A stretch of DNA of 63,718 nucleotides, taken from Rhodopseudomonas sp. BR0M22 (lineage in GTDB: Bacteria > Pseudomonadota > Alphaproteobacteria > Rhizobiales > Xanthobacteraceae). The DNA lies in NCBI RefSeq assembly GCF_010907035.1, contig NZ_QUMK01000029.1, forward strand, positions 1 to 63,718, given 5' to 3'. Under the pieces are notes generated by a model that was not told where the DNA came from, did not search any database, and saw only the letters and a program-made list of their open reading frames with translations. This document shows, one piece after another, positions 1 through 63,718 of this stretch (its first letter is position 1; every line of letters begins with the position of its first letter). A program made the translations under genes and the position numbers.

Positions 1-876
1 ACCTCAGATGCCGACGTGCTGGCACGGATCGCGGTAGCACTCGAGGCGATCGCCGGCCGGATGGCCGCCCCCGCTGCCGAGCCCGCGGACGATATTCTCG
101 ACCGCGCCGAGGCCTTCATCTGGCAACCCGAAGGCCGGCTGGCGCCGGTCGCCAAGGTCAGCCGGGTCGAGATGGAACTGCTGCAGGGCGTCGATCGGAT
201 GCGCGACACCTTGATGCAGAACACCGAGCGCTTCGCCACCGGCCTGCCCGCCAACAACGCCCTGCTGTGGGGCGCGCGCGGCATGGGCAAGTCGTCGCTG
301 GTCAAAGCCGCGCACGCCGCGATCAACGCCCGGCCGGGCGTCGAGGGCCGCCTCAAGCTGATCGAGATCCACCGCGAGGACATCGAGAGCCTCCCGGCGC
401 TGATGACGCTGCTGCGCGCCTCGGACTACCGCTTCATCGTGTTCTGCGACGACCTGTCGTTCGACGGTAACGACGCCTCCTACAAATCGCTCAAGGCGGT
501 GCTCGAAGGCGGAATCGAGGGCCGGCCCGACAACGTGATTCTGTACGCGACCTCCAATCGCCGGCACCTTCTCGCGCGCGAAATGGTCGAAAACGAGCGC
601 TCGACCGCGATCAATCCCGGCGAAGCGGTCGAGGAGAAGGTGTCGCTGTCGGATCGGTTCGGGCTGTGGCTCGGGTTCCACAAATGCAGCCAAGACGAAT
701 TCCTGGCGATGGTGCGTGGCTACTGCGCGCACTTCGGAATTGCGATCGACGACGACCAGCTGCAGCGCGAAGCGCTGGAATGGTCGACGACGCGCGGCTC
801 CCGCTCCGGTCGCGTCGCCTGGCAGTTCGTGCAGGATCTCGCCGGCCGGCTCGAGGTTCGGCTCGGCGACAGGTAA
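1..876 (+). CDS. DUF815-family AAA+ ATP-binding protein (5' end possibly outside window)
   Basis: A P-loop ATPase of the DUF815 family; the cellular role of the family is not established. Counting from the GTG at 16, the Walker A motif GARGMGKSS lies at about residues 86-94, the Walker B-like FIVFCDDLSF at about 140-149, and a sensor-like YATSNRR at about 178-184. The family is usually about 290 residues, so the 286 residues from GTG 16 could be nearly complete. However, the frame is open to base 1, so the true start may lie upstream of the window. In relatives this gene sits near nlpD-pcm-surE, as here. No membrane segment or signal peptide is visible. Confidence 0.85.
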   Translation, partial: TSDADVLARIAVALEAIAGRMAAPAAEPADDILDRAEAFIWQPEGRLAPVAKVSRVEMELLQGVDRMRDTLMQNTERFATGLPANNALLWGARGMGKSSLVKAAHAAINARPGVEGRLKLIEIHREDIESLPALMTLLRASDYRFIVFCDDLSFDGNDASYKSLKAVLEGGIEGRPDNVILYATSNRRHLLAREMVENERSTAINPGEAVEEKVSLSDRFGLWLGFHKCSQDEFLAMVRGYCAHFGIAIDDDQLQREALEWSTTRGSRSGRVAWQFVQDLAGRLEVRLGDR

Positions 877-976
877 TCGCCGCGCCGCCGAATCGATTCG
901 AACGACTGGGGCTTTTTCGAGTTCGCAACGCCGGCCTTCGCCCATAGACTGAAGTCTAGATTCGGGGGACAAAATC

Positions 977-2680
977 GTGCGCAACTCGTTCATCGCTGTT
1001 TCTGCTTTGATGGCCCTGTCCTGTGCCACGGCGCAGGCCGCCGATCTGGCGCGACGCTCCGCCGCGCCGCCGGCCACGGCATGGAACTGGACCGGCTTCT
1101 ATCTTGGCGGCCATGTCGGCGCCGGGTTCGGCACGGCGAAGGTCGACAACCCGTTTGGACCGTCGATCTACGGCGACACCGTGCGCGCGCCCAAAGCTCT
1201 GGCCGGCCTGCAGGCCGGCTACAACTGGCAACTGCCGGGCTCGGCCTGGGTGCTCGGTGTCGAGGCCGATGCCTCGGCGATCGACGCCGATGGTACCGAC
1301 ACCTGCCTTGCCTACTCCGGTCAGTTCGTCTCGGCGACCTGCCGCGTGCGCGAACATATGCTGGGCACCCTCACCGGCCGGCTCGGCCACACCTTCGGCC
1401 CCGACGGTCGCTCGCTGATGTACGTCAAAGGCGGCGGCGCGGTTCTCGTCGGCGACTTCCGGATGACGACCAACGCCTCCGACTATCTCAATCAGCCAGC
1501 GGCGGAGCTCGACAGCACGCGGTGGGGCTGGACCGTCGGCGCCGGGATCGAGTACGCGCTGTCGCCGCGCTGGGCAGTGCGCGCCGAATACGACTACGCC
1601 AATTTCGGTCACCGCGGACTCGATACGCCCGGCGGCGGCTTTCTGCAAACGCAGTTTGACCCGAACTCCCTGGTCAACACCGCCGGTGCACCGACCCAGG
1701 TGCATCAGGACATGCACCTGATCAAGCTCGGGCTGACCTATTACTTCGGCCGCGGCGACGGCGGTTTCGGTCAGGGACCGCTACTGCCCGTGAAAGCGCC
1801 TGCTGCCGATCGCTGGTCGGCCTGGCAGTTCGAGGTCGGTGCGCGCTACTGGTACAGCCACGGCCGTTATCAGAACGATCTGACGCTGAGCACTAACAGC
1901 GCGCTCCAGGAGCATCTGGTGTCGCGCCTCACCTACGAGAGCGAGGGTCATTCCGGCGAGGTGTTCTGGCGGATCGATGGTCCGCAGAAGCTGTTTCTGA
2001 AGGGATTTGCCGGCGGCGGCGGGTTGGTAGCCGGCAAGATGAACGACGAAGACTGGTTCCCCACCGATCAGCAAAACGCCACGGCGTATTCCAACACGGA
2101 CCACAACAAGGTCACCGGCACGATCGGGTATGCGACGCTCGACGCCGGCATCGATCTGTTCAGCGACACGTTCGGCAAACTCGGCGTGTTCGCCGGCTAC
2201 AATTTCTATCGCGACCGCAAGGACGCGTTCAATTGCCGCCAGATCGCGCTCGCTATTCCGACGGCATTCTGCGGATCGTCCGATGGAATCTCGATCAGCC
2301 AGTACGAGGATTGGCACTCGCTGCGGATCGGCGCAAACGGCACTCTGGCCGTCGCGCCGAACACCAAGCTGATCGTCGACGCCGCCTATCTGCCCTACAC
2401 GCATATTTCAGCGCTCGACATTCATCACAACAGAACCGACGTCGCCGACAAGAATTCGCCGGCCTGGGGCACCGGCCGCGGTGTCCAGCTCGAAGCCATT
2501 CTGACTTACGACATCACCTCAAGGTTCAACGTCGGTGTCGGTGGCCGCTACTGGGCGATGTGGGCGACCGACGTCGACACCGCGGGCTTTGGCAGCCCGG
2601 TGCCGACCCAATTGCTCCCGATCCGCGTCGAGCGCTACGGCACCTTCGTGCAGGCGTCCTACAAATTCGACGTTCACTGA
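977..2680 (+). CDS. Outer-membrane beta-barrel protein with two consecutive barrel-like domains
   Basis: An exported protein of 567 residues with a Sec signal peptide ending in AQAADL near residue 22. The first half (about 35-262) resembles the Omp25/Omp31/RopB porin-like family: it opens with WNWTGFYLGGHVGAGFG and closes with an aromatic strand ending in LGLTYYFG. After a short linker, the second half (about 280-567) starts with another strand (WQFEVGARYWYSHG) and ends with a typical barrel C-terminus (TFVQASYKFDVH). Single-barrel family members are about 200-300 residues, so this looks like a tandem or fused barrel. The start is a GTG at 977 preceded by GGGGGA at 964-969. Function beyond outer-membrane localisation cannot be told from sequence. 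Confidence 0.8.
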   Translation: MRNSFIAVSALMALSCATAQAADLARRSAAPPATAWNWTGFYLGGHVGAGFGTAKVDNPFGPSIYGDTVRAPKALAGLQAGYNWQLPGSAWVLGVEADASAIDADGTDTCLAYSGQFVSATCRVREHMLGTLTGRLGHTFGPDGRSLMYVKGGGAVLVGDFRMTTNASDYLNQPAAELDSTRWGWTVGAGIEYALSPRWAVRAEYDYANFGHRGLDTPGGGFLQTQFDPNSLVNTAGAPTQVHQDMHLIKLGLTYYFGRGDGGFGQGPLLPVKAPAADRWSAWQFEVGARYWYSHGRYQNDLTLSTNSALQEHLVSRLTYESEGHSGEVFWRIDGPQKLFLKGFAGGGGLVAGKMNDEDWFPTDQQNATAYSNTDHNKVTGTIGYATLDAGIDLFSDTFGKLGVFAGYNFYRDRKDAFNCRQIALAIPTAFCGSSDGISISQYEDWHSLRIGANGTLAVAPNTKLIVDAAYLPYTHISALDIHHNRTDVADKNSPAWGTGRGVQLEAILTYDITSRFNVGVGGRYWAMWATDVDTAGFGSPVPTQLLPIRVERYGTFVQASYKFDVH

Positions 2681-2861
2681 GGCTAACTCGAGTGGTTCAG
2701 GTTCTGATGGGATCGGAACTGCACGTCTGAGAGTTCGGAGCCGCCGCAGAACCTGGGCCGATTTTAAGCCCAGCTCTCCGGATGAACGCTGTTTGCTGTT
2801 AGCAAGGAGCAAGTCCGTCAAAGTGGAAAAAGCGACCACATCGGCGCACACCCTACCCACA

Positions 2862-2894
2862 AACAAAAATGCCCGGCCTTTTGGGGCCGGGCAT
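2862..2894 (-). terminator. Rho-independent terminator of nlpD
   Basis: A perfect 10-bp inverted repeat (ATGCCCGGCC at 2869-2878, GGCCGGGCAT at 2885-2894) is followed on the minus strand by a TTTTTGTTTG run. It lies about 35 bases beyond the nlpD stop. It may also help stop transcripts coming from the convergent barrel gene. Confidence 0.8.
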
Positions 2895-2927
2895 CTTGTC
2901 TTCGCCGGTATCGCTCAACCGCGTTGC

Positions 2928-4331
2928 TCAGGCGCCGTTGAGGAACTTCAGCGGGTCGACCGGGGTCGATCCCTTGCGGATTTCGAAGTGCAGCTGCGGT
3001 GAGGACACCTCGCCGCTCTGGCCCGACTTGGCGATCACCTGGCCGCGCTTGATGGTCTCGCCGCGCTTGACCATCAATTCGCTGGCGTGGGCGTAGGCCG
3101 AGACGTAGCCGTTGGAGTGGCGGATCAGAACCAGATTGCCGTAGCCCTTCAGCTCGTTACCGGCATAGGCGACGACGCCATCTTCGGCAGCCTTCACCGG
3201 CGTGCCTTCCGGCACCGCCAGGTTGATACCGTCGTTGGACTTGCCGTTGGTCTTGGCACCGTAGGCAGCAATCACACGACCGCGGGCCGGCCAGCGGAAG
3301 CTCGGCAGCGCGCCGGTCGCTTCGGCAGCCTTGACCGGTGCAGCTTCAGCGGGCGCGGCGGCTTCGGGCGTTTCAGTCGGCGCAACCATCCGTGCCTTCT
3401 GCGGCGGCTCGGCCGGAGCCGTCGGGGCGACGTTCGCCATTCGCACCGGCGCAGCCGCCATCGGCGCGGCGGCCGGCGTCTGGATCGGGGGCTGTGCCGG
3501 CGCGAGACCCGCAACCTGGGCGCCGGGCACATTGATCTTCATGCCCGGCTTCAGCTTGGTCGTGGTGGAGAGGTTGTTGTAGCGGGCGAGCTCACCGAGC
3601 GGGATGTTGTTGCGCCGCGCAATGTTGATCAGCGTGTCGCCGTTGTTGACGTAGTGCACCCGCGCCGGTCCGGGCGCGGCGGTTGCGACCGGACGGGGAG
3701 CCGGCGGAGCCGATACCGGCGCGGCGACCGGCGCCGCCTGAGCGACCGCGGCATTGCGGCTCGGGATGACGAGCTGCTGGCCCGGCTGCAGCCGGCGCGG
3801 TCCCTTGTAGCCATTGGCGCGGAGGATCTCGGCGGTCGAGACGTGGTAGCGCTGCGCCAGGATCTCCAGCGTATCGCTGGTGCCGACGATGATCTTCGTC
3901 CCGGCGCTGTGAACCGGAGCCGCGGCCTGGACCGGCTGAGCGGCAGCGACCGACCGCGGTGCCGGCACAGTGCCGGTCGGCTCGATCGGCGCACGCGGCG
4001 GCGGCTCGTAGGACGCCACCCCGCGCCCACCGCCGGAGTAGCCCCCGCCCCCATTCGCGACCGGATAGGACGAGGGCGACGACAGCGGCGGCAAGGCCTG
4101 GGATTGATACTGAGGTTGCGGCTGCGGCTGATACTGGGGCCGCGCATATTGCGGCAGTTCGCGGCGTGGAGGCTGGGCCACCGACCCGGTGGTTTCGACA
4201 GGCCCGAACGGAGCCTGCTGAAAGCGTGTCTGCATGTCGGCGCTGCACGCACTGAAACCGACGGACATCAACGCCAGCACCGCAACTTGCGGAGCGCGGC
4301 GCGAGCAAAGCAACGCGGCGACGCGGGACAT
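2928..4331 (-). CDS. nlpD: NlpD-like lipoprotein: two LysM domains and a degenerate LytM/M23 domain
   Basis: Probable envelope protein that activates cell-wall amidases during division, by analogy with NlpD/EnvC. The N-terminus has a hydrophobic segment ending in GFSAC, consistent with a lipoprotein cysteine near residue 29. A Pro/Gln-rich region follows, then two LysM peptidoglycan-binding domains (about 145-190 and 222-268) and a C-terminal M23 domain (about 350-465). The M23 metal site looks degenerate: the usual HxGxD is NDGIN, and the usual HLH is QLHFEIR, as in NlpD and EnvC, which are non-catalytic activators. Linkage to pcm and surE matches the surE-pcm-nlpD order known in gammaproteobacteria. 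A clear terminator follows. Confidence 0.85.
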   Translation of the reverse strand: MSRVAALLCSRRAPQVAVLALMSVGFSACSADMQTRFQQAPFGPVETTGSVAQPPRRELPQYARPQYQPQPQPQYQSQALPPLSSPSSYPVANGGGGYSGGGRGVASYEPPPRAPIEPTGTVPAPRSVAAAQPVQAAAPVHSAGTKIIVGTSDTLEILAQRYHVSTAEILRANGYKGPRRLQPGQQLVIPSRNAAVAQAAPVAAPVSAPPAPRPVATAAPGPARVHYVNNGDTLINIARRNNIPLGELARYNNLSTTTKLKPGMKINVPGAQVAGLAPAQPPIQTPAAAPMAAAPVRMANVAPTAPAEPPQKARMVAPTETPEAAAPAEAAPVKAAEATGALPSFRWPARGRVIAAYGAKTNGKSNDGINLAVPEGTPVKAAEDGVVAYAGNELKGYGNLVLIRHSNGYVSAYAHASELMVKRGETIKRGQVIAKSGQSGEVSSPQLHFEIRKGSTPVDPLKFLNGA

Positions 4332-4451
4332 GGTTACTCACTCTTACGCAATACGATTGGTAAATTGAGTAAACACTGCGCCAGTAAACAACCGTTTAAC
4401 CTTGCGCGGAAACCGCTTGTTGACGCTGAGAAAATCAAAACCTCAGCGGTG

Positions 4452-5105
4452 TCAGAGCTCGCGTGCAGTGCCGCGCAGCGCCGGCACGAAACGGACCTCG
4501 CCAAGCACCTTGCGCTCGTCGCCAGTCGTACTGCGGCGCATGCGCACCAAGCTCTGTCGTCCGTTCGGTGGCCCGACCGGCGCGATCAGCACGCCGCCGG
4601 GATCGAGCCGCTCGAGCAGTCGCTCGGGCAACTCCGGCACCGCCGCCGTGACCAGGATGCGATCGAAGGTGCCGGCGGTCTCCGGCAGATCGAACCCGTC
4701 GCCGAACACCACCTCGACATTGCTGCAGCCGAGGTCGGCAAGCCGGTGCCGTGCACGGTCGGCCAGCGTCTTGAAGCGCTCGAAGCTGAGCACATCGGCG
4801 GCTAGCCGCGACAGCACCGCGGCGTGGTAGCCGGACCCGGTGCCGATCTCGAGCACGCGGTCGCGCGGCCGCAATTCCAGCTGCTCGGTCATGAACGCCA
4901 CCACGAACGGCTGGCTGATGGTCTGGCCGCAGGCGATCGGCAGCGCAGTGTCGCGCCAGGCCCCGTCGCGATAATTGGGATCGACGAAACGGTCGCGCGG
5001 CACCGCCTCCATTGTCCGCAGAACTGCCTGATCGCTGATTCCGCGCCGCCGCAAGCTGAGCTGGAACATCATCTTTTCGGGCGGCGGGGCCGCGGGGCTC
5101 GGCAT
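4452..5105 (-). CDS. pcm: Protein-L-isoaspartate O-methyltransferase
   Basis: SAM-dependent repair enzyme that methylates abnormal L-isoaspartyl residues in aged proteins; cytosolic. Of its 217 residues, the PCMT signature is clear: a substrate-side motif ending in [16 protein letters not shown], the SAM-binding glycine motif [16 protein letters not shown], and a later DRILVTAA strand. The ATG at 5105 ([10 protein letters not shown]) is chosen because the frame upstream adds about 40 residues with no family similarity. The gene lies between nlpD and surE, separated from surE by a response regulator and a GrpB-like gene. Confidence 0.93.
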
Positions 5106-5331
5106 GTCGGGTCTCGCGATCGGTCGACGCGCCTTGCTGTCCGGTTCCGGATGGCGCGATTCTCGGCAGAGTGTTGGCGTGCCGACCGATGCCTTGCAAG
5201 TGCGGAGCGTGACGCAATGCGCCAAATGATGCTTGCATTTGCCATCCCGCCGCTTATTTGCGACGGTGATCGACGAAGCGCGCGCGATGCAGATCGGCGG
5301 CGCAACAGCACATTCTCGAGGACATCATCCG

Positions 5332-5706
5332 ATGACGACACCGAGTCCGACCGGCGGCTCCGTCTTCCTGGTCGAGGACGAAGCGATGATCCGCATGATG
5401 GTGGCCGACATGCTCGAAGAGCTGGGGTTCTCGGTCGCCGCCGAGACCGGCGAAATCAACGAAGCGCTGCAGCTCGCCGAAGCGACCGAGTTCGATATCG
5501 CGATCCTCGACGTCAACGTCAACGGCAAGGTGATCTCGCCGGTTGCCGACCTGCTCAAGGCGCGCAACCGCCCCTTCATCTTCGCCACCGGCTATGGCAC
5601 CCAGGGCGTGCCGGAAGATTATCGCGACCGCCCGGCGCTGCAGAAACCGTTCCAGATCGAATCGCTGAAGCAGGCGCTCGACGCCACGTTGCGCGGCGCC
5701 GCGTAG
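5332..5706 (+). CDS. Single-domain response regulator (CheY-like receiver)
   Basis: Stand-alone phosphoacceptor receiver of 124 residues with no DNA-binding or enzymatic output domain. The acidic pair is Glu15-Asp16 (VFLVEDEAMI), the probable phosphorylated residue is Asp60 (IAILDVNVNG), the conserved Thr is Thr87 (FATGYGT) and the conserved Lys is Lys105 (LQKPF). The ATG at 5332 has GAGGAC about eight bases upstream; a longer reading from 5233 adds residues unlike the family. No histidine kinase gene is adjacent, so the partner is unknown. It is transcribed divergently from pcm and convergently with the GrpB-like gene. Confidence 0.88.
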   Translation: MTTPSPTGGSVFLVEDEAMIRMMVADMLEELGFSVAAETGEINEALQLAEATEFDIAILDVNVNGKVISPVADLLKARNRPFIFATGYGTQGVPEDYRDRPALQKPFQIESLKQALDATLRGAA

Positions 5707-5714
5707 CTGCTGCG

Positions 5715-6248
5715 TCACTCCGTGCGATCGTCCCCGCGTTCAGCCGAGCCAAGGCGCAGCGCGTCCGTGACGAAGGCATCCTTCGCGGCCCTGTAACGAT
5801 CCATTGGCTGCCCGTCATGGGCCAGCTTAAGCTCATTGTAGCGTTTCACCAGAGCCGGATCGGCGCGTAGCGCGGCGGCGAACTGGTGAAAAACGTCGAA
5901 CCCTCCACCCTTGACGGTGAGCTGGATGCCGAGATGGGGCGTGCAGGTCTCGTCCTCGAAGGCGGCGAACTCGTTGGTCCGCACCGAGCCTGAATTGCGT
6001 GCGTAGCGGGCGGCGAGCGCGGCCTCCGCGGCCTGGAAGTCTTCGCGCTGCACCCGGACGACGATGTCGAGGTCGCCCTTGGTGAGACACCCTGGCACTG
6101 AGGTCGCGCCAATGTGCAGGAGTTCGCATGTCTTGGGCAGAACGGCGACAAGCTGCTGCTGGACAGCCGCAAACAGACGCTCCGCGGCATCACGGGCGTG
6201 GTGATGATCCGCGGCAATCTGGAACCGATCAGGAATGGGCATGTGCAT
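5715..6248 (-). CDS. GrpB family (UPF0157) nucleotidyltransferase-fold protein
   Basis: 177-residue member of the GrpB/UPF0157 family, related to the nucleotidyltransferase fold. The signature is visible as HIGATSVPGCLTKGDLDIVV (about residues 45-64): the GSTSVPG-like loop followed by the D-x-D acidic pair. The C-terminal half carries ALRADPALVKRYNELK and YRAAKDAFV, as in other members. The physiological substrate is not established for the family; some relatives are fused to dephospho-CoA kinase. The stop is eight bases from the stop of the convergent response regulator. Confidence 0.82.
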   Translation of the reverse strand: MHMPIPDRFQIAADHHHARDAAERLFAAVQQQLVAVLPKTCELLHIGATSVPGCLTKGDLDIVVRVQREDFQAAEAALAARYARNSGSVRTNEFAAFEDETCTPHLGIQLTVKGGGFDVFHQFAAALRADPALVKRYNELKLAHDGQPMDRYRAAKDAFVTDALRLGSAERGDDRTE

Positions 6249-6412
6249 TGACCGCAGGGTAGAGAAAGGCGCTTAGCGCCACGCCTAGCGTCCGACGCAT
6301 CGACATGCGACGGCATCCGTGCGCGATCCTCGCCGCTTCGCCGCGCGACCGTCTTTGCCCCTGCGACATTGAACGCCCCGTCCCGTATCATTGACCTCGG
6401 GGCGCCCCGCTT

Positions 6413-6444
6413 GATGGGTTTCGCTGCGCTCAACCCATCCTACG
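6413..6444. repeat. Short palindromic intergenic repeat
   Basis: The arms GATGGGTT (6413-6420) and AACCCATC (6432-6439) form an 8-bp stem around TCGCTGCGCTC, followed by CTACG. It lies nine bases beyond the surE stop. From memory, this GATGGGTTTCGC...CCCATCC motif recurs in many proteobacterial genomes. It may act as a 3'-end hairpin for surE; no T-run is seen. Confidence 0.6.
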
Positions 6445-6453
6445 CGCTCGGTC

Positions 6454-7221
6454 TCAGGCCAGCGTTTTGGTCAGCGCCGCCGAGAATGTTTCGTCGGTGC
6501 GGTCGAGCTTGAGCGGCGTCACCGACACGAAATTGGCGGCGAGCGCGGCCAGATCAGTGCCTTCCGCGGGCATGTCTTCGACTTTGATCCGCTCGAAACC
6601 GATCCAGTAATACGGATTGCCGCGGCCGTCATGGCGCTCGTCGATGCGCAGGAAGCCGGGATTGCGCTTGCCCTGCCGCGTCACCACCACGCCCTTGACC
6701 TGGTCCGGCGTACAGGCCGGGAAGTTGATGTTGACCACAGTGTTCTTCGGCACGCCGGCGGCCATCACCTTGCGGATGATGTCGGGCGCGTGAGTCCGCG
6801 CGGTCTCCCACAGCGGCGCGTTGCGGGTCTCGATCGTGAATTCCTGCGACAGCGCGAACGACGGCAGCCCCAGGATGGTGCCTTCCAGCGCGCCGGCGAT
6901 GGTGCCGGAATAGACCACGTCCTCGGCGACGTTACGGCCGCGATTGACGCCGGACAGCACCAGATCCGGCGCCTTGTCCTTGAGGATGAAGCGCGAGCCC
7001 ATGATCACGCAGTCGGTCGGCGTCCCGCGCACCGCGAAGTGCCGCGGGCCGACTTCACGCAGGCGCAAGGGATCGTTCAGCGACAGCGAATGCGACACTC
7101 CGGACTGGTCGAGCTCGGGCGCCACCACCCAGACGTCGTCGGAGATCGCACGGGCGATCTGTTCGACCGTCTTGAGGCCGGGCGCATGAATGCCGTCGTC
7201 GTTGGTGCACAGAATCCGCAT
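6454..7221 (-). CDS. surE: 5'/3'-nucleotidase SurE
   Basis: Metal-dependent nucleoside monophosphate phosphatase of the survival protein SurE family; 255 residues, the usual length. The catalytic N-terminus [16 protein letters not shown] contains the metal-binding Asp-Asp pair, and [18 protein letters not shown] is the conserved second motif. The ATG at 7221 is chosen because SurE proteins begin exactly with this strand; 38 residues of upstream open frame are not family-like. In related genomes surE is next to serS. Here a TonB receptor and a CAP protein lie between them. Confidence 0.95.
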
Positions 7222-7359
7222 GTCGCAGGGCCGCCTCTCTGAAGGTCTTTCTTGGGCCGTCGTCATATCCGGCTCAGCCGCGAGAGGCAAATTCGGCCCA
7301 AGCCGACCGGAATCGTGCGGCGCCCCCAGGGGCAATGGTGCCCAGGAGGCGCCCGAACG

Positions 7360-9603
7360 TCACCAGCGAGCGGTGACGCTGCCGAGCACCGTGCGGCCCT
7401 GCGTGAAGGTGCAGTTGCCGCCGTTGCAGATGCCGATGCGCTGATCGCCAAGATTGCGCGCGTTGACGGCGAACCGCATGCCGCGGAAATCGTAGTGCAC
7501 GCCGGCGTCGAACGCCGTGCTCGCCGGATTGCGCACGGTATTGGCCGCGTCCGCCCAAGTCTGATCGATCCAGCGCACGCCCGCGCCGAGACCGAACCCG
7601 GCGAGCGTGCCGGTCTGCCAAGTGTAGTCCATGAACACCGCCGCCTGCTGGGTCGGAACGCCGATCGGCACCTTGCCGAGATCTGCATCGTTGCTGCGCG
7701 TCACCTCGGCCTCAGTGTAGCTGTACGAGGCGATGCCTTTCAGACCCTCAGCGAGCGACAGCACCGCCTCCAATTCCGTCCCGCGCGACCGGATCTGCCC
7801 CGTCTGCACCGAATACATCGCGCCGAACACCGGATCGACCGTCAGCACGTTGTCCTTGGTCAGGTTGAACCAGGTCGCCGTGAAGTAGCTGTTCCAGCCG
7901 CGCGGCTGATACTTGACGCCGGCCTCGAACGACTCGCCGGTGGTCGGCGCGAACGGCGATGCCCCCCGCCCCGGCGCCGTGGTGCCGGCCTGCGGCAGGA
8001 ACGACGTCGCGTAGTTGACGTAAGGGGCGACGCCGCTGTCGAACAGATACAGCAGCCCGGCGCGCCCGGTGAAGCGGTCAGGCGTGCTGGAGGTCGTCGT
8101 CCCCGACAGTTCGTTGTACTGCGACAGCTCGGAGAAATCCTGCCGGCCGCCGACCGTCAGCCGCCATCCGCCGAGCGCGAGTTGGTCCTGCACATAGAGG
8201 CCAAGCTGTCCGAGCGACTGCCGGTTAGCAGCGAGCAGCGAAAGCTCGGAGGTCGGAAACGCGACGCCGAAGACTGGATTGGTCAGATCGAGCGGCGGCG
8301 CCGACCCGACCGAATAGCCGAACTTCGTCGCCTGCCTGAAATAGTCGAGGCCCGCCAGCACGGTGTGCCGGATCGGCCCGGTCGCCAGCTTCGCCTCGAT
8401 CTGGCTGTCGATGGCGAAGGTGTTCAGCGTCTCCTTGAAGTTGGATGCGTAACGGTTGAGCGTGCGCCCATCGGCCGACAGGCCGAGCCCGTCGATCATG
8501 TCGCCGTCGAGCCGGGCGTGGCCGATCCGCACGTTCTGCCGGAACGTCAGCGCTGGATCGAAGCGGTGCTCCAGCCGGTAGCCGATCGAGGCCTGCGATA
8601 GCTTCAGCACGTCGAACGCGGGATCGCCGAGGCGGATATTGGTGGCCAGCCCGGTAGTCGGGTTCTGCATGTAATACGGCCACATCGAGGCCATGCTGCG
8701 CGTGTACTCGGACAGGATGGTCAGGGTCGTGTCCTCGCCCAGCTTCGCAGTGACGCTCGGCGCGAGGTAGACGCGGTCGTCCCAGGTGCCGGGAATCTGC
8801 GTGCCGCTGTCGCGCACCAGGCCGGTGAAGCGATACAACAGATCCTCGTGGCCGGGCACCGGCCCGCTGAAATCGAACCGCCCCTGGTAGCGGTTGAAAT
8901 TGCCGACGTCGAAGCCGGCTTCGTTGAGGCGATACGGCAGCGGCATCTTGCTGACGTAGTTCACCAGGCCGCCGGCGTCGTTGGCGCCGTACAGCACCGA
9001 AGACGGTCCGCGCAGCACCTCGATGCGCTCGGCGCCATAAGGCTCGTTGCGGAAATAGACGTAGAGACCGTTCCCCTGCCGCAGACCGTCGCGATAATTG
9101 CCGAACTGCGTGCTCGAGAAGCCGCGGATCATGAATTGATCGTAGCGCGCGTCGTAGCCGAACGGCTGCGTCTGTACGCCGGCCGTATAGGCCAACGCTT
9201 CGCCGACCGTGCGGGCGCCGGTGTCGCGGACCTGATCCTGGGTCACGACCGAGACCGATTGCGAGCTTTCGATCAGCGGCGTGTTGGTCTTGGTGCCGGT
9301 CGCACTGCCGGACGCAACGAAACCATTGACCGGCCCGGTCGCGCTCGACAGCGTCGTCGCGGATGCCGGCACGGCCGCGGCCGGAGGCTGAGCCGGTGTT
9401 GGGCGCAGCGCCGTTCGGCGCGGCTGTGTCGCCGTCGAGCGGCGATCGGCGCGCACGCTCCGCGGCTGCGCCGGCTTCGGCGCATCGACCGTGACCGAAG
9501 GCAGCGATGTCTGGGCATGGCCCTCGACACTCCAGCCGGCATCCCCGATCAACAAACTGCAGCTCGCGAGCGCAACCTTTCGCGATATTTCCCAACCCGG
9601 CAT
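7360..9603 (-). CDS. TonB-dependent siderophore receptor
   Basis: Outer-membrane, energy-coupled receptor, probably for an iron-siderophore complex. The 747 residues comprise an N-terminal signal region (to about residue 31, GHAQT), a Pro/Ala/Thr-rich stretch, a plug domain beginning around SSQSVSVVTQDQVRDTGART and containing VLRGPSSVLYGANDAGGLVN, and a 22-strand-type barrel ending in an aromatic residue (GSVTARW). The plug motifs and the late motif RGTELEAVLS fit the ferrichrome/ferrioxamine type (FhuA/FoxA-like). Ligand specificity cannot be read from sequence. No siderophore ABC transporter or TonB gene is adjacent. A candidate iron-responsive box lies about 165 bases upstream. Confidence 0.92.
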   Translation of the reverse strand: MPGWEISRKVALASCSLLIGDAGWSVEGHAQTSLPSVTVDAPKPAQPRSVRADRRSTATQPRRTALRPTPAQPPAAAVPASATTLSSATGPVNGFVASGSATGTKTNTPLIESSQSVSVVTQDQVRDTGARTVGEALAYTAGVQTQPFGYDARYDQFMIRGFSSTQFGNYRDGLRQGNGLYVYFRNEPYGAERIEVLRGPSSVLYGANDAGGLVNYVSKMPLPYRLNEAGFDVGNFNRYQGRFDFSGPVPGHEDLLYRFTGLVRDSGTQIPGTWDDRVYLAPSVTAKLGEDTTLTILSEYTRSMASMWPYYMQNPTTGLATNIRLGDPAFDVLKLSQASIGYRLEHRFDPALTFRQNVRIGHARLDGDMIDGLGLSADGRTLNRYASNFKETLNTFAIDSQIEAKLATGPIRHTVLAGLDYFRQATKFGYSVGSAPPLDLTNPVFGVAFPTSELSLLAANRQSLGQLGLYVQDQLALGGWRLTVGGRQDFSELSQYNELSGTTTSSTPDRFTGRAGLLYLFDSGVAPYVNYATSFLPQAGTTAPGRGASPFAPTTGESFEAGVKYQPRGWNSYFTATWFNLTKDNVLTVDPVFGAMYSVQTGQIRSRGTELEAVLSLAEGLKGIASYSYTEAEVTRSNDADLGKVPIGVPTQQAAVFMDYTWQTGTLAGFGLGAGVRWIDQTWADAANTVRNPASTAFDAGVHYDFRGMRFAVNARNLGDQRIGICNGGNCTFTQGRTVLGSVTARW

Positions 9604-9766
9604 TCCAAGTCCCCAGCTGTAACAACTGGAAACGGCTTATGGCGGGCGAGGCGGTCTGGAACAATTTGAATGGGTCCAAACAGGACAGCGACGTCAACAC
9701 GCATTACTTGGAAAATCCGCGATAATTGGCCATAGCAGGCGCGTAGACGCTTGGCGCCGCGTACTG

Positions 9767-9781
9767 TTCGAACTATTCTAA
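9767..9781. promoter_or_regulatory. Candidate Irr-type iron control box upstream of the TonB receptor
   Basis: TTCGAA (9767-9772), CTA, TTCTAA (9776-9781) is an imperfect inverted repeat in an AT-rich island. It resembles the iron-control element TTTAGAA-N3-TTCTAAA bound by Irr in Rhizobiales, with a mismatch in the left arm. It sits in the only intergenic space upstream of the receptor. This is similarity by eye, without a matrix score. Confidence 0.35.
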
Positions 9782-9849
9782 TTATTTCCGGATGCGGCGC
9801 GTTGCCGAACGGTTCGGAAAGTAGCGCACGATACGCTTTGCAATCAGTT

Positions 9850-10446
9850 TTAGAGACAGAGGCCGAGCATCCGCACTGTGCAATCCCGTGCGGCGGAAGG
9901 TTTCGGCAGCTGCTTGCTCCAAGTGGCCGGCGGCTCGGCCGCGGCCTTGGAGCTGGCGGTCGATTTCGCCGGTTGCTTGCCCGAGGATTTAGCCGGCGGC
10001 TTTGCCTTCGGCTTCGGTTTCTCGTCGCCCCCGGCGATCACCATCGCCCAATAGGTCCTTCCGCTCGCGCTCGACCGGACGCTGGCGACACCGACTTTGG
10101 AGGCGCCTTTCAGCAGCAGATTGGCGCGATGACCGGGCGAGTTGATCCACTGCTTCAGCGTGTTCGGAAAATCCGGATAACCGTAGGCGATGTTCTCGGC
10201 GGCGCGCGACACCTTGGCCGGCGCCACCCGCGAGGTGAACGAGCCGCCGACCTCGTGGCTGAGCACATCCTTCGACGCCATCGCGGCCGCCTGCCGCTGC
10301 GCGATCGCATTCAGCGCCGCGTCCATCACCACCCTGCCCTGGCCATTCTTGGCGCGGAAAGCGGAGATCATCTCGGCAGGTCCAGCGGCGAAGGCGGGCA
10401 GCGCAGAAACTGAAACGAAGAAGGTCACCGCAAGTATCAGCGTCAT
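9850..10446 (-). CDS. Secreted CAP-domain (SCP/PR1-like, YkwD-type) protein
   Basis: Exported protein of 198 residues with a signal peptide (MTLILAVTFFVSVSALPAFA). The CAP domain shows the expected motifs: LNAIAQRQAAAMA, a metal-site LSHEVG, RAAENIAYGY, and WINSPGHRANLL with the second conserved histidine. A Lys/Pro/Ala-rich low-complexity tail follows, then a short Cys-containing C-terminus. The function of bacterial CAP proteins is mostly unknown. The chosen ATG at 10446 lies inside a palindromic repeat (10441-10522). The frame continues upstream through the repeat to an ATG at 10533, but that stretch is translated repeat and would bury the signal peptide. Confidence 0.85.
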   Translation of the reverse strand: MTLILAVTFFVSVSALPAFAAGPAEMISAFRAKNGQGRVVMDAALNAIAQRQAAAMASKDVLSHEVGGSFTSRVAPAKVSRAAENIAYGYPDFPNTLKQWINSPGHRANLLLKGASKVGVASVRSSASGRTYWAMVIAGGDEKPKPKAKPPAKSSGKQPAKSTASSKAAAEPPATWSKQLPKPSAARDCTVRMLGLCL

Positions 10447-10522
10447 TGCGAGCGCAGCGAAGCAATCCAGCGCCCGGTGCACAGGGCTGGATTGCTTCGT
10501 CGCTTTGCTCCTCGCAATGACG
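10441..10522. repeat. 82-bp palindromic repeat, family 1, copy 1
   Basis: It begins CGTCATTGCGAG and ends CTCGCAATGACG. Its inner arms, AGCGAAGCAATCCAG and CTGGATTGCTTCGT, are also inverted. It has the same length and architecture as the copy at 41529-41610. Its left edge supplies the start codon region of the CAP-domain gene. Confidence 0.85.
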
Positions 10523-10538
10523 GAGAGAAACATGGCGC

Positions 10539-12191
<1,653 letters not shown>

Positions 12192-12449
12192 TCAATGCGA
12201 TCGTAAGACCAAGGCGAGCACGCCCACCATAGCGGCGAGAATTCCAAAGCCCGCCGCAACGATGCCGCCGAGCCGCACGGTCAGCCGCAGCGTCAGCGTT
12301 TCCATCGCTAGCTGCAAATCCGTCTTGGTCACCAATTCCGTCATGATGAACTCGCGCGCAGCCTCGGCATGGGCTTCTGCCTGCTCATTGGAGACACCGG
12401 AGTTTCGCAAACGCTTAGCATAACCCAAAGTATCGAAAGCGAACGCCAT
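12192..12449 (-). CDS. Small CCDC90/DUF1640-like membrane-anchored coiled-coil protein
   Basis: 85-residue protein with the pattern seen in DUF1640/CCDC90-type bacterial proteins: an N-terminal FDTLGYAKRLRNSGVS helix, an Ala/Glu-rich helix (EQAEAHAEAAREFI), a heptad stretch (TKTDLQLAMETLTLRL), and a C-terminal transmembrane helix (GGIVAAGFGILAAMVGVLAL). The function is unknown. It lies alone between serS and tatC on the same strand. The family assignment is by sequence pattern. Confidence 0.65.
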   Translation of the reverse strand: MAFAFDTLGYAKRLRNSGVSNEQAEAHAEAAREFIMTELVTKTDLQLAMETLTLRLTVRLGGIVAAGFGILAAMVGVLALVLRSH

Positions 12450-12528
12450 CGACCTTCCCCCGCCCCGATCGATACAACCTAAGATAGGTACGGATCGTGG
12501 TGGGATGCAAGCCTTCGTCGTCTAACGC

Positions 12529-13335
12529 CTACTCCGCCGGCTTCGATTCTGCGTCGGCAGCTCCGGTCGCCGCCTCTGCGGCACGCTTCTTTTCGACGAT
12601 CGACACCGCGATGATCGAGCCCTCGTACAGCAGCAGCAGCGGGATCGCGAGCGAGGCCTGGCTAATGACGTCGGGCGGAGTCAGTACCGCAGCGATCACG
12701 AAGGCGCCGACAATGAAGTAGCGGCGTTTTTCCTTGAGCTGCTTGGCGGTGAGCACGCCGATCCGCCCGAGCAGGGTCAGGATCACCGGCAGCTGGAACG
12801 CCAGGCCGAACGCGAAGATCAGCGACATCATCAGCGACAGATATTCGCCGACCTTGGGCAGAAGCTGGATCTGCGCGGTCTCGGTGCCGCCGACCTGCTG
12901 CATGCCGAGCGAGAACCGCACCAGCATCGGCAGCACCACGAAGTACACCACCAGCGAGCCGAGCACGAAGAAGCCCGGCGTGGCGATCAGATACGGCAGG
13001 AAAGCGTTCTTCTCGTGCTTATACAGACCGGGCGCCACGAACTTGTAGATCTGCGTGGCGATGATCGGGAACGATATGAAGCCGGCGCCGAACATCGCCA
13101 GCTTGAGCTGGGTGAGAAAGTATTCGAGCAGCGCGGTGTAGATGAACTTCGAGTTCTCCGGCCCGGCGACCCAGACGAACGGCCAGACCAGAACGTTGTA
13201 GATCTGCTTGGCGAAGAAGAAGCAGAAGATGAACGCGATGCCGAAGCCGAGCAGCGCCTTGATCAGCCGCGAGCGCAGCTCGATCAGGTGGTCCATCAAC
13301 GGCGCCTTTGAGGCCTCGATGTCGTCGGCACTCAT
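12529..13335 (-). CDS. tatC: Sec-independent (twin-arginine) translocase subunit TatC
   Basis: Multi-spanning inner-membrane receptor of the Tat system, which exports folded proteins carrying twin-arginine signals. The 268 residues start with the conserved cytoplasmic segment [19 protein letters not shown]. The periplasmic loop motif [11 protein letters not shown] follows, and about six hydrophobic helices are visible. The C-terminal tail is charged ([19 protein letters not shown]). It overlaps tatB by four bases (ATGA), so translation is probably coupled. Confidence 0.95.
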
Positions 13336-13889
13336 GACGCTTTGGCGTCCTTCGGCAGTTCGGAGCTGATTGTTTCGGGGTGCGCGAGATCCGGCGGCGC
13401 CGCGTCCGGCGTGGCGAGCGCGTGGCTCTCGGCCGCGACCGGCAGATTCGCCGGCTCGGAGACCTGCACCTCGCGCACGATCGCAAGCGGCTCGGAAACG
13501 GCCGAGTCGTGCTGGGTCGCTTCGATCAAGGTCTCGGCCGTGGGTTGCGCCGGCGTGGTCGGCTCCGCCGGAGCATCGGAGGTGCTCGACGTGGCGGGCT
13601 TATCGAGAGCGATCGCGTCGTTGACCTCGCCCGACAGCTTGGTCAGCATGTTGTGGGTCGACAGGCCGCTGGCCGCTTCCTTGACCTCGTCGAACGACTT
13701 CTTGAGGTCGGCCATCTCGGCCTCGCGCATGGCTTCCTGGAACTGCCCTTGGAATTCGCTGGCAAGCCTTCGCGCTTTGCCCATCCATTGCCCGACCGTG
13801 CGCAACACGCCCGGCAGTTCCTTGGGGCCGATCGCGATCAGCGCGACCACCCCAATCACCATCAGTTCACTCCACCCGATGTCGAACAT
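13332..13889 (-). CDS. tatB: Sec-independent translocase subunit TatB
   Basis: Single-helix inner-membrane partner of TatC in twin-arginine substrate recognition. The N-terminus [20 protein letters not shown] with the following GPKELP hinge is diagnostic. An amphipathic helix (about 28-60) and a long acidic, Ala/Pro/Thr-rich tail follow, giving 185 residues. Length and hinge separate it from TatA. It lies between tatA (gap 181 bases) and tatC (four-base overlap). Confidence 0.94.
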
Positions 13890-14070
13890 GAAACGGCCGA
13901 CTATGCCTCAATGCGCCCGCGAGCTCACGATCCGCGTGCGGGCAAGCTCGCAGCCCGCGCGTAGCGCCGTTCCGAAGATGCCGGCGGCGTGGGGCGCCGC
14001 CGGATCACATCACGTCGATTCGGCAACGCCGCGCTCCCGAAACAACGGCGCGGCTTTCGCGCCTGCGCGC

Positions 14071-14307
14071 TCAGACCGCCTTGCTGCCGACGTCGGTGCG
14101 GTTGGCTGCACCGGGCGTCGCGGAGTGGTCGATCGACTTAACCGGCTCGGACGTTTCCGCCGTCTTTTCATCGTCCTGCAAGCCCTTCTTGAAGGACTTG
14201 ATGCCCTGGGCGACGTCGCCCATCAGGTCGGAAATCTTGCCCCGACCGAACAGCAGCAGGACGACCGCGATAACGACGATCCAGTGCCAGATACTGAGTG
14301 AACCCAT
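14071..14307 (-). CDS. tatA: Sec-independent translocase subunit TatA
   Basis: Pore-forming subunit of the twin-arginine translocase. The 78 residues begin with a short transmembrane helix ([17 protein letters not shown]), followed by the [20 protein letters not shown] amphipathic helix typical of TatA/E, and a charged tail. It is the first gene of a tatA-tatB-tatC group and lies 147 bases beyond the scpB stop on the same strand. The 181-base gap to tatB holds no gene that I can support. Confidence 0.94.
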
Positions 14308-14454
14308 CCTGCCTTCTCCCGAAACTCGACCGGCACGCCAGCCCTATTCTCCAGCGAAGCTAGGTGAAAGAGCCGCCCAAAACAAGGATTTATGCCGGCG
14401 CAACGGTGAGTTGATCAGCGTCCATCGGGTTCCTTTTGAGGCTCAGTCACAGGC

Positions 14455-15687
14455 TCACTGCTGCCCATCGTCCCGCTCAGGCACGTCGTCGCCGGCCTCG
14501 TCCTCGGAGCCGTCCGGTTCAGAGGTATCGAGATCCTCGGCAACGGTATCGAGATCGCTGTCGGCTTCGCCGATCGAGGCTTCTTCGTTCTCCGCGACGG
14601 TATCCTCGACAACATCCGATTCGATCAGCTCCGCCTCAGCGGTCTCGAACTCGGCAGCCACCTCGTCCTCAGAGGTCAGCTCGTCGCCATCCGCCAGTTC
14701 GGCCTCCAGCTCGACCTCGCCGACCTGATCGGTCTCCTCGCCTTCAACGTCGCCTGTCTGTTCGAGCTCGACGAAGCCGGTTTCGGCCGCGGCCTCTTCG
14801 CTCCCCGCGTCGGTCGTCTCGATCACGCCGGCCTCGGCCGCATCGGCATCCAGCTCGGCCGCTTCCGCCGCGCCGAACTCTGCATCGCCAGCCTGCGCCG
14901 CTCCGGTCGCTTCGGCCGTCTCCGGCGCAGCGGCAGCGGTCTCCGCGGCGTCGCCCTCCAGATCCAGTTCGGGCTGCGGCGCAACCGACAAATCGAGATC
15001 GCCGGGCTCGAGCGGATCCTCGTCCTCGCGCAGCTCCGGATCATCCGACGGCGTCGGCACACTGAATCCGGTCGGCAGGCGGGTGTCGAGCAGGCCGGTG
15101 CCCTTGAGTTCTTCGAGGCCCGGCAGGTCGGTGAGCGACTCCAGGCTGAACTGCGACAGGAACGCTTCGGTGGTGCCGAAGGTCAGCGGACGGCCCGGGG
15201 TCTTGCGGCGCCCGCGCGGCTTGATCCAGCCGGTCTCCAGCAGCACGTCGAGCGTGCCCTTCGAGGTCGCCACGCCGCGGATCTCTTCGATTTCAACGCG
15301 GGTGATCGGCTGGTGATAGGCGATGATCGCCAGCATCTCGATCGCGGCGCGCGACAGCTTGCGGGTCTCGGTCGACTCGCGGGTCATCAGCCAAGCGAGA
15401 TCGCCCGCGGTGCGGAACGTCCATTTGCTGGCGATGCGGACCAGATTGACGCCACGGCCTGCGTAGTCGTCCTGCAACTGCTTCAGCGCCGCCTTGATGT
15501 CGACGCCTTCCGGCATGCGCTTGGCGAGCGCGGACTGCTCCAGCGGCTCGGGGGACGCGAACAGCAGGGCTTCGAGCAGGCGCAGCTCCTCGGGCCGGGA
15601 CTGCGGCTGCTGTTCGGCGCTGTCATCGGCGAGATGTTCGACCGGTTGTTCGAACTCCACGATGCGCTTCTCCGCCAGACTTGCCAT
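14455..15687 (-). CDS. scpB: Condensin subunit ScpB with a long acidic C-terminal extension
   Basis: Winged-helix kleisin-associated subunit of the SMC-ScpAB chromosome condensation complex. The core lies at about residues 30-215, with LRLLEALLFASPEPL, an AIEMLAIIAYHQPITR winged-helix motif and IRGVATSKGTLDVLLE. After it comes about 180 residues dominated by Glu, Asp, Ala and Thr with almost no basic residues, unlike the roughly 200-residue ScpB of Bacillus. The ATG at 15687 is preferred because AAGGAG lies just upstream. A GTG at 15708 would overlap the scpA stop and place this ribosome-binding site inside the coding sequence. Confidence 0.92.
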   Translation of the reverse strand: MASLAEKRIVEFEQPVEHLADDSAEQQPQSRPEELRLLEALLFASPEPLEQSALAKRMPEGVDIKAALKQLQDDYAGRGVNLVRIASKWTFRTAGDLAWLMTRESTETRKLSRAAIEMLAIIAYHQPITRVEIEEIRGVATSKGTLDVLLETGWIKPRGRRKTPGRPLTFGTTEAFLSQFSLESLTDLPGLEELKGTGLLDTRLPTGFSVPTPSDDPELREDEDPLEPGDLDLSVAPQPELDLEGDAAETAAAAPETAEATGAAQAGDAEFGAAEAAELDADAAEAGVIETTDAGSEEAAAETGFVELEQTGDVEGEETDQVGEVELEAELADGDELTSEDEVAAEFETAEAELIESDVVEDTVAENEEASIGEADSDLDTVAEDLDTSEPDGSEDEAGDDVPERDDGQQ

Positions 15688-15707
15688 GGCTCGGTCTCCT
15701 TCTTCCA

Positions 15708-16538
15708 CTACCCGACCGGAGTATCCGGCAAGGCTGCCGCTTCCATCGCTGGAGACGGCGGACGCTTACGAAAATACAAAGGCGCCAAGGGGCCCGACTG
15801 ATGCAGCTCGACCTCGCCCTCGCGCACCAGTTCCAGCGCGGCCGCGAAGCTCGACGCCAGCACGGTGGCGCGCTGGGTCGGGTCGGGCATGTAGCGCAGC
15901 AGATATTCGTCGAGCCGGCTCCAGTCCTCGGCGAGCCCGACCAGCCGCTCCAGCGACGCGCGCGCTTCGCTCAGCGACCACACCGTGCGCTTGGCGAGAT
16001 GAACGGTGGTGAGCACGCGCGACTGCCGCTGCGATGCGTAGGCGCTGAGCAGATCGTACAGCGTTGCTGTGAACTTCGGATGCTTGATCTCGGCGATTTC
16101 TTCGGCCTGCCCGCGCGGGAAAATGTCGCGATTGAGCTGGGGCCGCGTCATCAGCCGGTTCGCCGCCTCGCGGATCGCCTCGAGCTTGCGCAGCCGGTTG
16201 GCCAGCGCATTGGCCATCTCTTCGGCGCTCGGCCCTTCCTGGGCCGGCGGCTCCGGCAGCAGCAGGCGCGACTTCAGGAAAGCGAGCCACGCCGCCATCA
16301 CCAGATAGTCGGCGGCGAGTTCGAGCCGGATCTTCCGCGCTTCTTCGATGAACAGCAGATACTGGTCGGCAAGCGCCAGAATCGAGATCTTGTGCAGATC
16401 GACCTTTTGCTGCCGCGCCAGCGTGAGCAGAAGGTCGAGCGGACCTTCATAGCCCTCGACGTCGATGACGAGCGCTTCATCCTGCTCGACCTGTTCGACG
16501 GGCCGGCCGGTTTCGAATTGCAGAATTTCAGCGGTCAT
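15708..16538 (-). CDS. scpA: Condensin kleisin subunit ScpA
   Basis: Segregation and condensation protein A, the kleisin that bridges SMC heads. The 276 residues show the conserved N-terminal motif EGYEGPLDLLLTLARQQKVD, followed by ILALADQYLLFIEEARKIRL and LVMAAWLAFLKSRLLLP. The C-terminal winged-helix part includes VVWS-like and FAAALELVREGEVELHQ segments. The ATG at 16538 overlaps the nagZ stop (ATGA), which fixes the start. The stop is 20 bases before the scpB start, so nagZ-scpA-scpB look co-transcribed and partly translationally coupled. Confidence 0.94.
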   Translation of the reverse strand: MTAEILQFETGRPVEQVEQDEALVIDVEGYEGPLDLLLTLARQQKVDLHKISILALADQYLLFIEEARKIRLELAADYLVMAAWLAFLKSRLLLPEPPAQEGPSAEEMANALANRLRKLEAIREAANRLMTRPQLNRDIFPRGQAEEIAEIKHPKFTATLYDLLSAYASQRQSRVLTTVHLAKRTVWSLSEARASLERLVGLAEDWSRLDEYLLRYMPDPTQRATVLASSFAAALELVREGEVELHQSGPLAPLYFRKRPPSPAMEAAALPDTPVG

Positions 16539-17560
16539 GCGCCCACCCTTGCGCGGCCGATCAAGGCTTCGAGTTCGGATCGCGCCGCAGCGCGGTCGAG
16601 CGGCTGCGGAGGCCGGCGCGCCGCCAGCGCAGCTTCGGCCCTGGCCAATGCCCTGCCCTGCAGCTCCGGCGTGTCGGTCGCGACCTGACGCATTTCGTCG
16701 AGCTTGCCGTTGCAATGCAGAACGACGTCGCAGCCCGCCGCGACGATCGCGCGGGTGCGTTCGGCGATGCTGCCGGCCAGCGCGTTCATCGAAACGTCGT
16801 CGCTCATCAGCAATCCTTGGAACCCGATCGACTCGCGAATCACCCGGTCGATGATTGTCGCAGAAGTGGTCGCGGGTTGGGCGGGGTCCAGCGCGCTAAA
16901 CACAACATGTGCAGTCATCGCCATCGGCAGGTCGGCGAGCGGCCGGAACGCGGCGAAGTCGGTCCGATCGAGTTCCGCGGGTGCGGTGTCGACCGTCGGC
17001 AGACGATGATGGCTGTCGGCGGTGGCCCGGCCATGACCGGGAATATGCTTGAGCACGGGCAGCACGCCGCCCTGCGCCAGCCCCTCAGTGACCGCGCGGG
17101 CGATCGCCGCGACCTTGTCCGGCGTGTTGCCGTAAGCACGGTCGCCGATCACCGCATCGGCGCCGGCGACCGGAACGTCGGCAAGCGGCAGGCAGTCGAC
17201 GGTAATCCCCAGTGTGAGCAGATCGTCGGCGATCAGCCGCGCGCTCAGTCGCGCCGCAGTCAGCCCTGCCTCCGGGTCGATCTGGTACAGCGACGAGAAC
17301 ACCGCGCCGGGCGGATAGACCGGCCAATGCGGCGGCCCGAGCCGCTGCACCCGACCGCCTTCCTGGTCGATCAGGACCGGCGCATCCGGGGAACCGACAG
17401 ATTCGCGCAATTCTTCAACCAGCGCTTTGACTTGCGCCGGATTGTCGACGTTCCGCTTGAACAGAATGAAACCCCACGGGCGCGAATCACGGAAAAATCC
17501 GCGTTCGTCGTCGCTGAGGCTGAGGCCGGCCAGGCCGGAAATGAAGGCGCGCGGTGGCAT
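16535..17560 (-). CDS. nagZ: Beta-N-acetylglucosaminidase NagZ (glycoside hydrolase 3)
   Basis: Cytosolic enzyme of peptidoglycan recycling that removes GlcNAc from anhydro-muropeptides. The 341 residues carry the GH3 hallmark KHIPGHGRATADSHHRLP, which contains the His of the flexible catalytic loop, and the nucleophile region GLLMSDDVSMNAL with the catalytic Asp. LIDQEGGRVQRL is the conserved substrate-binding segment. It has no signal peptide, as expected for NagZ. It lies between the SPOR-domain gene upstream and scpA downstream, overlapping scpA by four bases. Confidence 0.93.
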   Translation of the reverse strand: MPPRAFISGLAGLSLSDDERGFFRDSRPWGFILFKRNVDNPAQVKALVEELRESVGSPDAPVLIDQEGGRVQRLGPPHWPVYPPGAVFSSLYQIDPEAGLTAARLSARLIADDLLTLGITVDCLPLADVPVAGADAVIGDRAYGNTPDKVAAIARAVTEGLAQGGVLPVLKHIPGHGRATADSHHRLPTVDTAPAELDRTDFAAFRPLADLPMAMTAHVVFSALDPAQPATTSATIIDRVIRESIGFQGLLMSDDVSMNALAGSIAERTRAIVAAGCDVVLHCNGKLDEMRQVATDTPELQGRALARAEAALAARRPPQPLDRAAARSELEALIGRARVGA

Positions 17561-17607
17561 ACAGCGCGCTTAGCCCGCACGCGCCTCCAGGGTCAAGGAA
17601 ACCGCCG

Positions 17608-19251
17608 TTAATTCCTCTGGACGAAGCACTGTCCGCCGGCACTTTTTAGGTTCCCGCAGACCTGCTGTGCCTGTTCGGCCGAGGCGAACGGGCCGACCAT
17701 AGCGCGGTAGTAGACGCCCTTGCTGCCGAGATCGACCTTTTTGATCATGTGCGGCTGCGAGGCGAGCACCGAAGAGAACTTGCCCTGCAGCGTGCGATAC
17801 GACGACTTGGCGTCGGCCTCGCTGCGCTGCGACGACACCTGCACGACGTAACCGCCGGAGGTGACCGGTTCGGCGGCCGGCAACGACGCAACGCGCTGCG
17901 CACGCGGCGCCGGAGTCTCGCTGGCTCCCGGCGACAGCGACAAGGGTGCGGCACCAGCCGAGGCATTGGCGTCCTCGACGCTCCTTGCCGGTGCGCGAGC
18001 CGCCGGGGGCGGTGCAGTGCGGCTGGCCTGCCGGGACGCAGCGCCCGGCTGACCAGATTGCTCTGCCTGATCCGGCCGAATGCTGAATGTCTTGATCCTG
18101 CGCGGCTCGTCTCCCGCCAGGGTGCCGTTGTTCGGCGGCGGCGTCAGGTTCGGCTTGGCGCCCGGCGCGACGCTGGCCACCGTCGGCGGATTGGGGTTTT
18201 GATTGAGCTGCGGCAGCACGACGCGCGGACCCGATCCCGGCATCCGCGACGGGTCGGCCGCCGGCTGCTCTTCGCGCGAAACCAGTGCCTCGACACCGTT
18301 GCCGGAGGCCAGCCGGTCCTGGATCGGCTTGCCGGCGTTATCGTTCGACGGCCCCGGAATCTTGGTCGGAGTGGTGTCGGCCTTGATCACCGGCGGCTCG
18401 CCACTGCGCGTGACGCCAGCAAAGTTGCGATAAGCCAGAGCGCCGCCGGTGCCGACCACCGCAAGCGCCAGGATCGCGAACACGGTCAGCATGGTATTGC
18501 GGCGCGGCTTGACCGCCTGATCTTCAGACAGCTCGTCGTAGCCGTCGCCATAGCCGTAAGCCGGATCCTGATATCCGCCGATCGGCGCCGGATCGGCAGG
18601 CAGTTGGCCGTAGAGCGCATCGTCGTAGCGTGCCGGATCGAGCGGCGCGGCACTCGCCGGCAGCGGATCGTAGTCCGGCTCGTAAGGCACCCGGTCCGGC
18701 TGCACCAGATCGAGCTGGCGCTGCTCGATCGGCGCCGGCTCGAACCTCGGCTCCGGTGCACGCGGAGGGATCAGTCCTGGATCGAACGAGCGCATATCCA
18801 GCGAGCGTGGCTCGACCGGCGACTGCATCGCAGGCGTCCGCTCGTAGCTGGTGAGGTCGGCGCGCCGCGGCGCAGGCGGCGCGGCGTTGATGAAGGACGG
18901 CGGCCGGCTGAAATCCGGCTCCGGCGGCAGCACCGGTTCGGGTGCCCGCTGCGGCTCAGCTACGCGCGGCGACTGGCGATGCTGCATCCACGACGGCGTC
19001 GGCGGCGGCACGAGATCGTCGTCAGCCGACCGCAAATCCCTGCTGGCGCGGAAGTCGGTGGCGCGGCTTTGCGGCGCGATCGGCGGCGCCGGCTCTGTCC
19101 GGGGAGCGGTCTGGCCGAACGGGTCGGTCTGACCAATCAGCCGGGCAAGCTCGGCGAGCGGATCGTTCTCCGGCTTCTGCGGATAATGGGAGGGAGGAAG
19201 ACGGTCATCGTCATCCGCCGGAAAAGGTCGATTCTGATATCGATCCGTCAT
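17608..19251 (-). CDS. SPOR-domain membrane protein
   Basis: Probable bitopic envelope protein recruited to septal peptidoglycan. It has a long Pro/Asp-rich cytoplasmic N-terminal region (about 1-245), one transmembrane helix (TMLTVFAILALAVVGTGGAL), a Pro/Ala-rich periplasmic stretch, and a C-terminal SPOR domain (about 465-547) with YVVQVSSQRSEADAKSSYR and YYRAMVGPFASAEQAQQVC. SPOR domains bind denuded glycan strands. The ATG at 19251 (MTDRYQNRPFPADD) is chosen on resemblance to relatives; the ATG at 19269 is also possible. It sits between argS and nagZ, the usual alphaproteobacterial order. Confidence 0.88.
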   Translation of the reverse strand: MTDRYQNRPFPADDDDRLPPSHYPQKPENDPLAELARLIGQTDPFGQTAPRTEPAPPIAPQSRATDFRASRDLRSADDDLVPPPTPSWMQHRQSPRVAEPQRAPEPVLPPEPDFSRPPSFINAAPPAPRRADLTSYERTPAMQSPVEPRSLDMRSFDPGLIPPRAPEPRFEPAPIEQRQLDLVQPDRVPYEPDYDPLPASAAPLDPARYDDALYGQLPADPAPIGGYQDPAYGYGDGYDELSEDQAVKPRRNTMLTVFAILALAVVGTGGALAYRNFAGVTRSGEPPVIKADTTPTKIPGPSNDNAGKPIQDRLASGNGVEALVSREEQPAADPSRMPGSGPRVVLPQLNQNPNPPTVASVAPGAKPNLTPPPNNGTLAGDEPRRIKTFSIRPDQAEQSGQPGAASRQASRTAPPPAARAPARSVEDANASAGAAPLSLSPGASETPAPRAQRVASLPAAEPVTSGGYVVQVSSQRSEADAKSSYRTLQGKFSSVLASQPHMIKKVDLGSKGVYYRAMVGPFASAEQAQQVCGNLKSAGGQCFVQRN

Positions 19252-19353
19252 CGTGATGTCGCGTCCCATTCGGGAAAGCAGCCAAAGGCGCCTTCGCAGA
19301 CGTCACGGCCGCTCTCACAAGCCGCTACAGATCCCCATCTGACGGCCGATCCC

Positions 19354-21147
19354 CTATCGCATCTCGTCCGGCGCAGTGACGCCGAGAATGGCGAGCCCCG
19401 AGGCCAAAACCGAGACGACGGCTTGGACCATCGCCAAGCGCGCTCGGGTAATGTCTGCATCATTATTGATAATGAAGCGTAAATGAGGCAAATCGCGGCC
19501 ATGCGTCCAAAGCGCATGAAATTCGCTCGCGAGCTCATTGAGATAAAACGCAATTCGGTGCGGCTCGTGGGCCTGGGCGGCGGCCTCGACGATGCGCGGA
19601 TAGAGCGCAAGTCGCTTCAATAGTTCGAGCTCGGCCGGATCGTTCAACCGCTCCAGCGGCGCCTGCCGCAGCATCGCGGCCCGCGCCTTCGAATCCTCGG
19701 GAAGATCCGGAACCACCTCCCGGGCGTTGCGGAAGATCGAATGGCCACGCGCATGGCCATACTGGACGTAGAACACCGGATTGTCTTTCGACTGCTCGAT
19801 CACCTTGGCGAGGTCGAAATCGAGCACCGCATCGTTCTTGCGGAACAGCATCATGAAGCGGACGGCGTCGGAACCGACTTCGTCGACGACTTCGCGCAGG
19901 GTCACGAAGTCGCCTGCCCGCTTCGACATTTTCACCGGCTCGCCGTTGCGCAGCAGCCGGACGAGCTGGACAATCTTGACGTCGAGCGCGCCCTTGCCGG
20001 CCGTCACCGCCTGGATCGCCGCCTGCATCCGCTTGATGTAGCCGCCGTGATCGGCGCCCCAGACGTCGACCATGTTGGCGAAGCCGGCGTCGAACTTCAC
20101 CTTGTGATAAGCGATGTCGGACGCAAAATAGGTGTAGGAGCCGTCCGACTTCAGCAGCGGCCGATCGACGTCGTCGCCATAGGCGGTGGCACGGAACAGG
20201 GTCTGTTCGCGGTCCTCGTAGTCCTCCACCGGCGCGCCCTTCGGCGGCGGCAGCCGGCCCTGATACACGTCGCCCTTGGCGCGCAGGAATTCGATGGTCT
20301 CGGCGACGCGGTTGCGGCCGCCTTCGATCAGCGAGCGTTCCGAGAAGAATACCTCGTGGGTGATGTTCAGCGCGGCGAGGTCGCCCTTGATCGCCTCCAT
20401 CATCATCGCGATCGCCGTGGCCCGAACCGTCGGCAGCCACTGCGCCTCAGTCATGTCTTTGAGCGCCGCGCCGTGCTCGGCCTTCAGCGCTTCGCCGACG
20501 GGCTTGAGGTAATCGCCCGGATACAGCCCCTCGGGGATTGCACCGATGTCCTCGCCGAGCGCTTCGCGGTAACGCAGGAATGCCGACCGTGCCAGCACAT
20601 CGACCTGGGCGCCAGCGTCGTTGATGTAGTACTCGCGGGTGACCGCGTAGCCCGCAACATCGAGCAGGTTCGCCAGCGCATCGCCGAACACCGCGCCGCG
20701 GCAATGGCCGACATGCATCGGCCCGGTCGGATTGGCCGAGACGTATTCGACATTGACCTTCTCGGCACCGCCGATGCTGCTGCGGCCGTAATCAGCGCCG
20801 GCGTCGAGCACGGCGCGCAGCGCGTCGGCCCATACCGCCGGCTTGAGCGTGAGATTGATGAAGCCCGGCCCGGCGATCGCGACCTGGTCGATCAGTTCCT
20901 CGGCGCGCAGCTTGTCAGCGATCTTGTCGGCGAGGTCGCGCGGCTTTGCCTTGGCCTCCTTGGCCAGCACCATCGCGGCATTGGTCGCCATGTCGCCGTG
21001 GGAGGCATCCTTCGGCGGCTCGACCACGATACGCGACAGGTCGATCCCGGCGGGCAGCGCGCCCTCTTCGATCAGCGCAGCGCACACCGCGTGCACGCGC
21101 GACAGGAGACGGGCGAAAAGATGCGTGGACATCGGGAGCTCGGCCAT
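19354..21147 (-). CDS. argS: Arginyl-tRNA synthetase
   Basis: Class I aminoacyl-tRNA synthetase for tRNA-Arg. The HIGH-like motif appears as [18 protein letters not shown], preceded by an N-terminal Add-1 domain. The lysine-containing KMSKS region appears as [15 protein letters not shown]. The C-terminal anticodon-binding domain ends in VTAPDEMR. It is about 597 residues. Candidate starts are ATG 21147 and ATG 21132; a TTG at 21156 would extend it slightly. None has a strong ribosome-binding site, so the start is approximate by a few codons. Confidence 0.94.
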
Positions 21148-21198
21148 ATCTGACAAGGAAAAATGGGAGCGGCCGTTTCGGGCCGGTCAGCGCGCCGC

Positions 21199-22413
21199 CT
21201 AACGCAAATCCGGGGTCGAGTCAAAAAGCCGCTGGTGCTCGGCGAGCGCATAGCGGTCGGTCATCCCGGCGATGAAATTGCGAATCCGCAGCAGCCGGTC
21301 GGCTTCGCACTCGGCGACCGGGCCGTTGGCCGGCAGCCAGTCCGGCGGCAGATCCTCCGGATGGTCGCAATAGCGCTGAAACAACTCGGCGACGATCGCT
21401 TCGGCGTCGCGCATCACCTTCATCACCCGCTCGGCGCGGTACATCCGGGTCCAGAGGAAGGATTTGATCTCGGCTTCGGCTTTCGCAGTCGCGGCCGGAA
21501 ACGCCACCAGCGCCCGTTCGGCGCGACGAACGTCATCGGCCGTGGCCGGCTGCGCCTCGGCGATCCGCCGCTCAGCCTCGGCCGCAACCGCGCCGATGAA
21601 ATGCGAGATCAGCTCGCGCACCAGCTCGGCGCCGCGCCGCGTGTCGTCGAGTCCCTGATAGCGCCGGTCGATCGCCGCAATGATCCGGGCCACCAGCGGC
21701 ACCTCGACCAGATCGTCGATCCCGAACAGCCCGGCGCGCAGGCCGTCGTCGATGTCGTGAGCGTCATAGGCGATGTCGTCGGCAATCGCCGCCACCTGGG
21801 CCTCGAGCGAGGCGAAGCTCCACAGCTGCAGATCGAAGCGCTCGTTGAACTCGGTGATGCCGCGCGGCACGCCGTGCTCGGCATAGCGCGGCAACGGCGC
21901 GCCGGCCCGGTCGGTCAGCGGGCCGTTGTGCTTGACCACGCCTTCGAGCGTTTCCCAGGTCAGGTTGAGCCCGTCGAACTCGGGATAGCGGTGCTCGAGT
22001 GCCGTCAGCACCCGCAGCGTCTGGGCATTGTGGTCGAAGCCGCCGGCATCCTTCAGGCAGGCATCGAGCGCCCGCTCGCCGGCGTGGCCGAACGGCGGAT
22101 GGCCGAGGTCGTGGGCGAGCGCGAGGGTTTCGGTGAGATCTTCATCGAGCCCAAGCTGACGCGCCAGCGCGCGGGCGATCTGCGCCACTTCCAGGCTATG
22201 GGTCAGCCGGGTGCGGTAGTGATCGCCTTCATGAAACACGAAGACCTGGGTCTTGTGCTTCAGCCGGCGAAACGCGTTGGAGTGGATGACGCGGTCACAA
22301 TCGCGGCGAAACGCGCTGCGGGTCCGGCTCGGCGGCTCGTGAAACTGCCGGCCTCGGCTGTGGTCCGGATCGCAGCCAAAAGCTGCACGGGGGGCTGCCA
22401 TACCGACCGACAC
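21199..22413 (-). CDS. dgt: dGTP triphosphohydrolase-like HD-domain protein
   Basis: Deoxyguanosinetriphosphate triphosphohydrolase-like enzyme that hydrolyses dNTPs to nucleoside and triphosphate. The HD metal-binding motif is visible as [13 protein letters not shown] (His) and [17 protein letters not shown] (HD plus further His). Upstream [18 protein letters not shown] with KTQVF is typical of the family. The start is taken as the GTG at 22413 (giving [10 protein letters not shown]), the form I recall for relatives; an ATG at 22401 is an alternative. It is divergent from erpA, with about 105 bases between starts. Confidence 0.92.
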
Positions 22414-22519
22414 GCGCGCGACTCGTCCTTCAGCGTTTGATTCTGCGGTGCGGCGCACTTAACTATTGTTGGCAGAGAAATCCAATGACGGGCCCTGCCC
22501 GTCGACACGGAGCGGCGAG

Positions 22520-22852
22520 ATGACGGAATCGAGCGTCACCATCAGCGAACGCGCGGCGCGCCGGATCGGCGAAATCCTCCAAGGCGAAGGCCAAGGCGCG
22601 ATGCTGCGGATCAGCGTCGAAGGCGGCGGCTGCTCCGGCTTTCAGTACAAATTCGACGTCGACCGCACCAAGACCGACGACGATCTGGTGATCGCCAGAG
22701 AGGGCGCGGTGGTGCTGGTCGATTCCGCCTCTGTGCCGTTCCTCGCCGGCTCCGAAGTCGATTTCGTCGACGACCTGATCGGCGCCTCGTTCCGGGTCAA
22801 CAACCCGAACGCCACCGCCTCCTGCGGCTGCGGCACCAGTTTCTCGATCTGA
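22520..22852 (+). CDS. erpA: Iron-sulfur cluster insertion protein ErpA (A-type carrier)
   Basis: A-type Fe-S carrier of 110 residues that delivers clusters to apoproteins. The three ligand cysteines are in the conserved positions: GGCSGFQYKF and ASCGCGTSFSI. The ATG at 22520 follows CGGAGCGGCGAG, which gives a ribosome-binding site. In related genomes erpA is followed by xthA. Here about 4.8 kb of accessory genes lie between them. Confidence 0.93.
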   Translation: MTESSVTISERAARRIGEILQGEGQGAMLRISVEGGGCSGFQYKFDVDRTKTDDDLVIAREGAVVLVDSASVPFLAGSEVDFVDDLIGASFRVNNPNATASCGCGTSFSI

Positions 22853-23082
22853 CGTTCTGATCGACGGCACGGTTGCGGCGGCCGGGCGGCCCCCGCAGCC
22901 GTTGGCTTTGAGACGCCAGGTCAAGACAAACGTCGCCTGCCGTACCATCTGCTCTTGGTTCCGGTTCCCAGGTCCGCTAAGGCGCGGCCAAAGAACCCTC
23001 CGAACGGCCCTTTGGCAGCGCGCGATGCCCCGCGCGTTGCGCGGCCAGGTCGAGGATGGGTCAACAGCCCCCGGAAACCTCG

Positions 23083-24096
23083 ATGTCGGTGCCTCCCCGC
23101 GTTCCCCGTCCGCCTCTGCGCGTCTCCAGCGTCCATGCCGGCCTGATCACCGCGCTGGTGCTGGCGCTGAGCTTCGGCGCCATGCTCTCCCTCACCTTCT
23201 CGATGCAGAACGACGTGATCGCGCGCGACCGCGATCACCAGATGGCGGCGGTCAGCCAGGCGATCACCGCCGCGCTCGACGAAGCCGGACGGTTCGCGCT
23301 GACCCAGGCGGAGACCACGGCGCGGCAGCGGGCTGTAGCTCGTGCCCTTGCCGCCGGTGACCGCGCCGCGCTGACGGAGCTCACGGCCGCCCCTTATGCG
23401 TATCTGAAAAGCCAGGGCGTTCCGGTGTTCGGCTTTCACGCCGCCGACATGACCTATCTGCTGCGGCTGCATCTGCCGGATAAGTTCGGCGACGACCTGA
23501 CCAAGTTTCGGCAGATGGTGCTCGCCGCCAACAAGACGCGGCGCTCGCAGGTCGGCCTTGAGATCGGCGTCGCCGGCACCTTCGTGCGCGGCATCGCGGT
23601 GATCAACGACGGCGACCGCTTCGTCGGCACCGTCGAGGCCGGCCTCAATCTCGAGCCGATCCTCGAACAGGTGAAGACTCTGACCAATGCCGACATCGCG
23701 GTGGTGCTCAGCCAATCGCTGGCCGAGTTACCGCCGCGCAGGCCCGGCGACAAGGGCGAACAATTCGGCGACCTGATCGCGCTCGCCTCGACCGACACCC
23801 CGCTGTTCACCGGCCTGTTGCGCGACGGTGCGATCCGCCTCGCCCGCACCCGCGAGATCAGCCCGTATCGGATCGGCGGCGAGACCGGCGCGATCCTGGT
23901 GCAGCCGTTGATCGATTTCTCCGGCCGGATGATCGGCAACATCGCGGCGGTGAAGAGCTTTCCTTCGCATGGCGCAGCATTGCAGCGGACCAGGATCGAA
24001 CTGATCGCGGCGGGGTTGATCGGCACCGTGCTGGCCTTTGTCGCCTTCTCGGTGCTGGCGCGGATGCTGAAGCCGCGCGACGAGGCGCAGGCATGA
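23083..24096 (+). CDS. Membrane-anchored double-Cache periplasmic sensor lacking any output domain
   Basis: 337 residues with a transmembrane helix at about 18-40, a periplasmic domain at about 41-304, and a second helix at about 305-327, leaving only about ten cytoplasmic residues. The periplasmic part looks like a dCache_3-type domain: a long first helix (ALTQAETTARQRAVARALA), then FGFHAADMTYLLRLHLPDKF, GLEIGVAGTFVRGIAVIND and FVGTVEAGLNLEPIL. Cache sensors normally precede HAMP and kinase or chemoreceptor modules; none is present. The stop overlaps the start of the ion-channel gene (ATGA at 24093-24096), which suggests a functional pair. The start could instead be the ATG at 23056. Confidence 0.78.
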   Translation: MSVPPRVPRPPLRVSSVHAGLITALVLALSFGAMLSLTFSMQNDVIARDRDHQMAAVSQAITAALDEAGRFALTQAETTARQRAVARALAAGDRAALTELTAAPYAYLKSQGVPVFGFHAADMTYLLRLHLPDKFGDDLTKFRQMVLAANKTRRSQVGLEIGVAGTFVRGIAVINDGDRFVGTVEAGLNLEPILEQVKTLTNADIAVVLSQSLAELPPRRPGDKGEQFGDLIALASTDTPLFTGLLRDGAIRLARTREISPYRIGGETGAILVQPLIDFSGRMIGNIAAVKSFPSHGAALQRTRIELIAAGLIGTVLAFVAFSVLARMLKPRDEAQA

Positions 24097-25157
24097 GGTC
24101 ACTGCTTGCGGCGCTGCTGATCGTTGTTGTTGGGCTGTGCGGCGCACCCGCGTCCGCCGCGGGCTCGCCGCCGGAAGGGCTACCTGAAGGCGTCGAACTG
24201 CCAGTCAAGGTCCGCATCGGCCTGCGCGTACTCGATATCACCGAGATCCGCGAGGTAATCGGCCGCGCGCGGCTGTACATCGAAGTCACTCAGCGCTGGA
24301 CCGATCCGCGCCGGCGGTTCGACCCGCTCGACGCCGGCACCTCGCGGATCGACCGCGTCGGGGCCGAAGCACGCCAGTACATCGCCGGGATCTGGACGCC
24401 TGGTCTGGCGATCGACAATCAGCTCGGCGAGCCGCGCGCCAAGGCCGATGCCGTCTCGGTCTATAGCGACGGCAGCGTCGTGCTGGTCGAACGTTACGAG
24501 GCCGATTTCCGCGTCGGCGTGGATATGGCGGCGTTTCCATTCGACCGTCAGCGGCTGTCGCTGTCGTTCTCGCTGCCGCGCTACGCCAAACAGGACGCGA
24601 TGCTGGTGACCACCGAGACCGACCGGCTATTCTCGCGGATCGAACCGAAACTTTCGGTGATCGATTGGCGCCCGCTCGACCTGACGTTCTTCTACGACGA
24701 AGCCGCCGGCTGGAATGCACGCGCCTATTCGCGGCTCAACGCCACCGTCGGGATCGAGCGGTTGTCGGAGCGCTATCTGCTGCGGCTGTTCATCCCGATC
24801 GTCTCGACGCTGGCGGTGTCGCTGTTCGTGCTGTGGATCCCCGGCACCGCGCCCAAGGATCACGGCAGCCTGGTGTTCTCCGCCCTGCTGGCGCTGGCAG
24901 CGATCAGCTTCACCTACGAGGCGAGCTTCCCCGGCTCGATCTCGCTGAACACACCGATCGCGAAGATCATTTCGCTCGGTTATTTCTATCTCGTGGTGGT
25001 GGTGCTGATCGACGCGCTGCTCTGGAAACCGCGCAGCGATCCGGCCTCACGTTACCACGTCCTCGCCATGGGTCTGCGTTCGCACTGCCGCTGGGCGCTA
25101 CCGTCGATCATGGTGATCGTCTGCCTCGCGCTGGTGCTGCGGGGACTACCGGGATAG
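24093..25157 (+). CDS. Prokaryotic pentameric ligand-gated ion channel (Cys-loop receptor superfamily)
   Basis: Probable inner-membrane pentameric channel related to GLIC and ELIC. The 354 residues have a signal peptide (to about 23) and an extracellular beta-sandwich (about 30-225). That domain contains the loop-A motif WTPGLAIDN (Trp101, Pro103, Asn109) and the Pro-loop AAFPFDRQ (Pro149, Asp151), without the eukaryotic cysteine pair. Four transmembrane helices follow: M1 about 229-250, M2 about 258-277 (pore), M3 about 286-311 and M4 about 334-352. The M3-M4 linker is short, as in bacterial members. Ion selectivity is not clear; Asp256 and Glu276 flank M2. It is translationally coupled to the upstream Cache sensor gene. 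Confidence 0.88.
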   Translation: MRSLLAALLIVVVGLCGAPASAAGSPPEGLPEGVELPVKVRIGLRVLDITEIREVIGRARLYIEVTQRWTDPRRRFDPLDAGTSRIDRVGAEARQYIAGIWTPGLAIDNQLGEPRAKADAVSVYSDGSVVLVERYEADFRVGVDMAAFPFDRQRLSLSFSLPRYAKQDAMLVTTETDRLFSRIEPKLSVIDWRPLDLTFFYDEAAGWNARAYSRLNATVGIERLSERYLLRLFIPIVSTLAVSLFVLWIPGTAPKDHGSLVFSALLALAAISFTYEASFPGSISLNTPIAKIISLGYFYLVVVVLIDALLWKPRSDPASRYHVLAMGLRSHCRWALPSIMVIVCLALVLRGLPG

Positions 25158-25175
25158 CAGCCGGTCGTTGCGCCG

Positions 25176-25928
25176 TCACGGCGGCACCCTGGTCGCAGCG
25201 GTGGTGTATTCGGACACCGTGATCAGCTCCGGCTCGCCGCTGCGCGACCGGGCGCTGACCATGTTCTTGACCGTCCAGGTGCCGTCGATGTTGTAGCTGA
25301 CATTGAAGGCGGTGAATCCCGTGGTCGCGTCGCAGACCGCGGCGGTTGCCGACATTGTCAGGAAATCGATCGCGGTTCCTGCGGTGTACGAACCGATCTG
25401 CACGTAAAACTTGAGCGACGGCGTGCAGTCCAGGGCGACGTTCGGCGGCGCCGTGACGAAATTCGACAGCAGGATTCCGCCGGCCAGCGTTTGCATCGCG
25501 ACTCCCGCATTGTAGGCGACCAGCACAGGATTGAACGCGGCGGTCATGATCCGGAACGCGCCTGTCTGCAGTCCGGCCGTGACCGTCGTCGGAGACAGGC
25601 CGAGCGCCGGCGTCACCGTCATCGTCGTGGTGTTACCTGTCGGGGTGCCCTGCGCCGGGGTCGGTTCGATCGCCCGGATCGCTCCGGCCTGCCCGACCGG
25701 CTGTCCCGGCTGCGGCGGGGCAATCTGCTGCTGTACCCCCGCATAGGTCTGCAGCGTGATCATGAAGCTCAGGATCGCGCCCGATGAATCGTAGGTCAGC
25801 AGCGGCTGGCCCAGCAGGCTGCTGGCATACACCTGCCCGCCGCTCGAATACTGCCCCGGCTGCTGGAAGAAGCAGAAATTCTGCAGCGCCGTACTGTTGT
25901 TCTGAAGATTGATGGTGACGGTGGTCAT
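25176..25928 (-). CDS. Protein of unknown function, paralogue A of a tandem pair
   Basis: I do not recognise this family. The 250 residues are strikingly poor in Lys, Glu and Asp and rich in Thr, Gln, Asn, Ser, Gly and aromatics. It opens with MTTVTINLQNNSTALQNF and CFFQQPGQYSSGGQVYASSL. The centre contains NTTTMTVTPALGL, and the C-terminal third contains DGTWTVKNMVSARS. It shares this layout with the adjacent upstream gene (26058-27020). No signal peptide or membrane helix is visible. The composition suggests a beta-rich structural or self-assembling protein, which is inference only. It converges on the ion-channel gene with an 18-base gap. Confidence 0.75.
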   Translation of the reverse strand: MTTVTINLQNNSTALQNFCFFQQPGQYSSGGQVYASSLLGQPLLTYDSSGAILSFMITLQTYAGVQQQIAPPQPGQPVGQAGAIRAIEPTPAQGTPTGNTTTMTVTPALGLSPTTVTAGLQTGAFRIMTAAFNPVLVAYNAGVAMQTLAGGILLSNFVTAPPNVALDCTPSLKFYVQIGSYTAGTAIDFLTMSATAAVCDATTGFTAFNVSYNIDGTWTVKNMVSARSRSGEPELITVSEYTTAATRVPP

Positions 25929-26057
25929 CGGATCCGTGCCATTGCTCCGCCAGCCACGCCAATTAAACGCCAACGGCCGGAAGCCGTCCAGGCCTCCGGC
26001 CGCAGTCGCTGCCACGCCGTCCGATCAATCTTCTTTGCATCGGCGGCGCAGCAGTTA

Positions 26058-27020
26058 CTAATCGAACACCGCGGTGGTGCCGGCCAAGTTGGTGCACATC
26101 ACGCCCTGGTACGGTCCACCGGTGGGGCCGACCTGATACTCGCGCGTCACAGCGATATTGCCCGGCGCGCTGAGATTGGTCACGGCGATCGGCTTCAGGA
26201 AGTTCGCCGCGTTACCGGTGGAAACGACGGCGGTACCAGCCTCGTTGAGGATTTCGGCCCGTGCCGCCGCCGGTCCGATCAGCCCGGTGGTATAGACCGA
26301 CTTCTCGACCAGACCACGGCTACCATCCGCCAGCGTCGTCGAGACCATGTTCTTCACCGTCCAGGTGCCATCGATATTGTAGGTGACATTGAAGGTGGTG
26401 AAGCCGGGGGTCGCGTCACAGATCGCCGACCCCTGCGACGACGAGGTGAAGTTCATCACCGTTCCGGCGGTGTAGGTGCCGGTCTGGACGTAGAACTTGA
26501 TGATCGGCTGACAGTCGAGATTGGAGTTCGGCTGAGCAGAGACGAAGTTCGACAGCGTGACGCCGCCGGCCAGTGTCTGCACCGCCGAACCGGCGTTGTA
26601 GGCAGTCAGCACCGGATTGAACACCGGCGTGATGATCCGGAACGAGCCGGCCTGCGGCCCCGTCGTCGAAACCGGCACCGACAGGCCCAGCGACGGCGAG
26701 ACCGTCATGGTGGTCGTATTGTTGGTCGGCTGACCGCCGGCGGCCGGAGTCAGATCGATCGGCTGACTCGCGGCGAGCTGTCCGGAGGGCTGACCGACCT
26801 GCGGCGGCGCCACCTGCTGCTGGACACCCGCATAGTACTGCAGCACCATCGAGAAGCTCAGGACCGCGCCCGACTGGTCGTAGGGCAGCAGCGCCTGGCT
26901 GTAGAGGCTGTTGGTGTAGACCTGGGCGCCGCCGGAATACTGCGCCGGCTGCTGGAAGAAGAAGAAGTTCTGAAGCGTGGTGCTCTTGTTGGTGACGTTG
27001 ATCGTGATCGTCGTGGCCAT
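26058..27020 (-). CDS. Protein of unknown function, paralogue B of a tandem pair
   Basis: 320 residues, clearly homologous along its first 245 residues to the downstream gene: TITINVTNKSTTLQNFFFFQ, GGAQVYTNSL, NTTTMTVSPSLGL, FNPVLTAYNAG, LAGGVTLSNFV, YNIDGTWTVKNMVS. It carries an extra C-terminal segment of about 70 residues (from GLIGPAAARAEILNEAG to AGTTAVFD). There is no signal peptide, and charged residues are very few. The ATG at 27020 has a strong GGAGAT site upstream. The pair probably arose by duplication and forms one transcript (129-base gap), with an XRE regulator just upstream. I do not recognise the family and assign no function. Confidence 0.78.
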   Translation of the reverse strand: MATTITINVTNKSTTLQNFFFFQQPAQYSGGAQVYTNSLYSQALLPYDQSGAVLSFSMVLQYYAGVQQQVAPPQVGQPSGQLAASQPIDLTPAAGGQPTNNTTTMTVSPSLGLSVPVSTTGPQAGSFRIITPVFNPVLTAYNAGSAVQTLAGGVTLSNFVSAQPNSNLDCQPIIKFYVQTGTYTAGTVMNFTSSSQGSAICDATPGFTTFNVTYNIDGTWTVKNMVSTTLADGSRGLVEKSVYTTGLIGPAAARAEILNEAGTAVVSTGNAANFLKPIAVTNLSAPGNIAVTREYQVGPTGGPYQGVMCTNLAGTTAVFD

Positions 27021-27182
27021 GATGATCTCCTGCAAGTTGCGGGGTCTCGGGTTGCACCTTCGGAACAAATACAACCGAAGGTTGTGTAAACCTAGCCTCG
27101 CTCGCGGAAAGCGACGCAACTTCTGATTGCATATCGCGCAAGATTCGCCCGCGCCGCTTGCGCGCCCCGCAATCAGCTCCGT

Positions 27183-27539
27183 TCAGAGACCGGTGACCTC
27201 GGGATACAACGAGGAAATGAAGGCGACCAACAGCGCCTTGGAGCGATCCGACATGCGAGCTTCCGCATGCCGCACACAGTTCAGCAGCGAGGTTTCGACC
27301 GAATCGCTGGTCGCTACCGGCTTGTGGGCGTCGATCCGCCCGCGCCCGGCCAAGAACCAATCGAGCGAGACGTCGAGCGTGTTGCACAGCAGCACCGCGT
27401 GATCGACCGAGATCGGCCCGTTGTTCTTCCAGCGCGTGATCGTGCTCTCGTTGACACCCATCGCATGAGCCAAGGCGTGCTGCTTGGTCATGCCCCGGAG
27501 CTGCATCGCTTCGATCATCCGTGAGCCGCGACTCGACAT
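27183..27539 (-). CDS. XRE-family helix-turn-helix regulator
   Basis: 118-residue DNA-binding protein. A lambda-repressor-like HTH spans about residues 5-62 (IEAMQLRGMTKQHALAHAMG followed by VNESTITRWKNNG, then VLLCNTLDVSLDWFLAGRG). The C-terminal part (about 75-118) has no recognisable ligand domain. It lies immediately upstream of and on the same strand as the two paralogues of unknown function (162-base gap) and may control them; no operator is evident. It is divergent from xthA. Confidence 0.85.
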   Translation of the reverse strand: MSSRGSRMIEAMQLRGMTKQHALAHAMGVNESTITRWKNNGPISVDHAVLLCNTLDVSLDWFLAGRGRIDAHKPVATSDSVETSLLNCVRHAEARMSDRSKALLVAFISSLYPEVTGL

Positions 27540-27702
27540 GCTCGATGCTCCGCGTTCGGGCGTTCGCGCTGCCGCGGACGCCGCCTCGGCCGATCGCTCC
27601 CGATCGCCGCGCCGGATTTGCCTCCGACGCGGATTGCTCTATCACAGCGATGCACGGCACGATCTGCCGCGGCGCAAATCATCCCGGGCAACGGACGGCG
27701 CG

Positions 27703-28494
27703 ATGCGGATTGCGACATGGAACGTCAACTCGGTCCGGCAGCGGCTGGATCATCTCCTGACCTGGCTGCAGGACTGCCAGCCCGACGTCGTCTGCCTGCA
27801 GGAGATCAAATGCGTCGACGAGGCGTTTCCGCGCGAGCCGATCGAGGCGCTCGGCTACAACGTCGTCACCCACGGCCAGAAGACCTTCAACGGCGTGGCG
27901 CTGCTGTCGAAATATCCGCTCGAAGAGGCCAATCCGGGACTTGCCGGTGACGACGGCGACGTCCATGCGCGGTTTCTCGAAGGCGTGGTGTCGTTGAAGC
28001 ACGGCGTGGTGCGCGTCGCCTGCCTGTATCTGCCCAACGGCAACCCGGTCGGCAGCGAAAAGTACCCCTACAAGCTGAGCTGGATGGCACGGCTGCGCGA
28101 CTACGCGAAACAGCGGCTGAAGACCGAGGAGCCGCTGATTCTGGCTGGCGACTTCAACGTCATCCCGCAGCCAGCGGATGCCTATAATCCTGCCGTCTGG
28201 ACCGAGGATGCACTGTTCCTGCCCGAGACCCGTGAGAGCTTCCAGACCCTGCTCGGGCTCGGCCTCACCGATGCGCTACGCGCCACCACCGACGCCCCCG
28301 GCCAGTACACTTTCTGGGACTATCAGGCCGGCGCCTGGCAGAAGAACTGGGGCATCCGCATCGATCACCTGCTGCTGTCGCCGCAGGCCGCCGACCGGCT
28401 GTGCCATGTCGGCATCGACAGCTATGTGCGCAATTGGGAAAAGCCGTCCGACCACGTCCCGGTGTGGGCGGATCTCGATCTGGAAGCGGCCTAA
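27703..28494 (+). CDS. xthA: Exodeoxyribonuclease III
   Basis: AP endonuclease and 3'-5' exonuclease of base-excision repair; 263 residues. The EEP-fold motifs are present: MRIATWNVNSVRQRL (metal Asn), VVCLQEIKC (catalytic Glu), LAGDFNVIP (Asp-Asn pair) and the C-terminal KPSDHVPVWADLDL (catalytic Asp-His). GIRIDHLLLS is also conserved. The start at 27703 begins directly with the first beta strand, as in the family. Confidence 0.95.
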   Translation: MRIATWNVNSVRQRLDHLLTWLQDCQPDVVCLQEIKCVDEAFPREPIEALGYNVVTHGQKTFNGVALLSKYPLEEANPGLAGDDGDVHARFLEGVVSLKHGVVRVACLYLPNGNPVGSEKYPYKLSWMARLRDYAKQRLKTEEPLILAGDFNVIPQPADAYNPAVWTEDALFLPETRESFQTLLGLGLTDALRATTDAPGQYTFWDYQAGAWQKNWGIRIDHLLLSPQAADRLCHVGIDSYVRNWEKPSDHVPVWADLDLEAA

Positions 28495-28591
28495 GCCGAG
28501 CCCTGCTTGAAGCACGATCGGCCTGTCAGGAAGCCATCGCGCTTGCTGATCAGATGGATGGTCGCTGCTGCAGACGGCGTTTGCGGCGGCC

Positions 28592-29413
28592 TCAGTCCCG
28601 CCGGCCCTGGACCCAGTGCTCGAGCATCTGCAGCGCCATCACCCGGTCGTCGTCGGAGGCCTTGGCGACCGCCCGGTTGTAGCTGTCCTTGATCCAAGCC
28701 TCTTCGGGCGTTGCGGCGTCGCGCGCCAGGGTCAGCCACATCAGGCCACGGGCGGCCTGGCGGGGCAGCTTGTCGCCATTGAACAGAAGCTGACCGAGCA
28801 TGGCCTGGGCCTGATGCTGCCCCTTCTGGGCGGCGAGGCCGAGCCAGCGCGCGCCGTAGCGGAAATCGCGCGGCACGCCGACGCCGTCGATATACAGCCG
28901 GGCCAGATCGTATTGGGCGTCGGCATTGCCGAAATACGAGGCGGCGTAGGACAGCATCTCCCGCGCACGCTCCGGGTCGCGCTTGATCTTCGAATTCGGG
29001 ATGCCGTCGAGGTAGTAGCGGCCGAGCGCGACGAACGCGTTGGCGACGATCGCGGCCTGCGGCGCCGACGGGCTGTCTTCGGCGTGAGCGTTGGCGATCT
29101 TGCTGAAATAGTCGAATGCGCGAAGATCGTCCTGGGCCACGCCGTTGCCGTCGGCATACATCCGGCCGAGCCGCCACTGCGCGATCGGGTGGCCGCCCTC
29201 GGCGGCGTATTGCAGGGCGGTGAGCGAGGTCGTCGTCGGCGCGGCCGGCAACGCCTTCTTCAGCGCCGGCGCCGTAGCCGGCTGATTGCTGGCGACCGGG
29301 ATCGCGGTGTCCTCCGGGCTGACCGGGGTGCCTTCGAACGCGACCGCCGGAAAGGCGCTCGCTCCAGCGCCGATCACCAACGCGGCAAAAACGCTACGCC
29401 TAAAATTCCGCAT
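28592..29413 (-). CDS. exoR: ExoR-like periplasmic Sel1-repeat regulator
   Basis: 273-residue exported protein with a signal peptide (ending near AVAFEG) and tandem Sel1-like repeats of about 36 residues: ALQYAAEGGHPIAQWRLGRM, YADGNGVAQDDLRAFDYFSK, ARWLGLAAQKGQHQAQAMLG and others. Spacing and motif content match ExoR of Sinorhizobium as I recall it. ExoR represses exopolysaccharide and motility control by holding the ExoS sensor kinase inactive in the periplasm. No exoS or chvI is in the window. It is convergent with xthA and has a long upstream region. Confidence 0.82.
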   Translation of the reverse strand: MRNFRRSVFAALVIGAGASAFPAVAFEGTPVSPEDTAIPVASNQPATAPALKKALPAAPTTTSLTALQYAAEGGHPIAQWRLGRMYADGNGVAQDDLRAFDYFSKIANAHAEDSPSAPQAAIVANAFVALGRYYLDGIPNSKIKRDPERAREMLSYAASYFGNADAQYDLARLYIDGVGVPRDFRYGARWLGLAAQKGQHQAQAMLGQLLFNGDKLPRQAARGLMWLTLARDAATPEEAWIKDSYNRAVAKASDDDRVMALQMLEHWVQGRRD

Positions 29414-30047
29414 CGCACATCTCGCGGGTCACCCCCGGTGCGGTCGCAACGACCGGCCGGCTCTCCATCCAACACACTCCCGCCCTCTCCTCTGTCGCGG
29501 CCACACCCGTTTCGGACGGGTCGATGGCCGACGCTGCGGCGGTCAAATTTCTGTCACGGCCGCGACCGGCCATCGTCTGTTCGACGGTCAGGTTTTCGCG
29601 GTTTGAATAGTCGTGACTGCACAAGATCGTCGCCGGGAGCTGGGCATGGTCAGCATCGCCTTGCTGTTTGGCGAGATGACGGCCGAGCCGCCGCAAATCC
29701 GCGGCAGACGGTGACTTTTTGAAGACATCGATGGGGGCGCCGACACCCGACAGGCTCGCGATGCCGCCAGTGCTCTGGCGGCTCGTCGGCATCGACCTGA
29801 TCGGCGTCGTGGCGAACATCGCGAACTCGTCTTTCCGGCCGCCTCGCCGTCGGGCTCCCGGACCTTCCGGTAAGACCATCGACCTGCGCTCGGCTTAGGT
29901 CAGATGATCTCATTGACCGGTGTGGCCAAAAAGCGGCGTGTGCAAGAGCGACCGTCAAAGACGGTTAAATGATGCGGAACTGTTGCGGCATAGCAACAAG
30001 AGTGTCCTGGCGGACACCCTTTCTGGTTCGCTTAGTTGCCGGGAAGG
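29414..30047. other. 634-base intergenic region between exoR and lpdA
   Basis: No gene I can support. The region should contain the exoR promoter on the minus strand (right of 29413) and the lpdA 3' end. A minus-strand open frame (29400-29879) runs through part of it but overlaps the exoR start and has no recognisable motif or ribosome-binding site. Two small hairpins occur near the right end: TGTTGC/GCAACA at 29981-29998 and GTGTCC/GGACAC at 30002-30017. Confidence 0.5.
30002..30017 (-). terminator. Possible terminator hairpin downstream of lpdA
   Basis: A 6-bp stem GTGTCC (30002-30007) and GGACAC (30012-30017) with a four-base loop. On the minus strand it is followed by TCTTGTT and then a second hairpin (29981-29998). 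It lies 30 bases beyond the lpdA stop. The T-tract is weak, so this call is tentative. Confidence 0.4.
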
Positions 30048-31478
30048 TCAGGCGTTGAGCACCTTGCCGTAGGCGTCGAGCACGGCTTCCTTCATCATTT
30101 CCGACAGGGTCGGATGCGGGAAGACGGTGTGCATCAGCTCTTCCTCGGTGGTTTCGAGGTTCATCGCCACGACGTAGCCCTGGATCAGCTCGGTCACTTC
30201 GGCGCCGATCATATGCGCGCCGAGGAGCTGTCCCGTCTTCTTGTCGAAGATCACCTTGACCAGGCCCTGGTCCTCGCCGAGCGCAATCGCCTTGCCGTTG
30301 GCGGTGAACGGGAAGCGGCCGACCCGGATCTCCCGTCCCTGCTCCTTCGCCTTGGCCTCTGTGAGGCCCACGGAGGCGATCTGGGGCTGGCAGTAGGTGC
30401 AGCCGGGAATCAGGCTCTTGTCGAGCGAGTGCGGATGCAGGCCCTTGATGGCCTCGACACAGATCACCCCCTCGTGCTCGGCCTTGTGCGCCAGCATCGG
30501 CGGACCGGCGACGTCGCCGATCGCGTAGATGCCGGGCACGCTGGTCTTGCCGAGCCCGTCGGTGACAATGGTGCCGCGGTCGAGCTTCACCCCGAGCTTC
30601 TCCAGCCCGAGATTCTCGACATTGCCGACCACGCCGACCGCCGAGATGACACGGTCGAATTCCTGCGTCTCGGTCTTGCCGGTGCCCGGATCGATGGTGG
30701 CAACGACGCTATCAGCCTTCTTGTCGAGCTTGGTGACCTTGGCGCCGGTCAGGATCTTGATGCCCTGCTTCTCGAACCGCTTGCGGGCGAGCGCGGCGAT
30801 CTCGGAATCCTCGACCGGCAGGATCTGCGGCAGCACCTCGACCACGGTGACCTTGGCGCCCATGGTGTGGAAGAACGAGGCGAACTCGATGCCGATCGCG
30901 CCGGAGCCGACCACCAGCAGCGACTTCGGCATCACTTCCGGCACCATCGCCTCGAAATAGGTCCAGACCAGCTTCTTGTCCGGCTCGAGCCCCGGCAGCA
31001 CCCGCGGCCGCGCCCCGGTGGCGACGATAATGTGCTTGGCCTGATAGCTGCCCGGCGGCAGCGCCCCCTTCGGCGCCTCGGTCTTGGAGGCAGTGACCGT
31101 CAGCTTGCCCGGCGCATCGATCGTCGCCGCGCCCCAAATGATCGAGATCTTGTTCTTCTTCATCAGGAAGCCGACGCCGTCGTTCAGCCGCTTCGACACC
31201 CCGCGCGAGCGTTGCACGATCGCCTTCGGATCGAACGAGATGTTGTCCGCCGACAGCCCGTAATCCTTGGCGTGCTGCATGTAGTGATAGATTTCCGCCG
31301 AGCGCAGCAGCGCCTTGGTCGGAATGCAGCCCCAGTTCAAACAGATGCCGCCGAGATACGACTTCTCGACGATCGCGGTCTTGAACCCGAGCTGCGCCGC
31401 CCGGATCGCCGCGACATAGCCGCCGGGTCCGGAGCCGATGATGATGACGTCGAAGGAGGTGTCGGAGTTTTGAACCAT
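30048..31478 (-). CDS. lpdA: Dihydrolipoamide dehydrogenase (E3 of the pyruvate dehydrogenase complex)
   Basis: FAD-dependent oxidoreductase that reoxidises dihydrolipoamide, reducing NAD+. The 476 residues show an N-terminal FAD site (IIIGSGPGGYVAAIRAAQLG), the redox-active disulfide GGICLNWGCIPTKALL, an NAD site (LLVVGSGAIGIEFASF), and the C-terminal catalytic dyad in HTVFPHPTLSEMMKEAVLDA. It is the last gene of the pdhA-pdhB-DUF5076-pdhC cluster. A DUF559 gene and repeats separate it from pdhC. Confidence 0.96.
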   Translation of the reverse strand: MVQNSDTSFDVIIIGSGPGGYVAAIRAAQLGFKTAIVEKSYLGGICLNWGCIPTKALLRSAEIYHYMQHAKDYGLSADNISFDPKAIVQRSRGVSKRLNDGVGFLMKKNKISIIWGAATIDAPGKLTVTASKTEAPKGALPPGSYQAKHIIVATGARPRVLPGLEPDKKLVWTYFEAMVPEVMPKSLLVVGSGAIGIEFASFFHTMGAKVTVVEVLPQILPVEDSEIAALARKRFEKQGIKILTGAKVTKLDKKADSVVATIDPGTGKTETQEFDRVISAVGVVGNVENLGLEKLGVKLDRGTIVTDGLGKTSVPGIYAIGDVAGPPMLAHKAEHEGVICVEAIKGLHPHSLDKSLIPGCTYCQPQIASVGLTEAKAKEQGREIRVGRFPFTANGKAIALGEDQGLVKVIFDKKTGQLLGAHMIGAEVTELIQGYVVAMNLETTEEELMHTVFPHPTLSEMMKEAVLDAYGKVLNA

Positions 31479-31479
31479 G

Positions 31480-31902
31480 CTAATCGCTCTTCTTCCCCTC
31501 TCCCCTTGTGGGAGAGGGTGGATGCGCGCCGTCAGGCGCGCAGACGGGTGAGGGGGACGGCGATGCGGCTGCTGCGATGACTTCGATCACCGACTGCGAG
31601 CGTATCAGAATGTCGTTGTTCCAAAACCGCAAAACACGGAATCCACGCTCGAAAAGGTCGTGGTCGCGAACTTGGTCTCGTTCGCTGTCGGCGTGCTGGC
31701 TGCCGTCCGCTTCCACGATCAAACGTTGCTCGAAACAGACGAAGTCGACAATCCAAGGCCCGATCGGCACCTGACGACGAAATTTGAAATGGGCAAGCCG
31801 CCGCGATCTCAGCAGCCGCCAAAGCGCACGCTCGGCATCGGTCGCGTGAACGCGAAGGCTCTTGGCGAACTGTCTCTGCTGATGCGGTACGCGCTGGATC
31901 AT
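31480..31902 (-). CDS. DUF559-domain (Vsr-like endonuclease fold) protein bounded by inverted repeats
   Basis: 140-residue protein of the DUF559 family, related to very-short-patch-repair-type nucleases. Motifs: AERALWRLLRSRRL, FKFRRQVPIGPWIVDFVCFE (a restriction-fold Asp), QRLIVEADGSQHAD (E-x-D with a following His) and GFRVLRFWNNDIL. The start codon lies right at one repeat. The last 20 or so residues (SPSPSPVCAPDG, PPSPTRGEGK) are translated from the opposite, inverted repeat. Biological role unknown. It sits between pdhC and lpdA, genes that are normally adjacent, so it is probably a later insertion. Confidence 0.82.
   Translation of the reverse strand: MIQRVPHQQRQFAKSLRVHATDAERALWRLLRSRRLAHFKFRRQVPIGPWIVDFVCFEQRLIVEADGSQHADSERDQVRDHDLFERGFRVLRFWNNDILIRSQSVIEVIAAAASPSPSPVCAPDGAHPPSPTRGEGKKSD
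31495..31557. repeat. Palindromic repeat at the 3' end of the DUF559 gene (left inverted copy)
   Basis: It contains CCCTCTCCCCTTGTGGGAGA near the left end and CGGGTGAGGGGG at the right end, with an inner GCGCGCC/GGCGCGC hairpin. The outer segments are inverted copies of those at 31904-31957, so the two elements face each other around the DUF559 gene. Confidence 0.85.
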
Positions 31903-31903
31903 G

Positions 31904-31957
31904 CCCCCTCACCCGCCCTCGCTTCGCTCGGGCACCCTCTCCCACAAGGGGAGAGGG
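31904..31957. repeat. Palindromic repeat at the 5' end of the DUF559 gene (right inverted copy)
   Basis: CCCCCTCACCCG opens the element and CACCCTCTCCCACAAGGGGA lies near its end, the reverse complement of the element at 31495-31557. The inner part (CCTCGCTTCGCTCGGG) differs from the left copy. It occupies most of the gap between the pdhC stop and the DUF559 start. Confidence 0.85.
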
Positions 31958-31965
31958 TAAGAAAG

Positions 31966-33375
31966 TCACACCATCATCATCACGGGATTTTCGATCAGCG
32001 TCTTGAAGGCGCCGATCAGTTCGGCGCCGAGCGCACCGTCGACGGCGCGGTGATCGCAAGACAGCGTCACGCTCATCATGGTGGCGATCTCGATCTTGCC
32101 GTCCTTGACGACGGCGCGCTGCTCGCCGGTGCCGACCGCCAGGATGGTCGCGTGCGGCGGGTTGATCACCGCGGTGAAGTCCTTGATGCCGAACATCCCA
32201 AGGTTGGACACCGCCGTGGTGCCGCCCTGATACTCTTCGGGCTTCAGCTTGCGGGCCCGCGCGCGCGCGGCGAAGTCCTTCATCTGCGCCGAGATCGACG
32301 ACAGCGACGCCGTCTCCGCGCTGCGGATGATCGGGGTAATCAGCCCGCCCGGCATCGCCACCGCAACGCCGATGTCGGAATGCTTGTGCTTGAGCATCCC
32401 CGCCTCAGTCCACGACACGTTGGCGTCGGGAATCCGCTGCAGGGCAATCGCCATCGCCTTGATGATGAAGTCGTTGACCGACAGCTTGTAGGCCGGCTTG
32501 CCGTCCTTGTCCTTCGGCGCGGCGGCATTGATGTCCTCGCGCGCGGCCATCAGGCGATCGAGATTGCAGTCGATCGTCAGATAGAAATGCGGGATGGTCT
32601 GGGTCGACTGAGTCAGCCGCTGCGCAATCGTGCGGCGCATGCCATCGTGCGGCACGACTTCGTAGGAGCCTTCCGGATACAGCGCACGGATCTGCTGATC
32701 GGACATCGCCGGCGCGATCGCAGGACCGGCCGCAGCTGCAGCAGCGGGCGCCTTCAGGCCACCGCCAGACTTGGCCTTCTCGACGTCGCGGGCAATGACT
32801 CGGCCATGCGGGCCGGTACCGGTGACGCGCGACAGATCGATGCCGCTATCCTTGGCCAGCCGCCGCGCCAACGGCGAGGCGAACACGCGGGCGCCGTTGC
32901 TCGTGCCAGCGTCCTTCGAGACGGGCGCTTTCGCGCCCTCCTCAGGACGAGGAGCTGGGTTTGTTGTTGGCTTTGTCGGAGCCGCTGTCTTGCCGGCCGC
33001 ACTGCCCTCATCCTGAGGAGCCCGCGCAGCGGGCGTCTCGAAGGATGATGCGGGCTTCGCATCAGCAGGCTTGGCGTCTGCCTTCGACGCCTCCGCCTTG
33101 CCGGCCCCTGCCCCCGCAGCTTTCACGTCCTCGCCGTCCTCGGCGAGCACCGCGATCACGTCGTTGACCGGAACGTCCTGGGTGCCTTCGGGCACCAGGA
33201 TCTTCGCCAGCGTGCCCTCGTCGGCGGCCTCGACTTCCATCGTCGCCTTGTCGGTCTCGATCTCGGCGATGACGTCGCCGCTCTTGACCTTGTCGCCCTC
33301 CTTCTTCAGCCACTTCGCAAGGTTGCCCTTCTCCATGGTCGGCGACAGCGCGGGCATCAGAATATTGATCGGCAT
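31966..33375 (-). CDS. pdhC: Pyruvate dehydrogenase E2, dihydrolipoamide acetyltransferase
   Basis: Core of the pyruvate dehydrogenase complex; transfers acetyl groups from lipoamide to CoA. The 469 residues have an N-terminal lipoyl domain (about 1-78, lipoylated Lys in [15 protein letters not shown]), a flexible Ala/Pro/Lys-rich linker (about 80-165), a peripheral subunit-binding domain (about 168-205, ASPLARRLAKDSGIDLSRVT), and the catalytic domain ending with the HxxxD motif SCDHRAVDGALGAEL. Part of the linker (about residues 109-123) is encoded by a palindromic repeat. The third lineage-typical gene of the operon, after pdhA and pdhB. Confidence 0.96.
   Translation of the reverse strand: MPINILMPALSPTMEKGNLAKWLKKEGDKVKSGDVIAEIETDKATMEVEAADEGTLAKILVPEGTQDVPVNDVIAVLAEDGEDVKAAGAGAGKAEASKADAKPADAKPASSFETPAARAPQDEGSAAGKTAAPTKPTTNPAPRPEEGAKAPVSKDAGTSNGARVFASPLARRLAKDSGIDLSRVTGTGPHGRVIARDVEKAKSGGGLKAPAAAAAAGPAIAPAMSDQQIRALYPEGSYEVVPHDGMRRTIAQRLTQSTQTIPHFYLTIDCNLDRLMAAREDINAAAPKDKDGKPAYKLSVNDFIIKAMAIALQRIPDANVSWTEAGMLKHKHSDIGVAVAMPGGLITPIIRSAETASLSSISAQMKDFAARARARKLKPEEYQGGTTAVSNLGMFGIKDFTAVINPPHATILAVGTGEQRAVVKDGKIEIATMMSVTLSCDHRAVDGALGAELIGAFKTLIENPVMMMV
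33005..33049. repeat. Palindromic repeat (family 3) embedded in frame in pdhC
   Basis: CCTCATCCTGAGGAGC, then CCGCGCAGCGGG, then CGTCTCGAAGGATGA form a nested palindrome like intergenic repeats I recall from Bradyrhizobiaceae. Here it is translated as part of the E2 linker (roughly SSFETPAARAPQDEG). It keeps the reading frame and introduces no stop. Confidence 0.6.
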
Positions 33376-33387
33376 GAGGGCAGAACC

Positions 33388-33684
33388 TTACTGCGTCCGT
33401 TCGGTGGTCGCGCCGGTGTCGGTCGGGCGCGAAAGCTCGGCGTCGAACATATCGACGATGCGCTCAAGCGCCTCGTCTTCGGTGTATTCGCTCTCCCGCG
33501 CATAGGCGCGCGCGGCGTGGCGGGCGATGTCGACCAGCAGCAATCCCCACATCTCCGGATCTTCGAACGCGCGCATGAAGGCGATCGACAGACCGCCGTC
33601 GAGCACGAAGGCGCGCAGCACCTCGATCGCGTCTTCGCGGTTTTCGACGTCGGGCGGCAGCGGCTGTTGCTTGGGTCCGGTCAT
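33388..33684 (-). CDS. DUF5076-domain protein within the pyruvate dehydrogenase operon
   Basis: Small acidic protein of 98 residues (MTGPKQQPLPPDVENREDAI start) with IEVLRAFVLDGGLSIAFMRA, FEDPEMWGLLLVDIARHAAR and YTEDEALERIVDMF, the pattern of DUF5076. The function is unknown. It lies four bases after the pdhB stop and 12 bases before the pdhC start, so it is certainly co-transcribed with the E1 and E2 genes. That suggests a role in assembly or regulation of the complex. No membrane or export signal is seen. The ATG at 33684 is chosen because residues upstream are not family-like. Confidence 0.85.
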   Translation of the reverse strand: MTGPKQQPLPPDVENREDAIEVLRAFVLDGGLSIAFMRAFEDPEMWGLLLVDIARHAARAYARESEYTEDEALERIVDMFDAELSRPTDTGATTERTQ

Positions 33685-33688
33685 GGGC

Positions 33689-35098
<1,410 letters not shown>

Positions 35099-35156
35099 TG
35101 GGGCTCCGCAGTCATTCAATCAGGCGGGACGCAGCCGCGACACGGCAAGGCGGGGA

Positions 35157-36191
35157 TCAGCGATACACATCGGTGTACAGCTCGGACGGATCGGGCTCGG
35201 GATCGTGCTGCGCGAAGTCAGCGGACTCGTTGACGATCTTGCGGACCTCGGCATCGATCGACTTGAGATCGTCCTCGGTCATGTCGAGCGCGAGCAGCCG
35301 CTTGCGGACCTGCTCGATCGGATCCTGGTCGTTGCGGACCTTGTCGACTTCTTCGCGTGAGCGATACTTCGCCGGGTCCGACATCGAATGGCCGCGATAG
35401 CGGTAGGTCTGCATTTCGAGAATGAAGGGACCGTTGCCGGCACGGCAATGCGCCACCGCCTTGTCGCCCGCAGCCTTCACGGCACGCACGTCCATGCCGT
35501 CGACCTGCTCGCCCGGAATGTTGAACGACACGCCCCGCTTCGAAAAATCGGTCTGCGCCGATGAACGGGTCACCGAAGTTCCCATCGCGTAGCGATTGTT
35601 CTCGATCACATAGATCACGGGGAGCTTCCACAGCTCCGCCATGTTGAAGCTCTCGTACACCTGGCCCTGGTTGGAAGCGCCGTCGCCGAAATAAGCCAGG
35701 CACACGCGGCCATCGCCACGATAGCGGTTGGCGAAGGCGATGCCGGTGCCGAGCGAAACCTGCGCGCCGACGATGCCGTGTCCGCCGAAGAAATTCTTCT
35801 CCAGGCTGAACATGTGCATCGAGCCGCCCTTGCCCTTGGAGTAGCCGCCGCGACGTCCCGTCAGCTCCGCCATCACGCCGTTGGCCTCCATGCCGCAGGC
35901 GAGCATGTGGCCGTGATCGCGATAACCGGTGATCACTTGATCGCCGTCGCGCAGCGCCATCTGCATGCCGACGACGACGGCCTCCTGGCCGATGTAGAGA
36001 TGGCAGAAGCCGCCGATCGCACCCATGCCGTAGAGTTGCCCCGCCTTCTCTTCGAAGCGGCGGATCAGCAGCATCTCACGAAAAGCGCCGAGCTCCTGTT
36101 CCTTGGTGAAAGGCGGCACGTTCGACGGTGACGCTCCTCCAGCCTTGTCCTGTGCTATTTCCTTCGCGGCGCTCTTCTTGGGTGCAGCCAT
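35157..36191 (-). CDS. pdhA: Pyruvate dehydrogenase E1 alpha subunit
   Basis: Thiamine-diphosphate-dependent decarboxylating subunit of the E1 component; 344 residues, standard for alphaproteobacteria. The TPP-binding motif starts at GDGASNQGQVYESFNMAEL and ends with the conserved Asn pair in YVIENNRYAMG. YRYRGHSMSDPAKYR is the phosphorylation-loop region known from eukaryotic E1 alpha. An Ala/Lys-rich N-terminal extension (about 1-28) precedes the core. It is the first gene of the operon, with pdhB 58 bases downstream. Confidence 0.96.
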   Translation of the reverse strand: MAAPKKSAAKEIAQDKAGGASPSNVPPFTKEQELGAFREMLLIRRFEEKAGQLYGMGAIGGFCHLYIGQEAVVVGMQMALRDGDQVITGYRDHGHMLACGMEANGVMAELTGRRGGYSKGKGGSMHMFSLEKNFFGGHGIVGAQVSLGTGIAFANRYRGDGRVCLAYFGDGASNQGQVYESFNMAELWKLPVIYVIENNRYAMGTSVTRSSAQTDFSKRGVSFNIPGEQVDGMDVRAVKAAGDKAVAHCRAGNGPFILEMQTYRYRGHSMSDPAKYRSREEVDKVRNDQDPIEQVRKRLLALDMTEDDLKSIDAEVRKIVNESADFAQHDPEPDPSELYTDVYR

Positions 36192-36343
36192 GGCGATTCC
36201 GATGAGAGATGAGATGAGCCTCTCTATCGTAACTTATAGCGCCTTGAAAGGATCGCTATGTCGCTGCGCGCAAATCAATATGCCGCAGTGCAGCGACGCG
36301 AAACTTTCGACATCGTTCGTCCAGATTTTTGGAATTTGCGCAC

Positions 36344-36661
36344 TCAGCGCTCGGGCAGCATCCGCACCAGGTCAGCCGGATTGGCGAAATCGAGCTGATA
36401 GCGCACGCGTTCGTCGAGCATATCGGGATCGATCCGGTCCGAACGCAGCAACGAGACGCGCTGTTCGGCCTCGGTACGCTGCTGGCGCAGTTGCACCAGT
36501 TCGGCGGTGAGCGCGGTGATCTCCTGGTCGAGCTCCTGCTGCGCCGTCAGGCCGAAGCGACCGGTGTAGGCGTTGACGCCGAAATAGCCGATCACGGCGG
36601 CGGCGATCGCGTACAGCGCGATGCCGGCGAGGATCGATTTGAGACGACTGCGGGTGACCAT
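36344..36661 (-). CDS. FtsB/DivIC-like septum formation initiator
   Basis: 105-residue bitopic membrane protein. An N-terminal basic segment, a transmembrane helix (SILAGIALYAIAAAVIGYFG) and a coiled coil (about 42-75, AQQELDQEITALTAELVQLR) match the septum-formation-initiator family. The C-terminal LDERVRYQLDFANPADLVRM resembles the segment contacting FtsQ/FtsL. It probably acts at the division site. Its position directly upstream of pdhA, with eno further upstream, is the common alphaproteobacterial arrangement. The gap to pdhA is 152 bases. Confidence 0.85.
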   Translation of the reverse strand: MVTRSRLKSILAGIALYAIAAAVIGYFGVNAYTGRFGLTAQQELDQEITALTAELVQLRQQRTEAEQRVSLLRSDRIDPDMLDERVRYQLDFANPADLVRMLPER

Positions 36662-36751
36662 GCCGCACCATCGGACAGCGCGGTTAACGCACGGCTAACG
36701 CCGCGCTCGTCCCGCCCGCTTTGCAACCGGCGGGACGCTGTGCAACAGCCA

Positions 36752-37312
36752 TTACTTGTGCTGCTGGGCGACGAAGCCGGCGAAGGCGTCGATGTATTTC
36801 TGCAGGAACTCGCGCAGCGAGTCCTTCACCAGCGTGCCGTCCTCGGCGAACGCATCGGCGATGCCGCCGACATAGGCCTCCGGCTGTTGCAGCGTCGGCA
36901 TGTTCAGGAACACCAGGCACTGCCGCAGATGATGATTGGCGCCGAAGCCGCCGATCGCGCCCGGCGAATTCGACAACACGCCAGCGGGCTTCTTGTCGAA
37001 GCAGCTCTTGCCATAGGGGCGCGAGCCGACGTCGATCGCATTTTTCAGGACGCCGGGAATCGAGCGGTTGTATTCCGGCGTCACGAACAGCACCGCATCG
37101 GACACCTTGATGCTGTCCCGGAACGCGGTCCAATCGGCCGGCGGCGCGTCGGTCTCGAGGTCCTGGTTGTACATCGACAAGCCGTGCAACGTGACGATGT
37201 CGAGCTTCAATGAGTCCGGCGCCAGCTTGGCGAGCGCCTGCGCGGTGCGCAGCGAATATGCCTGTTTGCGCAGACTGCCGACGACGGCGGCGACTCGATA
37301 GGGTGGAGCCAT
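36752..37312 (-). CDS. NADPH-dependent FMN reductase family protein
   Basis: Flavodoxin-fold reductase of 186 residues. GSLRKQAYSLRTAQALA is the phosphate-binding loop for FMN, VLFVTPEYNRSIPGVLKNAI is the family hallmark, and SNSPGAIGGFGANHHLR is the second flavin contact. Relatives reduce quinones, azo compounds or chromate with NAD(P)H; the substrate here is unknown. The ATG at 37312 is preceded by GGAGGAAT. It appears to be a single-gene unit. Confidence 0.9.
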   Translation of the reverse strand: MAPPYRVAAVVGSLRKQAYSLRTAQALAKLAPDSLKLDIVTLHGLSMYNQDLETDAPPADWTAFRDSIKVSDAVLFVTPEYNRSIPGVLKNAIDVGSRPYGKSCFDKKPAGVLSNSPGAIGGFGANHHLRQCLVFLNMPTLQQPEAYVGGIADAFAEDGTLVKDSLREFLQKYIDAFAGFVAQQHK

Positions 37313-37478
37313 AGAGAATTCCTCCAGTGCAGAAATGGAAACATGCTCGCGGCGAGCGTAGCCCGCCGCGATGACGGAGAAAGCGCCAGACGCGATAAGG
37401 TCACCGTGATGACGCGGTTTTGATGACCGGCCGCGCCGGCATCCGACTGTGCCGGCAGCCCCGCTCGCCTCTGCCGCC

Positions 37479-38621
37479 CTATTCGGCCGCCGCGCGGTTG
37501 CCCAGCACCTCATGGTTGTGCGCGCCGAGCTTCGGCGTGGCGAGCTCGGGATGCGGCCGTTCGCCGTCGAACACAATCGGCAGACCGGCGACCTTGAGGC
37601 CGGTATCCGGCATCGTGCGCAGCAGATCGACCGCGGCGAGCTGTTCGGTGGCGGCAAGCTCGGGAATGTCGTTGACCGGACTCACCGGCACCCCGGCTCT
37701 CTTGAGGGCCGCGAGCCAAGCCGCGGCGCCACGGCTCTTCAGCACCTCCTGCATCATCATGACCAGCTCGGCCCGATGCGCGGCGCGATCGCGCACCCGC
37801 GCGAAGCGCTCGTCGCTGCTCCACTCCGGATGGCCCAGCACGTCGGCACAGCGCGCGAACAGCCGGTCGTTGCCGGCGGCGATCACGATCGGACGATCGG
37901 CGGTCTCGAACACCTGATACGGCGCCAGCGTGCCGCTGGCGGTGCCGTGGCGCACCGGCGCCTCGCCGTCGAGCAGATAGCCGCTCAGCGACATGTCGAC
38001 CCAGCCGACCGCGGTGTCGAACAGCGAGGTGTCGATCACGCAACCTTTGCCGGTGACGTGGCGCTGCTGCAGCGCCGCCAGCGCGCCGATCACGCACCAC
38101 TGCGCGGTGGCGCGATCGTTGATCGGCGGCGCACAGAATATCGGCGGATGCTCGGGACTACCGGTCAGCGACATCACACCACCATAGGCCTGCAGCAGTG
38201 GATCGAAGCCCGGCTCCTTGCTCAGCGGACCGGTCTTGCCGAACGCCCACACCGAGCAATAGATCAGCCGCGGGTTGACTGCACACAGCACCTCCGGACC
38301 GATCCCGCACGAAGCGACGACACCGGAGCGCAGGTTCTGGATCAGGATATCGGCGTCCTTGACCAGCTCCTTCAGCCGCACGACGTCGTCGGGGGTCTTG
38401 ATATCGAGCGTCACCGAGCGTTTGTTGCGGTTGTAGGTGTGAAACAGCAGCGAGTCGCCGTCGACGAAGGGCGGGCCCCAATGCCGGGCATCGTCGCCGC
38501 CGTCGTGTTTTTCGATCTTGATCACCTCGGCGCCCATGTCGCCGAGGATCATCCCGGCCATCGGCCCGGCGATCGCCTGCGCGATCTCGATCACTTTGAT
38601 GCCGGCGAGCGGTCCACCCAT
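37479..38621 (-). CDS. CaiB/BaiF (family III) CoA-transferase
   Basis: 380-residue class III CoA-transferase, moving CoA between an acyl-CoA and a carboxylate. LAGIKVIEIAQAIAGPMAGM and LGDMGAEVIKIEKHDGGDDA are the canonical N-terminus. RSVTLDIKTPDDV and NPRLIYCSVWAFGKTGPLS follow, with the region of the catalytic Asp in the central part. The substrate cannot be inferred. The ATG at 38621 (MGGPLAGIKV) is the family start. It is divergent from the LysE-family gene with a 92-base gap. Confidence 0.9.
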   Translation of the reverse strand: MGGPLAGIKVIEIAQAIAGPMAGMILGDMGAEVIKIEKHDGGDDARHWGPPFVDGDSLLFHTYNRNKRSVTLDIKTPDDVVRLKELVKDADILIQNLRSGVVASCGIGPEVLCAVNPRLIYCSVWAFGKTGPLSKEPGFDPLLQAYGGVMSLTGSPEHPPIFCAPPINDRATAQWCVIGALAALQQRHVTGKGCVIDTSLFDTAVGWVDMSLSGYLLDGEAPVRHGTASGTLAPYQVFETADRPIVIAAGNDRLFARCADVLGHPEWSSDERFARVRDRAAHRAELVMMMQEVLKSRGAAAWLAALKRAGVPVSPVNDIPELAATEQLAAVDLLRTMPDTGLKVAGLPIVFDGERPHPELATPKLGAHNHEVLGNRAAAE

Positions 38622-38713
38622 TGCGGTCTCCGATTTCGTGTTAGGTTTCTTGGCGCGCACTGTTTCAGCGGCGCGAGGCAAATTGCAAGTGTCTAGCAGA
38701 AGCGGAGCACACA

Positions 38714-39328
38714 ATGGTGACTGCCGAATTTCTCATTACCTCGCTGATCGTCGTCGCCTCTCCCGGAACCGGGGTGCTCTACACCGTGGCCACCGGGCTG
38801 TCGCGCGGGCCTCGCGCCAGCGCGATCGCGGCGTTCGGCTCGACCATCGGCATCGTGCCGCATATGGCCGCCGCGATCCTCGGTCTCGCCGCCCTGCTCC
38901 ACACCAGCGCAATAGCGTTCCAGACCTTCAAGTATCTCGGCGTCGCGTATCTGCTCTACATGGCGTGGAAGACGCTCGGTGAGCGCGGGCCACTCAGCGT
39001 CGAGACCGACGTCGGTGCTCCCTCGGCGCTGCAGATGACGGTGACGGGCGTCCTGATCAACATCCTCAATCCGAAGCTGTCGATCTTCTTCCTCGCCTTC
39101 CTGCCGCAATTCGTCTCCACCGACGATGACCATCCGCTCGGCCGCATGATCGAGCTCAGCGGCATCTTCATGCTGATGACATTCGTGGTGTTCGTGATCT
39201 ACGGCCTGTTCGCCGCCTGGCTGCGCGACCACGTCATCACCCGCCCGCAAGTGATGACCTGGCTCCGCCGCAGCTTCGCCGCCGCCTTCGTAGCACTCGG
39301 CGCCAAGCTGGCGACGGCGGAGCGGTGA
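38714..39328 (+). CDS. LysE-family (RhtB-type) exporter
   Basis: 204-residue inner-membrane protein with about six hydrophobic helices, similar to RhtB/LysE amino-acid and metabolite exporters. The N-terminal motif SPGTGVLYTVATGLSRGPRA corresponds to the PGP-x-x-x-x-x-x-G-x-x-x-G consensus. GVLINILNPKLSIFFLAFLP is the second hallmark. The exported substrate is unknown. A palindromic hairpin repeat lies 32 bases beyond the stop, between this gene and the convergent dioxygenase-like gene. Confidence 0.9.
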   Translation: MVTAEFLITSLIVVASPGTGVLYTVATGLSRGPRASAIAAFGSTIGIVPHMAAAILGLAALLHTSAIAFQTFKYLGVAYLLYMAWKTLGERGPLSVETDVGAPSALQMTVTGVLINILNPKLSIFFLAFLPQFVSTDDDHPLGRMIELSGIFMLMTFVVFVIYGLFAAWLRDHVITRPQVMTWLRRSFAAAFVALGAKLATAER

Positions 39329-39359
39329 CGCCTGTTATTAAGCTGATCGTCTCACCGCC

Positions 39360-39388
39360 GTCATGGCCGGGCTCGTCCCGGCCATGAC
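39360..39388. repeat. Short palindromic repeat, family 2, between convergent genes
   Basis: GTCATGGCCGGG (39360-39371), CTCGT loop, CCCGGCCATGAC (39377-39388): a perfect 12-bp stem. It lies between two convergent stops and may serve as a bidirectional transcription stop. It is related to the element at 51772-51861. Confidence 0.8.
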
Positions 39389-39422
39389 GAAGGATATCAC
39401 CTTCGCTAATTAAGGGCGTCAG

Positions 39423-40226
39423 TCAGGTCCGCGCGCGGATCTCGTTGAGCAGGAAGTTACCGAGCCGCTTGCCGCGATTGCGCAGCACCTTGAGCGGGCC
39501 CTGGTCGACGAAGTAAGTCAGCAGAATGCTGTCACGCGTTTCGACGCCCGCCGGGACGGTGTCGGCCGAATGCCAGCTCTGCTTGTCGACAGCAAACGCG
39601 TAGCCGGAATTCGGCGCGAACTTCATCTGCCGCGCCTTCGGCATCGAGCCGTCCGGCAAGACATCATGGAAGATCGTACCGATATCGGTATGGGCTTCGT
39701 CGCGCGGCAGATAGAGCTGCACGGTGATGCCCTTCCAATGCGTGTCGGTGTGCGGCGTAATCTTGTAGCCTGGAACGTCGCGCGTCAGGATCGGAATCGG
39801 AAACATCCCGACATGCTGCGCGTCCGGCCCAAATCGCTTCTCCAGCGCCGGCGCCAGCTTGCGGCGAAACGCGTCCTTCACCGGCTCCGAGCACAGCGCG
39901 TCGCCGACCATGCGCCAGACCGAGCGCTTCTCCGGCGGCAGGTGTCGGATGTACTCCGGAAACAGATCGATCTTGACTCGGGTGTGGGTGCCGTCGGCAA
40001 GATCATTGCCCTTGCTGCGGCCGTGCATCGGTCGGTAGTCGGTGTTGCGCGGCAGCGCCTGAAGCATCGCCGCGTACACCAGCGCGGGAAAGATCCCGAC
40101 GAATTCGAGGTGATAGAACGGCTCCATCACCACCGCGGCGGACTCGATCGCCCCGACGATGTGGTTGATCAACGCTGCGGTCGCTTCCGCCAACTCCGAC
40201 GGACGCCGTTCGGCCATCTGATCCAT
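39423..40226 (-). CDS. 2-oxoglutarate/Fe(II)-dependent dioxygenase-like protein
   Basis: 267-residue protein with a probable jelly-roll metal site. HTDTHWKGITVQLYLPRDE supplies the H-x-D pair, the distal histidine is probably in DKQSWHSADTVPAG, and the arginine that would hold 2-oxoglutarate in VETRDSILLTYF. Substrate unknown; related proteins occur near methyltransferase and surface-polysaccharide genes, but none is adjacent here. The ATG at 40226 has GGAG seven bases upstream. The assignment rests on motif recognition rather than a full family match. Confidence 0.7.
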   Translation of the reverse strand: MDQMAERRPSELAEATAALINHIVGAIESAAVVMEPFYHLEFVGIFPALVYAAMLQALPRNTDYRPMHGRSKGNDLADGTHTRVKIDLFPEYIRHLPPEKRSVWRMVGDALCSEPVKDAFRRKLAPALEKRFGPDAQHVGMFPIPILTRDVPGYKITPHTDTHWKGITVQLYLPRDEAHTDIGTIFHDVLPDGSMPKARQMKFAPNSGYAFAVDKQSWHSADTVPAGVETRDSILLTYFVDQGPLKVLRNRGKRLGNFLLNEIRART

Positions 40227-40311
40227 GAAATCTCCGCTGGGCTGCTTCGTCTTGTTGAGACTAGCTAGCAACTACGATCAGCACCAGCGGATTTCGTTCC
40301 CCCGATGGCAG

Positions 40312-41445
40312 CTATGCGTTGGGGGTGATCAGGAATTTCTCCCCGGTCGCGCGTTTGTTGTAGACCGCGACGGCATCGAGGCTCAGCGCCTCCTTCAGCG
40401 ACACCGTCCGCGTGTAGTGGCTGGCGAAGGTGGTTTTGATCTCGGCGGCGACACGAGCGCGGAGCTTGGCGGCATCTGCGGCGCCGATCTTCTGCAGGAA
40501 CGGGAACAGCAGCCAGCCGCCGGCCGCCCAGGCGAAGCCGAAATTGCGCACGATCTCGGTCGGCTTGGTATCGAGGCTGCCGTAGATGTACACCTGCTTC
40601 ATCACGTTCGAACCGTAGCGGCTGTAGGGGCCAGTGGCGGTCTTGCCGATCGCGGCTTCCATGCAGCTCAGGATTTGGCCGGCGAGCCGGCCGCCGCCGA
40701 TCGCGTCGAACGCAATGGTGGCGCCCGTCTTGACCAGTGCCTCGGTGAGATCATCGAGGAAAGTCGGCGCCGTGGAGTCGACCACGTATTTGGCGCCGAT
40801 CTCGCGCAGCATCTTGGCCTGCGCCTCGCTGCGGACGATGTTGACCAGATCGATGCCGTCCTTGAGACAGATCCGGTTCAGCATCTGGCCGAGGTTTGAG
40901 GCGGCGGCCGTGTGCACAAGCGCCTTGTGACCTTCCCGCTTCATCGTCTCGGTCATGCCGAGCGACGTCAGCGGATTGACGAAGCATGACGCGCCTTCGG
41001 CCGCGGTGGTGCCGTCGGCCAGCTTCAGGCAATCGGCCGCCTTGATCAGGCGATACTCCGCGTACATCGCGCCGCCGATCATCGCGACGGTCTTGCCGAG
41101 CAGCGCCTGTGCCGCGTCCGAACTGCCGGCCTTGATCACGGTGCCGGCGCCCTCGTTGCCGACCGGCATCGACTCGTCGAGCCGGCCCGCCATCGCCTTC
41201 ATGGCGGCTTCGGGCACTTTGGCAGTGATCACCGGCGCATCGGGCGTGCCGGACGCTTTCGCCGTCGACATGTCGGCGGCGCCGAACAGCAGGCCGAGAT
41301 CGGAGGGATTGATCGGGGTGGCTTCGACCCGGACCACGACCTCGTCGGGGCCGGGCTCGGGAATGCTCACCGGCACCAGCGAAACTTCGAGATCGCCGCT
41401 CGCCTTGATCAGCGAGCGCAGTTGCAGTCCGGTGGTGTCACTCAC
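40312..41445 (-). CDS. Zinc-independent MDR-superfamily alcohol dehydrogenase/quinone reductase-like
   Basis: 377-residue medium-chain dehydrogenase/reductase. The GroES-like N-terminal domain (VVVRVEATPINPSDLGLLFG) resembles quinone oxidoreductases. The Rossmann domain begins around HKALVHTAAASNLGQMLNRI, an AASS-type nucleotide-binding loop. AMYAEYRLIKAADCLKLADG is typical. No structural or catalytic zinc cysteine cluster is apparent, pointing to an NADPH quinone reductase or enoyl reductase type. Substrate unknown. A palindromic repeat lies upstream of its start, between it and eno. Confidence 0.85.
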   Translation of the reverse strand: MSDTTGLQLRSLIKASGDLEVSLVPVSIPEPGPDEVVVRVEATPINPSDLGLLFGAADMSTAKASGTPDAPVITAKVPEAAMKAMAGRLDESMPVGNEGAGTVIKAGSSDAAQALLGKTVAMIGGAMYAEYRLIKAADCLKLADGTTAAEGASCFVNPLTSLGMTETMKREGHKALVHTAAASNLGQMLNRICLKDGIDLVNIVRSEAQAKMLREIGAKYVVDSTAPTFLDDLTEALVKTGATIAFDAIGGGRLAGQILSCMEAAIGKTATGPYSRYGSNVMKQVYIYGSLDTKPTEIVRNFGFAWAAGGWLLFPFLQKIGAADAAKLRARVAAEIKTTFASHYTRTVSLKEALSLDAVAVYNKRATGEKFLITPNA

Positions 41446-41528
41446 GCGTCGTCTCCCTGCTTGTTGTCAGCGCGGCCGCACCTTGGGACAGCCGCGCGCA
41501 GGGTTCAAGACCGCGTTGATAACCTATC

Positions 41529-41610
41529 CGTCATTGCGAGGAGCGAAGCGACGAAGCAATCCAGTTCCGACATCCTGCCTCTGAATTGCTTCGCTTCGCT
41601 CGCAATGACG
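41529..41610. repeat. 82-bp palindromic repeat, family 1, copy 2
   Basis: It begins CGTCATTGCGAGGAGCGAAG and ends CGAAGC-like arms finishing in CGCAATGACG; the inner arms are AAGCAATCCAG and CTGAATTGCTTCG. It is the same length as the copy at 10441-10522. It lies 10 bases from the eno stop and may fold at the 3' end of the eno transcript. Confidence 0.85.
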
Positions 41611-41620
41611 CGGTTCGAGT

Positions 41621-43054
<1,434 letters not shown>

Positions 43055-43090
43055 CTAGGACGGCGGTAACGGAGACCACAAGTTCAAGCC

Positions 43091-43567
43091 ATGTCGAAAA
43101 CACCCCGCAAGTCCGCCTCCTCCCCGTCCCTGCAGCTCGGCCAGGCGGTCGAATGGCCCGACCGGCCGGAAGCCGCCAAGCTCGACCGGGTGCCGAACCC
43201 GCAAAAGGACACCAATTTCCTGGCCCGCTTCACCGCGCCGGAATTCACCTCGCTGTGCCCGGTGACCGGCCAGCCGGATTTCGCGCATCTGGTGATCGAT
43301 TATGTTCCGGGCCCGTGGCTCCTGGAGTCGAAGTCGCTGAAGCTGTACCTCGCCTCGTTCCGCAACCACGGCGCCTTCCACGAGGACTGCACCGTGGCGA
43401 TCGGCAAGCGGATCGCGACCGAAATCAAACCGAAATGGCTGCGCATCGGCGGCTATTGGTATCCGCGCGGCGGCATCCCGATCGACGTGTTCTGGCAGAC
43501 CGGCAAATTGCCGAAGGACGTCTGGGTGCCCGACCAGGGCGTGCAGCCGTATCGCGGACGGGGTTAG
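43091..43567 (+). CDS. queF: NADPH-dependent 7-cyano-7-deazaguanine reductase
   Basis: Reduces preQ0 to preQ1 in queuosine biosynthesis. The 158-residue length indicates the unimodular type. The catalytic Cys is in [17 protein letters not shown], where the Asp is also conserved; the NADPH-binding segment is [20 protein letters not shown], with the conserved His-Glu. No preQ1 riboswitch is evident upstream. The stop overlaps that of the convergent MFS gene by four bases. Confidence 0.95.
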
Positions 43568-44793
43568 TTTCCGACTTCCACCTGCATTACCGCATCCGCC
43601 GGCGGGCGCGGCTTGAGGATGCGCGCCAGTGTCAAGCCGAGCATCGCCATCGTCAGCGCGGTCAGCATCAGCGTCGCCGACTTGCCGAGGTGGGACAGGC
43701 CGAAGCCGTAGGCGATTGGGCCGGTGGTCTGGCCGATGAAGAAAAAGAACGAGTGCAGCGACATCGCGGTGCCGCGCGCGGTTTCGGTGAGCTCGGAGGC
43801 GAACACCTGGATGCAGCCGTGCAGCATGTAGAACCCCATCCCCATCAGGATGAAGGCGAACATCTGCGCCTGCCAGTGCGGGCCGAGCATGATCGCGGCG
43901 AGCTGCAGCGCGACCAACAGACCGCCGCCGATCATCATGCCGGTGGTGCCGAGCCGCGGCAGCAACTGCGAGACCGTCAGCGTGTAGATCAGGCCGCCGA
44001 TCGCAAACCCCGCGATCACGACGCCGGCAATCGACAGCCGCTGTTCGCCCTGCTCGTGCAGAAACGCCGCGACGTAAGGAAACACCCCCATCACGCAGGT
44101 GCCTTCGATGAACACCGCGCTGAAGCAAATCGCCGCGTTGGGATTTGAGAAGATGGTGCGATAACCGCGTCGCAGTGCCGGCAGGTCCATCTCGGCACGA
44201 CGCGGCGGCATGTCCGCGCCGCGCGCGGCAAACCCCACCGCGATCGCCGCGGCGATCACCAGCAGCCCGAGGATCGCCAGCACGCCGCGCCAGCCGAGAA
44301 AATCGCCGATCACGCCCGACGCCGAAGCGCCGAGCAGATTGCCGGCCATCGAGCCGCCGAGCACGCGACCGATCGCGATCTGCCGCCGATCCACCGTGAC
44401 CAGATCGGCCGCAAGGCCGAGCGCCACCGGAAACACGCCGCCGGCGCCGATGCCCGCGAGGATACGGCAGACGAACAGCACCGCGAATGACGACGACAGC
44501 GCGCCGAGCAGATTGGCGAAGCCGAGCAGCGCCAGGCAGATGATCATCAACCGCGCTTTGCCGAACAGATCGCCGAGCGCGCCGATCGCAGGCTGCACCA
44601 CCGCGAAGGTGAAGGCGGTGACCGCCGCGAGCCCGGCCGCGGTGGTGATCGTGACGGAGAAATCGTCGGCGATCCGCGGCAGAACCGGATCGAGCGCGCG
44701 CGTCGACAGCGAGGCCGCGAAGCTCGATAGAGCGATGATATTAAGCGCCGGCGGCAGCCGCGAGGACGAAGCGGCACTGCCGGCTGGCGGCAT
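43564..44793 (-). CDS. MFS transporter (12-TM drug/metabolite type)
   Basis: 409-residue major facilitator with about twelve hydrophobic helices. The loop 2-3 signature is seen as [34 protein letters not shown] is the motif around TM4, and [20 protein letters not shown] follows. It resembles multidrug or sugar-efflux members; the substrate is unknown. The ATG at 44793 shares one base with the kdsA stop (TGATG), so it is probably translated with kdsA. It ends overlapping the queF stop on the opposite strand. Confidence 0.88.
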
Positions 44794-45656
44794 CAAACGC
44801 TCCCGACCGCGGATCGCTTCTTGGTCAGCGCGTCGAATTCCATCAGCGTCTTCATCAGCGCTTCGAATTCGCGCAGCGGCACCATATTCGGCCCGTCGGA
44901 GGGCGCGTGGTCCGGATCGGGATGGGTCTCGATGAACACACCGGCGACTCCGACCGCGACCGCCGCGCGCGCCAGCACCGGAACATACTCGCGCTCACCG
45001 CCCGACGAAGTCCCCTTGCCGCCGGGCTGCTGCACCGAATGGGTGGCGTCGAAGATCACCGGCGCGCCGGTGGTCTTGGCCATGATCGACAGCGCGCGCA
45101 TGTCCGACACCAGCGTGTTGTAGCCGAACGACACGCCGCGCTCAGTCACCAGCACCTTCGAGTTGCCGGCGTGGGTAATCTTGGACACGACGTTGCCCAT
45201 GTCCCACGGCGCCAGGAACTGGCCCTTCTTGACGTTGACGACCTTGCCGGTCGCCGCCGCTGACAGCAGCAGGTCGGTCTGCCGGCACAGGAACGCCGGA
45301 ATCTGCAGAATGTCCACGGCTTCGGCGGCGCGCGCGCATTGCTCGCTCTCGTGCACGTCGGTCAGCACCGGCAGGCCGAGGCTTTCGCGGATTTCGGCGA
45401 AGATCGGCAGCGCAGCCTCGAGGCCGAGACCACGGGCGCTGGCCGCGCTGGTGCGGTTAGCCTTGTCGAACGAGGTCTTATAGACCAGCCCGATGCCGAG
45501 GCGCGTGGCGATCTCCTTCAGCGCCGAGGCGACTTCGAGGGCGTGACCGCGGCTTTCGAGCTGGCACGGGCCGGCGATCACCGACAGCGGCAACGAATTG
45601 CCGAATTTGACGTTGCCCGCCACGACGCTGGTCGCGGGCGCAATGCTCTTGTTCAC
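44793..45656 (-). CDS. kdsA: 3-deoxy-D-manno-octulosonate 8-phosphate synthase
   Basis: Condenses PEP and arabinose-5-phosphate into KDO-8-P for lipopolysaccharide. The 287 residues show [68 protein letters not shown] and [18 protein letters not shown], all conserved. Cys in GPCQLES could be a metal ligand, which would fit a metal-dependent type; this is not certain. It forms an apparent VOC-kdsA-MFS operon with ATGA and TGATG junctions. Confidence 0.95.
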
Positions 45657-46522
45657 CGCACTGTTCCTTGTTCGAAGATCAGAGTCGCGCCGCAGACATC
45701 CGGCACAATCAGGCGGCCGACATGGCGCGCCGCCGGGACCTTATGGTCTCGCAGCCGCCGTTCAACCACGGCGAGATCGTCCGCGGCAATCCGTAATCCG
45801 ACCAAGCTCGCACCCTCGCCCACCGACGGAACCGTGACGCCGTATTGGTCGCGCAACGACACCGGTTCGACGATATCGATGTCACCGCGGCCAGTGCCCG
45901 CAGTGACACCGATCGACGACGACCGCAGATCGCGCGATCCGGTGAAGGCTCCAAGGAAGATGTGATGATCGGTCGGATTGTCGGCGACCATCACCACCGC
46001 GGTCACGGCGCGGGCGCCGTTGACGTGGGTCTGAAACTCCGGATTCCAGAAGTTCTCTGGATAATGGTGCTGGCAAGCGGCGAAACCGGTCTGCGGCGAC
46101 AATGGATCGCGCGCGAACGCCAGCGAGAATTGCAGCTTCACGACGCTGCCGTCGGGGCGCCGTCCCTCCCGGCCGAAGCTGAACAGATCACCAGCCGCGA
46201 TGCCCGCGGCGGTGAACCGGCGCAGGTCGGCGGCCGCGTCGTCACTGGCGAGCAGCAGCATCGACAGCCCTTCGCGCACAGCCAAGTAATCACGCTGAAG
46301 CGCTCCGAACGACACGACACCGTCGCGCGGCGGCGGGATCTTGTCGGGTTCGCCGATCGTCAGCAGCTCGATGAAGAAGCGATCGAACTGGACGATGCGG
46401 TTGTGCGTCCCCCAGGGATGAACATTGCGCGCGCCGACGGTGAAGCCGAGCCGCTGATACAGATCCGCGGCCGCGTCGAGATCGCGCACCGCATGAACGA
46501 TATGGTCGAGACCGTTGGTCAT
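45653..46522 (-). CDS. VOC (glyoxalase_3-like) family protein
   Basis: 289-residue vicinal-oxygen-chelate fold protein. [40 protein letters not shown] and [11 protein letters not shown] are the conserved beta-alpha-beta module with a metal-site histidine and Glu. A second module occupies the C-terminal half, ending in [12 protein letters not shown]. Substrate unknown. The ATG at 46522 (MTNGLDHIV) is preferred. The frame stays open upstream through a degenerate palindromic repeat whose edge offers an ATG at 46537. The stop overlaps the kdsA start (ATGA). Confidence 0.86.
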
Positions 46523-46531
46523 GAGCAAGAC

Positions 46532-46609
46532 CGTCATCGCCAGGAGCGCAGCGACGAAGCCATCCAGCCTCGTGCCCGGCGCTGGATTGCCGCGCTTCGC
46601 GCGCAATCA
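46532..46609. repeat. Degenerate palindromic repeat, family 1, copy 3
   Basis: CGTCATCGCCAGGAGCGCAG at one end, with CATCCAG and CTGGATTGC inner arms, ending in GCGCAATC. It diverges from the copies at 10441 and 41529 at several positions. It lies between the NIPSNAP gene stop and the VOC gene start. Confidence 0.75.
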
Positions 46610-46634
46610 AGATCGAAACTGATACTCATCCGAA

Positions 46635-46961
46635 TTACTTGAGCGCCGAGAACGAGGTCGGCACCAGCAACTGATTGGTGATGCGCTCGACGATCTGGCC
46701 GTCCTTCTCTGTCTCGGCCTTGGCGGCCAGCCATTCCGGATCGGTGGCGAAGGCGGTCCATTTCTGCTCCCGGTCGGCCAGGCTTTCCCAGGCCAGCAGA
46801 TAGGTCAGTTCCTGATTGGAGGCGCCGACCAGCGTGGTGAAGAACCCGGCCTGGCGGATGCCGTGCTTGTCGAACAGCTTGAGCGTGATGGTCTCGAACC
46901 GCTTCAGCACTGCCGGCAGTTTGCCCGGCACGCAGCGATAGACTCGGGTCTCGTAGATCAT
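46635..46961 (-). CDS. NIPSNAP family protein
   Basis: 108-residue ferredoxin-like (dimeric alpha/beta barrel) protein of the NIPSNAP family: MIYETRVYRCVPGKLPAVL, HGIRQAGFFTTLVGASNQEL and LLAWESLADREQKWTAFATD. Bacterial members have no settled function. It is complete for the family. It is upstream of the VOC gene on the same strand, separated by a palindromic repeat. To its right lies an accessory block beginning with brnT. Confidence 0.88.
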   Translation of the reverse strand: MIYETRVYRCVPGKLPAVLKRFETITLKLFDKHGIRQAGFFTTLVGASNQELTYLLAWESLADREQKWTAFATDPEWLAAKAETEKDGQIVERITNQLLVPTSFSALK

Positions 46962-47055
46962 CAGCTCTCCCCATGCTCGGCGAGCTTATAGCGGTAAGCC
47001 ACGGGGGTTGTCTTGCGTCACGCGCAGGGAGCAGAGTTGCGCATGCGCCGAACAG

Positions 47056-47069
47056 ATTGTATATACAAT
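47056..47069. promoter_or_regulatory. Perfect 14-bp palindrome overlapping the brnT start: probable BrnA operator
   Basis: ATTGTATATACAAT (47056-47069) is an exact palindrome in an otherwise GC-rich region and includes the first two bases of the brnT ATG. BrnT-BrnA operons are known to be autorepressed by the BrnA antitoxin binding at the promoter. The sequence also contains a TATATAC element that could be a -10 box, which would imply a near-leaderless message. Confidence 0.7.
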
Positions 47070-47322
47070 GTCGGACTTCGACCCGGCCAAGGATGCGATC
47101 AACCTCGCCAAGCACGGCATTTCGCTGGCGCGTTGGGTGGACATCGATATTCAGGTCACGTTCAAGGATAAACGCCGCGACTATGGCGAAGACCGCTATC
47201 GCGCCTACGGTTACATCGACGGCCTACCCTACTGCCTAGTGTTTGCCGACCGCAACGGAAAGGTCCGACCCATAAGTCTCCGTCGTGCCCACATGAAGGA
47301 GATCCGGCGTCATGTCACCTAG
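47068..47322 (+). CDS. brnT: BrnT ribonuclease toxin of a type II toxin-antitoxin system
   Basis: 84-residue toxin with a RelE-like fold; in Brucella BrnT is an RNase that stops translation. Motifs: FDPAKDAINLAKHGISLARW (the family N-terminus, K-H-G), YGEDRYRAYGYIDG, LVFADRNGKVRPISLRRA and a closing RRAHMKEIRRHV. The ATG at 47068 overlaps a perfect palindrome. The frame extends upstream to 47008, but that part is not family-like. The stop overlaps the brnA start by 11 bases, the usual toxin-first order for this family. Confidence 0.92.
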   Translation: MSDFDPAKDAINLAKHGISLARWVDIDIQVTFKDKRRDYGEDRYRAYGYIDGLPYCLVFADRNGKVRPISLRRAHMKEIRRHVT

Positions 47323-47587
47323 ATCGAAAGAACCGGTGTTCGACGACGACAACCCGGAATGGACTGAAGAGGACTTTGCTACGGCGCGACCGCCGGAGGA
47401 AGTCTTGCCGCCAGCAATTCTGGCCCAGTTTAAGAACACCCGTGGTCCCCAGAAGGCGCCGACCAAGGTGCCGGTGTCGATCCGGCTCAGCGCCGACGTG
47501 GTGGCGCACTACAAGGCGACCGGGCCCGGCTGGCAGTCGCGGATCGACGATACGCTACGCAAGGCCGCGAAGCTGAAGACTGGCTAG
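47312..47587 (+). CDS. brnA: BrnA antitoxin
   Basis: 91-residue antitoxin: a disordered acidic N-terminal half (VFDDDNPEWTEEDFATARPP) that wraps the toxin, and a C-terminal ribbon-helix-helix (KVPVSIRLSADVVAHYKATG, then WQSRIDDTLRKAAK) that dimerises and binds DNA. It is expected to repress its own operon through the palindrome at 47056-47069. It overlaps brnT by 11 bases, so translation is probably coupled. Confidence 0.92.
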   Translation: MSPRSKEPVFDDDNPEWTEEDFATARPPEEVLPPAILAQFKNTRGPQKAPTKVPVSIRLSADVVAHYKATGPGWQSRIDDTLRKAAKLKTG

Positions 47588-47624
47588 GTGGTCCGCACCA
47601 CGTCCATCTTCGTCCGAGGCCGCG

Positions 47625-48476
47625 TCACCGTGGCTTCGGCGGAAGTTCGCCTGCAGCCGCTGCGATCTGCGGATCGACCAGGGTGACCTTGGCGCCCGGC
47701 TCGGCACCGAACAACCGCCGGAAATGCTCAGGCCCAAGTAGCTTGGCAGCTTCGTCGATCAGGTGCTGGTTACGTGCATTCAGCGCTTCGGCGCTGGGCT
47801 GGCCGGTGCCCGGCCATGGCTGCGCTGCAAACCGCTGCACCTCACCGCGCAGCCGCAGCAGGCTGGCGAGCTTCGCCGGCTCGGTCACCAGCAGTTCGGT
47901 CGCTCGCCTCTCGAATTCGTCCATCGCAATGCCCTCACCGCCGATCGACACCATCAGGCCGCCCGGCCGCGCCCGGGCCGTCAGTTGTGCGCCGCTGCAG
48001 GTCGACACCTTGGCGGCCCAGGCGGTTTGCTGCAGCCCGTAGGTGCCGTAGATGAAGCTCGATAACGGATAGCCGCGCGCTTTACTCACCGTCAGCGGTG
48101 GCAGGCCGCCATCCGACGTCGCGTACAGCACCTGATTGGCCAATTGGTGGCACACGCCGTCGACGCCATAGCTGTAGATCGTGCCACGAGCGCCGGGCGC
48201 GGTGTTGGAATCGGCGTTCGGCTGCACCACACATTGCGCCAGCTTGAGATTGCCGGCCTGCTGGCCAAGCGCGCCGGTCGGATTGACCGGGGTTCCACCT
48301 TGCGGATGAAACGCGCCCCAGCAAAACCAGAACGACTGGCCTGCAACGACGACATCTGCAATCGCGTTATAGGGATGAACCTGATTGTCGTAGCTGGTCA
48401 CCCAGGTGTGGTCGACCGGAGACTCGGACGACCAGGCCGGAACCGCCCAGGCATAGAGGCTGACCGAAGGTGTCAT
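47625..48476 (-). CDS. Unknown protein with a Cys-His motif, divergent from the PAAR/CHAT genes
   Basis: I do not recognise a named family. Of 283 residues, the first 155 are rich in Trp, Tyr and Gly and include VDHTWVTSYDNQ (His23), QSFWFCWGAFHPQG and a striking GVDGVCHQLANQVLY (Cys109, His110, Gln111, Asn114). A histidine before a helix-initial cysteine recalls circularly permuted papain-like (NlpC/P60, LRAT) peptidases, but this is a guess. The last 100 residues are helical and charged (LLRLRGEVQRF, LNARNQHLIDEAAKLLGPEH). There is no signal peptide. The ATG at 48476 has GGGGGGA about eight bases upstream. It shares a 148-base promoter region with the PAAR gene. Confidence 0.68.
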   Translation of the reverse strand: MTPSVSLYAWAVPAWSSESPVDHTWVTSYDNQVHPYNAIADVVVAGQSFWFCWGAFHPQGGTPVNPTGALGQQAGNLKLAQCVVQPNADSNTAPGARGTIYSYGVDGVCHQLANQVLYATSDGGLPPLTVSKARGYPLSSFIYGTYGLQQTAWAAKVSTCSGAQLTARARPGGLMVSIGGEGIAMDEFERRATELLVTEPAKLASLLRLRGEVQRFAAQPWPGTGQPSAEALNARNQHLIDEAAKLLGPEHFRRLFGAEPGAKVTLVDPQIAAAAGELPPKPR

Positions 48477-48624
48477 TTCCATTTCCCCCCAATCCATTCC
48501 CCCAAAAGAAGAAGTCTCGCGACACGTTACGGTTGTGCCGGGAGCATCATCTACCGGCCTGAGAATGTCCACGCGCAAGTCGCGGCCATTCACGGAATTT
48601 GCCAATCCCCGAAAGGAGCTGAGT

Positions 48625-49011
48625 ATGACCTTCCCGCCATCGACGACGTCCGCTCACCGTTTCAATGCCGAGCGGCGCATATGTCAGGCGCGCTGCCTGC
48701 TGGCCGTCGTTCTGGCGCTCGGAAGCGCACCTGCGCTCGCCCAGGCCCCCGCCAGCGGCGCCCCGGGCGTCGTCACCGGCGGTAGTCAGGATGTGATGGT
48801 GGGCGGCAGGCCGGCAGCCCGCGCCGGTGACGTCACAACCGACGGCGCAATCGTGGAAGGGTCCAAAAACGTCTTCATCAACGGCAAGCCGGCCGCAATC
48901 GGTGGCAGCCGCACCGGCTGCGGTGGCGTGGTGGTCGGCAGCGGCTCGGGCGTGTTCATCAACGGCAAACCGGTGGCACGCACGGGCGACTCCACCACGA
49001 ACTGCAAGTAA
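48625..49011 (+). CDS. PAAR-repeat protein with an N-terminal signal peptide
   Basis: 128 residues. A signal-like N-terminus (hydrophobic CLLAVVLALGSAPALAQA at about 24-41, Ala-x-Ala cleavage site) is followed by a compact PAAR-like domain at about 48-128. That domain has three units: SQDVMVGGRPAARAGDVTTD, SKNVFINGKPAAIGGSRTGC and SGVFINGKPVARTGDSTTNC. PAAR proteins normally cap the VgrG spike of type VI secretion systems and have no Sec signal. Here the signal peptide and the absence of T6SS genes point to a periplasmic or surface role. The ATG at 48625 follows AAAGGAGCTG. The CHAT gene starts 19 bases downstream. Confidence 0.8.
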   Translation: MTFPPSTTSAHRFNAERRICQARCLLAVVLALGSAPALAQAPASGAPGVVTGGSQDVMVGGRPAARAGDVTTDGAIVEGSKNVFINGKPAAIGGSRTGCGGVVVGSGSGVFINGKPVARTGDSTTNCK

Positions 49012-49030
49012 CAAGGTCACCCGGTCCGAC

Positions 49031-51736
49031 ATGTCAGTCCCGTCAACGCCGCGGCAAGCCGTCGGCGCCCGTTTCGCCGCACGTCTGTTGCTCGCCGCGC
49101 TCGCCATTCCGCCGCTGCTGCCGACCCTCACCACCGAAGCGCGAGCACAGCAGCGCCGGGCGCCGACGGAACGCGAGCTGGTGGCGAAGATCAACGACGC
49201 CTTTCGCTCGCTGCAGGCCGGCGATCGCGATGGAGGTCGCCTGCGGCTCACCGACGCGCTGCGCGCCGTGCGCGACAGCAACTACGATGCGCTCACGATC
49301 CGGGCTTATCTCAGCGCCGTCACTTTCTTCGAGCGCCGACGCGATACCACGACCGCATCGGAACTGTTCGCGGAGGCAGCGAACACCCGCGCCGCACGCG
49401 ACAGCAGCCCTGACGCAACGACGTTGTGGTTCGAATACGCCCGCTTCCTGGAACGCACCGTCCAGTACGAGCGCGGCATTCCGGTCGCGGTCGAGGCCAG
49501 CAAACGGATGCGTGCGGTCTATGGACCGAACAGCGCGCAGGACATCGCCGGCCGCGACATCCTCGCGACGCTGCTCACCGACAACGGCGCGGTGGCGGCC
49601 GGACTCAACCTGTCGGAAGAGACCTATCTCGGCGCGCGCAAGGCGCTCGGCGACAAGGAGCCGCTGACCTGGCGCACCGAAAACAACTACGCCGAAGCGC
49701 TGCGCATGGTCGGCCATCCGGACCTCGCCGCCAAGATCGATGCACCGCTCCTGAAGAAGCGGATCGCGCATTACGGTGTCGGCAGCATTCAGGCGCTGGT
49801 CAGCGCCAGCAACCTCGCGCTCGATCATCTGGCGATGGGCAACGAGGCCGAGACCATGCAGGCGCTCGCGCTGCAGAAGCGCTGCGCCACCGAACTCGCC
49901 GATCCCACCTCCGAACACGTCGCCCAGGCCGACACCTGGATCGCTTACGCCAAGGCGTATTTTCATCCCGAGCGCACGCTCCCCGCGCCCGAGCTGGAGG
50001 CAATGGCGCGGGTCAAGGACTGGAACGGCGCGCCGGACCTGCTGCGGATCAAATCGGCGCAGCTTGCCGCCGATCAGTACGAGCGCCGCGGCGACACGGA
50101 GCGCGCCCTGGCACTGCGGATCGATGCGTATCACCGCGCGCAGGAGACGATCGCGCGCCAGCATCCGATCACCTTCGATGCCCTCCTCGGCGTCGCCGTA
50201 ACGCGGATGAAGCGCGGCGATGCCGACGCGCTGGCGACATTCAAGGACGTCGAGCAGCAATCGTTCCGCTGGATGCTGCGCGAGGTCGGCACGGCTGGTA
50301 ACCGCTACGTCGCCGAGACGATGCGCAAGCTCGCCGACGACATCCTGTACGAATACGGCCGCTATGCGCTGATCGATCCGGCAGCGGCGGTCGCCTATGC
50401 GGACGCGGTGTCGCGCTGGAAGACCATGGAGGACGGCGAGCGCACGCTGCTGCGGCTGACGCTCGACCGGCTGCCCGACGAGCCGACGCGCGAACTGGCC
50501 CGCACGGTGCTGCGGCTGTCCGGCCAGCAGCAGGAAATGCTGTCTTCAGGCAAGCTCGACGACGATGCGCGCGACGTGCTGAAGCGATTGCAGGAGGCGC
50601 GGCAGCAGCTTGCTGCGCGCGTCGGCGCGAAGCCGCCGGCCGACGTCCAACTGCCCTCGGTCGAGGACAAGCTCACTGAAACCGATGCCCTGATCGACTT
50701 CTTCGTCAGCGACCGCGGCAGCCGCGTCAAGCCGACCGAGCCGAAGCCGGCGGCGCGGCTGCAGGCGGTGGTGCGGCGCCACGGCAAGCCGCCGCAGGTG
50801 ATCGATCTCGGCCCGCTCGACGGCTTCACTGCGCCGAGCGTCGTCGAGGCCGATCGTGCGCAGCCGTTCCGCCGGTTGTACGCCACGCTGATCGGCCCGC
50901 TGAAGCCACAGCTCGCGGGCGTCACGCGGCTGTTTCTGGTGCCGGACGCCGACCTTTACAGCCTGCCGTTTGCGATGCTGCAGGACGGCAACGGCCGCTA
51001 CCTCGACGAGATCTACGACACCCGCATCCTGACCCGCGCCGACGCGATCGTGTTCGCCGAGCAGGACGACAGGCTGATCGCGGGCAGCAAGGCGGTGCTG
51101 GTCGGCGGGCTGGACTATGCCGGCGCGGCCAGCCAGCTCCCTTCGACCAAGACTGAGATCGATCGCATCGCGCCCGATCTGCAGCGTCGGGATATCGCGC
51201 GCGTGATGTTGACCGGCGACAGCGGCGAGACCGCGATCCACGATAAGGCCGAGGGCGCGGCGCTGCTCCATCTCGCCACCCACGGCTTCTACAAGGCGGC
51301 GACCGATCGCACCGATGCGCTGTGGCGGAGCGGCATCGTCGCCGCCCGCCCCCTGCTCGACCGCCCGCCGCGGCGCGACGGCGACGATGGCGTGATCTAC
51401 GCCCGCGAATTGATGGACTGGAATCTGTCGGCCGCCGAGCTCGTCGTGCTGTCGGCCTGTCAGACTGCGCTCGGCGATCCGAGCCGGATCGGCAGCGTCC
51501 GCGGCCTGCCGACCGCGCTCGCTATCGCCGGCGCACGGCGCTCGTTGCTGACGCTGTGGGAAGTCAGCGACGCCGGCACTGCCAATTTCATGGCCCGGCT
51601 GTATCAGGTGCTCGCCGACGACAACCTCGACTACGCCTCGGCACTGCGCAAAGTCCGCATCGAGGCGATCCACGGCAAGATCAAGGCCGCCGAAGATCCG
51701 TCGGTCTGGGCGGCGTTCGTGCTGTTCGAGAACTGA
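49031..51736 (+). CDS. Exported TPR-CHAT (caspase-like) protein
   Basis: 901 residues. A signal peptide (about 15-39, LLLAALAIPPLLPTLTTEARA) is followed by a long helical, tetratricopeptide-like region (about 45-500) and a linker. A C-terminal CHAT domain (about 590-900) follows. The catalytic dyad is visible: His751 in LLHLATHGFYK and Cys810 in LVVLSACQTALG. LFLVPDADLYSLPFAML and the closing ALRKVRIEAIH with WAAFVLFEN are also typical. CHAT peptidases are caspase relatives (separase-like, and Craspase when CRISPR-linked) and usually act in the cytosol. Export is unusual. It is in an operon with the PAAR gene. Confidence 0.88.
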   Translation: MSVPSTPRQAVGARFAARLLLAALAIPPLLPTLTTEARAQQRRAPTERELVAKINDAFRSLQAGDRDGGRLRLTDALRAVRDSNYDALTIRAYLSAVTFFERRRDTTTASELFAEAANTRAARDSSPDATTLWFEYARFLERTVQYERGIPVAVEASKRMRAVYGPNSAQDIAGRDILATLLTDNGAVAAGLNLSEETYLGARKALGDKEPLTWRTENNYAEALRMVGHPDLAAKIDAPLLKKRIAHYGVGSIQALVSASNLALDHLAMGNEAETMQALALQKRCATELADPTSEHVAQADTWIAYAKAYFHPERTLPAPELEAMARVKDWNGAPDLLRIKSAQLAADQYERRGDTERALALRIDAYHRAQETIARQHPITFDALLGVAVTRMKRGDADALATFKDVEQQSFRWMLREVGTAGNRYVAETMRKLADDILYEYGRYALIDPAAAVAYADAVSRWKTMEDGERTLLRLTLDRLPDEPTRELARTVLRLSGQQQEMLSSGKLDDDARDVLKRLQEARQQLAARVGAKPPADVQLPSVEDKLTETDALIDFFVSDRGSRVKPTEPKPAARLQAVVRRHGKPPQVIDLGPLDGFTAPSVVEADRAQPFRRLYATLIGPLKPQLAGVTRLFLVPDADLYSLPFAMLQDGNGRYLDEIYDTRILTRADAIVFAEQDDRLIAGSKAVLVGGLDYAGAASQLPSTKTEIDRIAPDLQRRDIARVMLTGDSGETAIHDKAEGAALLHLATHGFYKAATDRTDALWRSGIVAARPLLDRPPRRDGDDGVIYARELMDWNLSAAELVVLSACQTALGDPSRIGSVRGLPTALAIAGARRSLLTLWEVSDAGTANFMARLYQVLADDNLDYASALRKVRIEAIHGKIKAAEDPSVWAAFVLFEN

Positions 51737-51771
51737 TCAGGCGTGGGGGTTGGTGCCAGCCCCACAAACAC

Positions 51772-51861
51772 CGTCATGGCCGGCCTTGTGCCGGGCATCC
51801 ACGCCTTGCGGACGGAGACGCTGAAACGGCGTGGATGGCCGGGACAAGCCCGGCCATGACG
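51772..51861. repeat. 90-bp palindromic repeat, family 2, between CHAT and pyrG
   Basis: It starts CGTCATGGCCGG and ends CCGGCCATGACG; an inner pair ATCCACGCC and GGCGTGGAT is also inverted. It lies between two convergent genes and may stop transcription both ways. The outer arms match the shorter element at 39360-39388. Confidence 0.82.
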
Positions 51862-51925
51862 AAAGCGTAGAACCAAACCGGCAAGTCGAAACGCGAGCCG
51901 GGCCGCTTCATGATCGCGTCCGGGG

Positions 51926-53563
<1,638 letters not shown>

Positions 53564-53673
53564 TTACCTTTAATGCCGTCGGTCCGATTCGCCAAAGCGA
53601 TTCGCAACCCCTCGGGCAGTTTGACGAATGCCTGTGGGTGACGCTGAAAACTCAGCTATTTCAGAGAATTGCT

Positions 53674-53706
53674 GAAGGGGCCTCAAGCACGACGCGAGGC
53701 CCCTTC
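53674..53706 (-). terminator. Strong hairpin downstream of secG
   Basis: GAAGGGGCCTC (53674-53684) and GAGGCCCCTTC (53696-53706) form a perfect 11-bp stem with an 11-base loop, 18 bases past the secG stop. No long T-run follows (CAGCAATTCT), so it may be an attenuator or a processing/stability hairpin upstream of pyrG rather than a full terminator. Confidence 0.6.
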
Positions 53707-53724
53707 GGCGCATATCGGCAATGC

Positions 53725-54129
53725 TTATTGCGACTGCGGCGGGGTCGGCGCTGCAGGCGCGGCCGGTGCCGCCGGCTGCTGGTTCTGCTTCTGATCGGCC
53801 TGCTTTAGCGTGTCGAGCAGACCGCCACCCTGCGACAGCGGGGGCGCCGGCTGGCCCGGTGCCTGCTGTTCAACAGGCGCGGCAGTCGGCAGGATCGTCG
53901 TCGGCTTACGGTTGTAGCTCGCCAGCCAGGTGAGCAGCAGGCTGGTGGCGAAGAACCCGACCGCGAGAATCGCGGTGGTGCGGGTCAGCAGGTTGGCGGT
54001 GCCGCGACTCGACATGAAACCGCCACCACCGCCGACGCCCAGGCCGCCGCCTTCGGACTTCTGCAGAAGCACCACGCCGATCAGGCCCAGCACGAACATC
54101 AGGTGAATGACGATAATGACAGTCTGCAT
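53725..54129 (-). CDS. secG: Preprotein translocase subunit SecG
   Basis: Small subunit of the SecYEG channel. The 134 residues begin with TM1 (MQTVIIVIHLMFVLGLIGVV), LLQKSEGGGLGVGGGGGFMS is the conserved Gly-rich cytosolic loop, and TTAILAVGFFATSLLLTWLA is TM2. A Pro/Gln/Ala-rich C-terminal tail follows, typical of alphaproteobacterial SecG. The ATG at 54129 has GGAAGGG upstream. Confidence 0.93.
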   Translation of the reverse strand: MQTVIIVIHLMFVLGLIGVVLLQKSEGGGLGVGGGGGFMSSRGTANLLTRTTAILAVGFFATSLLLTWLASYNRKPTTILPTAAPVEQQAPGQPAPPLSQGGGLLDTLKQADQKQNQQPAAPAAPAAPTPPQSQ

Positions 54130-54236
54130 CGTACCCTTCCATCGCAAGCCAATGCCGCCAAACGGCCGATAGGCGCCGGCGGGCGGCTGCTCGACAGGCT
54201 TGCGGGATAAATGAAGTCGCGCGGTGTCTACACGAT

Positions 54237-54263
54237 CGCGCGGGGATTTGTCACCCCCGCGCG
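54237..54263 (-). terminator. GC-rich hairpin between tpiA and secG
   Basis: CGCGCGGGG (54237-54245) and CCCCGCGCG (54255-54263) form a 9-bp perfect stem with a nine-base loop, 42 bases beyond the tpiA stop. No T-run follows on the minus strand. It may be a terminator or a processing hairpin; weakly supported. Confidence 0.35.
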
Positions 54264-54304
54264 GCGCCGGAAACGCCGCAGCAACGCCGCTCGGCGCGGT
54301 TTAG

Positions 54305-55081
54305 TTAGGGGCAGCCCGCCGCAATCGCAAGGAAATCGGATGCCTTCAGGCTGGCCCCGCCGATCAATGCGCCGTTGACGTGCGGCACCGCCAGCAATTC
54401 ACGGGCATTCGAGGGTTTCACCGAGCCGCCGTACAGGATCCGCATCGCCTCGCCCGCCGCACCGAACCGATCGCTCAAAGTCTTGCGGATAACGCCATGA
54501 ACTTCCTCGACATCGGCCGTCGTCGGGGTGCGGCCGGTCCCGATCGCCCAGACCGGCTCATAGGCCACCACCAGATTCGCCGCGGTGGCGCCGTCCGGCA
54601 GCGAGCCGGCCAGCATCCCGGCCACGACGTCGAGCGTATGGCCGGCGTCGCGCTCCCCCTGAGTCTCGCCGACGCAGACGATCGCCACCAGCCCGGCACG
54701 CCACACCGCCTGCGCCTTGGCGCGGACGATCGCATCGGTCTCGGCATGATCGGCGCGGCGCTCGGAATGGCCGACGATGATCGCCGCAGCTCCGGCATCG
54801 GCAAGCATCTCGGCCGCGATGTCACCGGTATGGGCGCCCGACGCGTTGGCGTGGCAATCCTGGCCGCCGATCGCAAACGGCAGCCCCTTGCCGGCCGCCG
54901 CGTCCGCGACCCGCGCGGCGAAGCTGGCCACCAAGGTCGCCGGCGGACACACCAGCAGATCGATGCCCTGCGGCAATTGCCCGGCACCCGCGATCATGGC
55001 GTCGAGCTCGGCGACCGAGTCCTTCAGGCCGTTCATCTTCCAGTTTCCAGCAATCAGAGGACGAACGGCGGGGACCGGCAT
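54305..55081 (-). CDS. tpiA: Triosephosphate isomerase
   Basis: Interconverts DHAP and glyceraldehyde-3-phosphate. The 258 residues contain the active-site Lys in [11 protein letters not shown], the catalytic His in [17 protein letters not shown], the catalytic Glu in [17 protein letters not shown] (with phosphate-gripping loop 6) and the C-terminal [17 protein letters not shown] phosphate site. The ATG at 55081 ([13 protein letters not shown]) is the sensible start; the open frame further upstream is not family-like. It is divergent from the ppiD-like gene. Confidence 0.96.
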
Positions 55082-55340
55082 GAGCACTCTCGCAATAATG
55101 GGTTGAGGCGTTCCGCTAGCAGAGCCGATTGCGAGACTCAAGGAGACGTGAACACCACCGCTGCGGCGATCCGCAGCACCGCCCGCCTGCAACGGGATGG
55201 CATCTGCGCCTGCCGCGACATCGGCTGCGGTTGCGACGCCCAAGGCGCCACTTTAGGATGGATTTTCAAGCCGACGACGCTAATTTGCGCACCCGCGCCC
55301 AGCGAGCGCGACCGGTTCCCTCCTGACAAAAAGTGACTCC

Positions 55341-57242
55341 ATGCTCCGAGGAATGCGCAAAGCCTCATCCAACTGGATTGGCAAGACCATCATGACCATC
55401 GTGATGGGCGTCCTGATCGTCAGCTTCGGAGTCTGGGGCATCGCCGACGTGTTCCGCGGTTTCGGCCGCTCGACCCTCGCCAAGATCGGCAGCACCGAAA
55501 TCTCGACCGAGCAGTTCCGCCAGACCTACAACGACCGTCTGCAGCAGATCGGCCGTCAGTTCGGCCGGCCGCTGACGCCGGATCAGGCGCGCGCCATCGG
55601 CATCGACCGCCAGATGCTGCAGCAGACCATCGCCGAAGCGGCGCTCGACGAAGATGCGCGCCGGCTCGGTCTCGGCCAGTCCGATGCCGACACCATGAAG
55701 TCGATCCTGGAGGATCCGAATTTCAAGGGCGCCAACGGCCAGTTCGACCCGAACCGCTTCCAGCAGTTGATCCGGCAGTTCGGCTTCACCGAGCAGCGCT
55801 ATCTCGCCGAGCAGCGCCACGTCGCGCTGCGGCGGCAGATCGCCGGCACCATCACCGCCGGACTGGAGCCGTCGAAGACGATGTTGGAGGCGCTGAACCA
55901 GTTCCAGAACGAACAGCGCGCGATCGACTATCTGAAACTCACCGCGGCCCAGGCCGGCACCATCGAGGCGCCCTCGCCCGCCGCACTCACCGCGTTCTAC
56001 GACGCCCACAAGGCGCAATTCCGCGCTCCCGAGTATCGCAAGGTCTCGTTCGCGGTCGTGACCCCGGAATCGATCGCGAAATGGACCGAGGTGTCGGACG
56101 CCGACGCTCAGAAGCTGTTCGAGCAGCGCAAAGAGAAGATGTCGACGCCGGAGAAGCGGCAGATCCTGCAGATCGTATTCCCGAACGTCGACGAAGCTCA
56201 GGCCGCGCGGGCCAAGATCGCGAGAGGCACCAGCTTCGCCGACATTGCCAAGGAGCGCGGAGTCAAGCCGGCCGATCTCGACCTCGGCCTGATCAGCCGT
56301 TCCGACATGCTCGACCCGAAGGTCGCTGCGGCCGCATTCGCGCTGCCGCTGAATGAGGTCAGCCAGCCGGTGCAGGGACAATTCGGCACCGTGCTGCTCG
56401 AAGTCACCAAGATCGAGCCCGGCAAGCAGCCGGAGTATGCCAGCGTCGCCGAGTCGCTGAAGCGTGACATCGCCCAGGAGCGAGCCCGCAAGCAGGTGCA
56501 GGAACTGCACGACAAGATGGAAGACGCCCGCGGCGGCGGCGCCAGCGTGATCGAGGCGGCCAAGCAGCTCGGCCTCACCGCGGTCACGGTGGACGCGCTC
56601 GATCGCTCCGGTCGCGGCCCCGATGGCGCGCAGGTGGCGTCGATCCCGCAGGGACTCGAACTCGCCAATGCTGCCTTCAACAGCGATCCCGGCGTCGACA
56701 ACGACGCGATCAGCTACAAGAACGGCTACGTCTGGTACGACATCCTCGGCGTGACTCCGTCGCACGATCGTCCGCTCGACGAGGTCAAGGACAAGGTCGA
56801 GGCCGGTTGGCGCGCCGAACAGATCGGCGAGAAGCTTCGCAAGCTCGCGACCGAGCTGGTGCAGAAGCTGCAGGGCGGAGCCAAGCTCGCCGACGTGGCG
56901 CCGGCCGGCGTCAACGTACAGAACGCGGCCGGAATCAAGCGCGAAGGCGCCGACGCCGGACTGCCGAACACCGTGGTGGATGCCGTGTTCCGCACCGCCA
57001 AGGACGGCGCCAGCGAGGTTCGCGGCAGCAGCGATACCGACTGGTACGTGTTCCGCGTCACCGGCGACACCGTGCCGCCGGCCGACTTCAACGCGCCGCA
57101 GATGCAGCAGTTGAAGGACAATCTGGTGCAGCGGCTGCGCGACGAACAGGTCGGCGAGTACATCGCCTGGCTGGAGAAGGACATCGGCACCAAGGTCAAT
57201 CAGGAAGCGGTGGCGCAGGCAACGGGGGCGGCGACGAACTGA
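55341..57242 (+). CDS. ppiD: Periplasmic chaperone/peptidyl-prolyl isomerase PpiD (SurA N-domain + parvulin)
   Basis: 633-residue membrane-anchored folding factor. The cytoplasmic N-terminus and a single helix (WIGKTIMTIVMGVLIVSFGV) are followed by GIADVFRGFGRSTLAKIGST, a SurA-N-like region. A parvulin-type PPIase domain lies near 245-365 (EKRQILQIVF, GTSFADIAKERGVK, LGLISRSDMLDP). It helps newly exported proteins fold near the Sec channel. The ATG at 55341 has no strong ribosome-binding site. trpD begins 36 bases downstream on the same strand. Confidence 0.92.
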   Translation: MLRGMRKASSNWIGKTIMTIVMGVLIVSFGVWGIADVFRGFGRSTLAKIGSTEISTEQFRQTYNDRLQQIGRQFGRPLTPDQARAIGIDRQMLQQTIAEAALDEDARRLGLGQSDADTMKSILEDPNFKGANGQFDPNRFQQLIRQFGFTEQRYLAEQRHVALRRQIAGTITAGLEPSKTMLEALNQFQNEQRAIDYLKLTAAQAGTIEAPSPAALTAFYDAHKAQFRAPEYRKVSFAVVTPESIAKWTEVSDADAQKLFEQRKEKMSTPEKRQILQIVFPNVDEAQAARAKIARGTSFADIAKERGVKPADLDLGLISRSDMLDPKVAAAAFALPLNEVSQPVQGQFGTVLLEVTKIEPGKQPEYASVAESLKRDIAQERARKQVQELHDKMEDARGGGASVIEAAKQLGLTAVTVDALDRSGRGPDGAQVASIPQGLELANAAFNSDPGVDNDAISYKNGYVWYDILGVTPSHDRPLDEVKDKVEAGWRAEQIGEKLRKLATELVQKLQGGAKLADVAPAGVNVQNAAGIKREGADAGLPNTVVDAVFRTAKDGASEVRGSSDTDWYVFRVTGDTVPPADFNAPQMQQLKDNLVQRLRDEQVGEYIAWLEKDIGTKVNQEAVAQATGAATN

Positions 57243-57278
57243 CGGCGCAACGCCGCAGTCCGGTCGCCGAAGGGGACA

Positions 57279-58295
57279 ATGGTTGATTTCAAATCGATTA
57301 TCGCAAAGGTCGCGACCGGCGCGACGCTGACGCGCGAAGAAGCCACCGACGCTTTCGACGCGATGATGTCGGGCGACGCGACGCCGTCGCAGATGGGTGC
57401 GCTGCTGATGGGCCTCCGGGTCCGCGGCGAAACCGTCGACGAGATCACCGGCGCGGTGACCACGATGCGGGCCAAGATGCTCCCCGTCTCGGCTCCGACG
57501 GACGCGGTCGACATCGTCGGGACCGGCGGTGACGGCTCGGGTTCGGTCAATGTCTCGACCTGTGCCTCGTTCGTCGTCGCCGGCTGCGGCGTCACAGTCG
57601 CCAAGCACGGCAACCGCGCGCTGTCGTCGAAATCCGGCGCCGCCGACGTGCTCGCAGCGCTCGGCGTCAAGATCGACATCACGCCCGAGCAGGTCGGCCG
57701 CTGCGTCAACGAAGCCGGAATCGGCTTCATGTTCGCGCCGACGCATCATCCGGCGATGAAGAACGTCGGCCCGACCCGGGTCGAGCTCGCCACCCGCACC
57801 ATCTTCAACCTGCTCGGCCCGCTGTCCAACCCGGCCGGCGTCAAGCGCCAGATGATCGGCGTGTTCTCACGGCAATGGGTGCAGCCGCTCGCACAGGTGC
57901 TGAAGAACCTCGGCTCCGAGGCGATCTGGGTGGTGCACGGCTCCGACGGGCTCGACGAGATCACGCTGTCCGGCACCACTGCCGTTGCCGAGTTGAAGAA
58001 CGGCGAGATCACCAGCTTCGAGATCAGCCCCGAAGACGCCGGCCTGCCCCGCGCGCCCGCCGAAGCGCTGAAGGGCGGCGACGCCCAGGCCAATGCGGTG
58101 GCGCTGCGCGCCGTGCTGGAAGGCATGCCGGGCCCGTATCGCGACGTCGCCCTGCTCAACGCCGCCGCGACGCTGATCGTCGCCGGCAAGGCGAAGGACC
58201 TCAAGGAAGGCGTGACAATGGGCGCGCATTCCATCGACTCGGGCGCCGCCGAAGCCCGGCTGAAGAAGCTGATCGCGGTCTCCGCGGCGGCCTGA
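57279..58295 (+). CDS. trpD: Anthranilate phosphoribosyltransferase
   Basis: Second step of tryptophan synthesis: transfers phosphoribose from PRPP to anthranilate. The 338 residues contain the PRPP-binding [17 protein letters not shown], the [17 protein letters not shown] substrate motif, the metal-binding [15 protein letters not shown], and [15 protein letters not shown]. The ATG at 57279 begins [14 protein letters not shown]. It is in a ppiD-trpD-trpC-moaC gene order common in this lineage. Between trpD and trpC lies a truncated palindromic repeat. Confidence 0.96.
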
Positions 58296-58311
58296 GCGCC
58301 AAACCATCGCT

Positions 58312-58347
58312 CGTCATTGCTTCGCTGCTTCACTCCTCGCAATGACG
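58312..58347. repeat. Truncated palindromic repeat, family 1, copy 4
   Basis: CGTCATTGCTTCGCTGCTTC and CTCGCAATGACG: the outer arms of the 82-bp family-1 element without its centre, 36 bases in all. It lies in the trpD-trpC spacer. Its right edge contains an ATG at 58342 in frame with trpC. Confidence 0.75.
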
Positions 58348-58395
58348 AACGCTGAACTGATACTTTTGGTAAAGTCCGGCTCCAGGGAGCGTCAT

Positions 58396-59193
58396 GTGTC
58401 CGACATCCTGACCAAGATCGAAGCCTATAAGCGCGAGGAGATCGCGGCCGCCAAGCGCGAGCGTCCGCTTGCCGCGATCGAGGCGATCGCCCGTGAGGCG
58501 TCGCCGCCGCGTGGTTTCGTCAAGGCGCTGCGCGCCAAGCAGGCGGCCGGCGACTACGGGCTGATCGCCGAGATCAAGAAGGCCTCGCCTTCGAAAGGGC
58601 TGATCCGCGCCGACTTCGATCCGCCGGCGCTTGCCAAAGCCTATGAAGCCGGCGGCGCGGCGTGCCTGTCGGTGTTGACCGATACGCCGTCGTTCCAGGG
58701 CAGCCTCGATTACCTCGTCGCCGCGCGCGCCGCGGTGTCGTTGCCGGCGCTGCGCAAGGATTTCATGTACGACACCTATCAGGTGGTCGAGGCGCGCGCC
58801 CACGGCGCCGACTGCATCCTGATCATCATGGCGGCGCTCGATGACGCCGAGGCCAAGGACATCGAGGACGCTGCGTTCGATCTCGGCATGGATGTGCTGC
58901 TCGAAGTCCACAATGCGCCCGAACTCGAGCGCGCGCTGAAGCTGCGGTCGCCGATGGTCGGCGTCAACAACCGCAATCTGCGCACCTTCGAAGTGACGCT
59001 GGCGACCAGCGAGGCGCTGGCGCCCTTGATCCCAAGCGATCGCCTGATGGTCGGCGAAAGCGGCATCTTCACGCCCGACGATCTCGCCCGCCTCGCCCGC
59101 GTCGGGATGTCGACCTTCCTGGTCGGCGAAAGCCTGATGCGGCAGCAGGACGTCACCGCCGCCACCCGCGCGCTGCTGGCGCGCGCGGCCTGA
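58396..59193 (+). CDS. trpC: Indole-3-glycerol phosphate synthase
   Basis: Fourth step of tryptophan synthesis (ring closure of CdRP). The 265 residues form a TIM barrel: [20 protein letters not shown] contains the catalytic Lys, [50 protein letters not shown] and the phosphate motif [11 protein letters not shown]. The GTG at 58396 ([12 protein letters not shown]) is preferred because AGGGAG lies five bases upstream. The ATG at 58342 is in frame but belongs to a repeat element and adds 18 residues unlike TrpC. Confidence 0.95.
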
Positions 59194-59203
59194 GGCGGTA
59201 GGT

Positions 59204-59737
59204 ATGGCAAAGACGGCGAAGTCGAAATCCAAGCCAGAAGCGGCGGCGCCTGCCGCCCTCACCCATATCGGAGACAGCGGCGAAGCGCGGATGGTGGACG
59301 TGTCGGAAAAGCCGGCCACCGAACGCGTCGCGGTCGCGGAAGGCCGCGTGGTGATGAAGAAGGCGACACTGGAGCTGATCCTCAGCGGCGACGCCAAGAA
59401 GGGCGACGTGCTGGGCACCGCGCGCGTCGCCGGCATCATGGCGGCCAAGCGCACCGCCGAATTGATCCCGCTGTGCCATCCGCTGGCGCTGTCCAAGGTC
59501 ACGCTGGACATCACCCCGGACGCCAAGCTGCCGGGCTGCATCGTCCGCGCCACCTGCAAAGTCACCGGCCCCACCGGCGTCGAGATGGAAGCGCTGACCG
59601 CGGTCTCGGTCGCCTGCCTGACGATCTACGACATGATCAAGGCGGCCGAACGCGGCGTCCGGATCGAAGGCATCCATCTGATCGCCAAGACCGGCGGCAA
59701 GTCGGGCGACTACGTCGCGAGCGCGAGCCGAAAATAG
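59204..59737 (+). CDS. moaC: Cyclic pyranopterin monophosphate synthase (molybdenum cofactor)
   Basis: Second step of molybdopterin synthesis, forming cPMP after MoaA. The 177 residues contain [40 protein letters not shown] with the catalytic region, [20 protein letters not shown] and [10 protein letters not shown] at the C-terminus. The N-terminal first 15 residues are Lys/Ala-rich. It starts 10 bases after the trpC stop, matching the trpC-moaC order of this lineage. moeA, usually next, is replaced here by the P-type ATPase gene. Confidence 0.95.
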
Positions 59738-59774
59738 GCTAGCATCGGCGGGCTCTCGAACGTCAGGTTTTCCG

Positions 59775-62330
59775 ATGCCCGACCTCCCTTCTGCCTCCGA
59801 CAGCATCCCCGGCCTCAGCGAGCGCGAGGCGGCGGAACGGCTCGCCAGCGAGGGCTACAACGAGCTGCCAAGCCCCGATCGCCGCACCCTGCTCGGGATC
59901 GTGCTGGAGGTGGTGCGCGAGCCGATGCTGGCGTTGCTGCTCGGCGGCGGCGTTGTCTACATGGCGCTCGGCGACCTGAAGGAAGCGATCATCCTGCTGA
60001 TCTTCGCCACCCTGTCGGTGGTGATCACGGTGGTGCAGGAAGCGCGCACCGAGCGCGTGCTGGAGACGCTGCGCGATCTCACCAGCCCGCGCGCCCTTGT
60101 CATCCGCGACGGTGTCCGCAAACGCATTGCGGGGCGCGAGGTGGCGCGCGGCGATATCATCGTATTGTCCGAGGGCGACCGCATCGCCGCCGACGCGGTG
60201 TTGCTGCAGGCCGATGATCTCCTCGTCGACGAGTCGCTGCTGACCGGCGAGTCGGTCCCGGTGCGCAAGCTCAGCCGGAACGAAGCCGACACCACCGCAT
60301 CGCACCGTCCTGGCGGCGACGATCAGCCCAATGTGTATTCCGGCGCGCTGGTGGTGCGCGGCGGCGGCCTCGCCGAAGTGATCGCCACGGGCGCACGTAG
60401 CGAAATCGGCAAAATCGGTCAGGCGCTCGGCTCGATGCAGACCGAAGCGCCGCGGCTGCAGCAACAGACCCGCGCGCTGGTCCGCACCTTTGGCCTCATC
60501 GCTGCCGCCTTCACCGCGCTGGTCGTGGTCCTCTATGGCACCTTGCGCGACGGCTGGCTCGACGCGGTGCTGGCCGGCATCACCGTCGGCATGTCGATGC
60601 TGCCGGAGGAATTCCCGGTGGTGCTGACGGTGTTCATGGCGATGGGCGCCTGGCGGATCTCGCAGGCCCGCGTGCTGACGCGGCGTGCCGCCGCGATCGA
60701 AGCGCTCGGCTCGGCCACCGTGCTGTGCACCGACAAGACCGGAACGCTGACCGAGAACCGGATGTCGGTCGCCGAACTGCGGCTTCCTTCCGGTGACGTA
60801 TTTCGCCCGCGGGACAGCGGCGCGCTGCCGCAAGGCTTCGCGCCGCTGCTGGAAGCCGGTCTGCTCGCCGCCGCGCCCGATCCGTTCGACCCGATGGACC
60901 TCGCGCTGCACCGGCTCGCCGGTGAGCATCTGCCCAGCCGCAATGGCGCGCGCAGCCTCGTCCACGCTTATGGGCTGCGCCGCGACCTGCTGGCGATCAC
61001 CCAGGTCTGGCGCGACCCGGACGATGCCAGCAACTACGTGGTGGCGGCGAAAGGTGCGCCGGAAGCGATCGCGCGGATGTGCGGCCTCGATGCCGCCGCG
61101 CTCGGCAACGTCTCGCGTACCGTCGATGCGATGGCGGCCGAGGGGCTGCGAGTGCTCGGCGTCGCGCGCGCGTCGCATCCGGGCGAGGATTGGCCGAAGA
61201 CCCAGCTCGGCTTCCGCTTCGACTTTCTCGGCCTCGTCGGCCTCGCCGATCCGCTGCGCGCGTCTGTGCCGGCCGCCGTCGCCGACTGCCGCACCGCCGG
61301 CATCCGCGTGGTGATGATCACCGGCGACTATCCGGCGACCGCCCAGGCGATCGCCCGCCAAGCCGGGATCGATGCCGACGGCTGCGTGACCGGCGACGAG
61401 ATCGCGGCCCTCGACGACGCCGCGCTGGCCGAGCGGCTGCGCACCGCCACCGTGTTCGCCCGGATCATGCCGGAGCAGAAGCTGCGGATCGTCGAAGCGC
61501 TGAAAGCCGACGGCGAAGTGGTGGCGATGACCGGCGACGGCGTCAACGATGCGCCATCGTTGAAGGCCGCGCATATCGGCATCGCGATGGGCGGCCGCGG
61601 CACCGACGTCGCCCGCGAGGCCTCCGCGATCGTGCTGCTCGACGACGATTTCGCCTCGATCGTCACGGCGATCCGGCTCGGACGGCGGATCTACGACAAT
61701 CTGGTCAAGGCGATGGGCTTCATCTTCGCCGTCCACGTTCCGATCGCCGGGCTGGCGCTGCTGCCGCTGCTGTTCGGATTGCAGATCCTGCTCGGACCGA
61801 TCCACATCGCGTTCCTCGAGATGATCATCGATCCGGTGTGCTCGATCGTGTTCGAGGCAGAGACCGCCGAGGACGACGTGATGCGCCGCCCGCCCCGCGA
61901 TCCGGAGCAACCGCTGTTCAGCCGGGCGCTGATCGCATGGGGATTGCTACAGGGGTTGCTGGTGTTCACGCTGGTCGGCGGCGTGTTCGTGATCGGCCAG
62001 ATGCGCGCGATGCCGGATACCGAGCTGCGCGCGCTGACATTCTTCGCGCTGGTGCTGAGCTTCGTCGGACTGATCTTCGTCAACCGCTCGTTCAGCGCCT
62101 CGCTGCTGACGGCGCTGCGGCGGCCGAACGCGATGCTGGCGGCGATGATCGGCATCGTCGCTGTGGTGCTGGTCGCCAGCCTGGCGTGGCCGTGGCTGCG
62201 CGATCTGTTCCGGTTCGGCCCGCTGCACCCGGACGATCTCGGCCTCACCGCGGCGGCGGCGCTGGTGGTGCTGATCGTACTGGAACTGGTCAAGCCGCTA
62301 TGGCGGAAGATGATGCGGCAACCGGCGTAG
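59775..62330 (+). CDS. P2-type cation-transporting ATPase
   Basis: 851-residue membrane ATPase. The actuator motif is LLTGESVPVRK; the phosphorylation site is VLCTDKTGTLTENRM (Asp in DKTGT); the nucleotide domain has AAKGAPEAIARM; the hinge has VAMTGDGVNDAPSLKAAHIG. The M4 segment is MLPEEFPVVLTVF, like Ca2+/Mn2+ and related P2-type pumps rather than heavy-metal P1B pumps. No N-terminal metal-binding domain is present. About ten transmembrane helices. The exact ion is not determinable. It is convergent with the small zinc-ribbon gene (37-base gap). Confidence 0.9.
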   Translation: MPDLPSASDSIPGLSEREAAERLASEGYNELPSPDRRTLLGIVLEVVREPMLALLLGGGVVYMALGDLKEAIILLIFATLSVVITVVQEARTERVLETLRDLTSPRALVIRDGVRKRIAGREVARGDIIVLSEGDRIAADAVLLQADDLLVDESLLTGESVPVRKLSRNEADTTASHRPGGDDQPNVYSGALVVRGGGLAEVIATGARSEIGKIGQALGSMQTEAPRLQQQTRALVRTFGLIAAAFTALVVVLYGTLRDGWLDAVLAGITVGMSMLPEEFPVVLTVFMAMGAWRISQARVLTRRAAAIEALGSATVLCTDKTGTLTENRMSVAELRLPSGDVFRPRDSGALPQGFAPLLEAGLLAAAPDPFDPMDLALHRLAGEHLPSRNGARSLVHAYGLRRDLLAITQVWRDPDDASNYVVAAKGAPEAIARMCGLDAAALGNVSRTVDAMAAEGLRVLGVARASHPGEDWPKTQLGFRFDFLGLVGLADPLRASVPAAVADCRTAGIRVVMITGDYPATAQAIARQAGIDADGCVTGDEIAALDDAALAERLRTATVFARIMPEQKLRIVEALKADGEVVAMTGDGVNDAPSLKAAHIGIAMGGRGTDVAREASAIVLLDDDFASIVTAIRLGRRIYDNLVKAMGFIFAVHVPIAGLALLPLLFGLQILLGPIHIAFLEMIIDPVCSIVFEAETAEDDVMRRPPRDPEQPLFSRALIAWGLLQGLLVFTLVGGVFVIGQMRAMPDTELRALTFFALVLSFVGLIFVNRSFSASLLTALRRPNAMLAAMIGIVAVVLVASLAWPWLRDLFRFGPLHPDDLGLTAAAALVVLIVLELVKPLWRKMMRQPA

Positions 62331-62367
62331 CGCCAGCCGCCGCATCGCAGAACGCGCATCTGCGTCG

Positions 62368-62568
62368 TTACGCGAACGCGTAGTCCGCGGCCTGCCGGTC
62401 GATCACAAACCGGCTGGTATTGGCGCAGTCTTCACAGCGATAGATGTGGCGCTCGAACTCAACCTTGCGTCCGACCGGTCGTGGCTCGACGCGCACGAGC
62501 CGCATGGTCGCGCCGCACTCCAGGCAGCGGGACGGGTCGAAACTGGTTGATACGTGGCGCCAGACCAT
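62368..62568 (-). CDS. Small CxxC zinc-ribbon-like protein
   Basis: 66 residues with two Cys pairs, CLECGATM and IYRCEDCANTSRF, about 28 residues apart, as in a zinc ribbon. The ATG at 62568 is preceded by GGAGGAGG. No specific family is recognised and no function is assigned. It is downstream of, and partly overlapped by, the hypothetical gene at 62459-62935 on the same strand. Confidence 0.72.
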   Translation of the reverse strand: MVWRHVSTSFDPSRCLECGATMRLVRVEPRPVGRKVEFERHIYRCEDCANTSRFVIDRQAADYAFA

Positions 62569-62935
62569 AATGCCTCCTCCATGATGGCCGGTAGTCGTCG
62601 GACGGATCATGCTGAGCGGCGCGGTCGCCGCTCAGCCGGATCGAGGCCCCGCCTTTCGGCGGCGGATCGTCGTCATCGAGCCGCTGCAAGGCGTCGAGGA
62701 TCGCGCGTAGCGGCACCGGAGCACGGTGCCCCGGCGCGAGACGCAGCCACGGCTGCTGCTCGACGGCATTGGCGTCGGACGCCCATGAGGAGAGGATGGC
62801 CCGCTTTTCGGCGGTGCAAAGCGCGTCGTCGCGCAGCACCTGATCGGGATGATCGTAGACCGTCGCTGACGGTCTCAAGGCCGTGACGCTGGCGGAGCCA
62901 GGCGCGTAACTGTGTTCGAAATTGGTGGATCGCAT
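62459..62935 (-). CDS. Conserved small hypothetical protein of Bradyrhizobiaceae type
   Basis: 158 residues. The central part, HPDQVLRDDALCTAEKRAIL followed by SSWASDANAVEQQPWLR, then VPLRAILDALQRLDDDDPPP, matches a small soluble family I recall from many Rhizobiales, of unknown function and often near stress genes. The ATG at 62935 has GGGAGGA six bases upstream, which makes this start convincing. The last 37 or so residues overlap the zinc-ribbon gene in another frame (62459-62568). Either the overlap is real or a frameshift has removed an earlier stop. Confidence 0.68.
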   Translation of the reverse strand: MRSTNFEHSYAPGSASVTALRPSATVYDHPDQVLRDDALCTAEKRAILSSWASDANAVEQQPWLRLAPGHRAPVPLRAILDALQRLDDDDPPPKGGASIRLSGDRAAQHDPSDDYRPSWRRHYGLAPRINQFRPVPLPGVRRDHAARARRATTGRTQG

Positions 62936-63060
62936 CTGTGTCCTCCCGAATTCCTCCTTCCAAAACCGGGACGGCCGATGATTTGGACACGGCGTTACCG
63001 CTTTCAAGACCCTGCTCGAAAAAATCTTCGAGCCCCTCCCACGGGACTACCACCCTGCCC

Positions 63061-63088
63061 CTTGACGACGGCGCAACCGCGCCCAAAT
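63061..63088 (+). promoter_or_regulatory. Candidate heat-shock sigma factor (RpoH) promoter for hsp20
   Basis: CTTGAC (63061-63066), 16 bases, CCAAAT (63083-63088) resembles the alphaproteobacterial RpoH pattern (CTTG, about 17 bases, CYATNT). It is about 88 bases upstream of the hsp20 ATG. A CCCGCG/CGCGGG hairpin occurs in the leader. Judged by eye only. Confidence 0.35.
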
Positions 63089-63175
63089 CGAAGGCACACC
63101 CGCGATACGCGGGCGACTTCACGATCACAACTAACAGTATCGAGGACATTCAAGACTGAGTACGAGGAGGCATCC

Positions 63176-63679
63176 ATGAACATGCGCGACATCATCCCCT
63201 GGGGCCGGACCAATCAACCCGTGACCCGCTCGTTCGAAGGCGACCCGTTCCTGTCGCTGCACCGCGAGATGAATCGGCTGTTCGACGACGTATTCCGCGG
63301 CTTCGACGTGCCGGCCCGTGCCGGCGCTCTGACGCCGTTCAGTACCGGTTGGCCGAAGCTCGAAATCACCGATGGCGACAAGCAGCTGAAGATCGCCGCC
63401 GAAGTGCCGGGCCTCGAAGAGAAAGACATCGAGGTCCTGCTCGACGACGGCACGCTGACGATCCGCGGTGAAAAGACCTCGTCCAACGAGGCCAAGGACA
63501 AGCAGTTCAGCGAGCACTTCTACGGCAAGTTCGAGCGCCGGATTCCGCTGGACGTCGCAGTCGCCGCCGATCAGGTCAGCGCCAGCTTCAAGAACGGCGT
63601 GCTGATCGTGACGCTGCCGAAGGTGGACACCCCGCCCTCGACGGCCAAACGGATCGAAATCCAGAAGGCGAACTCATAA
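63176..63679 (+). CDS. Small heat-shock protein Hsp20 (alpha-crystallin domain)
   Basis: 167-residue ATP-independent chaperone holding unfolded proteins. The N-terminal arm contains PFLSLHREMNRLFDDVFRGF. The alpha-crystallin domain (about 55-155) has PKLEITDGDKQLKIAAEVPG, LDDGTLTIRGEKTS and FERRIPLDVAVAADQVSASF. It closes with GVLIVTLPKVD and a short C-terminal extension. The ATG at 63176 follows GAGGAGG. It belongs to the class A rhizobial type judging by motif, but the class call is tentative. Confidence 0.94.
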   Translation: MNMRDIIPWGRTNQPVTRSFEGDPFLSLHREMNRLFDDVFRGFDVPARAGALTPFSTGWPKLEITDGDKQLKIAAEVPGLEEKDIEVLLDDGTLTIRGEKTSSNEAKDKQFSEHFYGKFERRIPLDVAVAADQVSASFKNGVLIVTLPKVDTPPSTAKRIEIQKANS

Positions 63680-63718
63680 CGCGATGCTAAGCGTCCGCGC
63701 CCCGGCTCCGTATCGCGG

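Follow-up and report, generated by a model that had tools for sequence, protein, structure and literature searches.

What is a PAAR-repeat protein doing directly upstream of a TPR-CHAT protease, when both proteins begin like exported ones? PAAR proteins are cone-shaped and normally sit at the tip of the type VI secretion (T6SS) spike. The window (the whole stretch of DNA analysed, 63,718 nucleotides from the purple photosynthetic bacterium Rhodopseudomonas sp. BR0M22) encodes on its forward strand a putatively exported 128-residue PAAR protein, here called mini-PAAR (48625-49011; Pfam PAAR_motif PF05488, E 5.6e-21), and a putatively exported, caspase-like TPR-CHAT protease of 901 residues (49031-51736; Pfam CHAT, E 1.1e-54). 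Both genes are intact and 19 bases separate the mini-PAAR stop from the CHAT start, just as the initial annotation had placed them. That annotation also counted a third gene into the cluster, a divergent one for a 283-residue Cys-His protein (47625-48476, reverse strand), whose ATG at 48476 agrees with its orthologues and leaves a gap of 148 bases to the mini-PAAR start. The three-gene grouping does not survive comparison: the Cys-His gene is missing from eight of the 12 loci that keep the PAAR-CHAT pair, and two homologues in other families have neither PAAR nor CHAT in the stretches read. Because it is not co-conserved with the pair, the Cys-His gene is judged to lie outside the module and is ruled out as its third member.

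What stood of the proposed adjacency, once homologues had been compared, is the pair itself. Mini-PAAR lies directly upstream of CHAT in all 12 close homologue loci that have upstream DNA (a 13th, L032, starts inside CHAT and is outside this count), and in 11 of them the pair is flanked by kdsA and pyrG, the L038 stretch ending before pyrG. The 5' part of CHAT is damaged in L036 and L038 (by Ns, or by a frame change in the draft), and these two loci contribute no gap value. A second pairing, in which PAAR is followed by a distant TPR-CHAT, is found in three genomes from two other families of the window's order: in G257 the two genes overlap by four bases, subject to the choice of start, in G167 the gap between them is 25 and in G212 it is 85, with two CHAT genes in tandem. 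One PAAR family is joined to two CHAT lineages. In the CHAT tree the PAAR-linked rows form two clades (99/99 and 96/95) that do not group together, and their union in a single clade is rejected by the AU test (p 0.000135; the tree has long branches, and a quick version was inspected before the test). Because of that rejection the pairing probably arose at least twice. The tree was built from 24 of 32 genome-contig loci, 11 of the 20 loci of a second set, L021, L091, L093, L097 and the window; L032, L041, L043, L044, L049, L051, L053 and L054 were excluded because they are incomplete or near-duplicates, and the careful version further omitted L143 (the same protein as L091) and the partial L151 and L155.

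Might the two genes be chance or hitch-hiking neighbours, with nothing but a promoter in common? Many genomes carry either gene without the other. Strong matches to mini-PAAR come from 16 genomes, 15 of them with downstream DNA (the G282 contig ends there), and in 10 of these 15 no CHAT is near the PAAR; the G319 PAAR occupies the kdsA-pyrG site too, but lacks an adjoining CHAT. Likewise, 19 of the 32 CHAT loci have no PAAR nearby, and neither protein, therefore, needs the other everywhere. One sample lists four further genomes from the genus of the window, and none of them has such a CHAT at E 1e-20; the module is therefore dispensable. Against coincidence stand the identical gene order and strand in two CHAT lineages and the number of adjacencies, with 0.0026 expected by chance among 15 other genomes that have such a PAAR and three observed (a rough estimate, which assumes one gene per kb and counts the kindred G167 and G212 separately). 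We consider mere coincidence improbable.

Judged from its sequence, the window PAAR is a member of a family of short, His-poor proteins with signal-like starts and two invariant Cys residues. A long signal-peptide-like N-terminus is followed by three PAAR repeats of ~27 residues; the last 84 residues contain no His and two Cys (Cys99 and Cys127), both invariant in 16 of 16 aligned rows, 12 of which have no His in that part (the maximum being two). Within the samples searched, strong matches to the family come solely from the window's order; outside it, a PAAR segment was readable by regular-expression scan in 11 of 15 loci, and those looked canonical. The branching order of the mini-PAAR tree gave no resolution. 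A mobile-element origin was considered and set aside: plasmids searched with two mini-PAARs yielded no match, and among the best 80 of 168 viral loci matching PAAR none has a CHAT and none, by eye, encodes a PAAR of the exported three-repeat type, although in 12 of these 80 the matched stretch of the PAAR has no more than one His.

An ordinary T6SS, with mini-PAAR as spike tip, CHAT as its effector and the secretion system encoded elsewhere, would account for a PAAR repeat domain over the Pfam cut-off, a match to the PAAR family phrog_281 (E 8.4e-17) and a distant match to the solved tips 4jiw and 4jiv, with which mini-PAAR shares its repeats and a Cys99 that aligns with the conserved Cys of the CGG segment. 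Mini-PAAR departs from those tips, however, in its signal-like start (CHAT has one too), in the missing His-rich loop and in a second conserved Cys that comes one repeat later, and the NCBIfam T6SS PAAR model gives it 56.9 bits where 124 are required. The canonical tip carries a metal-binding set of His/Cys ligands, which mini-PAAR, with its two invariant Cys and no His in the last 84 residues, does not reproduce. The initial annotation had noted no T6SS gene in the window, and the observation extends to the genome, which is 99.99% complete: VipB, TssK and Phage_base_V are all missing. The Phage_base_V spike protein is found in none of the seven PAAR+CHAT genomes versus six of the 12 others that carry such a PAAR (Fisher p 0.044, a test that ignores kinship; the 12 include G282, whose contig ends after PAAR, and G287, with a shorter match), and TssK in none of the four genomes searched for it (the window genome and three of Tardiphaga type, with G257, G167 and G212 outside this search). 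Because no Phage_base_V is found in seven of seven genomes and no TssK in four, a T6SS tip role for mini-PAAR is very unlikely. It is rejected on those empty searches, the earlier suggestion of a delivery tip finds no support, the His-rich loop being absent as well, and an ordinary T6SS with CHAT as its effector is scarcely credible.

Where, then, would the two proteins act? Each has a charged start, a hydrophobic core and an AxA-type site (...LLAVVLALGSAPALA-Q in mini-PAAR, ...TTEARA-Q in CHAT), delimiting putative signal peptides of 39 residues at 48625-48741 and 49031-49147 on the forward strand, the sites being read by eye. The same charged start, hydrophobic core and AxA-like site recur in PAAR and CHAT orthologues by a crude hydropathy check, in which some controls that lack a Sec signal also reached fairly high values (PyrG 1.9; VOC, whose start is uncertain, 2.54); some PAAR orthologues have shorter, classical-looking signals. 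The conservation of these signal-like starts suggests that Sec may export both proteins.

The AlphaFold model of the CHAT protein (mean pLDDT 84.9) has a low-confidence stretch at residues 1-42, an alpha-solenoid at 43-531 and the CHAT part at about 544-901. Model, Pfam and alignment together place a helical-repeat N-terminal domain and a CHAT domain with a His-Cys dyad in the window protein, Pfam TPR_12 (E 3.1e-5) lying under its cut-off and NCBIfam FxSxx_TPR reaching 78.8 bits of a required 300. The dyad that had been read from the window, predicted as catalytic, holds up: His751 (codon 51281-51283, forward strand; 49031 + 3 x 750) and Cys810 (51458-51460, forward strand; 49031 + 3 x 809) are invariant both in an alignment of seven proteins and in one of 27, each of which includes the window's, and are kept in both PAAR-linked lineages. 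The PAAR-linked CHAT is the sole CHAT over the cut-off in the window genome (G000), G236, G397, G379 and G257.

Its top PDB match is Csx29 (8eey_B; Foldseek E 4.1e-11), the TPR-CHAT protease of type III-E CRISPR (Craspase), which likewise joins an alpha-solenoid to a CHAT domain with a His-Cys dyad; at TM-scores of 0.42/0.50 and 12% identity the likeness is one of architecture only. Unlike Csx29, the window CHAT has a signal-like start and its candidate partner is a PAAR, and in the neighbouring genes that were read neither Cas7-11 (gRAMP) nor a CRISPR array was recognised. Human separase (9hn5_A; E 1.5e-10, TM-score 0.36/0.26) also combines a solenoid with a caspase-like protease. It is controlled by a partner, securin, and is eukaryotic, cytosolic or nuclear, and larger than the window protein. 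DdvA (8rw5, 8rot) matches at E 1.2e-9 with low TM-scores of 0.24-0.25. Unlike the window CHAT it is a membrane-anchored, transmembrane anti-sigma factor; it contains what we take to be a periplasmic TPR/CHAT part, and we know of no PAAR partner for it.

The reading that we favour, and to which we give about an even chance, is that the pair forms an envelope protease module in which exported mini-PAAR, bound to the solenoid, regulates or guides a separase/Csx29-like CHAT. In its favour count the conserved pairing in two CHAT lineages, the dyad kept in both, the dN/dS values of 0.23-0.38 for PAAR and 0.09-0.14 for CHAT, the empty spike searches and the match to two proteases that have regulatory partners. 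The CHAT protein would be a periplasmic cysteine protease (His751-Cys810) carried on its alpha-solenoid, and mini-PAAR a three-repeat PAAR that has departed from the type VI spike and dispensed with the His-rich loop. Its two Cys, one repeat apart, are placed for a putative disulfide or for metal binding in the oxidising periplasm. By analogy with the partners of separase and Craspase, mini-PAAR would most likely bind the solenoid and control or direct the CHAT site as cofactor, inhibitor or adaptor; Csx29 too works with encoded partners (PMC10028731).

Mini-PAAR may instead be the substrate, cleavage (of the N-terminal tail, for example) releasing or removing an envelope signal. There is precedent for a TPR-CHAT protease cutting the product of its locus neighbour, in that Csx29 cleaves Csx30 (PMC10028731), and PAAR evolves faster than CHAT (dN/dS 0.23-0.38 in three comparisons, with the L027 PAAR left out, and 0.09-0.14 in four, respectively). 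Mature mini-PAAR, however, consists largely of its three short repeats and offers no evident linker to cleave, and PAARs without a CHAT nearby retain the same form; we think this rather unlikely.

A domesticated spike-tip fold might also serve envelope immunity against foreign T6SS. Periplasmic mini-PAAR would mimic the tip and recognise, capture or mispair with incoming VgrG, triggering the solenoid-CHAT as an executioner-type protease that cuts spike or cargo. VgrG is a known PAAR partner, and the distribution of Phage_base_V given above, which ignores kinship, would leave PAAR+CHAT genomes without a target of their own. Incoming spikes, however, already bear a PAAR, and no PADLOC model matches the window PAAR or CHAT (or the Cys-His protein), the L097 CHAT matching a generic TPR model only. 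The chance of tip capture by mini-PAAR is slim, and as slim is that of an executioner role for CHAT in immunity.

A literature search, most subscription papers being outside its scope, returned nothing on PAAR together with TPR-CHAT, on a periplasmic, secreted 'CHAT protease', on a CHAT domain in Rhodopseudomonas palustris or on a Sec-dependent, T6SS-independent PAAR; where PAAR, CHAT, signal peptide and periplasm were met in one paper, the mentions were incidental. If the favoured module is real, PAARs with signal-like starts, from genomes without a detected spike and twice joined to exported proteases of separase type, would put both folds to a new use, and PAAR-CHAT would be a two-gene system in culturable genera.

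The divergent Cys-His protein has no Pfam match over the cut-off, no relative confirmed in the viral contigs searched and a poor AlphaFold model (mean pLDDT 37.7). Its conserved His24 precedes Cys110, an order that may resemble that of circularly permuted papain-like enzymes.

The mini-PAAR gene (48625-49011, + strand; 128 residues; Pfam PAAR_motif, E 5.6e-21) is followed, 19 bases on and on the same strand, by the TPR-CHAT gene (49031-51736, +; 901 residues; Pfam CHAT, E 1.1e-54), and the gene pair proposed in the initial annotation is thus borne out. No other PAAR locus was found in the genome (5.29 Mb, 99.99% complete), and this CHAT is the only one there above the family cut-off, with one weaker match elsewhere. 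A scan with the CHAT alignment of one genome per species (84,980 species) yielded 32 loci, the closest relative being that of Rhodopseudomonas palustris XCP (93%), which marks the host as Rhodopseudomonas-like. Thirteen loci encode a CHAT protein at least 74% identical, and PAAR lies directly upstream in all 12 that include upstream DNA (the stretch of the remaining locus, L032, starts inside CHAT), so the adjacency is conserved among close relatives. The gap is 3-21 bases in the 10 loci with both ends readable (the CHAT 5' end is damaged in L036 and L038; the 3-base value, in L030, hinges on the start codon chosen). In 11 of the 12 loci, kdsA and pyrG flank the pair; the stretch of L038 stops short of pyrG. 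No PAAR was found in the stretches read of the other 19 CHAT loci (30-51% identical). Four other genomes of the window's genus (one family sample) had no such CHAT at E 1e-20, and the module is therefore patchy. Both genes are under purifying selection, with dN/dS of 0.09-0.14 for CHAT (four comparisons) and 0.23-0.38 for PAAR (three), pyrG giving 0.02-0.10 (four) for comparison.

The divergent Cys-His gene (47625-48476, - strand; 283 residues; no Pfam match above cut-off), put forward as a third member of the cluster, is a neighbour: it is present in just 4 of the 12 PAAR+CHAT loci. Counting the window's own, 3 of 297 genomes from the order carry this gene or a homologue; the one in G087 (58%) adjoins a murG-like gene, with no PAAR or CHAT match within 18 kb around it, and the third (L007, a 3.2-kb stretch) lies behind a fumarase-like gene. 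Its AlphaFold model is too poor to use. Beside it is a BrnT/BrnA toxin-antitoxin pair (47008-47587, +; Pfam E 2.4e-17 and 1.1e-23; GC 60.0% vs 65.6% for the window). L024 and L038 have this toxin-antitoxin pair at an equivalent position, L032 and L036 on the opposite side of CHAT, so it seems to move around the site.

The predicted catalytic dyad of the CHAT protein, His751 and Cys810, holds up as invariant in 27 aligned proteins. The AlphaFold model built on a 27-row alignment is confident (mean pLDDT 84.9, pTM 0.81) and predicts an alpha-solenoid (43-531) followed by the CHAT part (about 544-901). Among solved structures the best match is to Csx29, the Craspase protease (E 4.1e-11, TM-score 0.42/0.50), followed by human separase (E 1.5e-10, 0.36/0.26) and the transmembrane anti-sigma factor DdvA (E 1.2e-9, 0.24/0.25), the likeness to all three being one of architecture only, at 12-15% identity. 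As to the apparent Sec signals, charged residues at the N-terminus, then a hydrophobic core and a site of AxA type can be read in both window proteins, a layout shared by their homologues (the 104-residue Tardiphaga-type PAARs have a short, classical-looking signal), and hydropathy is in line with this, yet fails to set apart all controls. The low model confidence of CHAT residues 1-42 would suit a signal peptide, though it does not prove one.

Searched against 397 genomes from the order, the PAAR alignment matched 37 (E 1e-5 or better); the 16 with E <1e-20 encode short PAARs with, by eye, signal-like starts. In class-wide (385 genomes) and phylum-wide (398) samples all matches better than E 1e-19 belong to the same order, and the 11 readable weaker ones outside it looked canonical. 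Cys99 and Cys127, which occupy equivalent positions in repeats 2 and 3, are invariant in the 16-row alignment (in which G397 represents the Tardiphaga type in place of G236); in the L062 row, repeat 1 carries a third such Cys. The last 84 residues hold no His in 12 rows and at most two in the others. In the alignment with the solved PAARs 4jiw and 4jiv, Cys99 falls on the Cys of their conserved CGG segment, and the His-rich loop of those proteins is absent from the window PAAR. Other PAARs with signal-like starts (L077-L080, L084, L088) show a different repeat pattern, e.g. SVMIGGRPAYRVSDLAGCPP; SVLIEGQPAKRAGDIPG; the wider regions read for three of them (L104-L106) show no CHAT nearby.

Larger regions were read around 18 PAAR matches, 14 of them from the 16 strong ones. 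CHAT lies directly downstream of PAAR in three: G257 (4-base overlap), G167 (gap 25) and G212 (gap 85). G212 has two TPR-CHAT genes in tandem behind PAAR (L093, 614-5690, -), the first ending in ambiguous bases that leave its C-terminus unreadable. All four proteins have Pfam TPR and CHAT matches and, by eye, signal-like starts. The HGL and SACN segments that correspond to the dyad are invariant in four aligned rows of this second CHAT lineage. CHAT thus adjoins mini-PAAR in 5 of 16 genomes (G000, the window's own, G236, G257, G167, G212); ten have no CHAT in the region read, and the G282 contig ends just behind PAAR. That PAAR and CHAT are mere chance neighbours is improbable: about 0.0026 adjacencies would be expected by a rough estimate against the three seen (15 genomes, those 14 plus G287), of which G167 and G212 represent one family.

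In a CHAT tree of 38 rows the PAAR-linked proteins form two clades (support 99/99 and 96/95), each with unlinked CHATs nearest to it. A single PAAR-linked clade is rejected (p 0.000135; long branches drew a software warning, and a quick tree had been viewed beforehand). A single old pairing that was lost many times is the less likely account. The two CHAT lineages align over 724 profile columns (probability 99.7). The frequent occurrence of mini-PAAR without CHAT suggests an independent role for it in the envelope and two separate recruitments of CHAT. At the kdsA-pyrG site of G319 (L089, 5602-6012) a mini-PAAR has no CHAT beside it, the sole CHAT match being 77 kb away, which hints that PAAR preceded CHAT at the site or that CHAT was lost there. 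Other mini-PAAR genes, with no CHAT in the stretch read, lie beside a groES-like gene (L101, L102, one genus; the L102 contig ends behind PAAR) or an aminotransferase-like gene (L094, L096, another genus); no common neighbour was found.

The reported lack of T6SS genes in the window extends genome-wide, the marker families VipB, TssK and Phage_base_V all being absent from G000. Phage_base_V was found in none of the seven PAAR+CHAT genomes (the five plus G397 and G379; G212 is 88% complete) vs 6 of 12 other mini-PAAR genomes, G282 and G287 included (Fisher p 0.044, kinship ignored). Of three genomes that carry a related CHAT but lack PAAR, two encode both TssK and Phage_base_V, while both are missing from the third. 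In PMC3482391, PAAR motifs combined with a TM helix are said to be tied strictly to the T6SS, a description from which the mini-PAAR family departs; that the window PAAR is part of an ordinary T6SS is very hard to credit. That it serves as bait against T6SS is improbable.

Most simply, the pair can be read as a protease of the cell envelope together with a small dedicated partner. If Csx29 and separase are a guide, the solenoid would carry a regulator or adaptor, with CHAT cleaving an envelope substrate. We rank first, at about an even chance, that PAAR may be this regulator or adaptor; that PAAR is itself the substrate comes second and is rather unlikely. No publication joining PAAR with TPR-CHAT was found in the literature searched, mostly without subscription papers. 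Close behind the G257 CHAT (L091, after 8859), a reading frame shows a signal-like start and the CxxCH motif of c-type cytochromes, as would suit a location in the periplasm.
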